Below are positions 1-64,000 of a stretch of DNA of 64,000 nt, one piece after another (positions within the stretch are counted from its first letter, which is position 1; every line of letters begins with the position of its first letter). The notes below the pieces were generated by a model. The model worked only from the letters and a program-made list of their open reading frames with translations, had not been told where the DNA came from and searched no databases. A program made the translations under genes and the position numbers. This stretch comes from Fischerella sp. PCC 9605 (GTDB lineage Bacteria > Cyanobacteriota > Cyanobacteriia > Cyanobacteriales > Nostocaceae). The DNA lies in NCBI RefSeq assembly GCF_000517105.1, contig NZ_KI912148.1:124001-188000 (forward strand), read 5' to 3'.

Positions 1-76
1 ATCTAGCCTCAAGAACCTTGATCAGGAAATGATATTCTCTTGCTGTTGAACACACGCTCAAGTTACAAGACCGCTT

Positions 77-484
77 GTGCAATCCCAAAAACCAGAAAAA
101 CTTGACTTCAATAGCGAATATCCCTGTCCCTGCCGTCGTCGGGGCCGGTTAATTCCGATTACCTTAACAGAAGCATTTGGATGCGATCGCTGTCAGCAAA
201 TATTTGTGGCCGAAGAAAATGGTTATGTGCTAGAGCAGCTTTCCACTACTTATCCTTACAAACGTGCTTGGCGCTGGACAGGTTCTAGCTGGCAAGTTGT
301 CCATCCACGCTTAGGAGAAAGCTATCTACCAGTAGCACTTGGCATTATTTTCGTGCTAGTGATTATATGGTTGCCATTAGCGCTACGCTTAGCAAGTGGT
401 TCGAGCATAATTGCTTGGGCAATGGTAGCGGTGCTACTGGCGATTTTACCCGCACTGATGGTCTGGCTTACCTACAGACGTTAA
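77..484 (+). CDS. Small zinc-ribbon membrane protein, unknown function
   Basis: 135 residues from a GTG start. The N-terminal part has paired cysteines (CPC near residue 17, CDRC near residue 36) that look like a zinc ribbon. Two hydrophobic helices follow at about 84-104 and 108-131, so the ribbon probably faces the cytoplasm on a two-helix anchor. The stop lies only four bases before the start of the ProA-family gene, which suggests one transcript, although nothing in the sequence links the functions. Conserved small proteins of this style are common in cyanobacteria, but I do not recognise a characterised family. Confidence 0.7.
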   Translation: MQSQKPEKLDFNSEYPCPCRRRGRLIPITLTEAFGCDRCQQIFVAEENGYVLEQLSTTYPYKRAWRWTGSSWQVVHPRLGESYLPVALGIIFVLVIIWLPLALRLASGSSIIAWAMVAVLLAILPALMVWLTYRR

Positions 485-488
485 GTAA

Positions 489-1754
489 ATGACAGTGGAT
501 GCTTTTGATGATATCCCCGGAGCAATTGCTAGCGCCAAACGCGCCTATGGTGCTTCCTTAAAATTGGGAATGACCAAGGGTGCAGATCGCAGCCGTGCCG
601 TTTTGGCAATGGCAGAGGCGCTACAACGCTCTTTTGACGACATTTTAGAAGCTAATACTTTAGATCTAGAAGCTAGTCGGGAAATGGCAGTACCAGATTT
701 GATTCTGGACTGGCTGAAGCTGACACCAAAACGACTAGAAGCGACTTTAGAAATTTTGCAACGCTTAGGGGAATTATCAGATCCACTGCGGCGCGTGCGT
801 AGTGCTGACTACCAACTCGAAGATTCTCAGACTTATACGCAGTTAATGCCTTTGGGTGTAATTGCGTTTATTTACGAAGCGTTTCCTGAATTAGCAGCGA
901 TCGCCGCAGGTTTATGTATTAAAACAGGCAACACTCTGATTCTCAAAGGTGGTACAGAAGCTAGCCATTCTAACGCAGCGATCGCTGATGCGTTGCAAAC
1001 AGCCATTGCCGACGCTGGTCTACCACTTGGCTGTATAGAATTGATCCAAACAGAACATGGTGCTTCTATTCGCGATTTAGTCAGCCAAGACCAATATCTG
1101 AACTTAGTCATTCCCTACGGACGTTCTAGCTTGGTACAGCAGGTAGTGCGGCAGTCTACAGCGCCCGTATTAAGATCAGCGATGGGGAATTGTTATCTTT
1201 ACTGGTCTTTGAATGGCAGTTTGGAAATGGTGCGGTGGATGATTGTAGATAGCCATTGCAGCGAACCCGATCCAGTAAATGCGATCGAAAAAGTTTTGAT
1301 TCATAGGCAAGCCATGCCATCTTCCTTAATTACCTTGTGGAATAGCCTGCAGGAAAAAGGCTTTGAAATTAAAGGAGATGCGGAACTAGTAGAAGCTTTT
1401 CCGCAGTTGCATCTAGCTAAAGAAGGAGAATGGGGAAGCGCTTATTTAACCAAGACAGTAGCTTTTAAACTAGTGGATAGCTTAGAGGCAGCGATCGCCT
1501 GGATTAACCAATACAGCAGCGGTCATGCCGACTGCATCGTTACAGAATCCTACCAGGAAAGTCGGCAATTTGCCCTAGGAGTCAATAGCGCCTCCGGTTA
1601 CATTAACGCCTCCCCACGTTTCAGCCGTAATCCGGCACGGGGAGATAATGTATTTCTGGGTATGTCGAACCAGAGAGGTCATCGACGCGGATTAATTAGC
1701 TTAGAAAGCCTGACTACCGTCAAGCATATTGTGCAGGGAAACGGCAGGTTTTAG
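489..1754 (+). CDS. proA: ProA-family (glutamate-5-semialdehyde dehydrogenase-like) protein lacking the catalytic cysteine
   Basis: 421 residues, the usual ProA length. ProA reduces glutamyl-5-phosphate to the semialdehyde in proline synthesis. The family signatures are present: PLGVIAFIYEAFPE and CIKTGNTLILKGG in the nucleotide-binding domain, and YINASPRF plus SLESLTTVK near the C-terminus. The block that carries the nucleophile in E. coli ProA (RPSTCNTVE) aligns without gaps to EPDPVNAIE here, which puts Val263 in place of the cysteine. A different cysteine lies six residues earlier (DSHC). The protein may therefore be a paralogue with another role and not the working enzyme. It is probably co-transcribed with the small gene upstream. 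Confidence 0.8.
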   Translation: MTVDAFDDIPGAIASAKRAYGASLKLGMTKGADRSRAVLAMAEALQRSFDDILEANTLDLEASREMAVPDLILDWLKLTPKRLEATLEILQRLGELSDPLRRVRSADYQLEDSQTYTQLMPLGVIAFIYEAFPELAAIAAGLCIKTGNTLILKGGTEASHSNAAIADALQTAIADAGLPLGCIELIQTEHGASIRDLVSQDQYLNLVIPYGRSSLVQQVVRQSTAPVLRSAMGNCYLYWSLNGSLEMVRWMIVDSHCSEPDPVNAIEKVLIHRQAMPSSLITLWNSLQEKGFEIKGDAELVEAFPQLHLAKEGEWGSAYLTKTVAFKLVDSLEAAIAWINQYSSGHADCIVTESYQESRQFALGVNSASGYINASPRFSRNPARGDNVFLGMSNQRGHRRGLISLESLTTVKHIVQGNGRF

Positions 1755-1831
1755 GGATTAGGGACTGGTGATTGGGGACTGGGGAATTAGGCTAGATCAT
1801 TCCCGATCCCCAATCCCCGATCCCCGATCCC
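1755..1831. repeat. Short tandem repeat array (GGGGATT / CAATCCC heptamers)
   Basis: The gap between two convergent genes is filled by seven-base units such as GGGGACT and GGGGATT, followed by their complements (ATCCCCA, ATCCCCG). The transcript could fold into a G-rich/C-rich hairpin that ends both genes. Arrays of this kind are typical of heterocystous cyanobacteria. Confidence 0.75.
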
Positions 1832-2647
1832 CTATTTCTTGTCTGCCAATTTTACATTCGTAGCCAGACCTAACGCTTGCAGCAACTGAATAGTCATCCA
1901 AGTCATGTCAATTTCCCACCATTTCAGCCCGTGACGAGCTGAGTACTGAAAGGCATGGTGGTTATTATGCCAACCTTCACCGTATGTAACCAAAGCCACC
2001 CACCAACAGTTTGTGGAGTTATCACCTGCATCATAGGTACGATAGCCGAATTTATGGGTAGCACTGTTGACAAACCAGGTGCAATGCCAGACAAGGATAA
2101 GGCGAACAAAAACCCCCCAAACAAGAAACGGCAAACCACCCAGCGCTAACAATAGTAAACCCAAGGCAACTTGGAGCCAAACTAAATTGTTTTGAAAAAA
2201 CTGATAAACTGGGTCATCGCCAATATCTTTCGTAAAGCGAGGGACTTCTGGCTGAAGTGGTGACTGATACATCATCCAACCCATGTGGCTCCACCAGAAG
2301 CCTTTATTGGAATCATGGGGGTCTAACTCCTTATCTGAGTACAAATGGTGTATCCGATGCATGCCAACCCATTCTATTGGTCCTCCTTGGCAGGCGAGAG
2401 TTCCGCACAAAACCAAGAAGTACTCCAGCCACTTAGGAGTTTGAAAACTACGGTGGGTGACTAGGCGGTGATAGCCCAGAGTAATACCTAAGCCACCTGT
2501 TACCCAATGGAGAAACAAGCACACACCGACTGCTTTCCAGCTAAAGAAACTGGGAACTAGAGCAAGTAGAGCTCCAGCGTGCAAAATAGTCAAGAATGTG
2601 ACGTGTACCAAATGGGTTCGGGATTTTGTTGATGTAGCAATTGTCAT
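1832..2647 (-). CDS. desC: Acyl-lipid delta-9 fatty acid desaturase
   Basis: 271 residues. The three histidine clusters of membrane di-iron desaturases are present: HRLVTH, HRIHH and HNNHH. Hydrophobic helix pairs lie between them (about 15-60 and 155-190). The first box with four residues between the histidines, and the short length, fit the delta-9 (DesC) class, which puts the first double bond into stearoyl or palmitoyl chains on membrane lipids using ferredoxin electrons. The gene converges on the ProA-like gene and diverges from the PLP-enzyme gene. Regiospecificity is inferred from the family. Confidence 0.9.
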   Translation of the reverse strand: MTIATSTKSRTHLVHVTFLTILHAGALLALVPSFFSWKAVGVCLFLHWVTGGLGITLGYHRLVTHRSFQTPKWLEYFLVLCGTLACQGGPIEWVGMHRIHHLYSDKELDPHDSNKGFWWSHMGWMMYQSPLQPEVPRFTKDIGDDPVYQFFQNNLVWLQVALGLLLLALGGLPFLVWGVFVRLILVWHCTWFVNSATHKFGYRTYDAGDNSTNCWWVALVTYGEGWHNNHHAFQYSARHGLKWWEIDMTWMTIQLLQALGLATNVKLADKK

Positions 2648-2732
2648 GCAGTAACCTGAATAGGAATTGTTCAGCCTAGTCTGCGCGATCCGTAAATCCG
2701 CATATTATGATTTTTTTGTGAAAGAGGGACTA

Positions 2733-3962
2733 ATGAACAGCTTGGAACAGCTGCGGCAAGCAGAACAGGCACTGTTACAGATTTTTTCTGGAATTGACGC
2801 TCAGGTCAAGGGAAATCTTCATCGAGTTTTAAATGCCTTTCGCCATCATAGAGTCGGCGCACACCATTTTGCAGGTGTCACAGGATACGGTCACGATGAT
2901 TTAGGCCGAGAAACTTTAGACAAAGTCTTTGCGGAAGTTATGGGTGCTGAGGCAGCTGCTGTACGAGTGCAGTTCGTTTCTGGAACCCACGCGATCGCCT
3001 GTGCCTTATTTGGTGTCCTCCGTCCTGGTGACGAGATGCTCGCGGTGGCTGGTGCTCCCTATGACACATTAGAAGAAGTAATAGGTTTACGGGGTCATGA
3101 TCAAGGCTCCCTTATAGAGTTTGGCATTCGCTATCGCCAATTGAATCTTACTCCAGAAGGAACAGTAGATTGGCAAGCTTTAAGCCGAGCGGTGGAGGAT
3201 AACACTAGTTTAGTCTTAATTCAGCGCTCTTGTGGCTATTCCTGGCGTCCTAGTCTATCAATTGCCGATATAGAAAAAATTATTCACTTAGTCAAGCAGC
3301 AAAATCCTAACACGATTTGTTTTGTTGATAATTGCTACGGCGAATTTATCGAAACCCGTGAACCTACCCACGTCGGAGCCGATCTCATGGCGGGTTCCTT
3401 GATTAAAAACCCAGGCGGTACTATCGTTACCGCTGGCGGTTATGTCGCCGGTCGCGCTGATTTGGTAGAGGCGGCTGCGTGTCGGCTTACTGCGCCTGGT
3501 ATCGGTAGTTACGGTGGTGCTACTTTTGACCAAAATCGCCTCCTCTTCCAAGGCTTATTTCTCGCACCTCAGATGGTAGGAGAAGCCATGAAAGGCACTC
3601 ACCTAACTGGTTATGTTTTTGACAAGCTTGGTTATCCAGTTAATCCCGCACCCTTTGCTCCCCGGCGTGATGTGATCCAGGCAATTAAACTCGGTTCCGC
3701 TGAGAAGCTAATAGCTTTTTGTAAGGCGATACAACAAAATTCACCCATCGGTTCTTATCTTGACCCTATTCCTGATGAAATGCCAGGTTACGAAAGTAAA
3801 GTCGTTATGGCTGGCGGGACATTTATTGAGGGTAGCACATTAGAGTTCTCTGCTGACGGCCCGTTGCGAGAACCCTATGTGGTTTATTGCCAAGGCGGGA
3901 CTCATTGGACTCATGTGGCGATCGCCCTGGAAGCCGCAATAGAAGTGGTGGGGCCAGCCTGA
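2733..3962 (+). CDS. Methionine gamma-lyase / aluminium-resistance family PLP enzyme
   Basis: About 409 residues. I chose the ATG at 2733 because a purine-rich GAGGGAC lies just before it; the frame is open upstream to 2667. The protein matches the family annotated as aluminium resistance protein or methionine gamma-lyase, a fold type I PLP group. A probable PLP lysine is in GSLIKNPGG, and the glycine-rich segment VSGTHAIACALFG should hold the phosphate. Its true substrate in cyanobacteria is not established. The gene stands alone on its strand and shares a short divergent promoter region with desC. Confidence 0.85.
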   Translation: MNSLEQLRQAEQALLQIFSGIDAQVKGNLHRVLNAFRHHRVGAHHFAGVTGYGHDDLGRETLDKVFAEVMGAEAAAVRVQFVSGTHAIACALFGVLRPGDEMLAVAGAPYDTLEEVIGLRGHDQGSLIEFGIRYRQLNLTPEGTVDWQALSRAVEDNTSLVLIQRSCGYSWRPSLSIADIEKIIHLVKQQNPNTICFVDNCYGEFIETREPTHVGADLMAGSLIKNPGGTIVTAGGYVAGRADLVEAAACRLTAPGIGSYGGATFDQNRLLFQGLFLAPQMVGEAMKGTHLTGYVFDKLGYPVNPAPFAPRRDVIQAIKLGSAEKLIAFCKAIQQNSPIGSYLDPIPDEMPGYESKVVMAGGTFIEGSTLEFSADGPLREPYVVYCQGGTHWTHVAIALEAAIEVVGPA

Positions 3963-4339
3963 AGAAGATGGAGAGTGAAGGCAATTTTAGATCTTTAGAT
4001 TGTTAACTGTGGTGGGGTAGGCATCTTACCTGCCTTTATTGTTTATTAATGATTTCAGAAAACTACAAGCATAATCTACCTGCTAATGAAGAGGACACGG
4101 GGACACGGTAGACTTCTTGCAGAAGTCGGGTAGGGGCAAGGTGAAAACGAAAGATTTAGGCAAATTTATCTATTCAATCAACTTTAGTTAGAGGAAATCT
4201 ATCTATTTCGTTGAGATGGAATGAGAGACGTTTTTCAGATGTCGATCTTTTATGAAATTTCTACGATCAAGTACACAAGTACAAGTAAATTCTGCTCAAC
4301 TACTATTCAAAAATTTAATGTTTTTAAGGAGTTTGATAT
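3963..4339. other. Intergenic region with a small inverted repeat
   Basis: No convincing gene is seen. A hairpin GACTTCT-TGC-AGAAGTC lies near 4108-4124, in a context of the kind that recurs between cyanobacterial genes. The last 20 bases hold the ribosome-binding site (AAGGAG) of the 82-residue gene. Confidence 0.5.
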
Positions 4340-4588
4340 ATGCACGGACAAATGTGTTGGCTTCCTAGGCTTGGCGGTAATGGAGAGAAAATTTTGCACT
4401 TGAGAACTGCACCTAATCAGCCCTGGCAACCATACAGAACTTTTCCAGAAGTTGTACCAGATTATGCAATACCTGGAGGTTCCAAAGGATGGGCAACCTA
4501 TCAAAAATTGCTGCTAGCAGGCTGGACTTTAGTTTCTACTGCACAAGCGCAAGCCTCTTTAATTGTGCAGGAAAAGAAGACCGCCTAA
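4340..4588 (+). CDS. Small hypothetical protein, 82 residues
   Basis: The frame has a good AAGGAG ribosome-binding site about eight bases before its ATG, which supports it over the overlapping frames. The protein has no clear membrane segment or known motif; the centre (VPDYAIPGGSKGWATYQKLL) is rich in aromatic and glycine residues, and the C-terminal part is mildly hydrophobic. It lies convergent with the HlyD-type gene. I do not recognise it. Confidence 0.55.
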   Translation: MHGQMCWLPRLGGNGEKILHLRTAPNQPWQPYRTFPEVVPDYAIPGGSKGWATYQKLLLAGWTLVSTAQAQASLIVQEKKTA

Positions 4589-4668
4589 AGCTATTAGGTG
4601 GGTGCATCTTGGGGGGGACGACCTCCAACTTGATACTGGTACTGCGTCATAGATTGCTAGCGACTCAT

Positions 4669-6165
4669 CTACCTGACAGAAAATGCTTCGCTGAATCTGC
4701 GAGTCACTGGTTCTAAGATAAAAGTCAAAACCGACTTCTTACGGGTGACAATTTCACCATTAGCAGCCATACCAGGAGTAAATCCTACTTCTTTACCCCG
4801 AACTGCGATGGAGTGTTTGTTCAGTTTAATTCTGGTGGGAAATACTAAACCTAATTCCTTATCAACGATCGCGTTTGGACTGACTTGCACGACTTCACCA
4901 TCAACAATGCCAAATTCCTGGAACGGGAAAGTCGCCATTTTTACCTTTGCTTTCATACCTTCACGAATAAAGCCGATATCACGGTTGAGGACTTTCACTT
5001 CTAAGAGTAGTTCTTCTCCATCCGGCAAAATCGACAGTAATTCTTCACCCGATTGCACTGGGCCTTTTGTGGCTTTGACTCTGTAAATTGTTCCAGACAC
5101 AGGAGCTTGGATAGTTTCTAATTGTCGCTGCTTTTGGGCTTGGTCGAGTTGACCTTGAACGTTAGTTAATTCTTCTTTACGCTTGTTTGTTTGAGTTAAT
5201 ATTTCACTGAGACGTTCTGACTCTAAACGCTGTGCTTGATTTTTAGCCGCTTGATATGATGCTTGTGCTTGCAGAATTTCTTGCTTTTGGGCATCAATAT
5301 CTTTTTCTAAAGATGTGACTTTATCTTGCGCTTCAGTAACTTTATTTTGACCGTTTGTAATTTCATCGTTAGCCCTAGTGATTTCAGCATTGGCACGATT
5401 GAGTCTGTCTTGTGCTTCCAGGTAATCTATTCTCGGTATCGCACCAGAATTATTAAGCGTACGCAGGCCTTGCTCTCTTTTTTGAGCAATCTCTAGGTTG
5501 CTGGTAACTTTTTCCTGAATCTTTTCGGCGTTAACTAGGTTTGTTTTGGCGTTGGCAAGGCTGCTTTTAGCATTGATGAGGTTATCTTGCAACCGAGTCA
5601 GGCGGACTTTAGCTTGCTCGATTAGCGCCGCCTGACGATTTGCTTCTGCTTCCGCCGCAGCTTGACGGGCTTTGTAGTCTTTCAAGCGTGAGGTTAAAAG
5701 TTCATCTTGCAGCTGCGTACCTGTATTTTTAGCTCCCGTGCGTTCCGCATCCAAACGCCGCAAGTCTTCTTGAATCAGTCTGGCAGATTTAGCCAAGCGG
5801 ATCACATCAGATTGCTGTAAATCTGGATCGCGTTCTATCAACGGCTGACCTTTAGTGACGCGATCGCCTTCTTTAACTCTCACCGCTAAAATCGAGCCAT
5901 TCCCCAACGATGTTACCGGTCGTACTTGGGTAGAAGCGATTAACTCCCCCGATGCAGTCGCCACTTCATCTACTTGGGAAAAATGCGCCCAAGCGATCGC
6001 TCCTAAAACTACTACACTAATTGTTCCTGCTAATAATCTTGTGTATAAAGGCGGCAATTCCTGTACCGCCTTACCCAATTCATAAGAAAGTTGTTCGGTT
6101 GGTTTAGCAAATGCCTGTTTTGTTTGACGTGCTTGAGCAGCATTTGCAGCCAGGGAATATCTCAT
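4669..6165 (-). CDS. HlyD-family membrane fusion (periplasmic adaptor) protein
   Basis: 498 residues. There is a cytoplasmic N-terminus, one membrane helix at about 44-65, then a lipoyl/barrel half (SGELIASTQVRPV, VKEGDRVTKGQPL), a very long coiled-coil hairpin at about 115-340 rich in Ala, Gln, Glu and Lys, and the second half (IQAPVSGTIYRV). Proteins like this connect an inner-membrane ABC exporter to an outer-membrane channel in type I secretion. No ABC or TolC-like gene is next to it, so its partner must be elsewhere. It is transcribed alone, with repeats upstream. Confidence 0.9.
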   Translation of the reverse strand: MRYSLAANAAQARQTKQAFAKPTEQLSYELGKAVQELPPLYTRLLAGTISVVVLGAIAWAHFSQVDEVATASGELIASTQVRPVTSLGNGSILAVRVKEGDRVTKGQPLIERDPDLQQSDVIRLAKSARLIQEDLRRLDAERTGAKNTGTQLQDELLTSRLKDYKARQAAAEAEANRQAALIEQAKVRLTRLQDNLINAKSSLANAKTNLVNAEKIQEKVTSNLEIAQKREQGLRTLNNSGAIPRIDYLEAQDRLNRANAEITRANDEITNGQNKVTEAQDKVTSLEKDIDAQKQEILQAQASYQAAKNQAQRLESERLSEILTQTNKRKEELTNVQGQLDQAQKQRQLETIQAPVSGTIYRVKATKGPVQSGEELLSILPDGEELLLEVKVLNRDIGFIREGMKAKVKMATFPFQEFGIVDGEVVQVSPNAIVDKELGLVFPTRIKLNKHSIAVRGKEVGFTPGMAANGEIVTRKKSVLTFILEPVTRRFSEAFSVR

Positions 6166-6169
6166 AGAA

Positions 6170-6286
6170 TTTTGTTAGTTGTTGGTAGTTAGTAGTTAGT
6201 AGTTAGTAGTTAGTAGTTGGTAGTTAGTAGTTAGTAGTTAATTTTTTACCACTAACCACTATCCACTATCCACTAACCACTAACCT
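6170..6286. repeat. Short tandem repeat array (GTTAGTA heptamers with inverted complement)
   Basis: Units of GTTAGTA/GTTGGTA run for about 70 bases and are followed by complementary-type units (CCACTAA, CCACTAT). The two halves can pair into a long imperfect hairpin between two genes on the minus strand. Confidence 0.8.
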
Positions 6287-7162
6287 TTACACAGCTAAAT
6301 AACGCCGCAAAAAATGTTCCAGTGTTTCCAACTTAAAACCGAAAATCGCTTCTAAGTTGTTAATCTCTTCAGTTGTACAGAAAAATTCATTTGCTAGCAA
6401 TGTGCGGAAGGTTCCCAAATTTTTTTGTCCTTGGGGATTAATAAAACCCAACGCACCACGTAAGCCGTCAATCACAAACAGTGGCGGATTAATTATTATT
6501 GGCTCTTTGTTAAAGATGCGACCGAAAATTTTGGGAATATCCTCTCGCAATAAAATCTCCGGGCCACCGACTGATAAAATTTGATTGCGAGCAGCTGCAA
6601 CTGTCACCGAATCGACTATCATCCTTGCCAAATCATCTGTACTTACAATCGAAGTCCGGTTTTTGGGGTCGCCAATCAGCAAATATATCCCCGTTTCCCG
6701 AAATCGTTCTGCCAATGGCAGCAAGTTAGATGCTAATCCAGCTGGACGTAAAATTGTGTAATTTAGACCACTGCTTTCCAGATATCTCTCAACTGCTCGT
6801 TTCGCCTTGAACACCGGAGCATCTTCATATCCCCGATCTGCTCCTAATACGGAAATGAAAACAAAGTGCTGTACGCCGTTGGCTTTTGCCTGGTCAATCA
6901 GTTCGATATTGGCACGGTAGTCTAAAGCTAATGGATCGCCATCGGAACCGTGGGTACTGATAATATACTGTACGCCTTGACAAGCTTTCTGAATATCTTT
7001 TTCTTGTCGTAAATCACCGATAAAGATGTCAGCACTTCGGTGTTCTAACTCACCATAGCGTGAGGTGAGGCGGACAAATGCCCGAACTGACATTTCCCGT
7101 TCGCGCAGGAGTCGCACGACACGACGACCAATTCCTCCCGATGCTCCAGTGACTAGAAACAT
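6287..7162 (-). CDS. Atypical SDR / NmrA-like NAD(P)-binding protein
   Basis: 291 residues. The N-terminus holds a Rossmann dinucleotide-binding motif (VTGASGGIGRRVV), and IISTHGSDG and YTILRPAGLASN follow, as in the NAD(P)H-binding group of atypical SDRs. The usual YxxxK catalytic pair is not evident, so it may bind a nucleotide to sense or chaperone something and not reduce a substrate. The C-terminal 60 residues (EFFCTTEEINNLEAIFGFKLETLE) are typical of the cyanobacterial versions. Its role is unknown. Confidence 0.8.
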   Translation of the reverse strand: MFLVTGASGGIGRRVVRLLREREMSVRAFVRLTSRYGELEHRSADIFIGDLRQEKDIQKACQGVQYIISTHGSDGDPLALDYRANIELIDQAKANGVQHFVFISVLGADRGYEDAPVFKAKRAVERYLESSGLNYTILRPAGLASNLLPLAERFRETGIYLLIGDPKNRTSIVSTDDLARMIVDSVTVAAARNQILSVGGPEILLREDIPKIFGRIFNKEPIIINPPLFVIDGLRGALGFINPQGQKNLGTFRTLLANEFFCTTEEINNLEAIFGFKLETLEHFLRRYLAV

Positions 7163-7909
7163 AGCGATAGTGGATAGTGGTTAGTGGATAGTGGTTAGTG
7201 GTTAGTGGTTAGTGGTAAAAAATCAACTACTAACTACTAACTACTAACTCTTCCCTAGTATATGTAGGGTGTGTGGTGGGGCTGCGTTGATACTGCAAGT
7301 AAACAATCAATCAAAATGCCGCCACGCACCATCTGTTTTTGGTGCGTTACGCTTCGCTTTCACACACACTACTAATTTAATAATTATTTTATAAATGCTC
7401 TGTTATCCCTGGCGATTAGAAATCGCAGCTATATAAATGAAATCCACCTCCGCGGACTGATGGAAAATCAAAGGTTTTGAACGCACCGCTGATTAAGTTT
7501 GGTGCTGGAATGCAAAGTTATTATGCTTGGTGATTGTGAAGAGAGGCGATCGCCACAACTCGTCACTTCATCGAAACAATAAATAAAGTCAATTTCAATA
7601 AGCAAAAAGGCAGATTGCTTGCTCCTAAAGCCAAAATGCTTACTCAAAATGCCCGATCGCTTTCTCCTAAACGGTAGATTCAGCAAGCAAAAAGGCATAT
7701 TGCTTATTCAAAATGCTTGATCGCTTTCTCATTTCAGTAGATCGCGTATTCATTTTGGTGTTTTCCGCAAGCAAACAGCGGTTTACTTTCTCAAAATGCT
7801 TGAATGCTTTCTCATTTCAGTAATTCACGCACTCATAACAGCGATCGCTGTCTAGCAAAAGCCATTGGAGATTTGCTAGAACATCGATAAAAAGTTTTCC
7901 CAATCCCTC
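7163..7909. other. Long intergenic region: heptamer repeats, degenerate element and 21-bp tandem array
   Basis: The first 90 bases are GTTAGTGG-type short repeats. A stretch near 7262-7375 contains GGTGCGTTACGCTTCGCT and looks like a worn copy of a common interspersed repeat. The right half is the 21-bp array listed separately. I see no supported gene; the open frame on the minus strand at 7468-7698 is produced by the repeat. Confidence 0.6.
7600..7852. repeat. Degenerate tandem array with 21-bp period, about 12 units
   Basis: The stretch can be cut into successive units of 20-22 bases, such as ACTCAAAATGCCCGATCGCTT and ATTCAAAATGCTTGATCGCT. A common core is TCAAAATGC followed by GATCGCTT. 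Larger blocks beginning AAGCAAA recur at 7600, 7685 and 7769, so there is also an 84-85-bp higher order. Twenty-one bases equal seven codons, and the plus frame reads heptapeptides until a stop near 7676. Confidence 0.75.
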
Positions 7910-8698
7910 TCATATCTCAAGTTCCACAATTACTGGCACATGATCGCTAGGCTGAAGTAATTTTCTGGGAGCTATATCAATAGTGCAGCTTTTCGCACGC
8001 TCATATAAGCTTGGTGTGAGATAGTGATGATCAATTCGCCAACCCAAATTACGGGCAAAAGATGCGGCGCGATAGTCCCACCAAGTGTAGTGTCCGCCTT
8101 CGGATGTAAATTTGCGAAAAGCATCGGCAAATCCTAGTGCGAGAACATCTCGTAAGGCTTGGCGCTCTGGCTCGGATGCCATAATATGATTTTCAGTCTT
8201 TACCTTTTCGTTGATATCTTTGCTTTCCAAGGCAATGTTGAAGTCGCCACACACACAAATGTCAGGTGTAAAGACTTGTAGAGTTTGCAAATATTCTCCC
8301 AACACAGCCAACCAACGCAGTTTGTATTCGTATTTCTCGCTACCCACCGCTGCACCGTTGGGTACGTAAAGATTTACGATGCGGATATCATCAATTACAC
8401 CAGTTATGACCCGCTTTTGCTCATCCCATTCTGGCGGTAATTTCGTCAAAATAGGTGTAAAACCAGTGGTTACAGCTTGTAGGGGTTGCAAGCTCACAAT
8501 TGCAACTCCATTGTAAGATTTTTGACCTGAAAAATAGAGGTGATAGCCTAATTGCTCAAAAGGCGATCGCGGAAAATTTTCATCCACGACTTTGGTTTCT
8601 TGCATACACAGCACATCAACCGGATTTTGAGTCAACCAATCAACAACGTGCTGCAAGCGAGTGCGAATCGAGTTGACGTTCCAAGTAGCAATTTTCAT
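7910..8698 (-). CDS. xth: Exodeoxyribonuclease III (AP endonuclease)
   Basis: 262 residues, full length for the ExoIII/APE1 family, which cuts DNA 5' to abasic sites and removes 3' blocks in base excision repair. The active-site motifs are all visible: WNVNSIR, QETK (metal-binding Glu), NLYVPNG, GDFNIA (catalytic Asp and Asn), WRIDHHY and SDHVPV (the His-Asp pair). It is transcribed alone. Short repeats lie directly upstream and the 21-bp array lies downstream. Confidence 0.95.
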   Translation of the reverse strand: MKIATWNVNSIRTRLQHVVDWLTQNPVDVLCMQETKVVDENFPRSPFEQLGYHLYFSGQKSYNGVAIVSLQPLQAVTTGFTPILTKLPPEWDEQKRVITGVIDDIRIVNLYVPNGAAVGSEKYEYKLRWLAVLGEYLQTLQVFTPDICVCGDFNIALESKDINEKVKTENHIMASEPERQALRDVLALGFADAFRKFTSEGGHYTWWDYRAASFARNLGWRIDHHYLTPSLYERAKSCTIDIAPRKLLQPSDHVPVIVELEI

Positions 8699-8818
8699 TA
8701 GTCAATAGTCAATAGTCATTAGTCATTAGTCATTGGTTAGTGGTTAGTAGTTAGTGGTTATTCTCCTACTCTCCCTATCTCCCCATCTCCCACTCTCCCA
8801 CTCTCCCACTCCTTTCCA
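8699..8818. repeat. Short tandem repeats (GTCATTA, CTCCCAC heptamers)
   Basis: Units of GTCAATA/GTCATTA, then GTTAGTGG, then a C-rich run of CTCCCACT units lie just upstream of the exonuclease III start. The remaining 300 bases to the glycosyltransferase gene (8819-9123) carry no recognisable gene and must hold the promoters of both divergent genes. Confidence 0.75.
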
Positions 8819-9123
8819 CATTGATCCCATTGCAGAATTTAGTATTTTTGGCTACAAAATCTTTCATTATCTATGATCCCCAAGATAGATGCAAGCACAA
8901 CACTATAGACCTTAAATTAAGGGGTACAGTAGCTTGATGAGTCATGCTGATTGTCTGGTCTGATAGCTAAGTAGTTATCGCAAAGTTCGGTTAACCAGAA
9001 TTGCACTCTCAGGAGTCAGTTAGGTTAATCTAAAATTCAGATGACTAAGTACAAATGCTCTATCATATTTGTATGTAAGTCCACTTTTAGAGGACAGTAT
9101 CACCTGCTGAACCAAAACAACTT

Positions 9124-10191
9124 ATGAAAATCGCTCAAGTAGCCCCCTTATGGGAACGAGTTCCGCCTCCAACATACGGAGGAATTGAACTAGTAGTGAG
9201 TCGCTTGACCGATGAACTAGTTCGTCGTGGTCACGAGGTCACTTTGTTCGCCTCTGGAGACTCTCAAACTTTGGCTAAGCTAGAAGCAGTGTATCCACGT
9301 GCGCTGCGCTTGGACTCTCAGGTCGAAGAGTACACAGTGTACGAAATGCTGGAACTCAGCCAAGTTTACCAACAAGCTGCGGAATTCGACTTAATTCATT
9401 CCCATGTAGGGATTTCGGCTTTACCTCTGGCGAGTTTGGTGCCAACACCCACAGTGCATACTCTGCACGGCAGGTTTACAACGGATACCCGTCATGTATA
9501 CAGCCACCACCACCAGCAACCATACGTCAGCATAAGTAACGCGCAGAGACTGATAAACCTTAATTACGTTGACACGGTTTACAACGGGATTGATCCAGAA
9601 GATTATCCTTTTGTAGCTCAACCCCAAGATCCTCCATATTTGGCATTCCTAGGACGTTTCTCACCAGAAAAAGGCCCGCAACATGCGATCGCTATTGCTA
9701 AGCAAACAGGGTGGCGGTTGAAAATGGCTGGAAAAGTGGATGTAGTGGATTCTGAATTTTTTGAAAAAGAAATTGCCCCCCAAATTGATGGTCAGCAAAT
9801 TCAATACCTTGGAGAAGTAAATCACGCGCAGAAAGCAGAACTTTTGGGTAATGCGGCAATTACACTCTTCCCGATTACCTGGCAAGAACCTTTTGGCTTG
9901 GTGATGATTGAATCGATGGCAACTGGTACACCAGTAATTGCCACTAATTTGGGTTCCGTACCGGAGGTGATTGCCCAAGGGGTGACAGGCTTTGTATGTC
10001 AAAGTTATGATGAAATGGCGGCAATGATTCCTAAAGCTTTGGAGTTAAACCGTCATACCTGCCGAGAATACGTAGAAAACAAATTTAGCGTTACCCAGAT
10101 GGTCAATGGGTACGAAGCGGTTTATGAACAACTCATCAAAAACCGTATTAGTTTAAATGGGCGCATCCATTCTGCCAAAATCCTTTTTTAA
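9124..10191 (+). CDS. Family GT4 glycosyltransferase
   Basis: 355 residues with the GT-B two-domain fold. The N-terminal glycine-rich acceptor loop is PPPTYGGIE, HSHVG follows, and the nucleotide-sugar domain starts near LAFLGRFSPEKGP. The EX7E signature is EPFGLVMIESMATGTPVIA. The donor and acceptor cannot be told from sequence; such enzymes make cell-surface polysaccharide, glycolipid or sucrose-like products. A zinc-ribbon gene follows within about 60 bases on the same strand and is probably co-transcribed. Confidence 0.9.
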   Translation: MKIAQVAPLWERVPPPTYGGIELVVSRLTDELVRRGHEVTLFASGDSQTLAKLEAVYPRALRLDSQVEEYTVYEMLELSQVYQQAAEFDLIHSHVGISALPLASLVPTPTVHTLHGRFTTDTRHVYSHHHQQPYVSISNAQRLINLNYVDTVYNGIDPEDYPFVAQPQDPPYLAFLGRFSPEKGPQHAIAIAKQTGWRLKMAGKVDVVDSEFFEKEIAPQIDGQQIQYLGEVNHAQKAELLGNAAITLFPITWQEPFGLVMIESMATGTPVIATNLGSVPEVIAQGVTGFVCQSYDEMAAMIPKALELNRHTCREYVENKFSVTQMVNGYEAVYEQLIKNRISLNGRIHSAKILF

Positions 10192-10250
10192 ACAACAGTT
10201 TTTTGAGTGCATCTAAAAAATCAACAATTTTTTACAAGGAGGACATTAAT

Positions 10251-10439
10251 ATGAACATGGGAAGCAACACTTGTCCCTGTTGCGGTGGTTCCCTCCTGCG
10301 CCATGTCCGTCAAAGTGAAGTTTATTGGTTTTGTCAGACCTGCCGGCAAGAAGTACCCTTATTGACTGTTAGTCGTCTTTCGAGTGTGGTTGAAGGGAGA
10401 AATACAGCAGTAGTTTCACAGTCAAAGAGAAATTCCTAG
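10251..10439 (+). CDS. Small zinc-ribbon protein, 62 residues
   Basis: The start at 10251 is fixed by a strong AAGGAGG ribosome-binding site eight bases before it; a longer frame from 10203 lacks one. Two CxxC pairs (CPCC at 8-11 and CQTC at 28-31) make a rubredoxin-like zinc ribbon, and the tail is polar. It lies directly after the glycosyltransferase. Similar short ribbons occur widely in cyanobacteria, but I know no assigned function. Confidence 0.75.
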   Translation: MNMGSNTCPCCGGSLLRHVRQSEVYWFCQTCRQEVPLLTVSRLSSVVEGRNTAVVSQSKRNS

Positions 10440-10480
10440 AATTTCATAATTCAAGACTGATGTAGTTCTAACTAAGTTCC

Positions 10481-10623
10481 CAAAAAGTCTATTAATTAGG
10501 AAACTTGCTCTAGAGACTACAGTTTGGGGTCTATAGTCTATAAATTATGAGCTGAGTTAGTAGTGAGTGTGTCCATCGCTTACTAGGAATAGAATTCCCT
10601 CTATTCATTCAATAGACTTTTTG
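10481..10623. mobile_element. MITE-like element with 13-bp terminal inverted repeats
   Basis: CAAAAAGTCTATT at 10481-10493 is the exact reverse complement of AATAGACTTTTTG at 10611-10623. The 143-bp interior has no coding capacity. No clear target duplication is visible. Confidence 0.5.
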
Positions 10624-10652
10624 CAAAAATTGATTTTTTTGACACAACTATA

Positions 10653-10683
10653 GATGCACGCAGATAAATTATCTGCGTGCATC
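10653..10683. repeat. Perfect 31-bp palindrome
   Basis: Two 15-base arms (GATGCACGCAGATAA and its complement) flank a single central A. The sequence goes on as GTGTTTATCTG, which resembles interspersed repeats of this type. It could form a cruciform or a strong RNA hairpin. Confidence 0.7.
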
Positions 10684-10762
10684 TGTGTTTATCTGTTCTT
10701 ATTTCAGAGTTAAGTAGCCGTCATGAATTGCGTACACCAGAACCCATAAAAATTATTTTACT

Positions 10763-10826
10763 CTTTGTGTCTTAGTGTCTTGGTGTTTCAAGATTTTTTT
10801 AACCACCAAGGCACAAAGGCACAAAG
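10763..10826. repeat. Interspersed inverted repeat, copy 1
   Basis: Arms of about 23 bases (CTTTGTGTCTTAGTGTCTTGGTG and an imperfect complement) enclose a T-rich loop. The first 30 bases are identical to the reverse complement of 23614-23643. Confidence 0.7.
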
Positions 10827-11293
10827 TATTTTCAAATATAGTTATTTTACTGCGATCGCACAATTAAGCTTTTTCAAGAGATGTTTTGTCTTTCAGCTTG
10901 AGCGAACAGTTAGGTATTCTAACTCATGTGCTAACTGTATTACTAAAGTTTTAGTCAATTTATCTTATCTACCTTGGATATTCAGTTTGTACTGAAGCTT
11001 GTATTTTTCCAGCAATTACAGCAGGTAATTGTAACCATTCATACCAAATATATTTAATATCTTAGTTTGTTATATTGCCGCTAATTAATTACAGGTAATT
11101 ATCAATCAAATATTCGCATTATCTATTCTCATTTTCCAAAACAATTGAGTATTTATACTATTTTGAACTCCAATATCTATATTATCAAGACATCATAATA
11201 TTAATCTTCATCGTGCTTAAAAATAAAAACTATAATTAAATTTAATTCCAAATAAAAATACTTTCTCTAGACATTTTTTTAGGAGAGTAAGTA

Positions 11294-11821
11294 ATGACTC
11301 AAGATTATTCCACAAAGTGGTGGGCTGCTTTTTCATGCCTTGCTTTCATGGAAGGCATTTTACTAGTGATGTTATTTTCTGGACGTGGTTCTGTATTAAT
11401 CATAGCAGCATTGATTTTCATTGCTATCTTAATGGTTTTTATCCCACGGGCAGAGGATGTTGTTGCGCTGACATTCGACCGGGATAAAATAGACAATAAA
11501 ATTAATTCTCTCAACAAAAAAATAACTACCACCAAGAATAGAGTTGATAAGTTATTTGTTTTATCAATACCAGAATCAATGTATAAAACCTTGCAAAAAA
11601 TTAACTCTGGTAACTATGGTAATTATGATCTCACAGCCAAATTAGAAAGAGAACTCTACTTCTTAAGGGATGTAGGTTATATTGAGGATATGGAAGAAAT
11701 TCGTGATATCCCTTACAAGGGAAGTAACTTGTCTAATTACGTAAAAATTACAGGAACAGGTAAGCAGTTTATTGAACTGCGGAAAAGTATTGAAGAAGAA
11801 AATAATAAGGGGAAAAATTAG
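11294..11821 (+). CDS. Small membrane protein with coiled coil, unknown function
   Basis: 175 residues with a good ribosome-binding site (TAGGAGAG) before the ATG. Two membrane helices lie at about 9-29 and 31-51, a short coiled coil rich in Lys, Asn and Asp lies near 60-85, and a soluble C-terminal part (YFLRDVGYIEDMEEI) may be a small winged-helix-like domain. The base composition is AT-rich. It precedes the plasmid-type replication gene by 450 bases, which may mean both came with an integrated element. I do not recognise the family. Confidence 0.65.
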   Translation: MTQDYSTKWWAAFSCLAFMEGILLVMLFSGRGSVLIIAALIFIAILMVFIPRAEDVVALTFDRDKIDNKINSLNKKITTTKNRVDKLFVLSIPESMYKTLQKINSGNYGNYDLTAKLERELYFLRDVGYIEDMEEIRDIPYKGSNLSNYVKITGTGKQFIELRKSIEEENNKGKN

Positions 11822-12276
11822 TTAAATATCAATCATCTTGAATTAGGTCTAAAAATATATCTAGAATTTGTCTTCCAGAATTTTTCAAGAGCGATCGCTT
11901 CTATTCGATACCTGAAGCAAATCATTGCATGAGTGTACCCCTGCTAATTTTTAGGTGGGGGTATGAGTTTTAGATGTTAAGTAATACAAATCTACGTGAA
12001 AACTTGCTTAGTCTACTGTCTGGACTCGTAAGTATAACTTCTCATAGTTAAAACAGATCGACAGTGTTCCAAAAATGATAAATTTACGTAAATATAAAAT
12101 CTATAACTTAAAAAATATTACAATACAAATTTATTACTCTTGCAGTAAAAAAGGCTCCATAACTCGCCCGAGATTTAGCCGTTGTATCTCCCGTAACATG
12201 GTTAAAAAAAGCAGCTGAAAATAGTTAAAATTACTTCTATCAAAACAAGCAGGGGCATGGTAAGGTTTTAAATCCA
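11822..12276. other. AT-rich region upstream of the replication gene
   Basis: No gene is supported. An imperfect hairpin (TACCCC ... GGGGTA) lies near 11936-11962. If the element replicated as a plasmid, its origin could be here, but I see no regular iterons. Confidence 0.4.
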
Positions 12277-15200
12277 TTGTCCCCCATTCCGCTCCAGCCA
12301 ATGCATTTGCACTATCTACACCCTCAACATCTTGAAGAGTTAGTCAAGAATAGTTGCATAGATTTACACTTGGCAAACTTAAATTTTAGGTCTGTTCAAG
12401 ACAAAACTGCTTATGATTACCTGTTAATTTCAGAACGTGTACCTCGCACAAATACTGGAATGGTCAAGAGTAGCTGGCTACAACGCTACGATCATGTTAG
12501 TTCTGGTGGTTGGTGGTGTTCTGGACTCGATCCATTGAATAATTGGCAAGCGATGGAGTGGGGGTGTTTTAAGCCAAACCAGCCCCGACAGAATGAAAAA
12601 GGCAAGTGCATTAAGTACGAACATCCTCCCTGCACACCGACGCGAGTATTCTGTCTGCGCGTTAACTTGTGCGTTTGGCAGCAAATTGCCCAACGTTACA
12701 ATCAAGCCATGCCCGAAAATGTTAGCCTCACGGACAAGGGAGAAGCAGTAGGCTTTTGGCAATGGATCGTGGAACGGAACATACCCGTAATTATCTGTGA
12801 GGGTGTAAAGAAAGCGGCGGCACTTTTAACACAAGGATATGCAGCCATAGGTATTCCCGGAATTACAAGTGGTTATCGCGTTACCAAAGATGAATTTGGC
12901 AAAGTCATAAGTCGCCAGTTAATATCCGACTTAGCGGCGATCGCTATGACGAGGCGCACCTTCTACATTTGCTTTGATTTTGAAACTGAACCCAAAAAAA
13001 TCGCAGCGGTAAATAATGCTATCTCCCAACTTGGTTTTTTATTCCAAGCTAAAAATTGCCCTGTACAAGTCATTCAACTGCCAGGAATAGAAAAAGGGGT
13101 TGATGAGTTTATCGTCGCCAAAGGTGCGAATGCATTTGAGAAAATTTATCGCCAAAGTATTGATTTAGAAGTTTACCTTGCTCAAACCAAACCCCACACT
13201 GAATTAACTATTTCTGCTGCACTCACGCTTAACAATCGCTATTTAGGGGAAATACCTTTTCCTACTTCTGGATTAGTAGGAGTGAAGTCAGCAAAAGGAA
13301 CAGGTAAAACTACAGCACTACAAACCGTAGTTAAAAAAGCTCAAAGCAGAAATCAACCTGTTTTATTAATTACTCACAGAATTCAACTCGGTCGATTTTT
13401 ATGTGAAAAAGTTGGCATAAATTGGGGAATAGGGTTAGGGGAATGGGGAATGGAAGAACAAAAACAATTCCTAGTTCCCAATAAGTATCTTGGTTTATGT
13501 GTTGATTCTATTTGGAAACTGAATCCAGAAGATTGGCAAGGAGCAATAATAATTTTAGATGAAGTTGAACAATCTTTGTGGCATCTTCTCAACAGTAATA
13601 CTTGTAAAGAAAAGCGCGTTAAGATTTTAAATATATTTCAGCAATTAATTTCTAAAGTATTGACTACAGGTGGATTAGTTATTGCTCAAGATGCCGATTT
13701 ATCAGATGTTTCTTTAGAATATTTACAGGCATTATCAGGAATTAACTTAACGCCTTGGGTGGTAGTTAATCAGTGGAAACCCCAGCGAGGTTGGGATGTA
13801 ACTTACTATGATTCACCGAATCCAACACCGTTAATTCATCAACTTGAATTGGATTTACTGGCTGGGCGTAAATGCTACGTTACCACAGATAGTCGCTCTG
13901 GACGTTACAGTTGTGAAACAATAGCAGGTTACTTAAAAGAACGTTTGCAAAGATTGCTAACACAATTTCCTAAAACCTTGGTAGTTAGCAGTCTCACAAC
14001 AAATACACCTGGTCATGAAGCAGCAGACTTTATTGCAACTATTAATCAAAAAGTAACTGAATATGATACTGTTTTCGTTACTCCTAGCTTAGGAACAGGA
14101 ATTAGCATTGATGTACAACATTTTGACTGTGTTTACGGTATTTTTCAAGGAGTAATTCCTGATTCGGAAGCACGACAAGCATTAGCAAGAGTACGCGATG
14201 ATGTACCGCGAATAGTTTGGTGTGCAAAGCGAGGCATTGGTTTAATTGGCAGTGGCAGTACTAATTATCGCTTGCTGTCTTCTTGGTATCAGGAAAATCA
14301 AAAAGAAAACTTAGCTTTACTCAGTCCATTGCATAAAGTGGATGTAGATTTGCCATTAGTTTATGACCCTATTCACTTGCGAACTTGGTCTAAATTAGCT
14401 GCAAGGGTAAATGCTTCTATTACCATCTATCGTCAATCGATGAAAGATGGCTTGATCGGCGATGGTCATCAAATTCAGATGCGGAGTAATGCTGTTCAAA
14501 ATAATATTATTCGCGATTTACGCCTTGCCTTTTTAGCAACTGATCCAAATGATTTGCCAACTCGCAGAAGATTGATTCTAGAAATTGTTAAAGTCCAAAA
14601 AGATTGGTCACAAAGACGCCAAAAAGCGAAAGAAATTAAACGTAAAATTAGAGAAATTAAGCAACAAAATCAATTAGCAGCAGCAACTGCTGTAGCTAAT
14701 GCTAGAGATATTGATTACGTAGAATATGAGCAGTTCTTAGGCAAACATTCACTGACTGATGAAGAACGTAATCAAATCAAGAAATATATTCTTAGACAAA
14801 GATATGGTATACAAGTTACTCCCCAACTAAAATTACGGGACGATCAAGGTTATTATTGGCAATTGTTAATTCACTATTATCTCACTCATGAAAGCGAGTA
14901 TTTTCGGCTTAGAGATAAGCAAGAATGGCATCAACAATTATCGTGGGGAGAAGGTAAGGTTTTTCTACCAGATTTAAAAATATACACCCTTAAAGTTGAG
15001 GCAATGAGGGCATTAGGAATGCTTCAATTCCTTGAACCAGAACGAGTTTTTACCGAAAATGATGCTGATTTACTTTTACTGAAAAATACTGCTGTTCAAT
15101 GTAGTAAACACATTAAAAGAACACTTGGTATTAATTTGGTGAGGGGAAAAGAGGACGTTTCGCCAATTAAAATACTCAGCCGATTGTTAAATTTGTTGGG

Positions 15201-15429
15201 TTTGAAGTTACAGCGCATCAATGAAGTTTATCAAATAGAATCAAAGACGCTCAATGATGGTAGGGATAAAATATTTGCAGTTTGGCATCAAAGAGATGAG
15301 TTGATGTTAGCTAATAGTAAGAACATTGGATGTGATATTGCTAGTTATTCTTCTGATTTTATAGATGCAGCAGGACATAGATCTACAGGGACTAAACAAA
15401 CAAAACATACCTATGCAGCCTACAAATAA
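12277..15429 (+). CDS. Plasmid replication protein, CyRepA1 family
   Basis: 1050 residues from a TTG start; an ATG at 12301 is a fair alternative. The N-terminal third matches the DUF3854/TOPRIM-like part of cyanobacterial plasmid replicases (VIICEGVKKAAALL near residue 175, FYICFDFE). A helicase-type domain follows, with Walker A (AKGTGKTT near 339) and Walker B (ILDEVEQ near 428). A long basic helical C-terminal region ends the protein. The family starts replication of large cyanobacterial plasmids. Finding it among housekeeping genes suggests an integrated plasmid remnant or chromosomal domestication. No partition genes are nearby. Confidence 0.8.
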   Translation: MSPIPLQPMHLHYLHPQHLEELVKNSCIDLHLANLNFRSVQDKTAYDYLLISERVPRTNTGMVKSSWLQRYDHVSSGGWWCSGLDPLNNWQAMEWGCFKPNQPRQNEKGKCIKYEHPPCTPTRVFCLRVNLCVWQQIAQRYNQAMPENVSLTDKGEAVGFWQWIVERNIPVIICEGVKKAAALLTQGYAAIGIPGITSGYRVTKDEFGKVISRQLISDLAAIAMTRRTFYICFDFETEPKKIAAVNNAISQLGFLFQAKNCPVQVIQLPGIEKGVDEFIVAKGANAFEKIYRQSIDLEVYLAQTKPHTELTISAALTLNNRYLGEIPFPTSGLVGVKSAKGTGKTTALQTVVKKAQSRNQPVLLITHRIQLGRFLCEKVGINWGIGLGEWGMEEQKQFLVPNKYLGLCVDSIWKLNPEDWQGAIIILDEVEQSLWHLLNSNTCKEKRVKILNIFQQLISKVLTTGGLVIAQDADLSDVSLEYLQALSGINLTPWVVVNQWKPQRGWDVTYYDSPNPTPLIHQLELDLLAGRKCYVTTDSRSGRYSCETIAGYLKERLQRLLTQFPKTLVVSSLTTNTPGHEAADFIATINQKVTEYDTVFVTPSLGTGISIDVQHFDCVYGIFQGVIPDSEARQALARVRDDVPRIVWCAKRGIGLIGSGSTNYRLLSSWYQENQKENLALLSPLHKVDVDLPLVYDPIHLRTWSKLAARVNASITIYRQSMKDGLIGDGHQIQMRSNAVQNNIIRDLRLAFLATDPNDLPTRRRLILEIVKVQKDWSQRRQKAKEIKRKIREIKQQNQLAAATAVANARDIDYVEYEQFLGKHSLTDEERNQIKKYILRQRYGIQVTPQLKLRDDQGYYWQLLIHYYLTHESEYFRLRDKQEWHQQLSWGEGKVFLPDLKIYTLKVEAMRALGMLQFLEPERVFTENDADLLLLKNTAVQCSKHIKRTLGINLVRGKEDVSPIKILSRLLNLLGLKLQRINEVYQIESKTLNDGRDKIFAVWHQRDELMLANSKNIGCDIASYSSDFIDAAGHRSTGTKQTKHTYAAYK

Positions 15430-15620
15430 GCTTTGAAACATTTAATTTACTCGTAGAAGCAGATAGGGAAGTAGGGAGAGGGTGGGGCTGTGCTAAGTAT
15501 AGCTTTGTGTAAAAGAGTAGCGATTTTAAACGCAGAGGGGCGCGGAGGTAAACGCAAAGGATCGCAGAGCTTTGGTGCAAAAAGTTCGCTATGAATTTAT
15601 GCAATTTTTTACTAAGTTGT
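15430..15620. repeat. Interspersed repeat fragment (AACGCAGAGG type)
   Basis: The stretch AACGCAGAGGGGCGCGGAGG followed by AAACGCAAAGG belongs to a dispersed family; a related piece in the opposite sense lies near 34258-34282. No gene is seen. Confidence 0.5.
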
Positions 15621-17810
15621 TCACAACCTCGGTAGAATTTCTGGTAACAAATGACCGGGAACTTTGGATAATGCCAGATTTTGTCCCTGTATTCCTAATT
15701 CATCGTGGAAAGCACGAATTGTTTTGACCACATAATTGAATGTAGCTTGATATACCTCTGATTTTTGATTCAATCCATTTAAAGCTTGCAAATGGTTTTC
15801 TAATGCTGCTTCTAAATGTTGAGAACGAGAGGTTTTATCGCTACTAAAATGCTGGTCTGTTGCTAGCTGAAAATGGGCTAATCCTAAGTTATTGTGAGTA
15901 GCAAACACATCAAAGCTTAAAGTACCAACACCAAGGGAGTGAGCCAGGGTTAGAGATTCTTCATAGGCATTAACGCACTGTTCTAAGAACTTATGCCGTT
16001 CTTCTTTTGTAGTTTGTGATTGATTTGCTAGGTGCCAGTAGGCAGTACCAAGATTATTTTGTGTGGCAGCGCAGGCGGAGGGAACATGTCCTGGAGTGCG
16101 ATATTTTAAAGCTTCTCTGTACGCATCAATTGCAAGCCGCAGATTTTCTGCCGTATTTTCGTACTGTGCTAAATTCCAATGAGCAGTACCGATGTTATTT
16201 TGAATCATGCCATATTTGAGCGATTCCTGTTCGGGACTATAGTGAACGAGAGCAAGGTTGTAAGCGGCGATCGCCTTCTTTAAATTCTCCGTCTGTTGAT
16301 TGTGTTGGGCCAGATGCCAGTAAGCAGTACCCAAGTTATTCTGAGTCGCAGCATACTTTAACGGTTCCATCTCGGCGGTACGAAAATGGAGTGCTTCTTG
16401 ATAAGCTGTAACAGCTTGCTGCCAGTTTTCTGCCGGGTTTGTAAAACGCGCTAAATCACCGTAAGCTGTCCCCAGATTGTTTTGCACGCGTGCGTAAGTT
16501 TCTGGATGTGTATCAGGTGCAATCAGTTTTAAAGCTAACTGATAAAATTCAATACCCTGTTGTATGTAAGATTGGCCTTCTTCAGAGTTAGCTGGTGTGC
16601 GGTACAGCATCCAGTAAAGTGTTCCCAAGTCATTCAAAATATCTGGTACTTGCGGCGAGGTTTCATCGTGGGTAATTGCCTCCTGATATGACAGAATTGC
16701 CACCATCAAGTTTTCTAAGGTAGTCTGTCCTTGTTCAATCCGCAGGCGATACAAGTTCCCCAAGCGATGATATGCTACTGCCAGTAGCTCCCCAGAGGCT
16801 TGTTTTGAATGTAAATCCTCTATTTCCTCCAGAAGTTCCTGTACTTGCTTGCTTTCATCGCGATCGCTACCGACAGCAGTATTAATCGTTGCCAGTACTA
16901 ATTCTGTTAACTCTTTGCTAATGTGCGACACACGCATCTGCAATGGAGTTTCATAAGCGGTGACTTGATCGCTAGCCTCTTCCTCCGTAGTAGCTCCTGG
17001 TATAAATAATTCCGACTTAATCGGCGAAGGTTCTTGGGGATTATGTCCGCGATTAACACTCGTCTGGAGCTGAAAATCAAAATCTTCTACGGCAAAATCA
17101 TCATCAGAGACAGATTCTTCAAAAATCGCTTGCTCAAGATTTCCTAAATCCAAACCTCTAGAGCCAGAAAAGCGTTCTGGCGGGGCTTTTGCATGAGTTG
17201 CAGGTGTTGGTTCTCCAGCGAACATAAATACACCAGTACGACAACGCCAAAATTGCGGGGCCGACTGTTGAATAGCATACAACCAAGGACGCGGTGTCCA
17301 TAATAGCAGGCTAGATTCTAAGAAATGGCTGGATTCTGGGCTTGAGAGATGCTGTTCAGTTAGACGCAGGTAGTGCAAAAATAAACGCTGTACTGCCACT
17401 GCTTGCTTAGTTAGCTGCTCAACGCCCACAATTTGAAATGCAGGTATTGGCAGTGGCCGTCCTGGAGAATCTTGTGATGCCCCAACGATGGGTGGTGGAT
17501 AATTTACCAGCCATTGATTGATTTGTGATATGGGGTTAGGGTCGCTTAAATTTAACCGTAAGGTAACTAATCGTGGATAAGCTGGTGTGCTGGCTTCGTG
17601 TGTATCTGATGGTTGATATAGCACTTGCCCAACCGGATAAGCCAAAGTTGAATGCAAACGTGCTGCCACCTGATTTCTCAGGTTTAAATCATCACACACC
17701 GCTATATAGATTTGTCGCCGCAAACCTAGACTGAGGGCAAGTTTTAGGCGGTGGTATACTTGCCGATTCCACGCAAATTTATCCGAATGTGCAGTATCAT
17801 TCACGCTCAT
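15621..17810 (-). CDS. Large tetratricopeptide-repeat protein
   Basis: 729 residues. The first 210 residues are a conserved non-repeat domain (RQIYIAVCDDLNLRNQVAAR) with a P-loop-ATPase-like look but no Walker motif. An acidic linker covers about 210-300. From about 360 to 690 there are at least seven TPR-type repeats with the recurring core NNLGTAYWHLA and neighbours such as AYQEAL. This is a protein-interaction scaffold of unknown partner. It is transcribed away from the replication gene and towards it, tail to tail. Confidence 0.8.
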   Translation of the reverse strand: MSVNDTAHSDKFAWNRQVYHRLKLALSLGLRRQIYIAVCDDLNLRNQVAARLHSTLAYPVGQVLYQPSDTHEASTPAYPRLVTLRLNLSDPNPISQINQWLVNYPPPIVGASQDSPGRPLPIPAFQIVGVEQLTKQAVAVQRLFLHYLRLTEQHLSSPESSHFLESSLLLWTPRPWLYAIQQSAPQFWRCRTGVFMFAGEPTPATHAKAPPERFSGSRGLDLGNLEQAIFEESVSDDDFAVEDFDFQLQTSVNRGHNPQEPSPIKSELFIPGATTEEEASDQVTAYETPLQMRVSHISKELTELVLATINTAVGSDRDESKQVQELLEEIEDLHSKQASGELLAVAYHRLGNLYRLRIEQGQTTLENLMVAILSYQEAITHDETSPQVPDILNDLGTLYWMLYRTPANSEEGQSYIQQGIEFYQLALKLIAPDTHPETYARVQNNLGTAYGDLARFTNPAENWQQAVTAYQEALHFRTAEMEPLKYAATQNNLGTAYWHLAQHNQQTENLKKAIAAYNLALVHYSPEQESLKYGMIQNNIGTAHWNLAQYENTAENLRLAIDAYREALKYRTPGHVPSACAATQNNLGTAYWHLANQSQTTKEERHKFLEQCVNAYEESLTLAHSLGVGTLSFDVFATHNNLGLAHFQLATDQHFSSDKTSRSQHLEAALENHLQALNGLNQKSEVYQATFNYVVKTIRAFHDELGIQGQNLALSKVPGHLLPEILPRL

Positions 17811-17994
17811 GGCGGCTAAGGAGCCAAAACGCAGTGTACATCCCTTTTAAGGGCATATTCAAGCAGCCTGTAAATCTGACTTTGACTACGATTTTCAAGT
17901 ACTTGTTACTCTGCTCAGGATAAATCAAAGTTTTAGGCTTTGAACAGACAAAATGTGTACTATTATACCTTAAATTAGGTGCGATTTTCACAAA

Positions 17995-18029
17995 CAAAAA
18001 AACCAGGTTCCCATTAAGGTAGGAACCTG
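17995..18029 (-). terminator. Intrinsic terminator of psb34
   Basis: On the minus strand an 8-bp stem (CAGGTTCC/GGAACCTG) is followed by G and seven Ts. It begins about 40 bases after the psb34 stop codon and separates it from the TPR gene. Confidence 0.8.
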
Positions 18030-18071
18030 AAGAGGCATAAAAGTCAATTGATTTGTGAAGAAAATTCTTAA

Positions 18072-18251
18072 TCAACTCAGATTGGAAACAGAGAAGGCAA
18101 CAAAAATCAAACCGCTAACCAAAATTATCCCGGCAATTCCCAAGAAAACATAGTTGCGCTTTTGTTGTGGCGTGGGGGGTTCTGCTTGATATACTTTCGG
18201 TTCACGGGCAAAATTATTGAGACGACCGCCTTCTTCTGTAGTGTAGGGCAT
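18072..18251 (-). CDS. psb34: Photosystem II assembly protein Psb34
   Basis: 59 residues. The N-terminal half reads TTEEGGRLNNFAREPKVY, the conserved signature of Psb34 (the Ssl1498/Tsl0063 type), which binds the CP47 antenna during PSII assembly and shares its N-terminal part with high-light-inducible proteins. One membrane helix covers about residues 34-55. An AAGGAA ribosome-binding site lies before the ATG and a terminator follows closely, so it is a single-gene unit. The assignment is from sequence memory of the family. Confidence 0.85.
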   Translation of the reverse strand: MPYTTEEGGRLNNFAREPKVYQAEPPTPQQKRNYVFLGIAGIILVSGLIFVAFSVSNLS

Positions 18252-18335
18252 GAATCAATTCCTTAACTCTGCTTTTTTGTATTATGTTACATAAATGCAA
18301 CATAACACTCTTACCATCATAAACAATTCGTTATA

Positions 18336-18420
18336 AAAGTTAGTAGTTAGTAGTTAGTGGTTAGTAGTTAGTAGTTGGTTATTGACCACTAACCACTATC
18401 TGCTAACCAGCAACCAATTC
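18336..18420. repeat. Short tandem repeat array (GTTAGTA / ACCACTA)
   Basis: GTTAGTA units are followed by complementary ACCACTAA units directly after the thiO-thiG stop, so the array could act as a hairpin at the end of the transcript. Confidence 0.75.
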
Positions 18421-20445
18421 CTAATTCGTAATCGTTCCCGTCAGCGGTGAAGAGGCATTGGCGTAGTTTTTGATCGGCATTCTGCCAGCCAGATATGCCA
18501 GACGCCCAGCTACGGCTGCCATGTTCATAGCACGTGCCATCAAAGGTGGGTTTTGTGCTAGGGCGATTGCGCTATTAATCAACAAAGCATCTGCGCCCAT
18601 TTCCATTGCTTGCGCTGCCTCGGATGGCGAACCAATGCCAGCATCTACGACCACAGGAACAGTGGCATTTTCAATGATGATTTGAATGTTGGCGATCGTT
18701 TTTAGCCCCTGGCCGGAACCAATGGGTGAAGCTAAAGGCATTACCGTTGCACAGCCTACTTCTTCCAAATGTTTGGCTAGCATGGGGTCAGCGTTGATAT
18801 AGGGTAAAACAGCAAAGCCTTCTTTCACTAGCTGTTCGGCTGCTTGCAGAGTGCCAATGGGGTCTGGAAGTAAATATTTGGGGTCGGGAATTACTTCTAA
18901 CTTGACGAAATTATTATCTTCCTGTCCTAGGAGTTTCGCCATTTCCCGTCCTAAACGTGCGACGCGAATAGCTTCTTCAGCTGTTTTGCATCCAGCAGTG
19001 TTGGGCAGCATCCAGATTTTTGTCCAGTCCAGCGCCTCAGCTAAACCTTCGTGTCCAGGGGCGTTGGTTTGCACTCGCCGCACTGCAACAGTAACAATTT
19101 GACAACCACTTTCCACCACACTTTGCTGCATTTCTTCAATGTTGCGATATTTGCCAGTTCCCGTCATCAAACGAGAAGTGAAAGTTTTACCAGCAATGAC
19201 GAGTGGTGAATCTGGGATGGAGAGTTGGGAAATAGCAGAGAGAGTGTGTGGAGGGGGAGTAAGAGTAGCCGAGAAATTAGCAGGGTGAGTGAGCATTTGG
19301 TTAGGGGTAGATGACTTGGCCTGGAAGCGCGAGTAATGAAAATGAGAAAGTAGAGAATCAGATTTTTGCTCGCACATTAAATCAGCAATTAATTCAGCTG
19401 TTACGGGCGCGAGCAGAATACCATTACGGTAATGACCGACAGCAAAGGTTAAGTTTTTACAAGGACTAGTTCCTAGTATTGGTAATTCATCGGGCGTAGC
19501 AGGACGAAATCCCCACCATAATTCCTCAATGGGGTAATGCTGGATTTGGGGATATAGGCGAATAGCATGTTGGAGTAGAGTTTGAATGCCTGCGGGTGTG
19601 TTTTGCCCAGTAAAGCCAACATCCTCGCTAGTTGCACCAATAATAATTCGTCGGTCACGCCTCGGTACGATGTAAATATCCTGTCCAAACAAAATCCGTG
19701 CTAAGGGCAATTCTGCAACAAATTCCGGCACGCGCACGCTCAACATCTGCCCTTTGATTGGACGCACGGGTAGAGGAAACAATTGATTTGACCAAGCACC
19801 CGTGGCTAAAACATAGTGTTCGGCATGCAAGATACCAGCATTGGTTTGCACACCTACAACTTGTCCCTGTTGCTGTATAATGCCTTCTGTTGCAATTCCT
19901 TCTTTGAGTTCCACACCCAAAGATTGCACTGCACCCAACAGGGCTTTTGCTAGTGCCTGATTGTCTACTTGAGCGTCTTCAGGATACCACCAACCACCAA
20001 CTACTTCTCCCAATCCTGGCTGATATTGATGAATGGCTTCTCTATCTAACCAGTAGGCAGATGGGGAAGAGTGGGGGAGTGGAGGAGTGAGAGAATAGTT
20101 GTGATAATTCCTCCCCCCCTCTCCCTTTCTCCCTCTCTCCCCCTCTTCTTCAGAGAAGACTGGTGCTAAAATACCGCAGGGCCAGTAACCAGTATTCAAA
20201 CCGGTGAGTTGTTCTAACTTTTGCGTCCAGTCAGCGTAAATAGAACGCGATCGCCAACACAATTCCTGCATAGCCTGGTTGGGGATGTTTTCAGCATCTG
20301 GTGCTAACATCCCAGCAGCAGCATGTGTAGCAGCAGCGTGAAAGTCACGACTCAACACAGTGACTTTTGTGCCGCGCAGTTTGAGTTCGATGGCGATCGC
20401 CAACCCAATAACGCCGCCACCAATAATTAAAACGTCGTTAGTCAT
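18421..20445 (-). CDS. thiO/thiG: Bifunctional glycine oxidase ThiO / thiazole synthase ThiG
   Basis: 674 residues. Residues 1-360 are a FAD-dependent glycine oxidase ([13 protein letters not shown] dinucleotide motif, [12 protein letters not shown] near the end). Residues 415-674 are ThiG, with the Schiff-base lysine in FVKLEVI and the phosphate-binding motifs [11 protein letters not shown] and [10 protein letters not shown]. ThiO makes the glycine imine that ThiG uses with deoxyxylulose phosphate and ThiS thiocarboxylate to build the thiazole of thiamine. The fusion is known in cyanobacteria. Oddly, a short-repeat insertion (about 20060-20150) is translated between GILAPVF and AYWLDRE. I see no TPP riboswitch upstream. 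Confidence 0.95.
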
Positions 20446-20675
20446 TAGTCAGTTCGTCAGTTAGTCAACATTCAAGAGCAAAACACCTGCCTGTTAAAAG
20501 TTTCCTTCACCTTGGCAAAGTGTTCCTTCAAAAATTTTGGTCAATAGCCAAGAGTCTATAGTCAATCGTCAAAACCAATGACTCTTGACTACAGACTATT
20601 AACTAAATAACTCCTAACTCACAACTGCTAACTCATAACTGAAACTCATAACTAGTAATCGCTGACTCACAAGCA
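20446..20675. repeat. Repeat-rich intergenic DNA
   Basis: It contains GTCATTA/GTCAGTTA units, AGTCTATAGTCAATCGTC, then TAACTCATAACTG-type heptamers in both senses. No gene or riboswitch is recognised between the small membrane protein and thiO. Confidence 0.65.
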
Positions 20676-21068
20676 CTACCACAAAGCTCGAATTGGTTCG
20701 TCGTCGTTCTGACTTGGATTTGTATCATTTACTTGAGTGTCATCAGTAGTGCTGGTATCTGGGTTACTCTGAGTGGTTGTTGTATCTGTTGTTTCGTCAA
20801 TACTTGTATCAGTTGTTGTGTCATCAGCAGTGTTATTCTGAGCAACGCTACTTTTGTTGCTATCTGTGTTGCTCTCTGCAGGAGTTGTACTAGTCGCTGT
20901 GCTATTGACATTAATGTTAGCAGGAAGAACTCGCGATGTTTTACCTCCTCCGCCGGGAGCCTGAGCGGTATTTTGTCCGCCGCCCATTGGAAAGCTGATA
21001 CCCAGCAATGTACCCAATAAAATCGCCAAGCCTCCAGCCATCAAAATAAGTGGTGTCCATCTACCCAT
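20676..21068 (-). CDS. Membrane-anchored Thr/Asp-rich low-complexity protein
   Basis: 130 residues. One membrane helix at about 6-26 is followed by a long disordered tail made almost only of Thr, Ser, Asp, Asn and Gln, with no cysteine. The tail would lie outside the plasma or thylakoid membrane. It starts 13 bases after the ferredoxin-like gene, so the two are probably one operon. Similar proteins follow this ferredoxin in other cyanobacteria to my memory, but the function is unknown. Confidence 0.65.
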   Translation of the reverse strand: MGRWTPLILMAGGLAILLGTLLGISFPMGGGQNTAQAPGGGGKTSRVLPANINVNSTATSTTPAESNTDSNKSSVAQNNTADDTTTDTSIDETTDTTTTQSNPDTSTTDDTQVNDTNPSQNDDEPIRALW

Positions 21069-21081
21069 TTTTTTCTCCTTT

Positions 21082-21420
21082 TTAACCTTCTGGTGTCCAG
21101 ACTACTTGAGAACCTTCTCCCCAAAATCCATCAAATTTTGTGACTTTTACATCTCCTAAAACCTGAATTTGACAAGCTAAACGTAGGTTTTTTGTCGGAG
21201 AATGAGGAGGTAGGGAGCGCCGCCCTCGATCGCGCCAATTTGCCTTTGAGACATCACCTTCTACTTGAACTGCACAAGTACCACAACTGCCAATTCCCCG
21301 ACAGTTAATTACCTTAGCACCGCCATTGTAGAGGTCAATACCATTTTGCAGCAAAATCTTCCGCAGATTGGTTCCGCACACACACTCAATTGTCTTACCT
21401 TGAGCTTGTACCTTGGGCAT
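21082..21420 (-). CDS. 2Fe-2S ferredoxin-like protein
   Basis: 112 residues. The cluster-binding pattern is CRGIGSCGTC near residues 40-49 plus a later cysteine (RLACQ near 82); the closely spaced CVC near the N-terminus is additional. This is a plant-type beta-grasp fold, but with a longer spacing than photosynthetic ferredoxin, so it is probably a specialised electron carrier. It lacks the acidic surface typical of PetF. It is the first gene of a two-gene unit with the low-complexity membrane protein. Confidence 0.85.
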   Translation of the reverse strand: MPKVQAQGKTIECVCGTNLRKILLQNGIDLYNGGAKVINCRGIGSCGTCAVQVEGDVSKANWRDRGRRSLPPHSPTKNLRLACQIQVLGDVKVTKFDGFWGEGSQVVWTPEG

Positions 21421-21892
21421 CGCAGATTACTAAAGAGGATTTAGGTTGTATTGTAACAATTTATTTCTGATACCGAAAAACTCATAAATACTATTATTGT
21501 AAAAGCCAGGTAAAAGAGAAATTTTGGCTCTCGACTTTGTTGAAAGTCTTCACAAGAAATTCACGAATCACTGAAAATTACTATATAATTAAGGTTTATA
21601 GAGCAACAAAAATTCATTAACAGATTAGGGATTTGTAACAGTTCGATTCAAAAGCCTTGAAAAATCCTTGGAAACGGTAAAATCTGTTGAGGATTTGAGA
21701 GATATCTAAATTTTACAAAATTTATAGAGTTATGAGAGCCTTTTAGCTTTAGTTCTGGAAGGGATGGCTCTTGTTGATACCTATATTTTTATTTACTTGA
21801 GTGCTGGTCTAAAATTCACCAACAATAACTGAAGAAAATCTCAGTGGATCATCACACATTGCCTTGCAAATTGTCTGAACAGTCCCCATCTT
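21421..21892. other. Divergent promoter region
   Basis: An AT-rich stretch lies between the ferredoxin-like gene and cimA. A long-range inverted pair AGAGCC ... GGCTCT (21735-21740 and 21776-21781) could form a leader hairpin for cimA. No small gene is supported. Confidence 0.4.
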
Positions 21893-23509
21893 ATGACCGC
21901 TAATTCCTTACCCCAACTTTGGATCTATGACACCACACTTCGAGATGGAACTCAGCGCGAAGGATTATCGGTGTCTATAGAAGATAAGTTACGCATTGCT
22001 AGGAGACTCGACCAATTGGGTATTCCGTTTATTGAAGGCGGATGGCCAGGGGCAAATCCCAAAGACGTACAATTTTTCTGGCAGTTGCAAGAAGAACCAC
22101 TCAAACAAGCTGAAATAGTTACTTTTTGTTCGACTCGACGCCCTCATACAACTGCGGCTTCTGAGCCGATGTTACAAGCGATTCTCGCTGCTGGCACCCG
22201 TTGGGTAACTATATTTGGCAAGTCTTGGGATTTACATGTCACAGAAGGACTCAAGACCACTTTAGCAGAAAATTTGGCGATGATCCGTGACACCATTGAA
22301 TACCTAAGCGCTCAAGGACGTCGCGTTATTTACGATGCAGAACATTGGTTTGATGGCTACAAACACAATCCAGATTATGCTTTACAGACATTAGAGACGG
22401 CGATCGCTGCTGGTGCTGAATGGCTAGTATTATGTGATACTAATGGTGGTACTTTACCCCATGAAATTACTCAAAATATTACTGATATAGTTAAAGCTAT
22501 TCCTAGCGGAACCCAGTTAGGTATTCACACGCACAACGATTGCGATACAGCAGTTGCCAACGCTCTTGCCGCAGTCGTGGGGGGTGCAAAAATGGTACAA
22601 GGTACAATTAACGGTTACGGCGAACGCTGCGGTAATGCCAATCTTTGTTCGTTAATCCCTAATTTGCAAATAAAGCTTGGTTTTAAATGTATAGAAGACA
22701 GCCAGCTTGAGCAACTCACGGAAACCAGTCGCTTTGTCAGCGAGGTAGTAAATCTTGCTCCTGACGAACACGCGCCATTTGTTGGCAGATCGGCTTTTGC
22801 TCACAAAGGCGGCATCCATGTATCGGCGGTGGAACGCAATCCCCTGACTTACGAACACATTCAACCAGAAAAAATCGGAAACCGTCGCCGGATTGTCATT
22901 TCCGAACAGTCTGGAGTCAGTAATGTTTTAGCAAAAGCCCGCTCATTTGGTATTGAATTAAACAAGCATGACTCTACAACGCGGCAAATTCTCGAAAGGC
23001 TTAAAGATTTGGAGAGTGAAGGATATCAATTTGAAGCAGCAGAAGCAAGTTTTGAATTGTTAATGCGCCAAGCATTGGGAAGTCGCCAAAAGTTTTTTGA
23101 AATTAAAGGTTTTCAAGTCCACTGCGACTTGGTACAGGGAGAAAAAACTACTAGCGCCCTTGCCACAGTGAAAGTAGTTGTGAATGGTAACGATATTTTG
23201 GAAGCAGCAGAAGGAAACGGGCCGGTTGCAGCTTTGGATGCGGCGTTACGCAAAGCCTTAGTGAATTTTTATCCCCACATTGCTGCTTTTGAACTGACAG
23301 ACTACAAAGTACGGATTCTCAACGGACATACAGGTACAGCAGCCAAAACCCGCGTAATGGTAGAGTCAGGAAGTGGCCACCAGCGCTGGACAACCGTTGG
23401 GGTTTCTACAAATATTTTGGAGGCTTCTTATCAAGCGGTAGTAGAGGGATTGGAATATGGTTTGTTGCTGCACTCACAAGCTGAAGCAGCTGTGAGGACT
23501 TCGAGTTGA
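21893..23509 (+). CDS. cimA: (R)-Citramalate synthase
   Basis: 538 residues. It has the DRE-TIM signature near the start (DTTLRDGTQREG) and the metal-binding GIHTHNDCDTAVANALAA segment near 217, and ends with a LeuA-type allosteric domain at about 400-520. The length and the N-terminal motif fit CimA better than LeuA or homocitrate synthase. It condenses pyruvate with acetyl-CoA to citramalate, which bypasses threonine in isoleucine synthesis, and such enzymes are feedback-inhibited by isoleucine. No other branched-chain genes are adjacent. Confidence 0.88.
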   Translation: MTANSLPQLWIYDTTLRDGTQREGLSVSIEDKLRIARRLDQLGIPFIEGGWPGANPKDVQFFWQLQEEPLKQAEIVTFCSTRRPHTTAASEPMLQAILAAGTRWVTIFGKSWDLHVTEGLKTTLAENLAMIRDTIEYLSAQGRRVIYDAEHWFDGYKHNPDYALQTLETAIAAGAEWLVLCDTNGGTLPHEITQNITDIVKAIPSGTQLGIHTHNDCDTAVANALAAVVGGAKMVQGTINGYGERCGNANLCSLIPNLQIKLGFKCIEDSQLEQLTETSRFVSEVVNLAPDEHAPFVGRSAFAHKGGIHVSAVERNPLTYEHIQPEKIGNRRRIVISEQSGVSNVLAKARSFGIELNKHDSTTRQILERLKDLESEGYQFEAAEASFELLMRQALGSRQKFFEIKGFQVHCDLVQGEKTTSALATVKVVVNGNDILEAAEGNGPVAALDAALRKALVNFYPHIAAFELTDYKVRILNGHTGTAAKTRVMVESGSGHQRWTTVGVSTNILEASYQAVVEGLEYGLLLHSQAEAAVRTSS

Positions 23510-23577
23510 AGAGGACAAAGAAGAATTTCTCCCTTGTTTCCCCCTATCAAGGTGTGAGTCTTGGAAATGGATTTTTC

Positions 23578-23643
23578 TTGGTGTCTTTGTGTCTTTGTGG
23601 TGAAAAAAGAATTCTTGAAACACCAAGACACTAAGACACAAAG
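23578..23643. repeat. Interspersed inverted repeat, copy 2
   Basis: This is the same element as at 10763-10826, in the opposite orientation. Its right 30 bases are the exact reverse complement of the first 30 bases of copy 1; the other arm has diverged. Confidence 0.75.
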
Positions 23644-23920
23644 AGGAAACCTGATCTTACCGCACCAAGAATTGATGAATACTGAATCAATGCTCTAGGC
23701 ATTGGTTCCTGTAGGCTTATGCAAGGAGTGGTGCGTAAGTCCTAAGACAGTTTAGAATCCTTGAGTCTGATGATGTAAACTTTTGAAAATCTTGAAGCGC
23801 AATCTTGAATTCGTCTACATCAAAATCTCGATAATTTCAGTAACTTGAGTATTGATCGTTCTAGTGCCAGAACTCTAGCTTAAACTTTCTCATTTCTGCG
23901 CTGTTTACGCTATTAACCCG

Positions 23921-23983
23921 CAAATTGCCAATCTTAGACCACACATTGATACTCTCACACCACACAAGATGATTGGCAATTTG
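23921..23983. repeat. Inverted repeat with 13-bp arms
   Basis: CAAATTGCCAATC at 23921-23933 is complementary to GATTGGCAATTTG at 23971-23983, with a 37-base spacer. It lies past the 3' end of the small minus-strand gene. Confidence 0.65.
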
Positions 23984-24042
23984 TTAGCTGCTTGTTAGTT
24001 GACCACTAACTACTAACCACTAACAATAAACCACTCAACAGT

Positions 24043-24276
24043 CTAAGAAAATTTTTCCCAAGCTTGGGCAACCACTTGGCTAAGCCAGCGTCGCTGCTGT
24101 TTATCTAGTAGGGTATCTTCAGCTAGCAATTGAGCGGTTAATTCTTCTAAGGATTGACCTTGAGCGCGGACAATTTTTATGACACCTGCGATCGCAGCAG
24201 CAACTAGTTCTTCATCAACTGGCTTTTGCCGCAAGGCTACGATTTCTTGAGGGTTGTCTGGAATGGGATAATTCAT
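24043..24276 (-). CDS. Conserved small cyanobacterial protein, 77 residues
   Basis: It is soluble and helical, with a repeated pattern of Ala, Leu and Glu (ELVAAAIAGVIKIVRAQGQS) and a C-terminal WLSQVVAQAWEKF. It looks like a compact helical bundle. No catalytic or metal-binding motif is seen. The normal composition and the clean ATG support a real gene. Its function is unknown. Confidence 0.65.
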   Translation of the reverse strand: MNYPIPDNPQEIVALRQKPVDEELVAAAIAGVIKIVRAQGQSLEELTAQLLAEDTLLDKQQRRWLSQVVAQAWEKFS

Positions 24277-24433
24277 GGCGTGAGTTTACCGAAACAAAAA
24301 TGAACAAAAAATTTGACAAACTTTTAAAATTTCTTTATCGAATTTTTAATCAAGCGATAGGGCGGATTTTACTGCAAATAACCCTTATTCTGAATCTGTC
24401 TTAGTGCATATATTTATTGGAGATTGGAAAAAA

Positions 24434-26560
24434 ATGAGAGAGATACTTTACTTAGAAATTCCCACTCCGGATACATCAGCAGTACGCAAATGGTTGCAAG
24501 CTGATTTTGAACCAGTAATCGGTGAAAAAGTGCCAACAAAAGATGGCTTTCGCCTGAGAATGATTGAAAATACACCAAATCAACAAATTATTCCGGAAAA
24601 ATTACCCACTGAACTTTCTGTTTTTGTTTGGTCACTACAGCGCACAACTTATTTGAAAGTGTTTCGCTGGTCAGAGCAACCGTTTCCGCAAGAAGAGCAA
24701 ATTCTCAAAACACTCACTGCTAGCATTAGAAGCCGCTTTCCCCATCAATATCCCGAACCACCAGCAATTGACTTATCCAAGCAATCGATTTTTGAAGCAC
24801 TAGCCCCCTATTATCCCCTCACCGTCAAGTATTTTCAGAAAATGCCCAACGGAGAGTATGACCTCAAGCGGGTGTACTGGTGGGAGCAACGCTGGCGTCA
24901 AGGCGTGCGGAATCCTCAGAAGCCGCGTCAGGTGGTGTTTTCTCACAAGGGAGATGGGGAGATAAGGGAAAATAGTCTCCCCACCACCCCACCACCTCAC
25001 CACCCTACCTACGACTTAATCTATGTGGGCGGTGCACTTGGTGTCATTCATGCAGCTGTGATGGCAAAGCTGGGCTATAAAGTGCTGCTTGTGGAACGAT
25101 TGCCTTTTGGACGCATGAACCGAGAATGGAATATTTCCCGCGATGAAATTCAATGCTTAATTAACCTTGGTTTGCTGACACCCGCAGAGGTAGAATCAAT
25201 TATTGCACGCGAGTACAAAGACGGATTTAATAAATTTTTTGATGCTTATATTCCACAAAAGCTAAGAGCGCCTATTTTGCATACTCCAACAGTGCTAAAT
25301 TTGGGGTTGGATTCTGAAAAATTGCTGCAACTATGCGGGCAAAAGCTACGAGCAGCAGGTGGTGAAATCTGGGATGAAACTGAGTTTATCAGAGCAGATA
25401 TTTATACATCAGAAGTTGTCGTTACAGTTAAAGACTTAAGCAATCAAACTGACAAGCAAGCGAGTGGACGATTGCTGGTGGATGCGATGGGAACGGCCTC
25501 ACCAATCGCATGGCAATTGAATGGTGGTCGTGCTTTTGACAGTGTCTGTCCGACAGTAGGAGCGGTGATTGAGCGTGGATTTGAGCCGGGAGTGTGGGAT
25601 GCTCAGTATGGGGATGTTCTCAACAGTCACGGCGATATTTCTCGGGGACGGCAGTTAATTTGGGAATTGTTTCCTGGTGCGGATGAAGAACTGACAATTT
25701 ATTTGTTTCATTACCACGAAGTTAATCCCCACAACCCTGGTTCATTGTTGGAAATGTACGAGGACTTTTTCACGATTTTGCCAGAGTATCGGCGCTGCGA
25801 CATGGACAAGCTAGTCTGGAAAAAGCCGACATTTGGATATATACCTGGACATTTTAGCGTCGGAAGTAGCGATCGCACAGTAGCATTTGATCGATTAATT
25901 GCCATTGGTGATGCTGCATCACTCCAGTCTCCTCTGGTTTTCACGGGATTTGGTTCCCTAGTTCGCAACTTGGAACGCCTTACCACTCTTTTAGATATTG
26001 CTCTCAAACATGACTTGCTAACTTTGCGCCACTTAAACCGAATTCGTGCCTTCCAAAATAATATTGCCGTGACTTGGATGTTTTCCAAAGGCATGATGGT
26101 TCCCACTGGTAAATTTCTACCACCAGAACGCATCAACACTATGTTGAATAACTTCTTCGGGTTGTTGGTAGACGAACCCCCACAAGTAGCAGATGACTTT
26201 ATTAAAGATAGATTCGATTTGGCAACTTTTAATCGGTTAGCACTGAAAGCAGCCAAGAAAAATCCAGCATTACTACTATGGATTTGGGAACTCGCTGGTG
26301 GTAAGGATTTGCTGCGTTGGTTAGGTAACTATTTTGACTTTATCCGCCATAGTACAGTCAGTGCTTTACTGAGTGGATGGTTGCCAAAATTTCTCCATCG
26401 GAATGGTCAGTGGTTGGAAAACCGCTATCCGGCATTGTACTTGCAGTTATTAGCAATTAACTACGCCTTGACCACAGGCAAAGGACGCTCAGAAATAAAA
26501 AAAGTCCACACTCAAGAGTCAAAAGTCCATAGTCAAAAGTCCATAGTCAAAAGTCCATAG
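24434..26560 (+). CDS. cruP: CruP-type flavoprotein of the lycopene cyclase family
   Basis: About 708 residues. I chose the ATG at 24434 over a GTG ten codons earlier. After a 190-residue N-terminal domain comes a FAD-binding Rossmann motif (YDLIYVGGALGVIHAA), then LLVERLPFGRMNREWNISRDE, which is typical of CruP, the cyanobacterial and plant paralogue of the CruA lycopene cyclase. CruP itself is linked to oxidative-stress control of carotenoid oxidation and not to cyclisation. Two oddities stand out: a short-repeat-derived stretch at about 24945-25008 just before the FAD domain, and a C-terminal tail of about 20 residues coded by AAAGTCC-type repeats. Confidence 0.78.
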   Translation: MREILYLEIPTPDTSAVRKWLQADFEPVIGEKVPTKDGFRLRMIENTPNQQIIPEKLPTELSVFVWSLQRTTYLKVFRWSEQPFPQEEQILKTLTASIRSRFPHQYPEPPAIDLSKQSIFEALAPYYPLTVKYFQKMPNGEYDLKRVYWWEQRWRQGVRNPQKPRQVVFSHKGDGEIRENSLPTTPPPHHPTYDLIYVGGALGVIHAAVMAKLGYKVLLVERLPFGRMNREWNISRDEIQCLINLGLLTPAEVESIIAREYKDGFNKFFDAYIPQKLRAPILHTPTVLNLGLDSEKLLQLCGQKLRAAGGEIWDETEFIRADIYTSEVVVTVKDLSNQTDKQASGRLLVDAMGTASPIAWQLNGGRAFDSVCPTVGAVIERGFEPGVWDAQYGDVLNSHGDISRGRQLIWELFPGADEELTIYLFHYHEVNPHNPGSLLEMYEDFFTILPEYRRCDMDKLVWKKPTFGYIPGHFSVGSSDRTVAFDRLIAIGDAASLQSPLVFTGFGSLVRNLERLTTLLDIALKHDLLTLRHLNRIRAFQNNIAVTWMFSKGMMVPTGKFLPPERINTMLNNFFGLLVDEPPQVADDFIKDRFDLATFNRLALKAAKKNPALLLWIWELAGGKDLLRWLGNYFDFIRHSTVSALLSGWLPKFLHRNGQWLENRYPALYLQLLAINYALTTGKGRSEIKKVHTQESKVHSQKSIVKSP

Positions 26561-26625
26561 TCAAAAGTTGCTTTTACTAATGACTAATGACCAATGACTA
26601 TTGACCATTGACTATTGACTATTTG
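26499..26625. repeat. Short tandem repeats overlapping the cruP 3' end
   Basis: AAAGTCCATAGTC units code for the cruP tail and then continue as GACTAATGACCA units towards the convergent gene. The two halves are partly complementary. Confidence 0.75.
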
Positions 26626-28222
26626 GGCGAAAATTCGGCAGTTCTACAGATGCCAAAGTTTTTCGCCTTTTGGGTGGACGTTCAGGATAGAGCAGTGGTG
26701 AAGGAGAGTTGGGTTTGGTAATGTTGTCATTTGATGAATTCTGAGGCGAAGCAGTCCCTGGTAATTGCTGGGGTGACAATGGTGAGGCTTCTAACCAGTA
26801 ATCCCCATCTTCCTTAGAATCTGTGTCACGGCTGGGTAAAATGGCAGTTACTGGTTTCTCCTCATCGTTTTCAAGGGAGGTTGCAACAGTTTCCAAGACA
26901 GGCGCAACATTTTCATCGTCATCCTCTACATCTTCCAAGGAGGTTGCGACAGTTTCTAAGACAGGCATAACAGTTTCATCGTCATCTTCTACATCCTCTA
27001 CATCCTCCACATCTTCTGTATCTTTTTCAGCAGGAGGTGGTGATGCAGATCTAGCTTGAGCAGCAAAAAACAATTGAATCAAGCCATCTACTTGTTCATC
27101 CAAGCTAGACGACTCTGAAAATGAAACTTTTTGTGATGTAATTGAGTCATCAATTTCTGACTTAGCAGGTGGTTGCTTTAAATTTGGTGTACTTTCTTGG
27201 GCTGAGAGATTAGCAGGAGATGATTGAGTTGGGGTGGGGTATTCTTGTCTAAAAATATTTGCATTATTCTCAAAGGATTCTTGTTCTACACACCAAGGTC
27301 GAATTGGTTGTGGATTAGGAAACACAGAACTTGTTCGGTTGGAATTTCTCAGTAGTCTGCTACCTGTGTCATTTGAATTAGCAGTATTATCTAGGGAATC
27401 ATAGCTGGGTACTGGTGTTTCCAGACACTTTTCCAAAGCTGCTTTAAATTGCAAAGTCTGACGTTGTTGCCGCATTAGCCGAGTACGTAATTCTCGACAG
27501 GCATTTTCTGATTGCAATAGCTGATGGGACTGTTCGTTGTACTTGGTTTGAATTAAAGCACATTCCCGCTCTAACAAGGCAAGACGCTGTTGGTTAATTT
27601 CTAGCTGTGATTTATAGTTTTCAATAACAGTTTCCTGAGTTTGAACTGTAGAGAGTGCTGTTTCCAACTGCTGGAATAGTGATTTGATTTGCTCTTGAGC
27701 GGCAGTAAGTTCCTGAGCTTGTTGGTTGAGCATTGCTTCTGCGACAGTAGAGCGCTTTTTCTGCCACTGCAAAGCTCCTTCTGACTCACAGAGGGCAGCT
27801 CTTAACTCTTCTACTTGTTCATATAAATTATTGTTGGCAGAACGTAATTCTTCATTTAATGTCAGTAGTTTTTTAAATTCAGAGTCAATCAGTGCTTCTT
27901 TTTCGCTCTCAGGCTCGGCAACCCAATCTAATCCAGGTTTTGACTCATCTAGTTGCTGTTCATTTAACTCTAGTAAGCTTTCAGAGTTACTTGCTATCTC
28001 TGTTTCTCGATTAGTTTCGACCACTGAGTCTTGGTAAGATACATCCTCCTGACACTGCTTATCTGCTGCTGGTGCCAACAACGGTAATTGAGAAATTGCT
28101 CTGTTTTGCATAGGCACAACAGAATAAAAGGGACAACTTGTCTGTTGTGGTTGTGGCACATCAGCAGAATTTAGGGTTTCAATAAAAGACCCGATATTTG
28201 GGGTGTCTGCTTCATTCATCAC
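26612..28222 (-). CDS. Coiled-coil protein with acidic tandem repeat, unknown function
   Basis: 536 residues. A coiled coil of heptads rich in Gln, Glu and Leu spans about 118-270, followed by a conserved-looking patch (CLETPVPSYDS). A disordered acidic region at about 380-470 holds a 21-residue duplication (PVLETVATSLE seen twice with runs of EDVED), and the C-terminal stretch is proline-rich and basic. There is no signal peptide. This layout suggests a scaffold or cell-structure protein; I do not recognise the family. Confidence 0.7.
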   Translation of the reverse strand: MMNEADTPNIGSFIETLNSADVPQPQQTSCPFYSVVPMQNRAISQLPLLAPAADKQCQEDVSYQDSVVETNRETEIASNSESLLELNEQQLDESKPGLDWVAEPESEKEALIDSEFKKLLTLNEELRSANNNLYEQVEELRAALCESEGALQWQKKRSTVAEAMLNQQAQELTAAQEQIKSLFQQLETALSTVQTQETVIENYKSQLEINQQRLALLERECALIQTKYNEQSHQLLQSENACRELRTRLMRQQRQTLQFKAALEKCLETPVPSYDSLDNTANSNDTGSRLLRNSNRTSSVFPNPQPIRPWCVEQESFENNANIFRQEYPTPTQSSPANLSAQESTPNLKQPPAKSEIDDSITSQKVSFSESSSLDEQVDGLIQLFFAAQARSASPPPAEKDTEDVEDVEDVEDDDETVMPVLETVATSLEDVEDDDENVAPVLETVATSLENDEEKPVTAILPSRDTDSKEDGDYWLEASPLSPQQLPGTASPQNSSNDNITKPNSPSPLLYPERPPKRRKTLASVELPNFRPNSQ

Positions 28223-28374
28223 TTTTCACCCACCAGCTTAAACTTATTGATTGGAAACTGCGTTAGCATTACGTATCAATGCTGTCTTATCAAAATCTAC
28301 TCTATAAGGCAAGTTTGTAACTTCCCCAACAAGAGTCATTGATGATTAATTAGTTATAACTTTTCACTACTAAA

Positions 28375-28474
28375 AAGTGGGAGAGTGGGGGAGTGAAAGA
28401 GTGGGGCAGTGGGGGATTGGGGGAGTTGTTTTAACATTTCCCCCCTCTCCCACTCCTATTTCTCCCACTCCTAG
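28375..28474. repeat. Short tandem repeats (GGGAGAGT / CTCCCAC)
   Basis: G-rich units (GTGGGGGAGTG) are followed by C-rich complementary units (CTCCCACTCC), which could pair as a hairpin. They lie immediately after the stop of the minus-strand gene at 28475. Confidence 0.7.
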
Positions 28475-30028
28475 TTAAGGCAACCAACGGGGATGAAATC
28501 CAATTAAGGGAAGTTGCTCTGGCTTGAGATCTGCACTAACTTCAGGATCTGCAATTGGCAATAAAGGCATTAACCATAAGCTACTGGTTGCGATCGCTTC
28601 TCCATCATCGGTTGTCAAAATTTGTGTATTTGATGATGTAACTGGAGCAGCTTGTGTTTGTATCTGGTCAAATAACAACCCCAAGCCGTCAGGCGATAAA
28701 CTCATTTGCACATTCCGCTGTTCAGGGGGTAGTACTAATAATGGCTTCTGTTGCTTGGTTTTCAGGTCAATTGCGATTAGATATGGCTGTTCCTGATAAT
28801 ATTCCCCTGGTAATAGCTGTGTCAGTAAGCAGTAGAGAGTAGGAGAAGCGCTATCAAACTGACAATTAATAATCGAACCTGTAGTAGTTAGCAGTTTTTT
28901 CTGAACGCCTTGGTTGGTGACTAAAAATAAGTCGCGCGTGTAATCTGTATTAAATTTTACCATTGCTGCTTGCGCTCCATCCTCAGAGAAAGCTTGTACC
29001 AAGCCAAACTGGGGGAAAAAATCCAAGGGTTTCGTGCCATCTGATTGCAGGGGCAAAATCGCAGTTCCCTGTCCTTGGGCAACTGCTACAGCTTTACTAT
29101 CCGGTGTAATCATAAAATCCCCCCCTGGTTGACTTTGCAGGCGCACAGGGGTGGGTTTTTGTTCAGAATTGTCGCTACTGATTGGGATAAACCATAATCC
29201 AAAGTCGTTGGGATTAGCTTTATTTCCCCGTTGCACAACAATGGTTTGCCCATCGGGCGATAAATCAAATTTCAAATTTTGATAGTCTTTATTATCTAAA
29301 ATCAAATCAACTTTACCTGCTGCTTCTGCTTTTTGGCGATGAGGAGCAGTAAAGCCAGTCGTGACTGTATATAACTGAGCCGAAAGTAAGTCTTGATTAG
29401 TTGTAGGGCGAGCAGAAAATAAAATTTTCTGACCATCAGGAAACGGCTGGAAGTCCGTGACAATCAGGTCTTTGGGAGTAAGTATTTTTTTTTGCTCCTG
29501 AGTCAAGTTGTAGAGAACTAACCGTCCTTGGTCTTCATTATTAGCTCCGATATAGAGAATAACGCGATCGCGTGTGCTAAAAGCAGTTTTGAAGGGCTGG
29601 ATCGTCTTGTTATTTCTTTCTTTAGTAGCAAATTTATCCTTTCCCCCTTGTAACTCTACTTTATAAGTTGTGCCGTAGGGCGCTGGTGTCAAAAAGGTAT
29701 AACCCATGCGTCTTCCTGCCCAACTAAAGGTACCTGCTAAAGGAGGGTCAATTTTCAAATTCTCCTCTATACTTTTTGTGTCCATAGGACGACTAAAGGT
29801 GAGGATGAATGTTCTGTATTCTGCGCCGATTTTTTGCGTTTGGGAGGTGAAATCAGTCAAAGATATATCTTTTTGTTCTAATTGTACGTGTTTCCACGTA
29901 AACTCTCTGACTCTAGCCCTGACTGCATCACCTTGGGATACGATCAGCCCTATCACCAAAATTAGCAGTAGCATCAGTGCGATCGCGATCCGATCTAGTG
30001 GTTGGAAGAATGCTTTTTTAGTAGTCAT
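28475..30028 (-). CDS. Membrane-anchored protein with Ig-like and beta-propeller parts
   Basis: 517 residues. A signal-anchor helix covers about 12-31. A domain at about 60-135 resembles bacterial Ig-like folds (FILTFSRPMD, LTPAPYGTTYKVEL). The rest has TolB/PD40-type propeller blades (FPDGQKILFSAR, LSPDGQTIVVQRG, SPDGLGLLFDQ). It probably works on the outer face of the membrane as a binding scaffold. The YcgQ/YcgR-type pair lies just upstream on the same strand, so it may be the third gene of that unit, although a repeat array lies between. Confidence 0.75.
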   Translation of the reverse strand: MTTKKAFFQPLDRIAIALMLLLILVIGLIVSQGDAVRARVREFTWKHVQLEQKDISLTDFTSQTQKIGAEYRTFILTFSRPMDTKSIEENLKIDPPLAGTFSWAGRRMGYTFLTPAPYGTTYKVELQGGKDKFATKERNNKTIQPFKTAFSTRDRVILYIGANNEDQGRLVLYNLTQEQKKILTPKDLIVTDFQPFPDGQKILFSARPTTNQDLLSAQLYTVTTGFTAPHRQKAEAAGKVDLILDNKDYQNLKFDLSPDGQTIVVQRGNKANPNDFGLWFIPISSDNSEQKPTPVRLQSQPGGDFMITPDSKAVAVAQGQGTAILPLQSDGTKPLDFFPQFGLVQAFSEDGAQAAMVKFNTDYTRDLFLVTNQGVQKKLLTTTGSIINCQFDSASPTLYCLLTQLLPGEYYQEQPYLIAIDLKTKQQKPLLVLPPEQRNVQMSLSPDGLGLLFDQIQTQAAPVTSSNTQILTTDDGEAIATSSLWLMPLLPIADPEVSADLKPEQLPLIGFHPRWLP

Positions 30029-30029
30029 T

Positions 30030-30097
30030 TGTAATTTGTTGGTTGTTGGTTGTTGGTTGTTGGTTGTTACAAATAACTAACAACAAACAACAGACAA
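30030..30097. repeat. Short tandem repeats (GTTGGTT / CAACAAAC)
   Basis: GTTGGTTGTTGGTTG units are followed by AACAACAAAC units between two genes of the same strand. They can form a hairpin in the transcript. Confidence 0.7.
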
Positions 30098-30877
30098 CTA
30101 ATAACTATAGGGATTTTTTGGTTGAGGAATTTTTTTCAAGGAGTTGGCAGCGATAGTAAGTTGGCGCTTACCTGTGATTGTTTCTGTAACCATCTGTCCT
30201 TCCACTTCTAGCCAGGTATCAGGCGGATACTGTTCGCGGCTTTCTTTTAATTTGACGGGCAATCCGACGGGATAGGCGTCTGCGGCGCAGCAAGTGAGAA
30301 CAAATCGTGCTAGGAATATATACTCTGTTTCTAGTTCCGGTGGGTGAATGACAAATCCCTGTACCTTAACTTTATTGCCTTGATATCTATCTGGTTCTGG
30401 ATAGACATTGAGCATACGTACCCAGTCTACGAGCGATCGCTCCTCAGGAACGACGGAAGCACGAAACGCTTGTGGTTTGACGCGCGTTGAACCCAATAAC
30501 TCACTAAAATCACGTTGCAGTGCTTTGTCACTCGCAAAAACTTGTGGTGTAAAAATGAATCCAAAAATTGCTGCCACTAAAAGCAAAGCACTGCCCCATC
30601 CAGGAGGGAATAAACTTATATGTTGGATGTTTGCAGTCATATCGTAGCGACGCCGCTGCAAAAGTTCTTTGATTTTGAAGATACTGATAACTAGCAAACC
30701 GAATGCAGCCACAATTACTAATCCAAAATAATTCGGATGAATTAACAAATTTAGCTCGTTAGTTAACCAGTATTTCAATAGCAAAATTCCCCAAGCTGTG
30801 ATTGCCAAAATATCCAGCCAGGGAAGTAACAACTTTGAAATTTTCGATTTACGATTTGAAATTGTGGTCATTGTCAA
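30098..30877 (-). CDS. YcgQ-like (TIGR03943/DUF1980) membrane protein
   Basis: 259 residues. Membrane helices lie at about 16-35, 46-66 and 90-110, followed by a periplasmic domain with an OB-like look (NKVKVQGFVIHPPE, LTCCAADAYPVGLPV, WLEVEGQM). This matches the TIGR03943 family, the regular partner of DUF318 permeases. The CCAAD motif may bind metal. It lies 77 bases after the permease gene and is probably co-transcribed. The transported substrate is unknown. Confidence 0.85.
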   Translation of the reverse strand: MTMTTISNRKSKISKLLLPWLDILAITAWGILLLKYWLTNELNLLIHPNYFGLVIVAAFGLLVISIFKIKELLQRRRYDMTANIQHISLFPPGWGSALLLVAAIFGFIFTPQVFASDKALQRDFSELLGSTRVKPQAFRASVVPEERSLVDWVRMLNVYPEPDRYQGNKVKVQGFVIHPPELETEYIFLARFVLTCCAADAYPVGLPVKLKESREQYPPDTWLEVEGQMVTETITGKRQLTIAANSLKKIPQPKNPYSY

Positions 30878-30954
30878 GAGTCATTAGTCATTAGTCATTG
30901 GTCATTAGTCATTGGTCAAAAATCAAGAACAAAGGACAAATGACTAATCAAAAA
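30870..30954. repeat. Short tandem repeats (GTCATTA/GTCATTG)
   Basis: Seven-base GTCATTA/GTCATTG units fill the gap between the permease gene and its YcgQ-like partner and slightly overlap the latter's start. Confidence 0.7.
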
Positions 30955-32022
30955 TTAGAGAAAGTACAAGTTAACTATAAGGGTGAACAAGAAAGTCAAT
31001 AACGCCGCTAAAGCAAATAAGTAAAATATAGCCCTGGGTTTAAATATTGTTAACATTAAACCAACACCTTTGAGGTCAATCATTGGTCCAAATATCAAAA
31101 ATGCTAATAAAGAACCACTGGTAAAAGTTGAGGCAAAAGACAGAGCAAAAAAAGAATCAACAGTAGAACAAATTGACACCACTGCTGCTAATACCAACAT
31201 GGCGGTGATGGAACTAATCGGGCCTGCACCTAAACTGAGAATCAACTCGCGGGGAGCTACAACTTGAATAGTCGCTGCGATCGCACTGCCAATTACCAGT
31301 ATTGCCCCTAATTCTCGTAGTTCTTGCACAGTATTTTCGAGTGCTAACCGTAATTTAGCTCCTAAGGGTTTACTGGAACTGGGTGTCGTAGTGTCGATAT
31401 TAGTAGATTCCAAGCGCATAGTTTGTCCTGCTTGTCCTACTCCCAGTAAATAGGTTCCTGACTGCAATAAAGCAGGTATACCTGATTCCTGTTGGATTTG
31501 GGAACGTTTCGGGCGGCGCTTTGGTTGTAGCTCTGAGGGTGGGTTAAATTTCAAATAACGAGCGATCGTTGGGTGAACTACAGGAGTTAAATCTTTTTGA
31601 AAACTAAAGACAAAGCCAATAATAGTCGCGATTAAGAGGGAAAATACTACTCTTAATACTACTATTTCTGGCTGATCGCGAAATGCTATCCAAGTCGCCC
31701 AAATGACGATGGGATTAACTGTTGGTGCTGCTAGCAAAAAGCCAATTGCTACCGATGTAGGTACTTTTTGCATCAACAATCGCCGTGCAACTGGCACGTT
31801 ACCACACTCGCACACAGGAAACAAAAATCCCACCATACTGCCTACTAAAGCACCCAGTAACGGGTTTTTAGGCATTTTTTCTACCAATTTGCGCTCATCT
31901 ACAAAAAACAGCAGCAAACTGGAGAACAATACCCCCAGCAGCACAAAAGGCATCGCCTCGACCAGCAGACTCAAAAATAGAGTAAAACCATTGTTAAGTT
32001 TATTCATGGGCGTCGCTGTCAA
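30955..32022 (-). CDS. DUF318/ArsP-type permease (YcgR-like)
   Basis: 355 residues with eight or more membrane helices in two halves separated by a basic cytoplasmic loop (about 165-215). The conserved PVCECGNVPVARRL motif near 70 carries the two cysteines typical of this permease family, and a matching SICSTVDSFFALSF occurs in the second half. Relatives include ArsP (organoarsenical efflux) and YcgR. Together with the YcgQ-like gene it forms a two-component transporter; the substrate cannot be told. Confidence 0.85.
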   Translation of the reverse strand: MTATPMNKLNNGFTLFLSLLVEAMPFVLLGVLFSSLLLFFVDERKLVEKMPKNPLLGALVGSMVGFLFPVCECGNVPVARRLLMQKVPTSVAIGFLLAAPTVNPIVIWATWIAFRDQPEIVVLRVVFSLLIATIIGFVFSFQKDLTPVVHPTIARYLKFNPPSELQPKRRPKRSQIQQESGIPALLQSGTYLLGVGQAGQTMRLESTNIDTTTPSSSKPLGAKLRLALENTVQELRELGAILVIGSAIAATIQVVAPRELILSLGAGPISSITAMLVLAAVVSICSTVDSFFALSFASTFTSGSLLAFLIFGPMIDLKGVGLMLTIFKPRAIFYLFALAALLTFLFTLIVNLYFL

Positions 32023-32655
32023 AAGCGGTTTCGGGTTTTATAGTTATGCCAGGTCATTTTATCGAAATGTGTATCGCAAACAGGTAGAAACTGTTAAGCG
32101 TTAATCAAACGTTTAGTGAACAATTGGTTTGTATGATTGCTTTTGAAAGGTTTCAAACCATTACCGGTCATAGATAATTATTTCGATGTGCGTTTGTCTA
32201 CTGGTGATAAATCTTATTTCTAGATAGCTGAGCTTCAAAAATAGTTCCGATCTTAGAATTTCATTACTTACTTACACAATTTTTGATTACATTTTTTTAT
32301 AATTACACTAAGGTTGCTCGACATGATGCTATATTCTACGCTTTTTCATCAAGTGTTCATAGTTTTTTTAAGATACGGCGATCACTGTTGGTAACTACTC
32401 ATTCCGCAAGAGGATGTTTGTGTCAACTTATGATTTGAGTTTTTACTATAAAAATTTTAAAACCGCAAGACCAAAAAGGAACAAATCATAGATTTTAGAA
32501 AATGACTTAACATAATTGGCGGCATTGGCGATCGCACAGTCCTCAAAAAAATACCCACCCTGGATCGGGTAGGGCTATACTAAGTACACTTGCTAGGAAG
32601 ATTGTTGTAAGAGCCACCTTGAGCGATCGGCGAATGCGGCCGAGTTATAACATAA
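32023..32655. other. AT-rich intergenic region
   Basis: It holds the upstream region of the permease gene and the terminator of the neighbouring operon (listed separately). No gene or known regulatory box (including a clear Zur palindrome) is recognised. Confidence 0.5.
32545..32574 (-). terminator. Intrinsic terminator of the two-gene operon 32656-34022
   Basis: On the minus strand GCCCTACCC, GATCCA and GGGTGGGT form a stem with one bulge, followed by ATTTTTTTG. It lies about 80 bases past the last stop codon. Confidence 0.65.
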
Positions 32656-33048
32656 TCAAAATGTCCATTCGTGCTTTGGATCATTCAATGCGGCGCGAAC
32701 AGATGCTAGATTCGCAAGCTCTTTGAATGGGCTTGCTTTAGCTATTTCTGTGATTGAATTTAAAGCAAGGGTTAGTTGCTCATTATTGCCAGATGCGATC
32801 GCGCTATCAACAACAGCAAACAAAGCGCGAAAGTTTTCTGCACGTTCATCAAACGAGCGATCAAGATATGCCATCAGCAACTCTCGCTGGACATTAATCT
32901 TAGTGATTATCTCTTTTTCCCAAACTTCGATTTCACGTCGTTTTGTCTGTTCTTGTTCTGCAATCTTTAGGTAATCGGTGTAAGCTGTAACCATTTGTTG
33001 GAGGCATTCAGCAGGATTTACCTTTTCGATTATTTTCTGTACTGACAC
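32656..33048 (-). CDS. Helical protein of unknown function, second gene of a pair
   Basis: 130 residues, fully helical and highly charged, with no membrane segment. The last 60 residues (SFDERAENFRALFAVVDSAI ... ASPFKELANL) look like a conserved domain. It begins two bases after the stop of the larger gene, so the two are translationally coupled and their products probably interact. It may be an immunity, chaperone or regulatory partner. I do not recognise it. Confidence 0.7.
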   Translation of the reverse strand: MSVQKIIEKVNPAECLQQMVTAYTDYLKIAEQEQTKRREIEVWEKEIITKINVQRELLMAYLDRSFDERAENFRALFAVVDSAIASGNNEQLTLALNSITEIAKASPFKELANLASVRAALNDPKHEWTF

Positions 33049-33050
33049 TT

Positions 33051-34022
33051 TTAATTGCCTCCAAGAGTGCGGTACTTAGCTTGGATGGTCGCAGTAGCAG
33101 GATTCAACTGCCCTTCACTGTCCAAAATAGGAGTTTTCATTATTTCTGCAAGTGCCTTAATTAGAAGTCCTACCTCTTGAAACTTATTAACATCGCGGTT
33201 TTTATCAAAAGATGGAAAAGATTCAAGTTCATTGAGACTTTTAACAGCATAAGTATTTAAATTTTCTACCAAGCTGCTTAATTCAAGGATGCGTTTTCTA
33301 ACCTGTTTCAAAAAATCTCTGGCGACTTCAAGTTTAGCGATTTCAGTGTTGGCTTTAGCTTCATATTCTCGTGCTTTTGTTAAAGCCTCTTCACCTTTAC
33401 CAGCAAGCACAAATCCTCCAACAGCTAAAGCAGGCCCAACGGTAATGCCTCCTAGTACAAAAGTACCAACAAACATACCACCGCCACCCGCAGCTGCTGC
33501 ACCACCACCAAGCCATGCTAAAGTAGCATTCCAAGCTGCTGCACCACTGAGCCCTGAAATAGCCGCTCCTGTACTTGCCACTCCCATAGACGTAGCAAGA
33601 CCTGTTGCTGCCTGACCAGCAGCAGCTCCTGCTATCACTGCTTTAACACCTCCTTTAAAAAACTGTTCAGCTTCCATAGCGTCAGTTTTGTACTCCTGTA
33701 TCTGCTGTACAGAGATTCCATCCAGTCCTTCTAAAAATTGCTTATCCTGAGATCCACGCTGGCCAATACGCTCAATGAATTTGACAAAACGCCCTACAGT
33801 ATCAATTTTGACATTTATCTGAAGTTGACCATACTTTTCTGCCAACTTGTTGGTAGTTTCCCAGTCTGCTTTCAACTTACTGACAGCACACTCATGTCGT
33901 TCTTGAGCGCGCTTGCCAATCTCGTTTGCTTCATTCATGTTGCTAACACCTTCAGCACCTTTTATCGCTCCATAAGCAGCAGTGCCTAAAGCGATCGCAC
34001 CAAGGATAATTGGAATTGGCAT
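33051..34022 (-). CDS. Helix / hydrophobic head / helix protein, first gene of a pair
   Basis: 323 residues. The N-terminus is hydrophobic (3-24). Charged helices at about 30-120 and 210-275 enclose a long Gly/Ala-rich hydrophobic block at 124-208 (GLSGAAAWNATLAWLGGGAA, FVLGGITVGPALAVGGFVLA). This order is like alpha-helical pore-forming proteins, whose hydrophobic head enters the membrane, but equally like some inner-membrane scaffold proteins. The family is unknown to me. It is coupled to the 130-residue gene and ends at its own terminator. Confidence 0.7.
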   Translation of the reverse strand: MPIPIILGAIALGTAAYGAIKGAEGVSNMNEANEIGKRAQERHECAVSKLKADWETTNKLAEKYGQLQINVKIDTVGRFVKFIERIGQRGSQDKQFLEGLDGISVQQIQEYKTDAMEAEQFFKGGVKAVIAGAAAGQAATGLATSMGVASTGAAISGLSGAAAWNATLAWLGGGAAAAGGGGMFVGTFVLGGITVGPALAVGGFVLAGKGEEALTKAREYEAKANTEIAKLEVARDFLKQVRKRILELSSLVENLNTYAVKSLNELESFPSFDKNRDVNKFQEVGLLIKALAEIMKTPILDSEGQLNPATATIQAKYRTLGGN

Positions 34023-34426
34023 AATATACTCCTTGAAAAACGGTTATCTAAAGATTCTCCCAGCTACCGATGAGTAGCCTTATACATAGAGTTCCCTGAT
34101 AAACAAATTAGTAACCATTTTTTAGTAGCAGGATTTTAAAACTTCTATAAAGGTATCTCAGGCAATTCCTAATGAGATGTACTGATATTTGCTATCAACT
34201 TGATACTAAAGGCATGAGAAGAAGGCCATGATTGCTCAAGCAATGATTCAACCTTAAACTCTGCGTTCCTCTGCGTTTCTAAACCCTACTTTTTACGCTA
34301 AGCTATACTACTCCAAATCGTTTTTATTCGTGAGTTAGCAGACAAAAAAGGGCAGGTATAAAACCCACCCCTTGAACGATCGCTAAAGATAAAAGTCATC
34401 AATCTTTTTACTTTTACCTTTTACTT
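34023..34426. other. Intergenic region with repeat fragment and terminator
   Basis: It holds the promoter side of the two-gene operon, a CTCTGCGTTCCTCTGCGTTTC repeat fragment near 34258-34280, and the ndhD terminator. No gene is seen. Confidence 0.5.
34344..34370 (-). terminator. Probable ndhD terminator
   Basis: On the minus strand GGGTGGGT pairs with ACCTGCCC (two wobble pairs) and is followed by TTTTTTGTC, about 60 bases after the ndhD stop. Confidence 0.6.
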
Positions 34427-36007
34427 TTACCTTGCTCCTTCACCAATTTCAGGCGCACTCAACGACACCGCAGGCATTTTTTGCTGTGCTAGTGTCGGCA
34501 CTGCATCACGCAACCTTTCTGTTAGCTGTACAGTTGTCGCATCGTAAACTTGCGTCAAAACCTTGGGATACAAACCAATCCCAATCACCGGCACTAACAA
34601 ACAAGCAATGATGAATATTTCGCGGGGTTCAGCATCAATGAGTTTTTGTTGAGAAACCAATTCTTTGTTTTCTTCACCGTAGAAAATTTCCCGCAGCATT
34701 GACAGCAGATAAATCGGAGTTAAGATCACACCAACTGCCATCAATACCACCACAATAATTTTGAAGGTGGAGCTATAGGCATCACTGGTGGCAAAGCCAA
34801 TAAATACCATTAACTCTGCCACAAAACCACTCATCCCTGGTAACGCCAAAGACGCCAAGGAACAAGTTGTCCACATGGCGAAAATCTTACCCATTTTCTT
34901 GCCAACACCACTCATTTCATCCAGCATGAGGGTGTGCGTGCGGTCATAAGTTGCCCCTACTAGGAAGAACAAACTCGCCCCAATTAACCCGTGGGACACC
35001 ATTTGCAGCATTGCCCCATTCAAGCCCAAATCGGTGAAGGAAGCAATACCAATGGTGACAAAGCCCATGTGGGAAATTGAAGAGTAGGCGATTTTTCGCT
35101 TCAGGTTGCGCTGGGCAAAGGATGTGAGGGCAGCGTAGATGATGTTAACTACCCCTAATATCACCAACACCGGCGCAAAGTAAGCATGGGCGTCGGGAAG
35201 CATCTGGGCATTCATGCGAATTAAGGCGTAACCGCCCATTTTCAAGAGAATACCAGCCAGCAACATATGCACGGGGGCTGTAGCTTCACCGTGGGCATCT
35301 GGTAGCCAGGTGTGGAGTGGGAAGATAGGCAATTTGACGGCGTAAGCGATGAGGAAAGCGCCGTAAAGCCACAGTTGTAGATTGAGGACATAGTTTTTGG
35401 CAGCGAGCGATCGCATGTCAAATGTAACCGTATCGCCATAAAATGCCATCGCCAAAGCAGCTACCAAAATAAACAGGGAACCGCCCGCAGTATACAAAAT
35501 AAATTTAGTCGCTGCGTATTGCCGTTTTTTACCTCCCCAAATTGCTAGCAGCAGGTAAACCGGAATCAATTCCAGTTCCCACACCAGGAAAAACAACAGC
35601 ATATCCTGGACAGCGAACACAGCTACTTGTCCGCCGTACATTGCCAGCATCAAAAAGTAAAATAGCCTTGGCTTCAGCGTTACAGGCCAAGCCGCTAAAA
35701 TCGCCAGCGTGGTAATGAATCCAGTCAAAATAATTAGGGGCATGGACAAACCATCTGCCCCTACCGACCAATTCAAATCTAGCTGTGGAACCCAGGGATA
35801 ACTCTCAAACAATTGCAAATTGGGATTGGAGAAATCATACCCAGCATAGAAAGCAGTAACAATCAATGCAAAATCTATCAACCCAACAATCAGGGCATAC
35901 CAACGTACAGTTTTGCCGTCTTTATCCGGCAGGATGGGAATTAGCAGTGATGCTGCTATGGGTAACAGGATTATTGTTGTCAGCCACGGAAAATTAGCTG
36001 TATTCAT
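34427..36007 (-). CDS. ndhD: NAD(P)H-quinone oxidoreductase (NDH-1) subunit NdhD
   Basis: 526 residues with about 14 membrane helices, full length for NdhD. The antiporter-like core is clear ([17 protein letters not shown] with the key Glu, [22 protein letters not shown] with the key Lys/His region, [14 protein letters not shown]). It is one of the proton-pumping subunits of thylakoid NDH-1, used in respiration and cyclic electron flow with ferredoxin as donor. It is close to NdhD1 and sits beside ndhF as in other cyanobacteria. A terminator between the two genes suggests its own promoter at 36010-36100. Confidence 0.95.
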
Positions 36008-36103
36008 TGAACTCGCTCTAAAGGTTCGGCTATCTGCTACTAGCTATTAACTAGCAGTTTTTTCGCGATCTAGTTGTTATTTGTTAGGTTGATTTAACAA
36101 AAA

Positions 36104-36145
36104 TCAAAAAATATGAAGGCAGGTAAATCGCTTGCCCTGCCTTCA
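36104..36145 (-). terminator. Terminator between ndhF and ndhD
   Basis: A perfect 10-bp stem (TGAAGGCAGG/CCTGCCTTCA) with a 12-base loop is followed on the minus strand by TATTTTTTGATTTTTG. It should end or attenuate ndhF transcripts before ndhD. Confidence 0.75.
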
Positions 36146-36240
36146 TCTAAATAACACACACTTTTTGACGAATAACTCAGTCCTGAGATAGCAAAGTGAT
36201 TACTCGCGTCTAATGAACAGACATAAAATGTTACGTCTGA

Positions 36241-38340
36241 TTAGGTTACACCAAAGAAAATCACTAAGCCCAGTACAGCGGCAAACACAATCAAGGCGTA
36301 GAATTGAGCGCGACCGTTTTCCAGGTATTTCAAACCTTCGCCGCTAATCAGGGTAAAAAAGCCTGTGAGGTTAACAGCACCATCGACAACGCGGTAGTCA
36401 ACTTCCATGACTTGTCTAGCTAAACGACGTGAGCCGAGGACAAACACTTGATAGTAAATGTCATCAAAGTACCACTTGTTAAGAGATAGCTCGTAAAGCG
36501 GTTTGATTTTGGCTGCGATCGCCACCGGATTGATCTTACCCCACAAATACATTAAGGAAGCCACGGTAATCCCAATCAAGGAAATTCCTACCGAACCACC
36601 TGCCATGATGTAAAACTCATGCAGATCAACTTCAGCAGCTTTTGCTACCACTTCTTCGAGGGTTTCGTTGGGAGAGTAGATAAACTCCTCAAAGTAGTTA
36701 GCAAAGGGAGTCCCCACCAAACCAATCAACATTGAAGGAATTGCCAACAGTGCCAAAGGCAGGGTCATTGTCCAGGGCGACTCGTGGGGATATTCACTGT
36801 GGCCGTGACCGTGGTCGTGGTCGTCGTGGTGATGTTCTGCGTGGGCTTCTAGTTCTCCCTTGGTCATCGCACCAGGCCCAAAAGCTGGAGTTCTTTCAAA
36901 ACCCCCGACAATAGCCATCCCAATTGGAGACTTGAGTTTATCCCATAACTGCCTTTGATTGCCCCGGAATTTACCTTCAAAGGTGGTGAAATACATCCGG
37001 AACATGTAGAAGGCGGTAATCCCAGCTGTTAGCCAGCCAATACCCCACAGTAGTGGATTTGATGCAAAGGCGGCACTGAGAATTTCATCCTTTGACCAGA
37101 AACCAGCAAAGGGCGGGATACCAGCAATTGCCACACAACCGATGAAGAAGGTAATCGCCGTAATTGGCATAAACTTCCGCAGTCCGCCCATCAAGCGCAT
37201 ATCCTGCGCCAAGTCTGGGTCGTGACCGACGACTGCTTCCATGCCGTGAATCACCGAACCAGAACCCAAAAATAGCATCGCCTTAAAGTAGGCGTGGGTC
37301 ATTAGGTGGAAAAGTCCTGCACTGTATGCGCCTACTCCCATCGCCATCACCATGTAACCGAGTTGGGAAACGGTGGAGTAAGCTAAACCCTTTTTGATGT
37401 CGTTTTGGGTAATGGCAATTGTTGCACCCAAAAAAGCTGTGAATGCCCCAGTGTAGGCAATTGTGTTCATTGCTGCTGGGACGTCTTCAAACACTGGGTA
37501 CATCCGGGCAACCAGGAAAACACCTGCTGCTACCATCGTTGCCGCGTGGATTAAGGCAGAGATGGGCGTAGGGCCTTCCATCGCGTCTGGTAGCCAAACA
37601 TGGAGGGGAAATTGGGCAGATTTAGCTACCGGGCCTAAGAAAACTAAAATCGCAAACAGGGCTGCCAGAATATTGCTGAGAGAACCTGTATGAACCAATT
37701 CGGAAAGGCGATCGCCCATCACCTGGAAATCAAAGCTTCCCGTTGCCCAAAAAAGTCCCAGAATGCCTAACAAAAGACCAAAGTCGCCAACGCGGTTGAC
37801 CACAAACGCTTTTTGGGCTGCATCTGCTGCTGACTTGCGATCGTACCAGAAACCGACCAGCAAGTAGGAGCACATCCCTACCAGTTCCCAGAAGATATAA
37901 ATCTGCACCAAGTTGGGGCTGACTACCAGACCTAGCATTGACGAGCCAAACAAGCTGAGATAGGCATAGAATCTGACATAGCCAGGGTCGTGTGCCATGT
38001 AGCCATCAGTGTAAACCATGACCAGGAAGGCTACCGTCGTTACAATCACCAGCATTAAGGCTGTCAAATGGTCAATAGTGTAGCCCATGCTCAGGTGAAA
38101 GGAGCCAGCTGCTGCCCATTCTAGGGTGCGAGTATAAGGGGCGTGTCCTTGCAGTTGGCTCCATAATATGGCAAACGACAGCCCCATCGCCGCTCCCATC
38201 AAGGAAATAATAAATGCGGCATTAAGCTGTCGTAGGCGGTTCGTCACCTGATTCATCGAGATTAATCCCAGCCCTACCAGCATTGCCCCCACAAGGGGTA
38301 ATACCGGGATTAGCCAGGCATATTGATAGATTACTTCCAT
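36241..38340 (-). CDS. ndhF: NAD(P)H-quinone oxidoreductase (NDH-1) subunit NdhF
   Basis: About 699 residues; I prefer the ATG at 38340 to the GTG just before it. About 16 membrane helices and the NuoL-type motifs are present (WELVGMCSYLLVGFWYDR, KSAQFPLHVWLPDAMEGPTPISALIHAATMV is the lysine/histidine channel segment, split here by its parts). The lateral helix and anchor at the C-terminus are intact. A cytoplasmic loop near 490-520 is unusually rich in His and Asp (HAEHHHDDHDHGHGH). It forms the distal arm of NDH-1 and probably belongs to the NdhF1 type paired with NdhD1. Confidence 0.95.
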   Translation of the reverse strand: MEVIYQYAWLIPVLPLVGAMLVGLGLISMNQVTNRLRQLNAAFIISLMGAAMGLSFAILWSQLQGHAPYTRTLEWAAAGSFHLSMGYTIDHLTALMLVIVTTVAFLVMVYTDGYMAHDPGYVRFYAYLSLFGSSMLGLVVSPNLVQIYIFWELVGMCSYLLVGFWYDRKSAADAAQKAFVVNRVGDFGLLLGILGLFWATGSFDFQVMGDRLSELVHTGSLSNILAALFAILVFLGPVAKSAQFPLHVWLPDAMEGPTPISALIHAATMVAAGVFLVARMYPVFEDVPAAMNTIAYTGAFTAFLGATIAITQNDIKKGLAYSTVSQLGYMVMAMGVGAYSAGLFHLMTHAYFKAMLFLGSGSVIHGMEAVVGHDPDLAQDMRLMGGLRKFMPITAITFFIGCVAIAGIPPFAGFWSKDEILSAAFASNPLLWGIGWLTAGITAFYMFRMYFTTFEGKFRGNQRQLWDKLKSPIGMAIVGGFERTPAFGPGAMTKGELEAHAEHHHDDHDHGHGHSEYPHESPWTMTLPLALLAIPSMLIGLVGTPFANYFEEFIYSPNETLEEVVAKAAEVDLHEFYIMAGGSVGISLIGITVASLMYLWGKINPVAIAAKIKPLYELSLNKWYFDDIYYQVFVLGSRRLARQVMEVDYRVVDGAVNLTGFFTLISGEGLKYLENGRAQFYALIVFAAVLGLVIFFGVT

Positions 38341-38414
38341 CACTGACGCCTACTTTTTTAGAATCTTGACTAACTTGTCGGATCTGTTAATAATTGTGAC
38401 ACACACCCTTTAGG

Positions 38415-38450
38415 ATAAAATACCCCACCCGATACTGATTGGGTGGGGTA
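38415..38450 (-). terminator. Probable terminator of the thioredoxin-like gene
   Basis: A perfect 10-bp stem (TACCCCACCC/GGGTGGGGTA) with a 10-base loop is followed on the minus strand by TTTTATCC. It lies between the thioredoxin-like gene and ndhF. Confidence 0.65.
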
Positions 38451-38473
38451 ATTAAGCATGGTTTTAGATTTTG

Positions 38474-38612
38474 TCATTTGTCATTTGTCATTTGTCCTTT
38501 GTCATCTGTCATTTGTTGGTTGTTCATCACTAACCATTAACCACTAACTACTAACCAATGACCAATGACCAATGACCAATGACCAATGACTAATGACTAA
38601 TGACTAATGACT
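38474..38612. repeat. Short tandem repeat array (TTTGTCA and CCAATGA heptamers)
   Basis: Five or more TTTGTCA units are followed by CCACTAA-type and then six CCAATGA/CTAATGA units that run up to the stop codon of the thioredoxin-like gene. It is one of the clearest arrays in the window. Confidence 0.85.
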
Positions 38613-38613
38613 A

Positions 38614-39000
38614 TTATGCTGAGCGGCACTCCAAATCTACTGTTTTAGAGTTATTGTAGACATTGGGAGATTTGCCGTAGCTAAGTTTAATTTCTTCCAA
38701 AGCCTGTAACAAATCTTCGCGACTGCGAAATCCTTCTAGCCGCCGCCTAACAACACCATTTTCAATCAACAGCAAAGTTGGTAGTGACTTTAGTCGATAT
38801 GTGTTAGACAATTTGAAATTGTCATCAGCATTTACATCCACTAATTTAATTTGTTCGCCACATTGAACTTTAAAATGCAATAGCAAAGGGTGTATGATGC
38901 GGCATAAACCACACCAAGGAGCTTCAAAATTTACTAAAACAGGAATTGGAGATTCTAAAACTTCTTGAGTAAATGTCCGCTCACTTACCGACAACACCAT
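38614..39000 (-). CDS. Thioredoxin-like protein with WCGLC active site
   Basis: 128 residues from the ATG at 39000, chosen because GAGG lies just before it; the open frame starts earlier (39099) with a hydrophobic stretch that would act as a membrane anchor if used. The thioredoxin fold is clear (VLVNFEAPWCGLC, VDVNADDNFKLSNTYRLKSL, PTLLLIENG with the cis-proline). The usual Pro in WCGPC is Leu, which in this fold changes redox potential. The C-terminal 25 residues are an extra tail. Its target is unknown. Confidence 0.85.
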   Translation of the reverse strand: MVLSVSERTFTQEVLESPIPVLVNFEAPWCGLCRIIHPLLLHFKVQCGEQIKLVDVNADDNFKLSNTYRLKSLPTLLLIENGVVRRRLEGFRSREDLLQALEEIKLSYGKSPNVYNNSKTVDLECRSA

Positions 39001-39143
39001 GATGCCTCTATAGTTATAAGGTTTTGATATCAAAATAGCTATCAGCAGGAAGGTAGGAAAAACCAGTAACTGCCGATAGATGCTTTCCAGGCATAACACA
39101 AGCTATGCAAAAGTTTCATCGTTGATTTGATTTTGGCGCTGAC

Positions 39144-39165
39144 AAAAAAAGCCAACGCGGCTTTT
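39144..39165 (-). terminator. Possible terminator hairpin
   Basis: On the minus strand AAAAGCC, GCGTT and GGCTTTTTTT form a 7-bp stem ending in Ts. It may close the transcript of the Z-ISO-like gene, about 260 bases upstream of it. Confidence 0.45.
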
Positions 39166-39421
39166 ACAGTGGCACTTTGGGGTTTTTAACTCCTATTTGC
39201 CGCTGCTGGAAAGGGAAATTGGATGTTCGGTGCCATTTACTCCCAAGGATGACAATTGACCAGCAACTACTAAGGTAAAATCTCAAATTGACTAAACCAA
39301 ACCTCCACCGCTAACAGCTACTTCAATTCATCCTACATTGGTTTGGTAGTAGCAACCGATGAGCCGAAAAGGTCGTCTAGTTTTAGACGTACGCTGTTTC
39401 TAAATGGGGTTTTAGTCCAGA

Positions 39422-40144
39422 TTACCATTGTACCCTACTAGTTGCCACCAACAATAGCGGATGAGACCACCACAGCAGCAGCACAAATACAGCCACCCCA
39501 ATATAAGCAGGGCGAAGAAATTCGCGCCATTGGAGAGATTGCCGCCCATCAATAATTGCTGCAAAGGGAATAATACTCGTACGCTGCTTAACTGCTGCAA
39601 AGGCTTCGCCATAGCGCCAACCAAGACGGCGATCGCCATGCCAAACTCCAAACAAGTGGTGCAAAATCAATCCTAAAGAAGTGACAAGAGTAAATGTAGT
39701 ACCCAGCCAGAGAGTGTGGGCAATACACCAAACGACCTGTCCGACCATTTGCGGATGACGGGTAATGCGAATAATTCCTGTTTCGTAGAGGTGGACTTGG
39801 GGCTTTTGAATGGCAGCAATTTCTAGTAGATTGAAAGTAGCAGGATACAAGAATAAAAAAGATATAGCCGACAGCACCCAAACAAAAGACTTTACCCAGG
39901 GTACACTTTGGGCTTGCCAAAGTTGTAAACCATCGTAGCGGTGGTTAAAAAAGTAAATAATCAATACTATAGCCAAAGGCAGGCTAACCAACGCAAAGAT
40001 CGCACGATAAAGTCGTGGTCCAATATATTTTTCAGCCCAGGGTCGCAGCGCTGCTCCGCCGCTGTGAGCGATTGCAAAACCGAATTGTAGTCCCAACATT
40101 ATAAAATGACTGGGGGTCAACCAAGGTGGCAGCATCATATACAT
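39422..40144 (-). CDS. Z-ISO: 15-cis-zeta-carotene isomerase (Z-ISO) homologue, NnrU family
   Basis: 240 residues with about six membrane helices. The motifs AHSGGAALRPWAE, FFNHRYDG, LYPATFNLLEIAAIQKP, ITRHPQMVGQVVWCIAHTLW and HHLFGVWHGDRRL closely follow plant Z-ISO, a haem b membrane enzyme that isomerises the 15-cis bond of zeta-carotene between the two desaturases. The conserved histidines (AHSGG, RHPQM, HHLFG) would include the haem ligands. NnrU proteins in denitrifiers share the fold, so isomerase activity is an inference. It sits divergent from rbcR. Confidence 0.8.
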   Translation of the reverse strand: MYMMLPPWLTPSHFIMLGLQFGFAIAHSGGAALRPWAEKYIGPRLYRAIFALVSLPLAIVLIIYFFNHRYDGLQLWQAQSVPWVKSFVWVLSAISFLFLYPATFNLLEIAAIQKPQVHLYETGIIRITRHPQMVGQVVWCIAHTLWLGTTFTLVTSLGLILHHLFGVWHGDRRLGWRYGEAFAAVKQRTSIIPFAAIIDGRQSLQWREFLRPAYIGVAVFVLLLWWSHPLLLVATSRVQW

Positions 40145-40350
40145 AGGTGAAGTAATTTAAAGAAAGCTTAATTCAGTACAATCAATACCACAAAGTATTC
40201 AAAGGGGGACTTTAGTCAAGATGTTGTGTTACTGTCTTTTTCGGATAAAGCCTCCGAGTTTTAGATGCAATAAATTACGCATAGCCAGAACACTATGAAT
40301 CGCTGGTTTATTGCCAATGCTGCTCCTTTCTTGTTTGTGGGTTGAGCCTT

Positions 40351-41370
40351 ATGTCTGACCTTCCATTTACACTAGATCAGTTACGTATTCTCAAAGCGAT
40401 CGCCGCAGAAGGGAGCTTCAAGCGTGCCGCTGATAGCCTCTACGTTTCCCAACCTGCCGTGAGCTTGCAAGTACAAAACCTAGAACGGCAATTAGATGTT
40501 CCCCTATTTGACCGTGGAGGACGTCGCGCCCAATTGACCGAAGCAGGACATTTACTGCTGAGCTATGGTGAAAAAATCCTCAGCTTGTGTCAGGAAACCT
40601 GCCGCGCCATTGAGGATCTACAAAATCTCCAAGGCGGTACGTTAATTGTCGGCGCTTCTCAAACTACCGGTACTTATCTTTTGCCCCGGATGATCGGGTT
40701 GTTCCGACAAAAATACCCAGATGTGGCGGTGCAATTGCACGTCCACTCTACCCGCCGTACCGCCTGGAGTGTCGTGAACGGGCAAGTGGATCTGGCTATC
40801 ATCGGCGGTGAAATCCCTGCTGAGTTGGCAGAATCATTGGAAATTATTCCTTATTCAGATGATGAATTAGCACTGATTTTACCTGTACTCCATCCCTTTA
40901 CCAAACTTGACACAATCCAAAAAGAAGACCTATATAAATTACAATTCATTGCCCTCGATTCCCAATCGACAATCCGCAAAGTTATTGACCAGGTATTAGC
41001 ACGCCATGATATCGATACACGGCGTTTGAAAGTGGAAATGGAACTTAATTCTATAGAAGCTATTAAAAATGCTGTGCAATCCGGCTTGGGGGCGGCCTTT
41101 GTTTCCACGTCGGCGATCGCTAAAGAATTGCAAATGGGAGTACTGCACTGCACTCCCATTGAAGGTGTTATTGTCAAGCGGACGCTGTGGCTGATTTTTA
41201 ATCCCAACCGTTATAGATCCAAGGCAGCCGAAGCTTTTAGCCGGGAAATTTTACCCCAATTTGCTGCCCCTGGATGGAATATGGATGTGTTAAAATCGTC
41301 ACAATATCATAGGAGTTTGGCGATTAATACAACTGTGGAGACAGACGCATCCCACTCTGATGAAAGTTAA
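40351..41370 (+). CDS. rbcR: LysR-type regulator RbcR
   Basis: 339 residues from the ATG at 40351; a TTG three codons earlier is less likely. The winged-helix N-terminus ([20 protein letters not shown]) and the effector-binding domain ([29 protein letters not shown]) match the RbcR/Ycf30 group, which activates rbcLS (Rubisco) and responds to Calvin-cycle metabolites. It is next to ndhF/ndhD, and the related NdhR controls NDH-1 genes, but the sequence is closer to RbcR. The C-terminal 20 residues are a variable tail, and short repeats follow. Confidence 0.88.
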
Positions 41371-41379
41371 GATTTAGTC

Positions 41380-41466
41380 AAGAGTCAAAAGTCAAGAGTC
41401 AAGAGTCAAGAGTCAATTGTGAAGGGCTTTTGACTTTTGACATTGGACTAATGACTATTGACTAGT
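41380..41466. repeat. Short tandem repeats (AGAGTCA / GACTTTT)
   Basis: AGTCAAGAGTCAAAAGTCAAGAGTC units are followed by CTTTTGACTTTTGAC and TAATGACTATTGAC units; the halves are complementary. They fill the rbcR-kinase gap. Confidence 0.75.
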
Positions 41467-41474
41467 GACAAATC

Positions 41475-42905
41475 ATGGAAATTTACTGCACTCGTCCTGG
41501 CTGTCCCCGCCCACTCAATCATTTTTCGGATTTAGACGACCATTCCACACTAAGAACAGTCCAGCAAAAATACTGCACTGCTTGTGGAATGCCGTTGATT
41601 TTGGTTGGGCGCTATTTGCCGATCAAGCTGCTGGGACAAGGTGGTTTTGGAGCAGCATTTTTAGCACGCGATCGCTATACTCCTGGAATGCGTCGGTGCG
41701 TGGTTAAACAATTCCAGCCTGCGGGCAATTTAACCACCACTCAACTGCAACTAGCACAAGATCTGTTTGAGAGAGAAGCTGTAGTTTTAGAAGAGATAGG
41801 TAGTCAACACGAGCAAATTCCCGATCTATTTGCTTTCTTCCCGGTGATAGTTCCTAGCTTCTTGCATCGGGGACAGCAAGACCAATTTTTTTATCTCGTC
41901 CAAGAATATATTGATGGACAAAACCTAGAAGAGGAATTAGACCAAAAAGGCAAATTCTCAGAACAAGAAGTATTAGAAGTTCTGCGAGCAATTCTTCCGG
42001 TATTGCAGTTTGTCCACAACAAAAACATTATTCACAGAGATATCAAACCCTCCAACATCATGCGCCATCGGAACGGCAAACTTTACTTGCTGGATTTTGG
42101 CGCAGTTAAGCAAGTTGCTAATGCACCCTCTGGGGTAGGTAGTTCTTCTACTGGCATTTATTCTTTGGGATTCGCACCACCTGAGCAAATGTCTGGGGGA
42201 CGAGTATTTCCACCCACAGACTTATATGCTTTGGCTGTTACTGCTGTGATGTTATTAACGGGTGAAAAAGATGCCACTGAGCTATTTGATGCTTATAGTA
42301 ACCAGTGGAAATGGCACGAGCGTGTTTCCATCAGTCCCAAGCTGGCTAATATTCTTGACAAGATGCTTCTACCTGCTGCAAATCAACGCTTTCAGTCAGC
42401 CCAAGAGGTTTTGGAAGCCCTCGATTCACCTCCACGGCCGATAACTCCTACACAAGTCCATCCCCACCAACCCAAGCAATTACCGCAACCACACGCCATA
42501 CAAACTCAACCTCCACAGCAGCGGTCAGTGTCTCGAACTCCGCGTGTAGCACCATTGTCTACTTTTGAATTGTTAATAGGAGCTGGATTTAGTGGTTTTG
42601 AGGGTGGATTAATCGCGATCGCCCTGTTTAGTTTGCTTAATTCTTCAAGAATTACTTTCGCTGCTACTGCTGTGATTTTAGCAATATTGATTTTTGGTCA
42701 AAAGCAACGGTGGATTGAAAAAATAGAAATGCTGGTGATAGCAGTAGCTACCTTTGGGGCTATTTCGTATTTTCCCTTGTTGCGGGCAGGTCTGAGCATC
42801 GAGCAAGTGGCGATTATAACTGTTGGGGCTGGGTTAGTGGCGATCGCTGCGACAGCACTATTTCGTTTGATTTATAAATTATTATCTCTTCTTTTTTCAC
42901 GATAA
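41475..42905 (+). CDS. Serine/threonine protein kinase with N-terminal cysteine motif and membrane tail
   Basis: 476 residues. A 4-Cys zinc-like N-terminus (CTRPGC at 5-10, CTACG at 34-38) precedes a complete kinase domain: GQGGFGAAF glycine loop at 55-63, Lys78, catalytic loop HRDIKPSNIM at 187-196, DFGA at 207-210 and APPE. A proline/glutamine linker at about 320-365 leads to four hydrophobic helices at about 370-470, so the kinase is tied to the membrane. It heads a run of three binding-protein genes on the same strand, which suggests joint signalling. Confidence 0.9.
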   Translation: MEIYCTRPGCPRPLNHFSDLDDHSTLRTVQQKYCTACGMPLILVGRYLPIKLLGQGGFGAAFLARDRYTPGMRRCVVKQFQPAGNLTTTQLQLAQDLFEREAVVLEEIGSQHEQIPDLFAFFPVIVPSFLHRGQQDQFFYLVQEYIDGQNLEEELDQKGKFSEQEVLEVLRAILPVLQFVHNKNIIHRDIKPSNIMRHRNGKLYLLDFGAVKQVANAPSGVGSSSTGIYSLGFAPPEQMSGGRVFPPTDLYALAVTAVMLLTGEKDATELFDAYSNQWKWHERVSISPKLANILDKMLLPAANQRFQSAQEVLEALDSPPRPITPTQVHPHQPKQLPQPHAIQTQPPQQRSVSRTPRVAPLSTFELLIGAGFSGFEGGLIAIALFSLLNSSRITFAATAVILAILIFGQKQRWIEKIEMLVIAVATFGAISYFPLLRAGLSIEQVAIITVGAGLVAIAATALFRLIYKLLSLLFSR

Positions 42906-43037
42906 CTGTAAAACCAAAGTGATGCAAATTTTATTTACATCAATTATTTAGGTAGCATTCCGATCGATATAATTTAATTTGATAATTTCTAAGATTTTTA
43001 ATTTTCAATTTTTAAGTTTAATTTCTAAAAACTGTCT

Positions 43038-44453
43038 ATGTCCCAAAAAAACGAAACAGCTGTTCTCGTCTTGGCTTTGTTAATTACTTTGGGATTAGTG
43101 GGCGGTGGAGCGTGGTTGTTAAAAGATAAGATATGGCCACAAAATTCTCAAGATGCTGGTAGTTTATTGCCATCCAGCAATCAACGGATTTCAGACCGCA
43201 TCAGTTTTGGTGAAAAAATTTTAACTCCCGGCGAAGCTTCCCCAGCAAAAAAAGAAGGTGTAGCGGCGTTAGCATCCGGTAATTATGACAAAGCGGTTCC
43301 AAACTTGGAAGCAGCCCTAAAACTAAATAAAAACGATCCAGAGGCGCTGATATTTCTGAATAATGCCCGTATAGGCTCTGCCAAAAGCTATACAATTGTT
43401 GCTACTGTACCAATTGGCAGTGACCTAAATACCTCTTTGGAAATTCTACGCGGTGTTGCTCAAGCTCAAAACGAAATCAATTCCTCTAAAGTAATTAAAG
43501 GAATTCCTTTCAAGGTAGGTATAGCTAACGATGATGATAACCCAGAAATTGCTAAACAGATTGCTTCATCGTTAATCAAAAATCAACAAGTATTAGGTGT
43601 AATTGGCCCTGCTGCTAGCGATACTACCTTAGCCGCAGGCACTATCTATACTTCCGGACGACTTGTTGCTATTTCCCCTGTCAGCACTTCAGTCAAAATT
43701 TCTAACTTTAGCCGCTATATTTTTCGCACGGTTCCTAGTGATTTTATGGCGGCGAGGGCGCTAGCCAAGTACATGGTGGAAAATTTGCAGAAAACAAAGG
43801 CAGCGGTTTTTTTCAATTCTCAAAGTAGTTATAGTCAGTCTTTAAAATCTGAATTTGTCTCATCTGTCTCACTGGAAGGTGGACAGGTATTAAGCGAATT
43901 TGACTTATCCAAAACCAATTTTAATGCTGCTAAAAGTGTCGCACAAGCAATTAAGGAAGGTGCAGAAGTGTTGATGTTAGCAGCGACCACCGACACGTTA
44001 GATAAAGCGCTGCAAGTGGTGCTGGTGAACCAGAAACGGTTAAATCTGCTGGGGGGAGATGATGTTTATACGCCTAAAACTTTAGAAATTGGGCGAGAAC
44101 AATCAGTGGGAATGATAGTAGCAGTTCCTTGGCATATTGATAGCAATCCCAATTCCGATTTTCCCCAAAAGTCGTGGCAATTGTGGGGTGGTTATGTGAA
44201 TTGGCGAACAGCTTTAGCTTATGATGCTACACGCGCTTTAATAGCAGCCATAGAACGCAATCCCACACGCGTCGGCGTACAACAAGCCCTTTCTTCGCCC
44301 GACTTTTCTGCCACAGGTGCTTCCGGCACGATTCGGTTTTTAGCATCAGGTGATCGCAACGCCCCAGTTCAGTTAGTGGAAATTATCACTAGAATTCCCT
44401 CTCGTTCTGGTACTGGCTATGATTTTGTGCCAGTGATACCATCAGGCAATTAA
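43038..44453 (+). CDS. Membrane-anchored ABC-type solute-binding-like protein (Leu/Ile/Val-binding fold)
   Basis: 471 residues. The N-terminus MSQKNETAVLVLALLITLGL is a single anchor helix without a lipobox cysteine. A short TPR-like piece (KAVPNLEAALKLNKNDPEAL) follows at about 80-110, and then a type I periplasmic-binding fold (VLGVIGPAASDTTLAAG, AISPVSTSVKISNFSRYIFRTVPSD, DATRALIAAIE). No permease or ATPase gene is near. It begins 132 bases after the kinase, so it is more likely a sensor than a transporter part. Confidence 0.82.
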   Translation: MSQKNETAVLVLALLITLGLVGGGAWLLKDKIWPQNSQDAGSLLPSSNQRISDRISFGEKILTPGEASPAKKEGVAALASGNYDKAVPNLEAALKLNKNDPEALIFLNNARIGSAKSYTIVATVPIGSDLNTSLEILRGVAQAQNEINSSKVIKGIPFKVGIANDDDNPEIAKQIASSLIKNQQVLGVIGPAASDTTLAAGTIYTSGRLVAISPVSTSVKISNFSRYIFRTVPSDFMAARALAKYMVENLQKTKAAVFFNSQSSYSQSLKSEFVSSVSLEGGQVLSEFDLSKTNFNAAKSVAQAIKEGAEVLMLAATTDTLDKALQVVLVNQKRLNLLGGDDVYTPKTLEIGREQSVGMIVAVPWHIDSNPNSDFPQKSWQLWGGYVNWRTALAYDATRALIAAIERNPTRVGVQQALSSPDFSATGASGTIRFLASGDRNAPVQLVEIITRIPSRSGTGYDFVPVIPSGN

Positions 44454-44649
44454 AAATTAAACGAAATTTAAACAATTAACCAATCCTTAACCTGAATAGA
44501 TTACAAGATGGGAAATTGCATTATTAACATGATGTGCGACTTTCTATTAATTCCTCCCTTTTTTTAGGAGGATAGAGGAAGTGAATACCCTTGAAAAGGG
44601 GCTAAAAATTTGCACAAGCGGTGTTAGTAGAAATAATTAAAAAACAGTT

Positions 44650-45687
44650 ATGTCCCAAAAAAATGAAACTACGGTTTTGCTTCTAGCCTTGTTGTTAACG
44701 CTGGGACTAGTAGGGGGTGTATTTTTGTGGTTAGCTAATACTTCAGGGATCAGATTATTCAATGCGAGAAATAACTTATCCCAACCAATTAAACAAGCCT
44801 ATTCAGAAAGTTTTGCCCAATTTCCTGAGGTTCCCTCTGGATTATTTAGCTATGGTGGTAGCACTACTTGGGCACCGATTCGTAAAGAAGTTGATACAGC
44901 AATTCAAACAGTCTTTCCCCGATTTCAACTCCGCTATACCGATCCAACCATAGGTGCACCTGGTTCTGGAAGTGGTATTAAGATGCTTTTAAATAACCAA
45001 CTGGCTTTTTCTCAGTCTTCACGTTCGATTAAGGATGAGGAATATCAAAAAGCGCAACAGCGGGGCTTTACATTAAAAGAAATTCCTGTGGCAATTGATG
45101 GCATTGCGATCGCTGTTAATCCCAATCTCAACATCCCTGGTTTAACCGTTGCCCAACTACAAGATATCTATACGGGCAAGATTACCAACTGGCAACAGTT
45201 AAGCGGTCCAAATTTACCTATTACACCTTACTCTCGTCGTTTGGAAGAAGGAGGCACCGTAGAATTTTTTAATGAAAACGTCCTAGACGGAGAAAAGTTT
45301 GGTGTCAACGTTCAATTTATTCCCACAACGACAGAAGCTTTAAAAGAAGTGGCGAAAAATCCTGGGGGTCTTTACTACGCTTCTGCCCCAGAAGTAGTCG
45401 GACAATGTAGTGTAAAGCCTTTACCATTAGGGAGAACATCAGACAAACTGGTTCCTCCCCACAAAGAGCCATTTATTCTTCTTCAAGAGTGTCCGCAACG
45501 GCGTAACCAACTTAATGCCGCTGTCTTTCAGAACGGTGAATATCCCATCACCCGGCGATTATTTGTGATTGTCAAACAAAACGGTCAAAGCAGCGATCAG
45601 CAAGCAGGAGAAACCTATGCCAACTTGCTGCTTACAGAACAAGGTCAAGATTTAATCTCTAAAACTGGATTTGTCAGGATTCGATAA
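44650..45687 (+). CDS. Membrane-anchored PstS-like binding protein, first copy
   Basis: 345 residues. The anchor MSQKNETTVLLLALLLTLGL is followed by a type II phosphate-binding-like fold: FSYGGSTTWAPI, PGSGSGIKML, AFSQSSRSIKDEE, IAVNPNLNIPGLTVAQL, YTGKITNWQQL and a C-terminal NLLLTEQGQDLISK. Two cysteines (GQCSVK and LQECPQ) are shared with the next protein and may form a disulfide. It is about half identical by eye to the next gene, a tandem duplicate. The ligand is unknown; phosphate is only a family guess. Confidence 0.85.
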   Translation: MSQKNETTVLLLALLLTLGLVGGVFLWLANTSGIRLFNARNNLSQPIKQAYSESFAQFPEVPSGLFSYGGSTTWAPIRKEVDTAIQTVFPRFQLRYTDPTIGAPGSGSGIKMLLNNQLAFSQSSRSIKDEEYQKAQQRGFTLKEIPVAIDGIAIAVNPNLNIPGLTVAQLQDIYTGKITNWQQLSGPNLPITPYSRRLEEGGTVEFFNENVLDGEKFGVNVQFIPTTTEALKEVAKNPGGLYYASAPEVVGQCSVKPLPLGRTSDKLVPPHKEPFILLQECPQRRNQLNAAVFQNGEYPITRRLFVIVKQNGQSSDQQAGETYANLLLTEQGQDLISKTGFVRIR

Positions 45688-45692
45688 TTAAT

Positions 45693-45855
45693 TTTGGTTA
45701 GTGGATAGTGGTTAGTAGTTAGTGGTAATTGTTTACAACAAACTACTAACTACTGTACGGGCGAAGCATTTGTATAGGTATCTTTCCATGAAAACGAAAT
45801 ATATTCGTACAAATGCTTCGCTCCTACTAACTACCAACTACTAACTACTAACAAT
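45693..45855. repeat. Heptamer repeats flanking a small inverted repeat
   Basis: GTTAGTGG/GATAGTGG units on the left and ACTAACTACCAACTACTAAC units on the right enclose a 61-bp element at 45761-45821 with 14-bp arms (GCGAAGCATTTGTA and its complement). Confidence 0.75.
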
Positions 45856-45867
45856 CGATAAATTACT

Positions 45868-46920
45868 ATGTCACAAAAGAATGAAACACCAATTTTGATA
45901 TTAACCGTATTAATAACTGCTGGGCTAATCGCTGGTGGCTTTTGGTGGTTTAACAACAAAATAAGCTTTAACTTCAATCAAGTCACCAAACCTCAACCCA
46001 CAAATTCCAATCCTGATACCACCAAGCCAGAATCCAGTGGCAATACTTTTGCTTCCGTGCAAAATGTCCCCACGGGATTATTCAACTATGGAGGTAGCAC
46101 TTCTTGGGCACCGCTTCGACTCACAGTCGATTCGGCAATTCAAGCAGCGCGACCAGAATTTCGGTTACGCTATGTAGAACCCAGTAGTGTTACTCCCGGT
46201 TCTGGTACAGGCATTCACGCGTTAATTGACGGTCAACTTGCATTTGCCCAATCATCCCGGCCAATCTTAGACGAGGAGTTAAATCGTGCCAAGCAGCGTG
46301 GGTTTACTTTGCAACAAATTCCTATAGCAATAGATGGTTTGGCGGTAGCAGTAAACCCCAATCTCAATATTTCAGGACTAACAGTAGATCAATTAAGGTC
46401 TATTTACACTGGCCAAATCAATAATTGGAGCGAACTGGGTGGGCCCAATATTCCAATTAAGACATACTCTCGCCGCATCAGTGATGGCGGCACTGTAGAA
46501 CTATTTGTGCAAGACATCTTGGGTGGTCAAGCTTTTAGCTCAAATGTGGAGTTTGTTTCCACTACCACCCAAGCGCTACAAAAAGTGGCTGCTAGTCCTG
46601 GTGGCATATACTACGCTTCTGCCCCAGAAGTTGTTCCTCAATGTTCAATCAAGCCCTTGCCGTTGGGGCGAAGGCAAGGGCAATACATTCCTCCTTACCA
46701 AGAACCATTTGTCCTCCCTTCTGAATGTCCTGGTAAACGGAACAAGTTGAACATTGAAGCTTTCCAATCAGGAAAGTACCCGATTACCCGTAATCTGTTT
46801 GTGGTGGTCAAACAGAATAGTCAAACCGAGCAGCAAGCGGGTGTTGCTTATGCCAACTTACTGCTGACTGAACAGGGACAGGAATTGATTTCCCAAGCTG
46901 GGTTTGTCAAAATTCGCTGA
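45868..46920 (+). CDS. Membrane-anchored PstS-like binding protein, second copy
   Basis: 350 residues with the same plan as the preceding gene: anchor MSQKNETPILILTVLITAGL, a Pro/Thr/Asn-rich linker at about 42-62, then FNYGGSTSWAPL, PGSGTGIHAL, AFAQSSRPILDEE, YTGQINNWSEL and LLLTEQGQELISQ. The shared cysteines are in PQCSIK and PSECPG. The copy differs most in the linker. It ends the kinase cluster; hairpin-rich DNA follows to 47087. Confidence 0.85.
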   Translation: MSQKNETPILILTVLITAGLIAGGFWWFNNKISFNFNQVTKPQPTNSNPDTTKPESSGNTFASVQNVPTGLFNYGGSTSWAPLRLTVDSAIQAARPEFRLRYVEPSSVTPGSGTGIHALIDGQLAFAQSSRPILDEELNRAKQRGFTLQQIPIAIDGLAVAVNPNLNISGLTVDQLRSIYTGQINNWSELGGPNIPIKTYSRRISDGGTVELFVQDILGGQAFSSNVEFVSTTTQALQKVAASPGGIYYASAPEVVPQCSIKPLPLGRRQGQYIPPYQEPFVLPSECPGKRNKLNIEAFQSGKYPITRNLFVVVKQNSQTEQQAGVAYANLLLTEQGQELISQAGFVKIR

Positions 46921-46929
46921 CTCCTATCA

Positions 46930-47005
46930 CTAGCAAGCAAATAGACTGGCGATTGTCGCCACAGACACCCCTATAACCCTTTTGGGCGGCTTCTTTGCTT
47001 GGAGA
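46930..47005. other. Nested hairpin region after the kinase cluster
   Basis: CAAGCAAA at 46934-46941 is complementary to TTTGCTTG at 46994-47001, and GGCGA-TTG-TCGCC lies inside. It could be a transcript-end structure, but no T-run follows. Confidence 0.4.
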
Positions 47006-47087
47006 GTAGCACCTCCCGTCAGGGTAGCGTGGTGGGCGCTATTCCTAGGGTAGGGCGACTTCTCGTTAGAGATTTGGCAACTGCGCT

Positions 47088-47807
47088 CTAGCTGGCTCTA
47101 TTAATCGACTCTGCTGGTAAGCAAATCAAATTATCCCCTTGAGTGAGGATTAAACCACGTTGACGCAACTTGCCCATCAAGCGGGTGACTGTAACACGAG
47201 TCGAACCAATGGCACTGCCAATTTGGGCGTGAGTGAGAGGGAAGGGCAGACAATAACCGCGAATTACTTCTGGATCGGTTTCGCTCATTGCCGGCTCTCC
47301 ATATTCCTCAATCAACAATGTCAGGAACCCTAAGAGTCGGTCAATTGTGCGTCGTTGTCCTAAAGCACTCAGCCACAGCAGTTTGCGCTGGTGCTGATAT
47401 CTAAAGGCATCCATGACTTCCCGACGGAAATGAGGCCAGTTGTCTAAATCGTGCCAGTACATCCACAGCACCGCAGTTTGGTCAACGTGGGCGTAAGCTT
47501 GGAGCGTGAATGGTGACTGGGCAACAATTTCAAACGGCTGTCCTGCACCGACAAACCCTAAGAAAGCTTCTTCTGGGGTTCTGTTGATGCGTCGAGACGT
47601 TAACTGACTTGCTGTAGCACTCACTTGGGCAGTGCCTACCATTCGGATCGCACCCCTTTGCACCAAATACAGCAATCCAGGACGGGCTGGAATGCGCTCA
47701 TCTTTGCTAAAGGTGCGGCAGCGGTAGTGTTCTTGAGCCCAATCAAGAATCCGTTGCCAAGTTAAAAAAGGCCGTGATGCTTCAGAAAAGGAGGATGGAG
47801 ATTGCAT
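47088..47807 (-). CDS. Crp/Fnr-family transcription regulator, NtcA-like DNA-binding domain
   Basis: 239 residues. A cyclic-nucleotide-binding-like barrel is at about 30-130, but it lacks the cAMP-contact Arg-Ser pair, and the dimer helix follows. The recognition helix region (LTHAQIGSAIGSTRVTVTRLMGKLRQRGLI) is very close to NtcA, so it may read a GTA-N8-TAC-like site. The sensor half differs from NtcA. It probably belongs to the NtcA-like paralogue group of cyanobacteria. It converges with the binding-protein genes. Confidence 0.82.
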   Translation of the reverse strand: MQSPSSFSEASRPFLTWQRILDWAQEHYRCRTFSKDERIPARPGLLYLVQRGAIRMVGTAQVSATASQLTSRRINRTPEEAFLGFVGAGQPFEIVAQSPFTLQAYAHVDQTAVLWMYWHDLDNWPHFRREVMDAFRYQHQRKLLWLSALGQRRTIDRLLGFLTLLIEEYGEPAMSETDPEVIRGYCLPFPLTHAQIGSAIGSTRVTVTRLMGKLRQRGLILTQGDNLICLPAESINRAS

Positions 47808-48112
47808 AGGTAACTAAAGAGCGTTCGGCTGAAGACAAAGACGTCATAAAAAGGTGCAAGGAGTGTCTTCTTGTTGGCGAGTCAGGCTTATCACCCAACG
47901 GTGCCAGCCATGCAAAGAGTAGAAATTGAACTTCTACTCTTTTGTTATACTTCCTACTGTACAATGATGGTAGTAAAATTTACTCAGTTTCAAAAAAAAT
48001 TTGCATAATTCTAATTTTTCTTTGCTTAGATTAAACTTCTACCTAAAGATAGATGACATAAAATCAATGCTTTTGAAAAAGAGACCTGTCAATAGTAAAT
48101 TATGTGTATATA
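47808..48112. other. Divergent upstream region
   Basis: AT-rich DNA between the Crp/Fnr gene and the ArgS-like gene. No clear gene or known element is seen. Confidence 0.4.
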
Positions 48113-49003
48113 ATGCTACTAGTTAGTAAATACACAGCAATTAAACAGTTATTATACGGTTATTTAATGGCTGTGTTGAGTATTTATACTTATAAAAATA
48201 AATCTATATGTATATTAGAAAAAAAAATTCCTCTCTCTAAAGGTAGAGATAAAAATAAGATTTTTTATATCACAGGTATAGCATTACAGCTATCGAAATA
48301 TGAGAAACTTCCGGCGATGGAGGTGGCTGAGACCATAACTTCTCATTTTTCGGAAGAATCTGCTGACGTTTTTAGCGTCCAAATAGTTCCACCTGGTTGG
48401 ATTTATTTAGAATTGACTCATCCTGTCTTAGCTGCCTGGTTGCAAAGCCTTGCTGCGGGAGGAGTAGGGAATTGGGCATGGGGCAAGGGGCAAGGGGCAA
48501 GGGACAAGGGACAAGGGAAAAATCAGTACTTCAATACCCAATGCCCAATGCCCAATACCCAATTCCCAATGCCCAATGCCCCATGCTCCCTGTCCCATTC
48601 CCTATTTACCGTTCAATACGCCCATGCACGCTGCTGTTCGCTATTACGAATGGCTGAGCGAGAAAGATTTATCATTTCTGCCAATGCCATACCTTGGCTT
48701 AACAATCAGCAAAAACTGCGCCTAAACCATCCTGTTGAGCTTTCTTTGGTTAGCGAATTGGTACAAGTAGTCGATGAAATAGGGTGTTCTGGTTCTGATG
48801 GTTCGGTGAAATGGGAAAAATTAGCGCTTTCTTTAAGTCAAGCTTTTGAAGAGTTTTGGCGCAGCTGCCGTATTTGGGGTGAGGTGAAAGCGATCTCACC
48901 AGAACTAGCACAAACCAGACTGGGATTGGTTATGGCTACTCAATCAGTTTTAAGATTTCTCCTAGAAGAAAAACTTGGTATTTTTGCTCCCTTGGAGTTG
49001 TGA
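48113..49003 (+). CDS. ArgS-like protein with Add-1 and DALR anticodon-binding domains but no catalytic core
   Basis: About 296 residues; an ATG at 48113 is used, with a GTG nine bases earlier possible. The N-terminus (LLVSKYTAIKQLL ... ALQLSKYEKLPAMEVAETI ... VPPGWIYLELT) resembles the N-terminal tRNA-contacting domain of arginyl-tRNA synthetase. The C-terminal 120 residues resemble the DALR domain (YAHARCCSLL, HPVELSLVSELVQVVDEI, RLGLVMATQSVLRFLLEEKLGI). The HIGH and KMSKS catalytic domain is missing. Between the halves, a stretch at about 48465-48600 is short-repeat DNA translated in frame. It may bind tRNA without charging it. Confidence 0.75.
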   Translation: MLLVSKYTAIKQLLYGYLMAVLSIYTYKNKSICILEKKIPLSKGRDKNKIFYITGIALQLSKYEKLPAMEVAETITSHFSEESADVFSVQIVPPGWIYLELTHPVLAAWLQSLAAGGVGNWAWGKGQGARDKGQGKNQYFNTQCPMPNTQFPMPNAPCSLSHSLFTVQYAHARCCSLLRMAERERFIISANAIPWLNNQQKLRLNHPVELSLVSELVQVVDEIGCSGSDGSVKWEKLALSLSQAFEEFWRSCRIWGEVKAISPELAQTRLGLVMATQSVLRFLLEEKLGIFAPLEL

Positions 49004-49014
49004 GTCAATAAATA

Positions 49015-49140
49015 ATGAATGTTGTTGGTTGTTTGTTAATCGTTGTTTGTTATTTGAAACAACCAACAACCAACAAACAACAAACTAAAATGAAAAAAGT
49101 CAAAACTTTTGTAACAAGTATTGACTGGTTAAATAGCTTG
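49015..49140. repeat. Inverted short repeats (GTTGTTTG / CAACAAAC)
   Basis: GTTGTTGGTTGTTTG is followed by AACAACCAACAACCAAC after a short loop, directly past the ArgS-like gene. A second similar inverted pair lies at 49228-49291. Confidence 0.7.
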
Positions 49141-49150
49141 AGATATATTA

Positions 49151-49230
49151 GCTGGTGTGTGAGGAGCGAACCAGCAAGGGTACCGAGACGAAACACGGCC
49201 AGTCGTCGGTGCCCTTTCTGATTTTTTATA
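49151..49230 (+). ncRNA. Candidate small RNA or terminator: two hairpins and a U-tract
   Basis: Hairpin 1 has a 6-bp stem (GCTGGT/ACCAGC, 49151-49175) with loop GTGTGAGGAGCGA. Hairpin 2 (49176-49216) has a 14-bp stem with a 2-base bulge (AAGGGTACCGA/TCGGTGCCCTT) and is followed by CTGATTTTTT. This order is like a small bacterial RNA with its own terminator; it may also just be the end of the ArgS-like transcript. Confidence 0.45.
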
Positions 49231-49297
49231 GATTGTTGGTCGATGATTGTTGGTTGTTGGTCGTTTCAAACAACAAACAACGATCAACAAATAACTA

Positions 49298-50134
49298 TTA
49301 TGACAGTAAGAATTTTTCAATTGCCACTGCCGCTCCATCTTGCTCGACACTAGGAGCTACCCACTGAGCGATCGCTTGCACTTTTGATGGTGCATTGCCC
49401 ATAGCCACACCAATGCCAGCATACTCTAGCATTTCTACATCATTAAAATTATCGCCTATAGTCATAACGTTGCTAGATTGTAGTCCCAGCATTTCTTCTG
49501 CTATGTAACGTACCGCAGCACCTTTATTTACAAATGGGTTAGTCGCTTCAAAGAAGGTGGCAATAGATTTAGTCAGATACAACTCAGCAGGTGTGTATTG
49601 ACTGCGCAAAGAACCTAGCAAATTGTCAATAATATTTGTGTCGTTGCACAAAGCCAAAACTTTTGTGGGTTCGTTAGTATTTAAAACTTGACGCAAGTCA
49701 CCCACGGGAATGGGGTTGATGCCAGAACGTTGTGAATATATTTGAGTTTCTGTTGTGATTTCTCGGACGTAAAGTTGGTCATTGATATAAAAGTGGACAG
49801 ATAAGAGCGATCGCAGTTCAGGTTGTTCAAAATAGTCCAAAAGCTTCTGGGCAATTTCCCGGGGAACAGGTAAATGTTGATGAATTTGTTGGGAGGTTGG
49901 GTCTTGAATCCAAGCTCCCTGATAGGCTATTAACGGCAGAGTAGAGCCAATATCTTGATGGAAACGTAAAGCTGAACGATACATCCGACCAGTGGCAATT
50001 GCTACCTTTATTGCTCGTGCTTGCGCCGCAGTAATTGCCTGCTTTACAGATTCGCTGATGTTGTTAGATTCTCCGGCAATGGTTCCATCTATATCTACAA
50101 CCAGCAGCTTAATCTCTTTTGTAGCTATAGTCAT
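49298..50134 (-). CDS. Cof-type HAD-IIB family phosphatase
   Basis: 278 residues. All HAD motifs are present: DIDGTIAG (nucleophile Asp), IATGRMY, a lysine-bearing ATNPFVNKGAAV, and TIGDNFNDVEML. The cap between motifs II and III is of the large IIB type, as in Cof and sugar-phosphate phosphatases. The substrate is likely a phosphorylated small molecule but cannot be specified. It is transcribed away from polA, with short repeats at 50135-50195 at its start. Confidence 0.9.
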   Translation of the reverse strand: MTIATKEIKLLVVDIDGTIAGESNNISESVKQAITAAQARAIKVAIATGRMYRSALRFHQDIGSTLPLIAYQGAWIQDPTSQQIHQHLPVPREIAQKLLDYFEQPELRSLLSVHFYINDQLYVREITTETQIYSQRSGINPIPVGDLRQVLNTNEPTKVLALCNDTNIIDNLLGSLRSQYTPAELYLTKSIATFFEATNPFVNKGAAVRYIAEEMLGLQSSNVMTIGDNFNDVEMLEYAGIGVAMGNAPSKVQAIAQWVAPSVEQDGAAVAIEKFLLS

Positions 50135-50195
50135 TAGTCATTAGTCATTAGTCCTTTGTCATTAGCTTAAAACAAATGACAAAGAACTAATAACG
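50135..50195. repeat. Short tandem repeats (GTCATTA)
   Basis: GTCATTAGTCATTAGTCC units, followed by AAATGACAAAGAAC, lie between the divergent HAD and polA genes. Confidence 0.65.
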
Positions 50196-50402
50196 ACCTT
50201 CACAAGTTAAATTTATTTGTACCGACCTAATTTATTACCCAACTAGGTGATTCAGTTGCTGAGGCGATCGCAACTCAAGCACCAGCACTAAACTAAAGGC
50301 TGTGGCTCCCATAAGTCAATAAGTCAATCAAATTAAAAAAATTAGCTGAAATTCCCATGCTGGTCAGATTAGACGATGGAAACTGCTGGCTACAATAGGT
50401 CT

Positions 50403-53372
50403 ATGTCCCAAACAACACCTTCTAACCAGTTGACTTCCGATTCTCCCACCACAACACGTCCCACGTTCATCTTAGTAGATGGGCACTCGCTGGCATTTCG
50501 TTCCTACTTCGCCTTCGCCAGAGGAAGAGACGGCGGATTGCGAACCAAGACAGGAATTCCGACTAGTGTATGTTTTGGCTTTTTAAAGTCTCTGCTGGAA
50601 GTAATGACAACTGAACAGCCACAAGCAATAGCGGTGGCGTTTGATTTAGGCTTGCCAACCTTCCGCCACGAAGCAGATGATACCTACAAAGCCGATCGCC
50701 CAGGTACGCCAGAAGATTTTATTCCCGACTTGAAAAATCTGCACGAGTTGCTGGATGGATTCAATTTGAAGATTTTAACAGCTCCTGGTTACGAGGCTGA
50801 TGATGTTTTGGGAACCTTAGCACAAAGGGCTGCTGCGGCTGGATATAAAGTGAAAATTCTCACGGGCGATCGCGATTTATTTCAACTCATCGACACTGAA
50901 AAAGAAATTAGTGTTTTGTATTTTAGTCCAGATGCGCTGAAGCGTTCCACAAATGGACTCACCGAATTTGGGCCAGAACAAGTAAAAGAAAAACTTGGCG
51001 TTTTGCCAACACAAGTTGTTGATTTTAAAGCGCTTTGTGGTGATAAATCAGATAATATTCCTGGAGTGAAGGGAATCGGTGAAAAGACAGCCGTGCAGTT
51101 GCTAAATACCTATGGTTCCCTTGACCACATTTATGCAGCGTTAGGTGAAATCAAGGGCGCAACTCAGAAAAAACTTGAAGCTGGCAAAGAAGATGCTGAA
51201 AAATCCCGTTATTTAGCAGCTATTGTTCTGGATGTTCCCTTGGAAGTTGATTTAGAAGAGTGTAAATTAAGAGGCTTTGATACCAATATTATTACACCTA
51301 TTTTAGAACACTTAGAATTCAAAACTTTTTTAGGCAGAATTAACCAACTCCAGCAAAAATTTGGTGGTAAAGTTGCGGAAAAATCAGCTATAGAAACAGA
51401 GGAAGCAAGTGCCCAAAATCTTACGCTTCTACCCCGTGCAGAGGATGATGATTTGTGGTTCTTCAGTGCAGATGATACAGCCGCAGTTCAACAAAAACCA
51501 CAATCTGAGTCTGCGATCAAACCACACATTGTTAACACAGAAGCCAAACTAACTAAGTTGGTTAACCAGTTACAAAAATTCACTAATCCGGATGTACCCG
51601 TGGCTTGGGACACTGAGACAAACGACTTAGAACCACGGGATGCTGAGTTAGTAGGAATTGGCTGTTGTTGGGGAACAAATCCAGATGAAGTAGCTTATAT
51701 TCCCTTGGGTCATAAAACAGGGGAAAATTTGAATAAAGAAATTGCCCTACAAGCACTACGCCCAATTTTAGAAAGTGCAGATTATCCCAAAACGTTCCAA
51801 AACGCCAAATTTGATCGCTTAGTTTTCAAGTGTCAAGGAATTAACTTAGCAGGGGTGGTTTTTGACCCTATGCTAGCAAGTTATGTGCTTAATCCAGATA
51901 GCAGTCATAATTTGAGTGACTTGGCTCAAAAATTCTTAGGATTGACAATTCAAAATTATTTAGATTTAGTTCCTAAAGGCAAAACTATTGCTGATATAGA
52001 TATTCCCTCCGTTGCAGATTACTGCGGCTTACAAGTTTTTGCCACATTCCAACTAGTATCAAAATTGCGGGCGGAACTGGAGAAAGTACCAGCTTTATAT
52101 CAGCTATTAGTGGAAGTGGAACAGCCGCTAGAAGCTGTTTTGGCGGATATGGAATACCAAGGAATTCGCATCGATACAGCTTATTTAAAAGAACTTTCAC
52201 AGCAGTTAGAAACAGATTTAGCTAAGTTAGAACAGCAAGCTTATGATATAGCTGGAGAAAAATTCAACTTGGGTTCGCCCAAACAATTGAGTCAGATATT
52301 ATTTGAAAAATTAGGATTAAGCACTAAACATTCCCGAAAAATCCAAACGGGATATTCTACAGACGCAGCGACTCTGGAAAAATTACGAGAAGTAGATACA
52401 ACAGGTATAATAGATGCCATTATCGAGTATCGTACTCTTGCAAAATTAAAGTCTACATATGTGGATGCACTGCCAGCATTAGTGCGTCCAGATACTAAGC
52501 GAGTGCATACTGATTTTAACCAAACGGCGACCTCAACTGGTCGGTTGTCTTCTTCTAATCCAAATTTACAAAATATTCCCATTCGTACTGCTTTTAGTCG
52601 TCAAATTCGGAAGGCATTCTTACCAGAACCAGGTTGGTTAATGGTCGCTGCTGATTACTCACAAATTGAGTTAAGAATTTTGGCTCATTTGAGTCAAGAA
52701 CCAGTGTTAGTCGAGGCTTATCAAAACAACGAAGATATTCACACTGTTACAGCGCGGCTGATGTTTGAAAAACAAAACATAACATCAGATGAAAGACGAG
52801 TAGCTAAAACAATTAACTTTGGCGTCATTTATGGTATGGGTTCGCTAAAGTTTTCACGTTCAACAGGTGTGGATAAAACACTTGCTAACGAATTTATCAA
52901 GCGATTTAGCAAACGCTATTCCAAAGTGTTTGAATATTTAGAAGGATTGAAAAAAAATGCGATCGCTCAAGGTTATGTAGAAACAATTCTTGGTCGGCGT
53001 CGTTATTTTGATTTTACCAGCAATAGCTTACGTCAGCTAAAAGGCAGCAATCCAGAAGATATAGATTTGAGTAAATTTAAAAATTTGGGCGCTTACGATG
53101 CAGGCTTATTGCGTTCTGCTGCCAACGCCCCAATTCAAGGCTCTAGCGCTGATATTATCAAAATTGCGATGGTAAAACTGCATGAGATTTTGCATAATTA
53201 TCAGGCGCGGTTATTATTACAAGTTCACGATGAATTAGTGTTTGAAGTTCCCCCAGAGGAATGGGAAGAATTGCAAATACAAATAAAATCGGTGATGGAA
53301 AATGCAGTGCAGTTGCGCGTACCGTTAGTGGTGGATGTACGTGCGGGTGAAAATTGGATGGAAACGAAGTAA
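50403..53372 (+). CDS. polA: DNA polymerase I
   Basis: 989 residues from the ATG at 50403; an ATG nine codons earlier is possible. A 5'-nuclease domain (ILVDGHSLAFRSYFAF, CGDKSDNIPGVKGIG) covers about 20-310. A 3'-5' exonuclease domain has DTETND (motif I) and QNAKFDR (motif II), but motif III reads YCGLQ where the pattern is YxxxD, so the metal-binding Asp is Gln544. The polymerase domain is complete (STGRLSSSNPNLQNIP, VAADYSQIELRILAHL, RRVAKTINFGVIYGM, LLQVHDELVFE). It makes repair patches and removes RNA primers. Proofreading may be weak. Confidence 0.95.
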   Translation: MSQTTPSNQLTSDSPTTTRPTFILVDGHSLAFRSYFAFARGRDGGLRTKTGIPTSVCFGFLKSLLEVMTTEQPQAIAVAFDLGLPTFRHEADDTYKADRPGTPEDFIPDLKNLHELLDGFNLKILTAPGYEADDVLGTLAQRAAAAGYKVKILTGDRDLFQLIDTEKEISVLYFSPDALKRSTNGLTEFGPEQVKEKLGVLPTQVVDFKALCGDKSDNIPGVKGIGEKTAVQLLNTYGSLDHIYAALGEIKGATQKKLEAGKEDAEKSRYLAAIVLDVPLEVDLEECKLRGFDTNIITPILEHLEFKTFLGRINQLQQKFGGKVAEKSAIETEEASAQNLTLLPRAEDDDLWFFSADDTAAVQQKPQSESAIKPHIVNTEAKLTKLVNQLQKFTNPDVPVAWDTETNDLEPRDAELVGIGCCWGTNPDEVAYIPLGHKTGENLNKEIALQALRPILESADYPKTFQNAKFDRLVFKCQGINLAGVVFDPMLASYVLNPDSSHNLSDLAQKFLGLTIQNYLDLVPKGKTIADIDIPSVADYCGLQVFATFQLVSKLRAELEKVPALYQLLVEVEQPLEAVLADMEYQGIRIDTAYLKELSQQLETDLAKLEQQAYDIAGEKFNLGSPKQLSQILFEKLGLSTKHSRKIQTGYSTDAATLEKLREVDTTGIIDAIIEYRTLAKLKSTYVDALPALVRPDTKRVHTDFNQTATSTGRLSSSNPNLQNIPIRTAFSRQIRKAFLPEPGWLMVAADYSQIELRILAHLSQEPVLVEAYQNNEDIHTVTARLMFEKQNITSDERRVAKTINFGVIYGMGSLKFSRSTGVDKTLANEFIKRFSKRYSKVFEYLEGLKKNAIAQGYVETILGRRRYFDFTSNSLRQLKGSNPEDIDLSKFKNLGAYDAGLLRSAANAPIQGSSADIIKIAMVKLHEILHNYQARLLLQVHDELVFEVPPEEWEELQIQIKSVMENAVQLRVPLVVDVRAGENWMETK

Positions 53373-53390
53373 ATTGAACTGCACTATCAA

Positions 53391-54326
53391 ATGATCGACC
53401 ATGACCGCTTGTTTAAGGAACTCCTCACAACATTTTTTGTAGAGTTTTTAGAGTTATTTTTGCCAGAGGTAGCGGCTTATATAGAACGCGAATCTCTGGA
53501 GTTCTTAGATAAGGAACTTTTTACAGATGTCACCGCTGGGGAACGTTACGAAACTGATTTAATAGTCAAAGCCAAGTTTCGCGAACAAGAATCTTTTTTT
53601 CTGATTCATGTAGAAAACCAATCTTACAATCAACCTGATTTTAGTAAGCGGATGTTCCGTTACTTTTCTCGTCTATATGAGAAATTTGACTTACCTGTGT
53701 ATCCAGTGGTGGTATTTTCTTTTGATAATCCCAAAACACCACAACCAAATTTACATAAGGTAGCATTTCCAAACAAACTTGTTTTGAGTTTTAGCTACGA
53801 TGTTATCCAGCTAAATCAACTGAATTGGAGAGATTTTCTGCGTCAACAAAACCCGGTAGCTACTGCATTGATGGCGAAAATGAATATTGCATCTACAGAA
53901 CGCCGCCAGGTGAAGTTTGAATGTTTGCGACTTCTAGCAACATTGCGATTAGATCCAGCACGAATGCGGATAATTTCCGGATTTGTAGATACCTATCTGC
54001 GCTTGAGTGCTGAAGAGGAAAGGCTTTTACGCGCCGACATTGCTAGGATAGAGCCAAGGGAACAGGAGGTAGTTATGCAAATTGTAACTAGCTGGATGGA
54101 AGAAGGGATTGAACAGGGAAAGCAGCAAGCAACATTATCACTGATTATGCGCCTACTTCCTCGGCGAGTTGGTGCGCTTACCCCTGAGTTGCAAGAACGC
54201 GTTCAACAGTTATCGCTAACTCAGTTAGAAGATTTGGCAGTGGCGTTGCTTGATTTTTCTTCCGTGGCGGATTTGGAGGCTTGGTTACAACAGGTTTCAG
54301 GAGAAACGTCGAATCAGGGGGAATGA
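53391..54326 (+). CDS. Rpn-family PD-(D/E)XK nuclease / transposase-like protein with DUF4351
   Basis: 311 residues. The N-terminal domain (DRLFKELLTTFFVEFLELF) is the Rpn/PD-(D/E)XK transposase-like family, with acidic and lysine residues in YETDLIVKAK and FLIHVENQS fitting the nuclease core. The C-terminal 60 residues (LIMRLLPRRVGALTPELQERVQQLSL) are a DUF4351 domain. Rpn proteins are horizontally spreading, recombination-promoting nucleases, very numerous in cyanobacteria. It starts 18 bases after polA and lies ahead of the DUF262-HEPN pair. Confidence 0.88.
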   Translation: MIDHDRLFKELLTTFFVEFLELFLPEVAAYIERESLEFLDKELFTDVTAGERYETDLIVKAKFREQESFFLIHVENQSYNQPDFSKRMFRYFSRLYEKFDLPVYPVVVFSFDNPKTPQPNLHKVAFPNKLVLSFSYDVIQLNQLNWRDFLRQQNPVATALMAKMNIASTERRQVKFECLRLLATLRLDPARMRIISGFVDTYLRLSAEEERLLRADIARIEPREQEVVMQIVTSWMEEGIEQGKQQATLSLIMRLLPRRVGALTPELQERVQQLSLTQLEDLAVALLDFSSVADLEAWLQQVSGETSNQGE

Positions 54327-54521
54327 GCGCGTAAAAGCGTGTAGTTATTCATCTCAAGTACCGCTTGCTAGACAATAGCAGGTAAACAAGAGTAAGACAT
54401 TACAAAGACGGTAAGTGTTATGTAGCCACGCATTCCGTTGATGGTGGGTACGCGTGTGGATAGAATTGGATATACAAAGTATAATTATATACAAAATATA
54501 TAATTTAAGAGGTGTTTATCA

Positions 54522-55625
54522 ATGGGGCTGCAAGAAGAAATTGATCAAAAGATTACTGAAATAAAATCTGATAGTTATTCTATGTCTATTGGAGAATTAG
54601 TTAATTTATATAAAGATAAAGAAATAGAGATACACCCAGAATTTCAACGTTTTTTTAGGTGGACAAATTTACAAAAAACAAAATTAATTGAATCTATCTT
54701 GTTAGGAATTCCTATTCCGCCAATTTTTGTTGCACAAAGGACAGATGGTATATGGGATGTAGTAGACGGAGTACAACGTTTATCTACTATTTTTCAATTT
54801 ATAGGAATTCTTATTGACGAAGATGGCAAGTTATTAGAACCATTGGTTCTGGAAAAAACTAAATATCTTCCCTCTTTACAAGGTAAAAAGTGGGATGATT
54901 CTGAAAGCTATCAAAACTCACTCACTTCTGCTCAGAGACTTTTTATAAAACGTGCTAAACTCGATATTAAAATACTTTTTAAAGAAAGTGATGAAAAAAC
55001 TAAATATGAATTATTTCAGCGTTTGAATACAGGTGGTTCTACTCTTTCTGACCAAGAAATTAGAAATTGTATCTTGGTAATGGAAAATAGAAATGTTTAT
55101 CGTTGGCTGAGAGAACTAGCAAAAAATGAAGATTTTAAAGAATGTGTCTCTCTTACTGACCGTTCTCTTGAAGAACAATATGATATGGAACTTGTCTTCA
55201 GATTTATTGTCTTACGGAAAATAGATGAAGAAGAACTTAAAAAGTTTGAAGACCTTAGTGAATTTTTAAATGATAAAGCAATAGAAATATGTCGTTCATC
55301 TGACTTTGACTTTGAGGAAGCATCTCAAGCATTTAAATATACATTTCAAATTCTAAATCGAGAAGTGAAAGCCAATAGCTTCCGTAAGTATGATATTTAC
55401 AAAGGGAAATTTACAGGAGGTTTTCTTATACCTGCGTTTGAAGTAATTGCTCTAGGTATTGGATATCATCATGAAAAACTACATAGTATGGAAGATTTAG
55501 ATATTAGTTCAAAAATTCAAGAGTTATGGAAAAACGAGACTCTTATCAAGGGATTTGCTGGTTTTAATGCTTCATATAGAATGAGAAGGACAGTGGTATT
55601 AGGGAGACAGTTTTTTCAGGAATGA
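54522..55625 (+). CDS. DUF262-domain protein (ParB/GmrSD-N-like)
   Basis: 367 residues. The DUF262 marks are clear: HPEFQRFFRW near 39-47, IPIPPIFV near 63-70, and DGVQRLSTIFQF at 82-93 (the canonical motif has DGQQR; here the third residue is Val). The middle part (FQRLNTGGSTLSDQEIRN) matches too. In GmrS- and SspE-type proteins this fold hydrolyses nucleotides and senses modified DNA. There is no DUF1524 nuclease half; the HEPN gene that overlaps it by four bases probably gives the effector. Codon use is AT-rich compared with polA, a sign of transfer. Confidence 0.88.
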   Translation: MGLQEEIDQKITEIKSDSYSMSIGELVNLYKDKEIEIHPEFQRFFRWTNLQKTKLIESILLGIPIPPIFVAQRTDGIWDVVDGVQRLSTIFQFIGILIDEDGKLLEPLVLEKTKYLPSLQGKKWDDSESYQNSLTSAQRLFIKRAKLDIKILFKESDEKTKYELFQRLNTGGSTLSDQEIRNCILVMENRNVYRWLRELAKNEDFKECVSLTDRSLEEQYDMELVFRFIVLRKIDEEELKKFEDLSEFLNDKAIEICRSSDFDFEEASQAFKYTFQILNREVKANSFRKYDIYKGKFTGGFLIPAFEVIALGIGYHHEKLHSMEDLDISSKIQELWKNETLIKGFAGFNASYRMRRTVVLGRQFFQE

Positions 55626-56305
55626 CAACTAAAATTCGCACACAAACTCAGCTTTATGACCGACTTAGTGAAGAAATTGCATGGCGAAGGAAAGAACTTA
55701 TATATATTAAGTCCGTGATTGAAAAGAACCGTTATACAGCAATAATTAATACTTTAATCCGTAGTGGAATCCCAATTCTATATGCTCACTGGGAAGGATT
55801 TGTAAAAAATGCTGCTACTTCTTATATAGAATTTGTTGCTAGACAAAATTTAAAATATGAAGAATTAGCCTGTAATTTTATAGCATTAGCTATGAAAACT
55901 AAACTTAAAAATGCACAAGAATCAAATAAATCAACAATATTTGTTGAAGTAGCAAACTTTTTCAGAACAGGTCTTTCTGAAAAATGTTATATGCAATGGG
56001 AGAACGCAGTTAACACACAATCAAATTTAAGCTCGGTAATTTTTAAAGATATAATTTGTTGTCTCGGTTTAGATTATTCTATATATGAAACAAAAGAAAA
56101 ACTAATTGACGAAAAACTATTACGCTCTAGAAATGAAATTGCACATGGTAAAGAATTGCTAATTGATTATGAACAATATATTGAATTACATGATGAAGTG
56201 ATTAACTTGATAAATTTATTTTTCAATCAAATAGACAACGCAGCTAGTACAAAATCATATCTTCATAAAAATTATGCTTCTGTTCATTTGACTTCTACGC
56301 CTTAA
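55622..56305 (+). CDS. HEPN-like nuclease (MAE_28990/MAE_18760 family)
   Basis: 227 residues, all helical. The HEPN catalytic pattern R-x4-H is at R170-H175 (RNEIAHG), and the N-terminal AHWEGFVKNAATSYIEF is typical of the MAE_28990 group. HEPN proteins of this group are predicted ribonucleases in toxin or abortive-infection systems. The ATG overlaps the stop of the DUF262 gene (ATGA), so translation is coupled. The product probably needs the DUF262 protein as sensor or as inhibitor. Target RNA is unknown. Confidence 0.85.
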   Translation: MTTKIRTQTQLYDRLSEEIAWRRKELIYIKSVIEKNRYTAIINTLIRSGIPILYAHWEGFVKNAATSYIEFVARQNLKYEELACNFIALAMKTKLKNAQESNKSTIFVEVANFFRTGLSEKCYMQWENAVNTQSNLSSVIFKDIICCLGLDYSIYETKEKLIDEKLLRSRNEIAHGKELLIDYEQYIELHDEVINLINLFFNQIDNAASTKSYLHKNYASVHLTSTP

Positions 56306-56356
56306 GCTTCTCCCGTATTTAGGTTCAAGTAGGTAGCAAGACTAAATAAAACTAAA

Positions 56357-56421
56357 GTTCGTAGTAAGGGCTTTAGCCCTTAAAATATCCCTCAAAGAGC
56401 GATAAATCGCTCACTACGAAC
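56357..56421. repeat. Small mobile-looking repeat with 9-bp inverted ends
   Basis: GTTCGTAGT at the left is complementary to ACTACGAAC at the right. Two inner hairpins (AAGGGCTTTAGCCCTT and AGCGATAAATCGCT) make a clover-like fold. The sequence resembles a dispersed family of cyanobacterial repeats. Confidence 0.75.
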
Positions 56422-56511
56422 AAAAACTCTATCTTACATTTAATTATGTCTACCTACTTATTACCTGGATACAGGAAAATGTAAAATAATTTTACGATAA
56501 CTATCCCGACC

Positions 56512-56790
56512 TTAAAAATCTTCATCATCGACAAAAAACTCAGCGTCGTCTTCTCTTGTCGAACCACTTTGCTGAGAACCAGCCAAACCCCATAGGGGTT
56601 GTAATAGTGCCATGGCAATCATACCCACACCAGCAAAGAAAGCCAGGACTAAACCCACTGGGATTTGAATTGATTGGAAGGCAAGAAATTTTAAAGATAC
56701 TGGAGTGGCATTTTGGACTGAGAGAAGGGCAACAGCCATCACCCAAAAAGCCAGAACTACCGTTGTCAGGAGAATAGCAAAAGTTTTCAT
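56512..56790 (-). CDS. LapA/DUF1049-type membrane protein
   Basis: 92 residues. Two membrane helices (about 4-25 and 40-65) separated by a short loop (SVQNATPVSLKFLAF) are typical of the LapA/YciS domain, and an acidic tail (EDDAEFFVDDEDF) ends the protein. In enterobacteria LapA helps the assembly of the lipopolysaccharide-related machinery; in cyanobacteria the role is unknown. The gene is separate from its neighbours. Confidence 0.8.
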   Translation of the reverse strand: MKTFAILLTTVVLAFWVMAVALLSVQNATPVSLKFLAFQSIQIPVGLVLAFFAGVGMIAMALLQPLWGLAGSQQSGSTREDDAEFFVDDEDF

Positions 56791-57315
56791 AGTATTTTCA
56801 ACTTAACACAAGGCAGGCAAAGCATTGATTTGCAGCCCTCGGAACTGCCATTTAGTTACGTCGGCATAAATAAAAAAACAACTCTGTTGCAAAACTTCAT
56901 GCAGGCAACCGCAAGCAGTAGACGAGAAGTAGAATAGGGTACATCATATCTTTACCTGCAACTGGGCACTCCAAATATTCTCTACATCTGGCAGGATGTA
57001 GAAAAATTGCTATTTAGTCTAGTTTGGGGGCAAAGGTGGAAATTGAGCTAATAGGACTGTTGGAGAACATTTGCCAAAATAGTATTCAGTAATTTCTGGA
57101 GTGGCAAGCCCAGCATACTCAGGGATATATTTTTAATCCCACAGTTAGGCTGTTTTGAGGTAGGAGCGATCGCCAGTATAACTTTACCCTAATCTAGGAA
57201 AAGTAAAGTCACCAGCAATAATCTCTCGCATCCGTCAGTATCAAATTCTATCTTGTTACAAAGCTTATGTAGCTAATATTACTCTCATCGTATTTTCTCT
57301 CACCCTTGTTGAGCA
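56791..57315. other. Intergenic region without recognisable features
   Basis: A mixed-composition stretch of about 525 bases. I see one HIP1-like site (GAGCGATCGCC near 57165) but no supported gene, repeat family or known RNA. Confidence 0.4.
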
Positions 57316-58152
57316 ATGTCAACCCCTCTTGGACTTTTCGCCAGTTATCATCTTTGGTCTTTAGTTGCCCCAGCTACAGGGCAACAACGCTGGCATTGTC
57401 AAATGAGACGTGGGTATATTAAGGCACGCCAACACGAACCACAAGTCAAAGCACTGTTAACAAAAGTTACAGCTTCTCAGCGCATTGGCTTACTGGCGCA
57501 AAAAGGTATTTATGAGTTTCATCACAACAGACATCTGTTAAATCAATTAGATGGCGCGGAAAAAGTAGCAGAACTACTGAAATTAAGCAATTCATCTAAT
57601 GAAGTTCAACAGCGCGTACTGTTAATTTTGAAAAAATATCACAACGATCCATTACTTTCAGGTAAGCGCATTATCTTATTAACTCGTGGTGATGAAGGCT
57701 TTCCCAAACCAATTTTAATTGAACACAAACATTATTGCTTCCGCTTATATGCGGCTATGGACTGTATTTTCATAGAATCTTCAGGCAATTTACATATTGT
57801 AGATTTCAAAACAGGTAAATCTGCTTTTGACCGTCGCCAGGCTTTAGTATATTTGCTGGCTGCTCGTTATCTTTACCCTAGATATAAAGCTGTAGCTTCC
57901 TTTTATAATTTGGAATTTGGTAAAAAATCTGATTTAATTAGTGTTACTAAAGGTGAATTGAATTTTATTGAATTTGAGTTGGCTAGTATTGCTCAAAAAC
58001 ACCAACAAGATTTGCAAAAATATCATCAGCAAAGTAGTGATTTTAGCAAAATTTTTCCACCGAATCCGGGTTATCACTGCCGCTTTTGTCCATTTAATTC
58101 TATCTGCGAATTTTCTGCTTTTAAAACTGCACAAGAAGGGGTTAGGGAATAA
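57316..58152 (+). CDS. RecB-like PD-(D/E)XK nuclease with C-terminal cysteines
   Basis: 278 residues. The nuclease core is seen as AAMDCIFIE (Asp), VDFKTGKS (Asp and Lys) and RRQALVYLLAARYLY (QxxxY motif). Three cysteines in YHCRFCPFNSICEF at the C-terminus, plus one near the N-terminus (RWHCQMRRG), fit an iron-sulphur clamp as in AddB and Cas4. No Cas genes or helicase are near, so it is probably a stand-alone repair or defence nuclease. Confidence 0.82.
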   Translation: MSTPLGLFASYHLWSLVAPATGQQRWHCQMRRGYIKARQHEPQVKALLTKVTASQRIGLLAQKGIYEFHHNRHLLNQLDGAEKVAELLKLSNSSNEVQQRVLLILKKYHNDPLLSGKRIILLTRGDEGFPKPILIEHKHYCFRLYAAMDCIFIESSGNLHIVDFKTGKSAFDRRQALVYLLAARYLYPRYKAVASFYNLEFGKKSDLISVTKGELNFIEFELASIAQKHQQDLQKYHQQSSDFSKIFPPNPGYHCRFCPFNSICEFSAFKTAQEGVRE

Positions 58153-58227
58153 AAATTATGAATTATGAATTATGAATTATGAAATTTGCAGCATTCATAT
58201 TCATAAATTTCCCTTATTCCCTATTCC

Positions 58228-59898
58228 CTAAAACGGTGGTAATTCTCCCAGAATCGTAAACCGAATATGATTAATCGCTAATTCACCTATTGAAATATCT
58301 TCTTTTGTGAGTCTTACGCCTTTACTTGTTAAGGTTTCAAAGGGAATTCCCTTACCAATTTCAATGTGATACCAGCACAAACCCATGAAAAACCGCGTGG
58401 GATAAGGCCCGTAATTGCCAATATCATCAGGGTTAGATTCCATTGGCAACCAGCCAAAACCTGGTATGTAAAATTCTAGCCAAACATGATTGTAGTCTGG
58501 TTGGAGGGGGACATTTTGGTGTTCTGCATAGGGGGGACATTTGTAGCGTCCGACGGTGCGACAAGCTATACCATTTAAACGGCATAAGGCCAACAAGACA
58601 CCCACATACTCCCCACAAGAACCAACACCCCGTTCTAAAACTCGATCTGGAGTATCTATATGGGGTTTGATGCCATAGGATAATTGATCGTAGACGTAGT
58701 TACGAATACTGTACATTTTCCGCAGCAAATTGGTTTCCGTACCAATTGCTTCTTCGGCAGCACGGCGGACAATGCTAGTATCCATTGCCAACTCGTCGTC
58801 ATCAATGAGGTAGCGACTTTCAAATTCTGGTGGTAGTTCGGGAATGTCTTCCACATCTGGTGGGGTGAGACGATATTTAATACCTCGGACTTCTAACACG
58901 GCTTTCCAGCCAAACATGTGCCGTTCGCCGGGGGTAAGGATGTCAAATTTAAATACTGCTACTCGTTGCCCGTCGATTAGTTCTTCCGTAAAAGGCAGTC
59001 CAATAGATTCGACGTGTTTTACCTTTTGGCGATCAGTATCACTCGGCAGGGCAATACGCCATTCTAGATCTTGTAGGTAAACTTCTTCAAGGGGTGAAAT
59101 TTCCTCTACATAAGACATTTCAATCAGATAGCCATTTGAGAGGGCGTAGTGTTTATCTGGGTAGTAATGATAGTGGAGTGGGTGAATAAAAGTGCGATCG
59201 CGGTACGTTAATTCGTGATTTGGGTCAGCATTCGGGTTATCACGAATATAAGGTTCTTCAGAAGCATAGGCGACGTAAAGGGTTTGTTGGCCTGTTTGCC
59301 CATCTCTATGCACTGCTATGCCTGTGGGAGATTCAAACGGCGTCAGTACGCTAAATTGAACTTCCCCTGTGGCCCTGTCCATACAGTAAACGGTTTGTTC
59401 TGTGCTGTCGCAAGCCCAAAGGATTTCTTCGGTTACGGCTAGATTTTCCACCCCTACCCCAGGGGCATAAAACCTAGTAATTTCTTTGCGCGTATAGCGA
59501 TCAAAAATCAGAATATCTCCCAATTTTTGGCAACTGACATAGATGGCTGATTCCCAAACAGCAATTCCATTAGCAGGGTAAGGTAAGGTAACAAAATGTT
59601 CCAAACCCAAAGAAGATAATTTACACAAATAAACATTGTTACCCCTTGTTACCCAAAGGGTATCTTCCCAAATTGCCAGACCCGTGACTTCTGCAAATTC
59701 TCTGCTTTGGTGAGGATTAATAATTTTGGTATTGTCATTAGAAGGATCTATTTGCAGCAGATACCCTTTGGGAGAGTCAATAGCAATCAGGGTATCCTGG
59801 AAGAAAGCGATGCCACCTAAAATGGCAGCGCCAATTGGTCGAATCGTCTTTTGCCCAAACATCTGGCTAGCTAGAAAACTGGGAAGAGCAAAACTCAT
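58228..59898 (-). CDS. Beta-propeller plus transglutaminase-like protein
   Basis: 556 residues. About 1-250 form propeller-like repeats (TGLAIWEDTLWVTRGNNVYL, NGIAVWESAIYVSCQKLGDI, TGIAVHRDGQTG) as in YncE-type proteins. From about 390 a transglutaminase-like domain follows, with the catalytic Cys in GVGSCGEYVG, His in YNHVWLEF and Asp/Asn in ESNPDD. The domain may act as a protease or peptide-modifying enzyme guided by the propeller. No signal peptide is obvious. The combination is typical of cyanobacteria, but the target is unknown. Confidence 0.85.
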   Translation of the reverse strand: MSFALPSFLASQMFGQKTIRPIGAAILGGIAFFQDTLIAIDSPKGYLLQIDPSNDNTKIINPHQSREFAEVTGLAIWEDTLWVTRGNNVYLCKLSSLGLEHFVTLPYPANGIAVWESAIYVSCQKLGDILIFDRYTRKEITRFYAPGVGVENLAVTEEILWACDSTEQTVYCMDRATGEVQFSVLTPFESPTGIAVHRDGQTGQQTLYVAYASEEPYIRDNPNADPNHELTYRDRTFIHPLHYHYYPDKHYALSNGYLIEMSYVEEISPLEEVYLQDLEWRIALPSDTDRQKVKHVESIGLPFTEELIDGQRVAVFKFDILTPGERHMFGWKAVLEVRGIKYRLTPPDVEDIPELPPEFESRYLIDDDELAMDTSIVRRAAEEAIGTETNLLRKMYSIRNYVYDQLSYGIKPHIDTPDRVLERGVGSCGEYVGVLLALCRLNGIACRTVGRYKCPPYAEHQNVPLQPDYNHVWLEFYIPGFGWLPMESNPDDIGNYGPYPTRFFMGLCWYHIEIGKGIPFETLTSKGVRLTKEDISIGELAINHIRFTILGELPPF

Positions 59899-60189
59899 AT
59901 TAAACTAATGTATCCAAAGATTTAGCACGCCTGGAATCTATTTTGGTATGTTGGGTGCGATTTCACTCCCTACTTTTATTACTCACAACTATCAAAGTTA
60001 TGTGCTATAAATTGCTTTTCTTTAAGCAATAACACATAGATAGCGTCGTAGAAAAAATGGGGACATGTCAGGAATCACACTTAAATTTATACCGTTTGAT
60101 AATATCCCTAATGTAACTTTAGTTGATGGTTTTTCCAGCTATCACTAAATTATGATCGAATTTTGTAACCATTTCCTGTGACCTACACG

Positions 60190-63114
60190 ATGTCTGCTCA
60201 TTCTCTGCCTGATTCAACTACCGTTTGGCATAGTTTAGAAGTTGATAAAGCAATAGAACTGCTCTCTGCAAATGCGGACACTGGCTTATCATCTGAAGAA
60301 GTACAACAGCGGTTGCAAAAATACGGCCCCAACGAACTAGAAGAAACTGGTGGTCGCAGTGCCTGGGAAATTTTGGTGGATCAGTTCAAGAACATCATGT
60401 TGTTGATGCTGATCGCTGTGGCTATAATTTCCGGGGTTTTAGACCTACTAGCTTGGCAAGGGGGCCAACTGAAACCGGGTGAGGTACCATTCAAAGATAC
60501 GATCGCCATTTTAGCGATTGTCGTTCTCAATGGTATCCTTGGCTATGTTCAAGAAAGCCGTGCCGAAAAAGCCCTGGCAGCACTGAAAAAACTCGCCTCT
60601 CCCAATGTCCGGGTGATTCGTGGCGGCAAACCAATGGAGGTAGCAGCCAAGGATATTGTCCCGGGAGATGTGATGCTGTTGGAAGCAGGGGTGCAAGTGT
60701 CAGCAGACGGGCGTTTGCTGGAAGCATCCAACTTGCAAGTGCGGGAGTCAGCACTCACAGGTGAAGCCGAAGCGGTTAGCAAACAGGCAGAAACTACATT
60801 GCCTGAAGAGACAAGTTTAGGCGATCGCGTCAATTTAGTATTCCAAGGTACAGAAGTTGTCCAAGGACGAGGCAAAGTTCTGGTAACAAACACCGGCATG
60901 CAAACAGAACTAGGCAAAATTGCTGCCTTGTTACAGGGTGTGGAAAGTGAACCCACCCCTTTGCAGCAGCGGATGACGCAGCTTGGCAACGTTTTGGTGA
61001 CGGGTTCTTTAGTTTTGGTAGTCATCGTTGTTGTTGTTGGTCTACTGCGTGGCGGAAACTTACAAGAACTGTTGGAAGTGTCGCTGAGTATGGCGGTGGC
61101 TGTAGTGCCAGAAGGTTTACCTGCTGTGATTACCGTTACCTTGGCATTGGGAACCCAAAGGATGGTACGCCGCCATGCCTTGATTCGCAAACTGCCAGCA
61201 GTGGAAACTTTGGGGTCTGTCACCACTATCTGTTCCGATAAAACCGGTACTCTGACTCAAAACAAGATGGTGGTGCAATCTGTGTATACGAATGGTTTCA
61301 TCCCCAATGGGAATTTAGACCCCCAGGATGGCAACACCGTAAACCAATCTCCAAACACTGCTAATAGAGAATTCCGCGTTACAGGAGAAGGTTACGCCCC
61401 CACAGGCGATTTTCAACTGCAAGAAAATAAAGTTGAAGTACAAGATTATCCAGAACTCCAAGCCTTGTTAGTCGCCTGTGCGGTTTGCAATGATTCGGTT
61501 TTGCAACAGCAACAAGGACAATGGACGATTTTAGGAGATCCGACAGAGGGGGCATTGGTTACGCTGGCAGCAAAAGGAGGTATTGAAAAAGACCAGTGGG
61601 ACAGTAAATTACCCCGGGTAGGAGAATTCCCGTTTTCCTCGGAACGTAAGCGGATGAGTGTGATTTGCAAGGTTGAGCAAGTAGAAACAGGTGTCTCGCC
61701 TTTAACAGATGTCGATCCCACGATCACTCATCTTGTGAACTCTGAAGGTTACTTGATGTTCACCAAAGGCTCACCAGAATTAATTTTGGCCCGTTGCACT
61801 CAAATATATGTAGGTAACGCTGCGGCTCCCTTGACCCAAGAACAACGGGATGACATCCTGGCAGAAAATGACCGCATGGCTTCTAATGGTTTGCGGGTAC
61901 TGGGTTTTGCCTATAAACCTCTCCGAGAAGTCCCACCAGAAGGCTCAGATGAGACATACGAGCAAGAATTAGTCTGGCTAGGCTTAGTAGGAATGCTGGA
62001 TGCCCCACGCCCAGAAGTCAGGGCGGCGGTGCAAGAGTGCCGAGAAGCAGGCATTCGACCAATTATGATTACTGGCGACCACCAGTTAACAGCACGAGCG
62101 ATCGCCACCGATTTGGGTATTGCCCAACCAGGCGATCGCGTTCTCACTGGTCAAGAATTGCAGCGGATGAGTGACCAAGACCTAGAGCAAAACGTTGACT
62201 TGGTAAGCATTTATGCTCGGGTTGCTCCAGAACACAAATTGCGAATCGTGCAAGCTTTGCAACGCCGGGGCAGATTTGTGGCAATGACGGGTGATGGTGT
62301 TAACGATGCCCCTGCCCTCAAACAAGCTGATATCGGTATTGCGATGGGCATCACTGGCACTGACGTGAGCAAAGAAGCCAGCGACATGGTGCTGTTGGAT
62401 GACAACTTCGCGACTATTGTCGCCGCGACCGAAGAAGGTAGGGTTGTATATACCAACATCCGCCGCTTTATCAAATACATTCTTGGTAGTAATATTGGCG
62501 AAGTACTCACTTTGGCCGCCGCACCAATCTTGCTACCTACAGGAGGAGGCGTTCCTCTCACACCTCTGCAAATTCTCTGGATGAACCTCGTTACAGACGG
62601 TTTACCAGCCTTGGCATTAGCCGTGGAACCCCCCGAACCGGACGTGATGAAACGTCCGCCCTTTAGTCCCCGTGAAAGTATTTTTGCTAGGGGTCTGGGA
62701 GCTTACATGATTCGGATCGGGATTATTTTCGCTATCATTACCATTATTCTCATGGAGTGGGCGTACTATCACGCCACTACAGTTAACAATGGGCTAAGTC
62801 CAGAGCGATGGAAGACAATGGTATTTACTTCCCTGTGTCTTGCCCAAATGGGTCATGCCATAGCAATTCGCTCTAACAATAGGCTGACGATAGAGATGAA
62901 TCCTTTTTCCAATCCCTACGTACTGGGGGCTGTAATTGTAACCACGATTTTGCAGCTGATGTTGGTTTACGTTCCTCCTCTGCGAGCTTTCTTTGGCACT
63001 CATTTGATTAGCTTGCAGGAATTAGGAATTTGCCTTGGCTTTAGTGCCTTAATGTTTGTGTGGATTGAAATGGAGAAGATTTTCTTCCGCTTGAAGGGCA
63101 AAAAGACCGTGTGA
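60190..63114 (+). CDS. P-type Ca2+-transporting ATPase (PacL/SERCA-like)
   Basis: About 974 residues; the ATG at 60190 is preferred over a GTG four codons earlier. Ten membrane helices are expected. The key motifs are visible: LTGEAEAV (actuator), [30 protein letters not shown] (phosphorylated Asp), [10 protein letters not shown] (nucleotide site) and [21 protein letters not shown]. The ion-binding residues NIGEVL (M5) and MNLVTDG (M6) match SERCA, so calcium export is the best guess. The gene stands alone before a repeat-rich gap. Confidence 0.9.
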
Positions 63115-63390
63115 TGGGCATGGGGCAATGGGCATGGGGTATCGGAAAAACAAGAGGGGGAAGGGGAAAAGGGGAGCCAGCGCGTTGCGGAGGTTCCACG
63201 CCACGTGCTTTATGCCGGGAAACCCGTCCACCACAGTGGCTCCTCCGTTGTAGCGACTGGCGTAAAAGGTGAAAGGTTAATAAATTCCTTTACCCTTTAC
63301 CCTTTAACCTTTACCCAATACCCAATTCCCGATGCCCAATACCCAATTCCCAATCTCCCCACCTCCTCATTCTCCCTTCCCCTTTCCCCT
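63115..63390. repeat. Repeat-rich region upstream of recF
   Basis: GGGCATGGGGCAATG units come first. Next is an inverted repeat in which GCCAGCGCGTTGCGGAGG (about 63176-63193) is complementary to sequence near CTCCTCCGTTGTAGCGACTGGC (63241-63262). CCCAATACCCAATTCCC heptamers end the region. Confidence 0.75.
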
Positions 63391-64000
63391 ATGTATTTAA
63401 AGACCCTCCAGCTAAGGCATTTTCGCAATTATAAAGAACAGCAGGTTGAGTTTACTGCTCCAAAAACAATTTTGGTAGGCAATAATGCTCAGGGAAAATC
63501 GAATTTGCTGGAGGCGGTGGAGTTACTAGCAACATTGCGATCGCACCGGACTTTTCGCGATCGCGATTTAATTCAAGAAGGAGAAGAATTCGCTCAAATT
63601 CGTGCCTCCCTCAAGCGAGAGATTGGTATTAGTACCCTCAACTTAATTCTGCGCCGCAATGGTCGCCGCACCGCTAACCTCAATGGCGAAAATCTCCGGC
63701 GTCAGATGGACTTTCTCGGCATTCTCAATGCTGTGCAATTTTCCAGCTTGGACTTGGAACTGGTGCGTGGCGGCCCAGAAGGCCGTCGTCATTGGTTAGA
63801 TACTCTGTTAATTCAACTGGAACCAATTTATGCTCACATTTTGCAGCAATACAATCAAGTATTGCGGCAGCGCAATGCCTTTTTGAAACGCCATGTAGAG
63901 GCGTTACATGCAACGTCTCTACAATCTGAACTAGCTGTATGGGATGCCCAGTTAGCGATCGCTGGTACGCGCGTCATTAGACGAAGAGAAAGAGCAATAA
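63391..64000 (+). CDS. recF: DNA replication and repair protein RecF (5' part, cut by the window end)
   Basis: 203 codons are visible. The N-terminal SMC-like ATPase half is clear: [12 protein letters not shown], Walker [31 protein letters not shown] and [14 protein letters not shown]. RecF loads RecA at gaps on single-stranded DNA together with RecO and RecR. The stretch [17 protein letters not shown] contains a 28-bp near-palindrome (63895-63922) of a known dispersed type that is translated in frame. The signature and Walker B motifs lie beyond the window. Confidence 0.92.

Follow-up and report, generated by a model that had tools for sequence, protein, structure and literature searches.

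How might a membrane-bound Ser/Thr kinase of a cyanobacterium come to read conditions outside the cell? The activating stimuli of bacterial Ser/Thr kinases are described as an outstanding question in the passages available from PMC6069109, and a locus of Fischerella sp. PCC 9605 brings that question within view. In the window – the whole stretch of 64,000 nucleotides that was analysed – a kinase gene is followed by three genes for binding proteins that all start with MSQKNET. A preliminary description took these proteins to be extracytoplasmic sensors that report to the kinase through their common anchor. Here, we examine the cluster and its relatives in other genomes. In our judgement it is rather probable that the cluster forms a split, multi-input receptor kinase, and the comparison suggests that in many cyanobacteria one bacterial kinase can read several outside signals via plug-in receptors.

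The four open reading frames lie in a row on one strand at 41475–46920 (Table 1), in the places and the order first described, with intergenic gaps of 132, 196 and 180 bp; promoter-like and terminator-like sites within the cluster are no more frequent than in shuffled sequences, so that co-transcription of the four genes is putative. Its borders are two regulator genes. We take the LysR-type regulator to be PacR/RbcR-like, a name that follows locus tags in literature passages rather than a direct sequence comparison, and presume on similar grounds that it controls carbon assimilation; the convergent Crp/Fnr-family regulator is presumably DevH-like. Two features are additions to the preliminary description: the Cys4 prefix in the kinase and, in the LIV-type protein, the TPR-like hairpin.

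Table 1. Features of the kinase–receptor cluster and its borders (positions in the window)
Feature	Position	Strand	Evidence
LysR-type regulator, presumably PacR/RbcR-like	40342..41370	+	Pfam HTH_1 and LysR_substrate; directly upstream of kinase
Membrane Ser/Thr kinase, 476 aa	41475..42905	+	Pkinase 2.1e-33
Cys4 zinc-ribbon-like prefix of kinase (C5, C10, C34, C37)	41487..41585	+	NF045510 4Cys_prefix_kin 46.7 bits, cut-off 24
Kinase C-terminal module, four predicted membrane helices	42561..42899	+	AlphaFold2 and hydropathy
Anchored receptor 1, LIV-type periplasmic-binding domain, 471 aa	43038..44453	+	Peripla_BP_6 6.4e-33
Receptor 1 MSQKNET tail and hydrophobic helix	43038..43133	+	Hydropathy 5-29; modelled helix 6-32, low pLDDT there
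Receptor 1 TPR-like hairpin, follows the helix and precedes the binding domain	43242..43373	+	Weak sub-cut-off Pfam TPR matches; modelled helices 69-112
Anchored receptor 2, PstS-type domain and MSQKNET tail, 345 aa	44650..45687	+	PBP_like_2 1.5e-31
Anchored receptor 3, PstS-type domain and MSQKNET tail, 350 aa	45868..46920	+	PBP_like_2 5.2e-28
Crp/Fnr-family regulator, convergent, right-hand cluster border	47088..47807	-	Pfam HTH_Crp_2 and Crp; border in many named loci

The kinase is of the 4-Cys-prefix Hanks type, scoring above the NF045510 cut-off and carrying the active-site motifs. Residues K78, E101, H187, D189, K191, N194, D207, F208 and G209 are invariant in all 38 aligned kinases, as are the four prefix cysteines, and R188 is kept in 37. 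A first look at the Fischerella genome gave 60 kinase candidates, and a query with the C-terminal four-helix module finds only itself in that genome at E <= 1. AlphaFold2 places the helices of this module at residues 363-388, 391-410, 416-432 and 442-475 (the model is poor at residues 41-73); the module is without a fold match because the search, made with the kinase model, listed kinases only among its 50 best matches.

The three downstream proteins combine near-identical starts with different sensor domains, as the preliminary description had it: Peripla_BP_6 in one, and PBP_like_2 in the other two, which are 59% identical to each other. Residues 1-7 are the same in all three, and identity to the LIV-type protein is about 80% over residues 1-27/29 for the first PstS-type protein and 56% over residues 1-34 for the second. 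A DNA pattern for MSQKNET occurs at exactly these three places in the 8.08-Mb genome (none for the reversed control), and a wider MxQKNET pattern gives 47 matches in 31 of 292 genomes versus one in the control. It is the peptide that is conserved, and not merely a recent DNA copy, because the starts differ at silent positions: across the named loci together with the window, 86 exact MSQKNET starts are encoded by 32 DNA versions. Pairwise identity within residues 1-7 is 66% for PstS-type and 83% for LIV-type proteins, with 15% and 25% in the linker.

Pfam, the structure model (pLDDT 88.6) and the best PDB matches (3ip5, 3hut and 3td9) agree on a type I binding fold for receptor 1. In receptor 2, G69, S71, T72, G109, S124, R125, S195, R196, G202 and T203 are invariant in 17 of 17 aligned sequences; we take these to be the phosphate-contact motif positions of PstS, and binding to be putative. 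These are the families of transporter binding proteins, and the three could accordingly be membrane-anchored components of ABC transporters for phosphate and branched-chain amino acids, the kinase merely regulating uptake. We hold this to be improbable. A Pfam scan over 30955-54326, which holds 16 genes of the window, finds no ABC permease or ATPase, in agreement, over these neighbours, with the earlier claim that transporter genes are absent; a predicted permease of the ArsP type is encoded on the opposite strand (30955-32022), 9 kb from the cluster. Among the genes scanned, the LIV-type receptor is thus not encoded with a Liv ABC transporter, nor are the PstS-type receptors encoded with pstCAB: two PstC genes above cut-off are found elsewhere in the genome, each adjoining its own PstS-type match. 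Both receptors also score below the curated NCBIfam PstS cut-offs (TIGR02136, 148.2 and 153.1 bits versus 206.6; TIGR00975, 44.7 and 42.7 versus 205), and at the receptor N-termini, judged by eye, a conserved tail and helix stand in place of a typical signal peptide. Fold and pocket-type motifs are common to PstS, LivJ and the window receptors, but the latter are predicted to be membrane-anchored and are kinase-linked, and elsewhere the same domains are fused to kinases.

The split receptor kinase that we favour would work as follows. Each MSQKNET protein would be held in the cytoplasmic membrane by a single uncleaved N-terminal helix, with the seven-residue tail in the cytoplasm and the binding domain outside. 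We would expect the ligand of the LIV-type domain to be amino-acid-like, and that of the two PstS-type domains to be phosphate or a similar oxyanion; closure on the ligand may alter the packing of anchor helix and tail on the four-helix module, and this packing would set how active the kinase domain in the cytoplasm is. With one common anchor on differing binding domains, several receptors could feed one kinase. The LysR regulator, whose gene immediately precedes that of the kinase, is a plausible but weakly indicated output. More tentatively, and with less than even confidence, we propose that MSQKNET and its helix together act as a docking module. This would be a cyanobacterial code of wide occurrence, through which interchangeable receptors, encoded near the kinase or far from it, share one four-helix kinase.

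How tightly are kinase and receptors linked in other genomes? The kinase lies upstream on the same strand in 62 of 79 named loci, a proportion biased upward because the loci were chosen by similarity to the receptor. The gap to the first receptor in these 62 loci has a median of 28 bp (range 9-1411 bp) and is 33 bp or less in 37. One receptor is present in 14 loci, two in 27, three in 19 and four in 2 – counts that include a few frames that are pieces of broken genes – and they occur in 11 orders. Seen from the kinase, an anchored receptor lies within the next genes in 39 of 74 genomes with an ortholog (31 of 66 fetched kinase loci, the window and seven further loci, with adjacency read by eye). 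The other 35, counted over the fetched kinase loci, loci L064-L075 and the window, have no adjoining anchored binding protein, and two of these are at a contig end. In 41 of the 66 fetched loci the kinase gene is immediately preceded by LysR, and LysR and CRP genes flank the cluster in many. Such an arrangement might mean that the kinase is functionally paired with LysR and that the receptors occupy the conserved site between the two regulators as passengers, and LysR indeed adjoins the kinase in 11 fetched loci without an adjoining receptor (e.g. L188, L190, L191, L193, L204-L207). However, kinase and receptors stay together without LysR in L085 and L222 and co-occur at unlinked places, and we regard the passenger explanation as very improbable.

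The preliminary description called for a co-occurrence search, and the two components do keep company: across 104 genomes, among the matches listed, 67 have both the kinase and an anchored LIV-type or long PstS-type protein, 7 the kinase only, 3 a receptor only, and 27 neither. Kinase and receptors are not neighbours in 28 of the 67. The same tally (both, kinase only, receptor only, neither) is 21, 1, 2 and 8 within the organism's own family, 12, 2, 1 and 10 in genomes of 2-4 Mb, 15, 2, 0 and 10 at 4-5 Mb, 25, 3, 2 and 6 at 5-6.3 Mb, and 15, 0, 0 and 1 above 6.3 Mb, where it is little informative. The tally kept 104 of 292 genomes, those of the class other than family f25; an ortholog of the kinase has E at most 3e-108 with a match from residue 3 or earlier, 'anchored' denotes a match that starts at query residue 5 or earlier (tails were read in part), and the match lists extend to about E 1.8e-14 and 1.5e-49. 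These criteria were set after the lists had been seen, and the tests are plain Fisher tests on related genomes. A looser anchor rule gives 67, 7, 6 and 24; the three kinase-less genomes it adds are G129 and G177, whose LIV matches start at residues 13 and 9, and G070, whose PstS match starts at residue 11. A first tally of 70, 4, 5 and 25 was dropped: it included short PstS-type proteins that the long PstS query had picked up, and it was biased because a short query found short PstS proteins in many kinase-less genomes missed before. The final tally uses LIV and long PstS only, with short-PstS rows removed.

A different account of the shared anchor is that it is a membrane-targeting signal only, the binding proteins serving other partners as receptors or scavengers in their own right, the kinase taking its input elsewhere and the neighbours sharing a regulon. 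It draws on the 35 unlinked kinases and on anchors in other settings: the kinase-less genomes G183, G268 and G282 encode short PstS-type proteins that have MSQKN-like anchors, and one MSQKNET start is on a pentapeptide-repeat protein (L252). Anchors without a kinase were to count against the idea of sensors reporting to the kinase, and they do so in part; the anchor is not strictly kinase-bound because the related short PstS protein is also found where the kinase is lacking, its anchor being similar in some cases and different in others. This speaks against the strict form of the idea, and the idea as a whole is supported in part: in its favour are operon-like linkage in many genomes, co-occurrence of the kinase with LIV and long-PstS receptors even when unlinked, the lack of ABC-transporter genes among the neighbours scanned, and the remnants and kinase fusions given below. 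Co-occurrence, remnants and fusions also weigh against the targeting-signal account, which we consider rather unlikely.

Anchors of another type are found as well. SGPPPIV is on the LIV protein adjoining the kinase in L218 and on short PstS proteins irrespective of the kinase. That the anchor type of short PstS proteins tracks the kinase was considered and rejected, as SGPPPIV or SAPPPIV occurs with the kinase as in kinase-less genomes: five kinase-bearing genomes of the organism's own family (G048, G068, G078, G091 and G030) have one or the other on the free short PstS protein, and G284 has neither type. The three kinase-less genomes that the looser rule adds encode free LIV-type proteins, about 470 aa long, with an N-terminus that does not match the anchor; these count against the favoured reading.

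Remnants beside LysR are found in 3 of 12 kinase-less relatives – pieces of PstS-type genes in L355 and L356, and a kinase piece in L360 – and suggest joint loss of kinase and receptors. Against the favoured reading, a receptor is retained in three genomes in which the kinase gene is broken: G064 (L289) and G121 (L073) have lost most of the catalytic core but still hold pieces of the prefix and the four-helix part, and in G103 (L053) the first 190 kinase residues alone persist. Kinase and binding domain also form single chains, with a PstS domain in L163 and a LIV domain in L271, L272, L273, L279, L281, L282 and L285. The same binding domains are fused, mostly via one hydrophobic segment, to caspases (L275 and L284, LIV; L164, PstS-type), CHAT and AAA/STAND domains.

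The closest known arrangement is GlnH-GlnX-PknG of Corynebacterium and Mycobacterium, in which, according to the passages available, control of a Ser/Thr kinase by a binding protein is proposed to run through a protein with four transmembrane segments (PMC9769921; PMC6069109). There, too, an extracytoplasmic-type binding protein is encoded with a Ser/Thr kinase. As those passages describe it, GlnH is a lipoprotein, whereas the window receptors have a common hydrophobic anchor, and GlnX stands as a protein of its own between binding protein and PknG, whereas here the four helices – likened to it by description – are within the kinase itself. The cluster contains only kinase and receptors, with no separate GlnX-like transmitter, and we do not class it with GlnH-GlnX-PknG, although it may work like one. 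Cyanobacterial kinase-ANF fusions (e.g. alr0344) and a Streptomyces kinase-binding-protein fusion were noted in 2005 and 2007 (PMC1262709, PMC2176072, as far as their text was available); these likewise join kinase and binding domain, but are single chains annotated by domain, and the window set is split. Orthocaspases with an ANF receptor domain, mentioned in the accessible part of PMC7475262, have the same type of binding domain with a protease effector in place of the kinase. Sll0540 (PDB 9l8j), a short PstS-type protein, has a domain related to the PstS-type receptors; this short form has MSQKNET-like anchors in several genomes, also without the kinase, and is absent from the window cluster. 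In the accessible portion of the open-licence literature we found no description of a split set with a common anchor beside one kinase, and it is this set that seems new here, with GlnH-GlnX-PknG and the annotated kinase-ANF fusions as known relatives.

Probable receptors, ligand classes and a probable coupling element can thus be read from the genome, and because of this the question of kinase stimuli becomes testable in culturable strains, among them Chlorogloeopsis fritschii PCC 6912, which has the cluster (locus L077). If the favoured reading is true, phosphate or amino-acid status outside the cell would be linked to a kinase encoded beside a LysR regulator that presumably controls carbon assimilation; were the docking code also true, a multi-input receptor kinase would be built by swapping ectodomains, not kinases. 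In keeping with the favoured reading, a second, different kinase paired with an anchored PstS-type protein is present in the Fischerella genome itself (L057) and in another genome (L168).

All three receptors of the cluster begin with MSQKNET, followed by a single hydrophobic helix (about residues 5-32), a linker and the binding domain, which in the LIV-type protein is preceded by a TPR-like hairpin. The LIV-type model resembles amino-acid and GABA binding proteins. Among solved structures, the PstS-type receptors come closest to phosphate-binding proteins (4q8r and 4gd5 first, then Sll0540, 9l8j); the best named relatives of the PstS-type protein belong to Fischerella, Chlorogloeopsis, Tolypothrix and Nostoc-type cyanobacteria. 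In the kinase, a Cys4 prefix precedes a Hanks-type catalytic domain whose motifs are intact, and the C-terminal part is a four-helix module that was found once in the 8.08 Mb source genome. The reported lack of transporter genes stands for the window neighbours scanned, with an ArsP-type predicted permease as the sole transporter-type gene.

Features of the cluster, its neighbours and selected related loci (locus positions are those of the locus)
Feature	Position	Strand	Remark
ArsP-type predicted permease	30955-32022	-	
LysR regulator		+	directly upstream of the kinase
Membrane Ser/Thr kinase	41475-42905	+	476 aa
LIV-type protein	43038-44453	+	
PstS-type protein	44650-45687	+	
PstS-type protein	45868-46920	+	
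Crp-family regulator	47088-47807	-	convergent, at cluster border
Outer window neighbours			NADH-dehydrogenase subunits, thioredoxin, NnrU, HAD hydrolase, DNA polymerase I
L062 (own genome, C9)	5836-10248		870-aa CHAT + LIV-type protein adjoining a kinase with hydrophobic segments
L057 (own genome, C11)	7674-10012		second kinase (41% identical) adjoining a PstS-type protein whose membrane anchor differs
L273	3574-6276		single protein: weak winged-helix match (Trans_reg_C, below cut-off), kinase, LIV domain

The shared start is not of chance origin. As the preliminary description had it, the three proteins start nearly alike, and MSQKNET starts are found nowhere else in this genome (3 in all, pattern with TCN-type serine codons only); at the DNA level they vary at silent positions. 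Over 292 genomes the pattern MxQKNET gave 47 matches versus 1 for the reversed pattern, and 31 of the 34 matches inspected, in 29 loci (L240-L268), begin a LIV or PstS-type frame, three of these frames being incomplete at the end of the stretch. The L250 match is a 61-residue frame starting like the short PstS (a related, shorter family of Sll0540 type) of relatives, and the L267 match is a 32-residue chance frame. Pairwise identity of the seven-residue tail (PstS 66%, LIV 83%) is at least that of the remainder of the protein (63% and 67%), and the linker is poorly conserved (15% and 25%). In L252 an MSQKNET anchor is borne by a pentapeptide-repeat protein (Pfam) that has no binding domain.

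The named loci number 79 and were chosen through their resemblance to the PstS-type protein. A same-strand kinase lies upstream in 62 of them and is missing there in 13 despite at least 2.5 kb of flank; the remaining four have short flanks. Kinase-receptor gaps range from 9 to 1411 bp (median 28; 33 bp or less in 37 of the 62). These 62 loci carry one (14), two (27), three (19) or four (2) receptors, some counted frames being pieces of broken genes, and receptor order differs between loci; in L120 and L125 the LIV gene is separated from the last PstS-type gene by three additional genes. Viewed from the kinase, an anchored receptor lies within the next genes in 39 of 74 orthologs (31 of 66 loci retrieved for the kinase side, plus 8 further loci); in L222 the adjoining receptor is a short PstS. 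Of the 66 loci, 41 have a LysR gene as the immediate upstream neighbour of the kinase; 30 of these belong to the 31 loci that hold an adjoining receptor, and 11 to those that lack one.

The co-occurrence of anchors and kinases that the preliminary description proposed to examine is borne out by this linkage and by a tally of 104 genomes of the class (family f25 excluded, kinship ignored), with 67 having both, 7 the kinase only, 3 receptors only and 27 neither, but 35 of the 74 kinases, two of them at a contig end, have no adjoining receptor. The association persists in the family of the source genome (21/1/2/8, in the same order) and across three bins of genome size, a fourth bin having one kinase-less genome only; a looser anchor rule gives 67/7/6/24. 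The receptor is located elsewhere, away from the kinase, in 28 of the 67, for example in G039, G099 and G203, where a full MSQKNET LIV protein is encoded elsewhere and the kinase stands alone.

Anchors lacking a kinase, which the preliminary description had named as evidence against its reading, do occur: short PstS proteins with MSQKN-like anchors are present in three kinase-less genomes (G183, G268, G282), although LIV and long PstS-type receptors mostly keep company with the kinase. Short PstS proteins of other genomes bear an SGPPPIV anchor, SGPPP is carried by the LIV protein that adjoins the kinase in L218, and kinase-less G129, G177 and G070 have free LIV proteins whose N-terminus does not match the anchor. 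The anchor is thus not specific to this kinase alone, and taking it for a docking element may be too simple.

Related binding domains also occur fused to other domains. L163 joins kinase and PstS-type domain in one 651-residue protein, and seven loci (L271, L272, L273, L279, L281, L282, L285) join kinase and LIV domain. Elsewhere binding domains follow caspase (L164, L270, L275, L284), CHAT (L062, L155, L156), AAA/STAND with TPR (L276, L277, L280, L283), or kinase-like regions under the Pkinase cut-off (L157 and L165 weak, L158 and L159 without match). By hydropathy, 18 of 21 fused proteins have exactly one hydrophobic segment, just ahead of the binding domain. The exceptions are L279 and one L276 protein, with two segments each, and L270, whose segment is placed differently. 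In these genomes the binding domains thus probably form the outer portion of signalling or protease proteins, so that a receptor role is likely for the free anchored forms. L168 holds a kinase/PstS-type pair similar to that of L057, and large open frames in L328 and L342 (own genome, C6) have an N-terminal PstS-type domain after an apparent signal peptide. PstS-type domains in L059, L060, L061, L160 and L161 are anchored behind N-terminal segments that by eye are Cys-rich and ribbon-like.

The simplest account would be a receptor kinase divided in two chains, with a common helix and tail on the receptors and the four-helix module of the separate kinase as their proposed partner. A cytoplasmic location of the tail is probable, since in related proteins the same N-terminal place is taken by a kinase, a caspase, a CHAT domain or the ribbon-like segment (by eye; L059, L061, L160, L161). 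As the LysR and kinase genes often stay together, LysR is a possible target of the kinase.

Parts of this arrangement are already known. Binding-protein input to a Ser/Thr kinase, as proposed here, is described for GlnH-GlnX-PknG in passages of PMC9769921. Fusions of kinases to ANF or binding-protein domains appear in lists from 2005 (within PMC1262709) and 2007 (within PMC2176072), and orthocaspases with ANF domains are mentioned in 2020 (within PMC7475262); there, binding and effector domains share one chain, whereas the window set is split. No description of a split set with a common anchor was found in the open-licence literature.

Remnants lie beside LysR in three of 12 kinase-less relatives inspected: PstS-type gene pieces in L355 and L356, flanked on their other side by the CRP gene, and kinase gene pieces in L360; none was seen in the stretch next to LysR in the other nine. 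Three genomes keep a receptor, intact-looking in L289 and L073, beside a broken kinase gene. Recognisable kinase residues are about 1-38 and 243-470 in G064 (L289), 7-76 and 317-471 in G121 (L073), and 1-190 only in G103 (L053), so most of the catalytic core is gone and prefix and four-helix pieces are left in two of the three. This may be plain decay, or the membrane part may outlive kinase function.

From the gene arrangement, the LysR and Crp-family genes of the window are putative orthologs of PacR and devH. In Anabaena PCC 7120, PacR (rbcR) is all3953 and devH is alr3952, according to passages of PMC12052932 and PMC7699953. When the 62 best matches from the named loci are taken, paralogs among them, the Crp-family regulator reaches a median identity of 99.2%, with a lowest value of 25%; LysR stands at 88.9% and polA at 80.6%.
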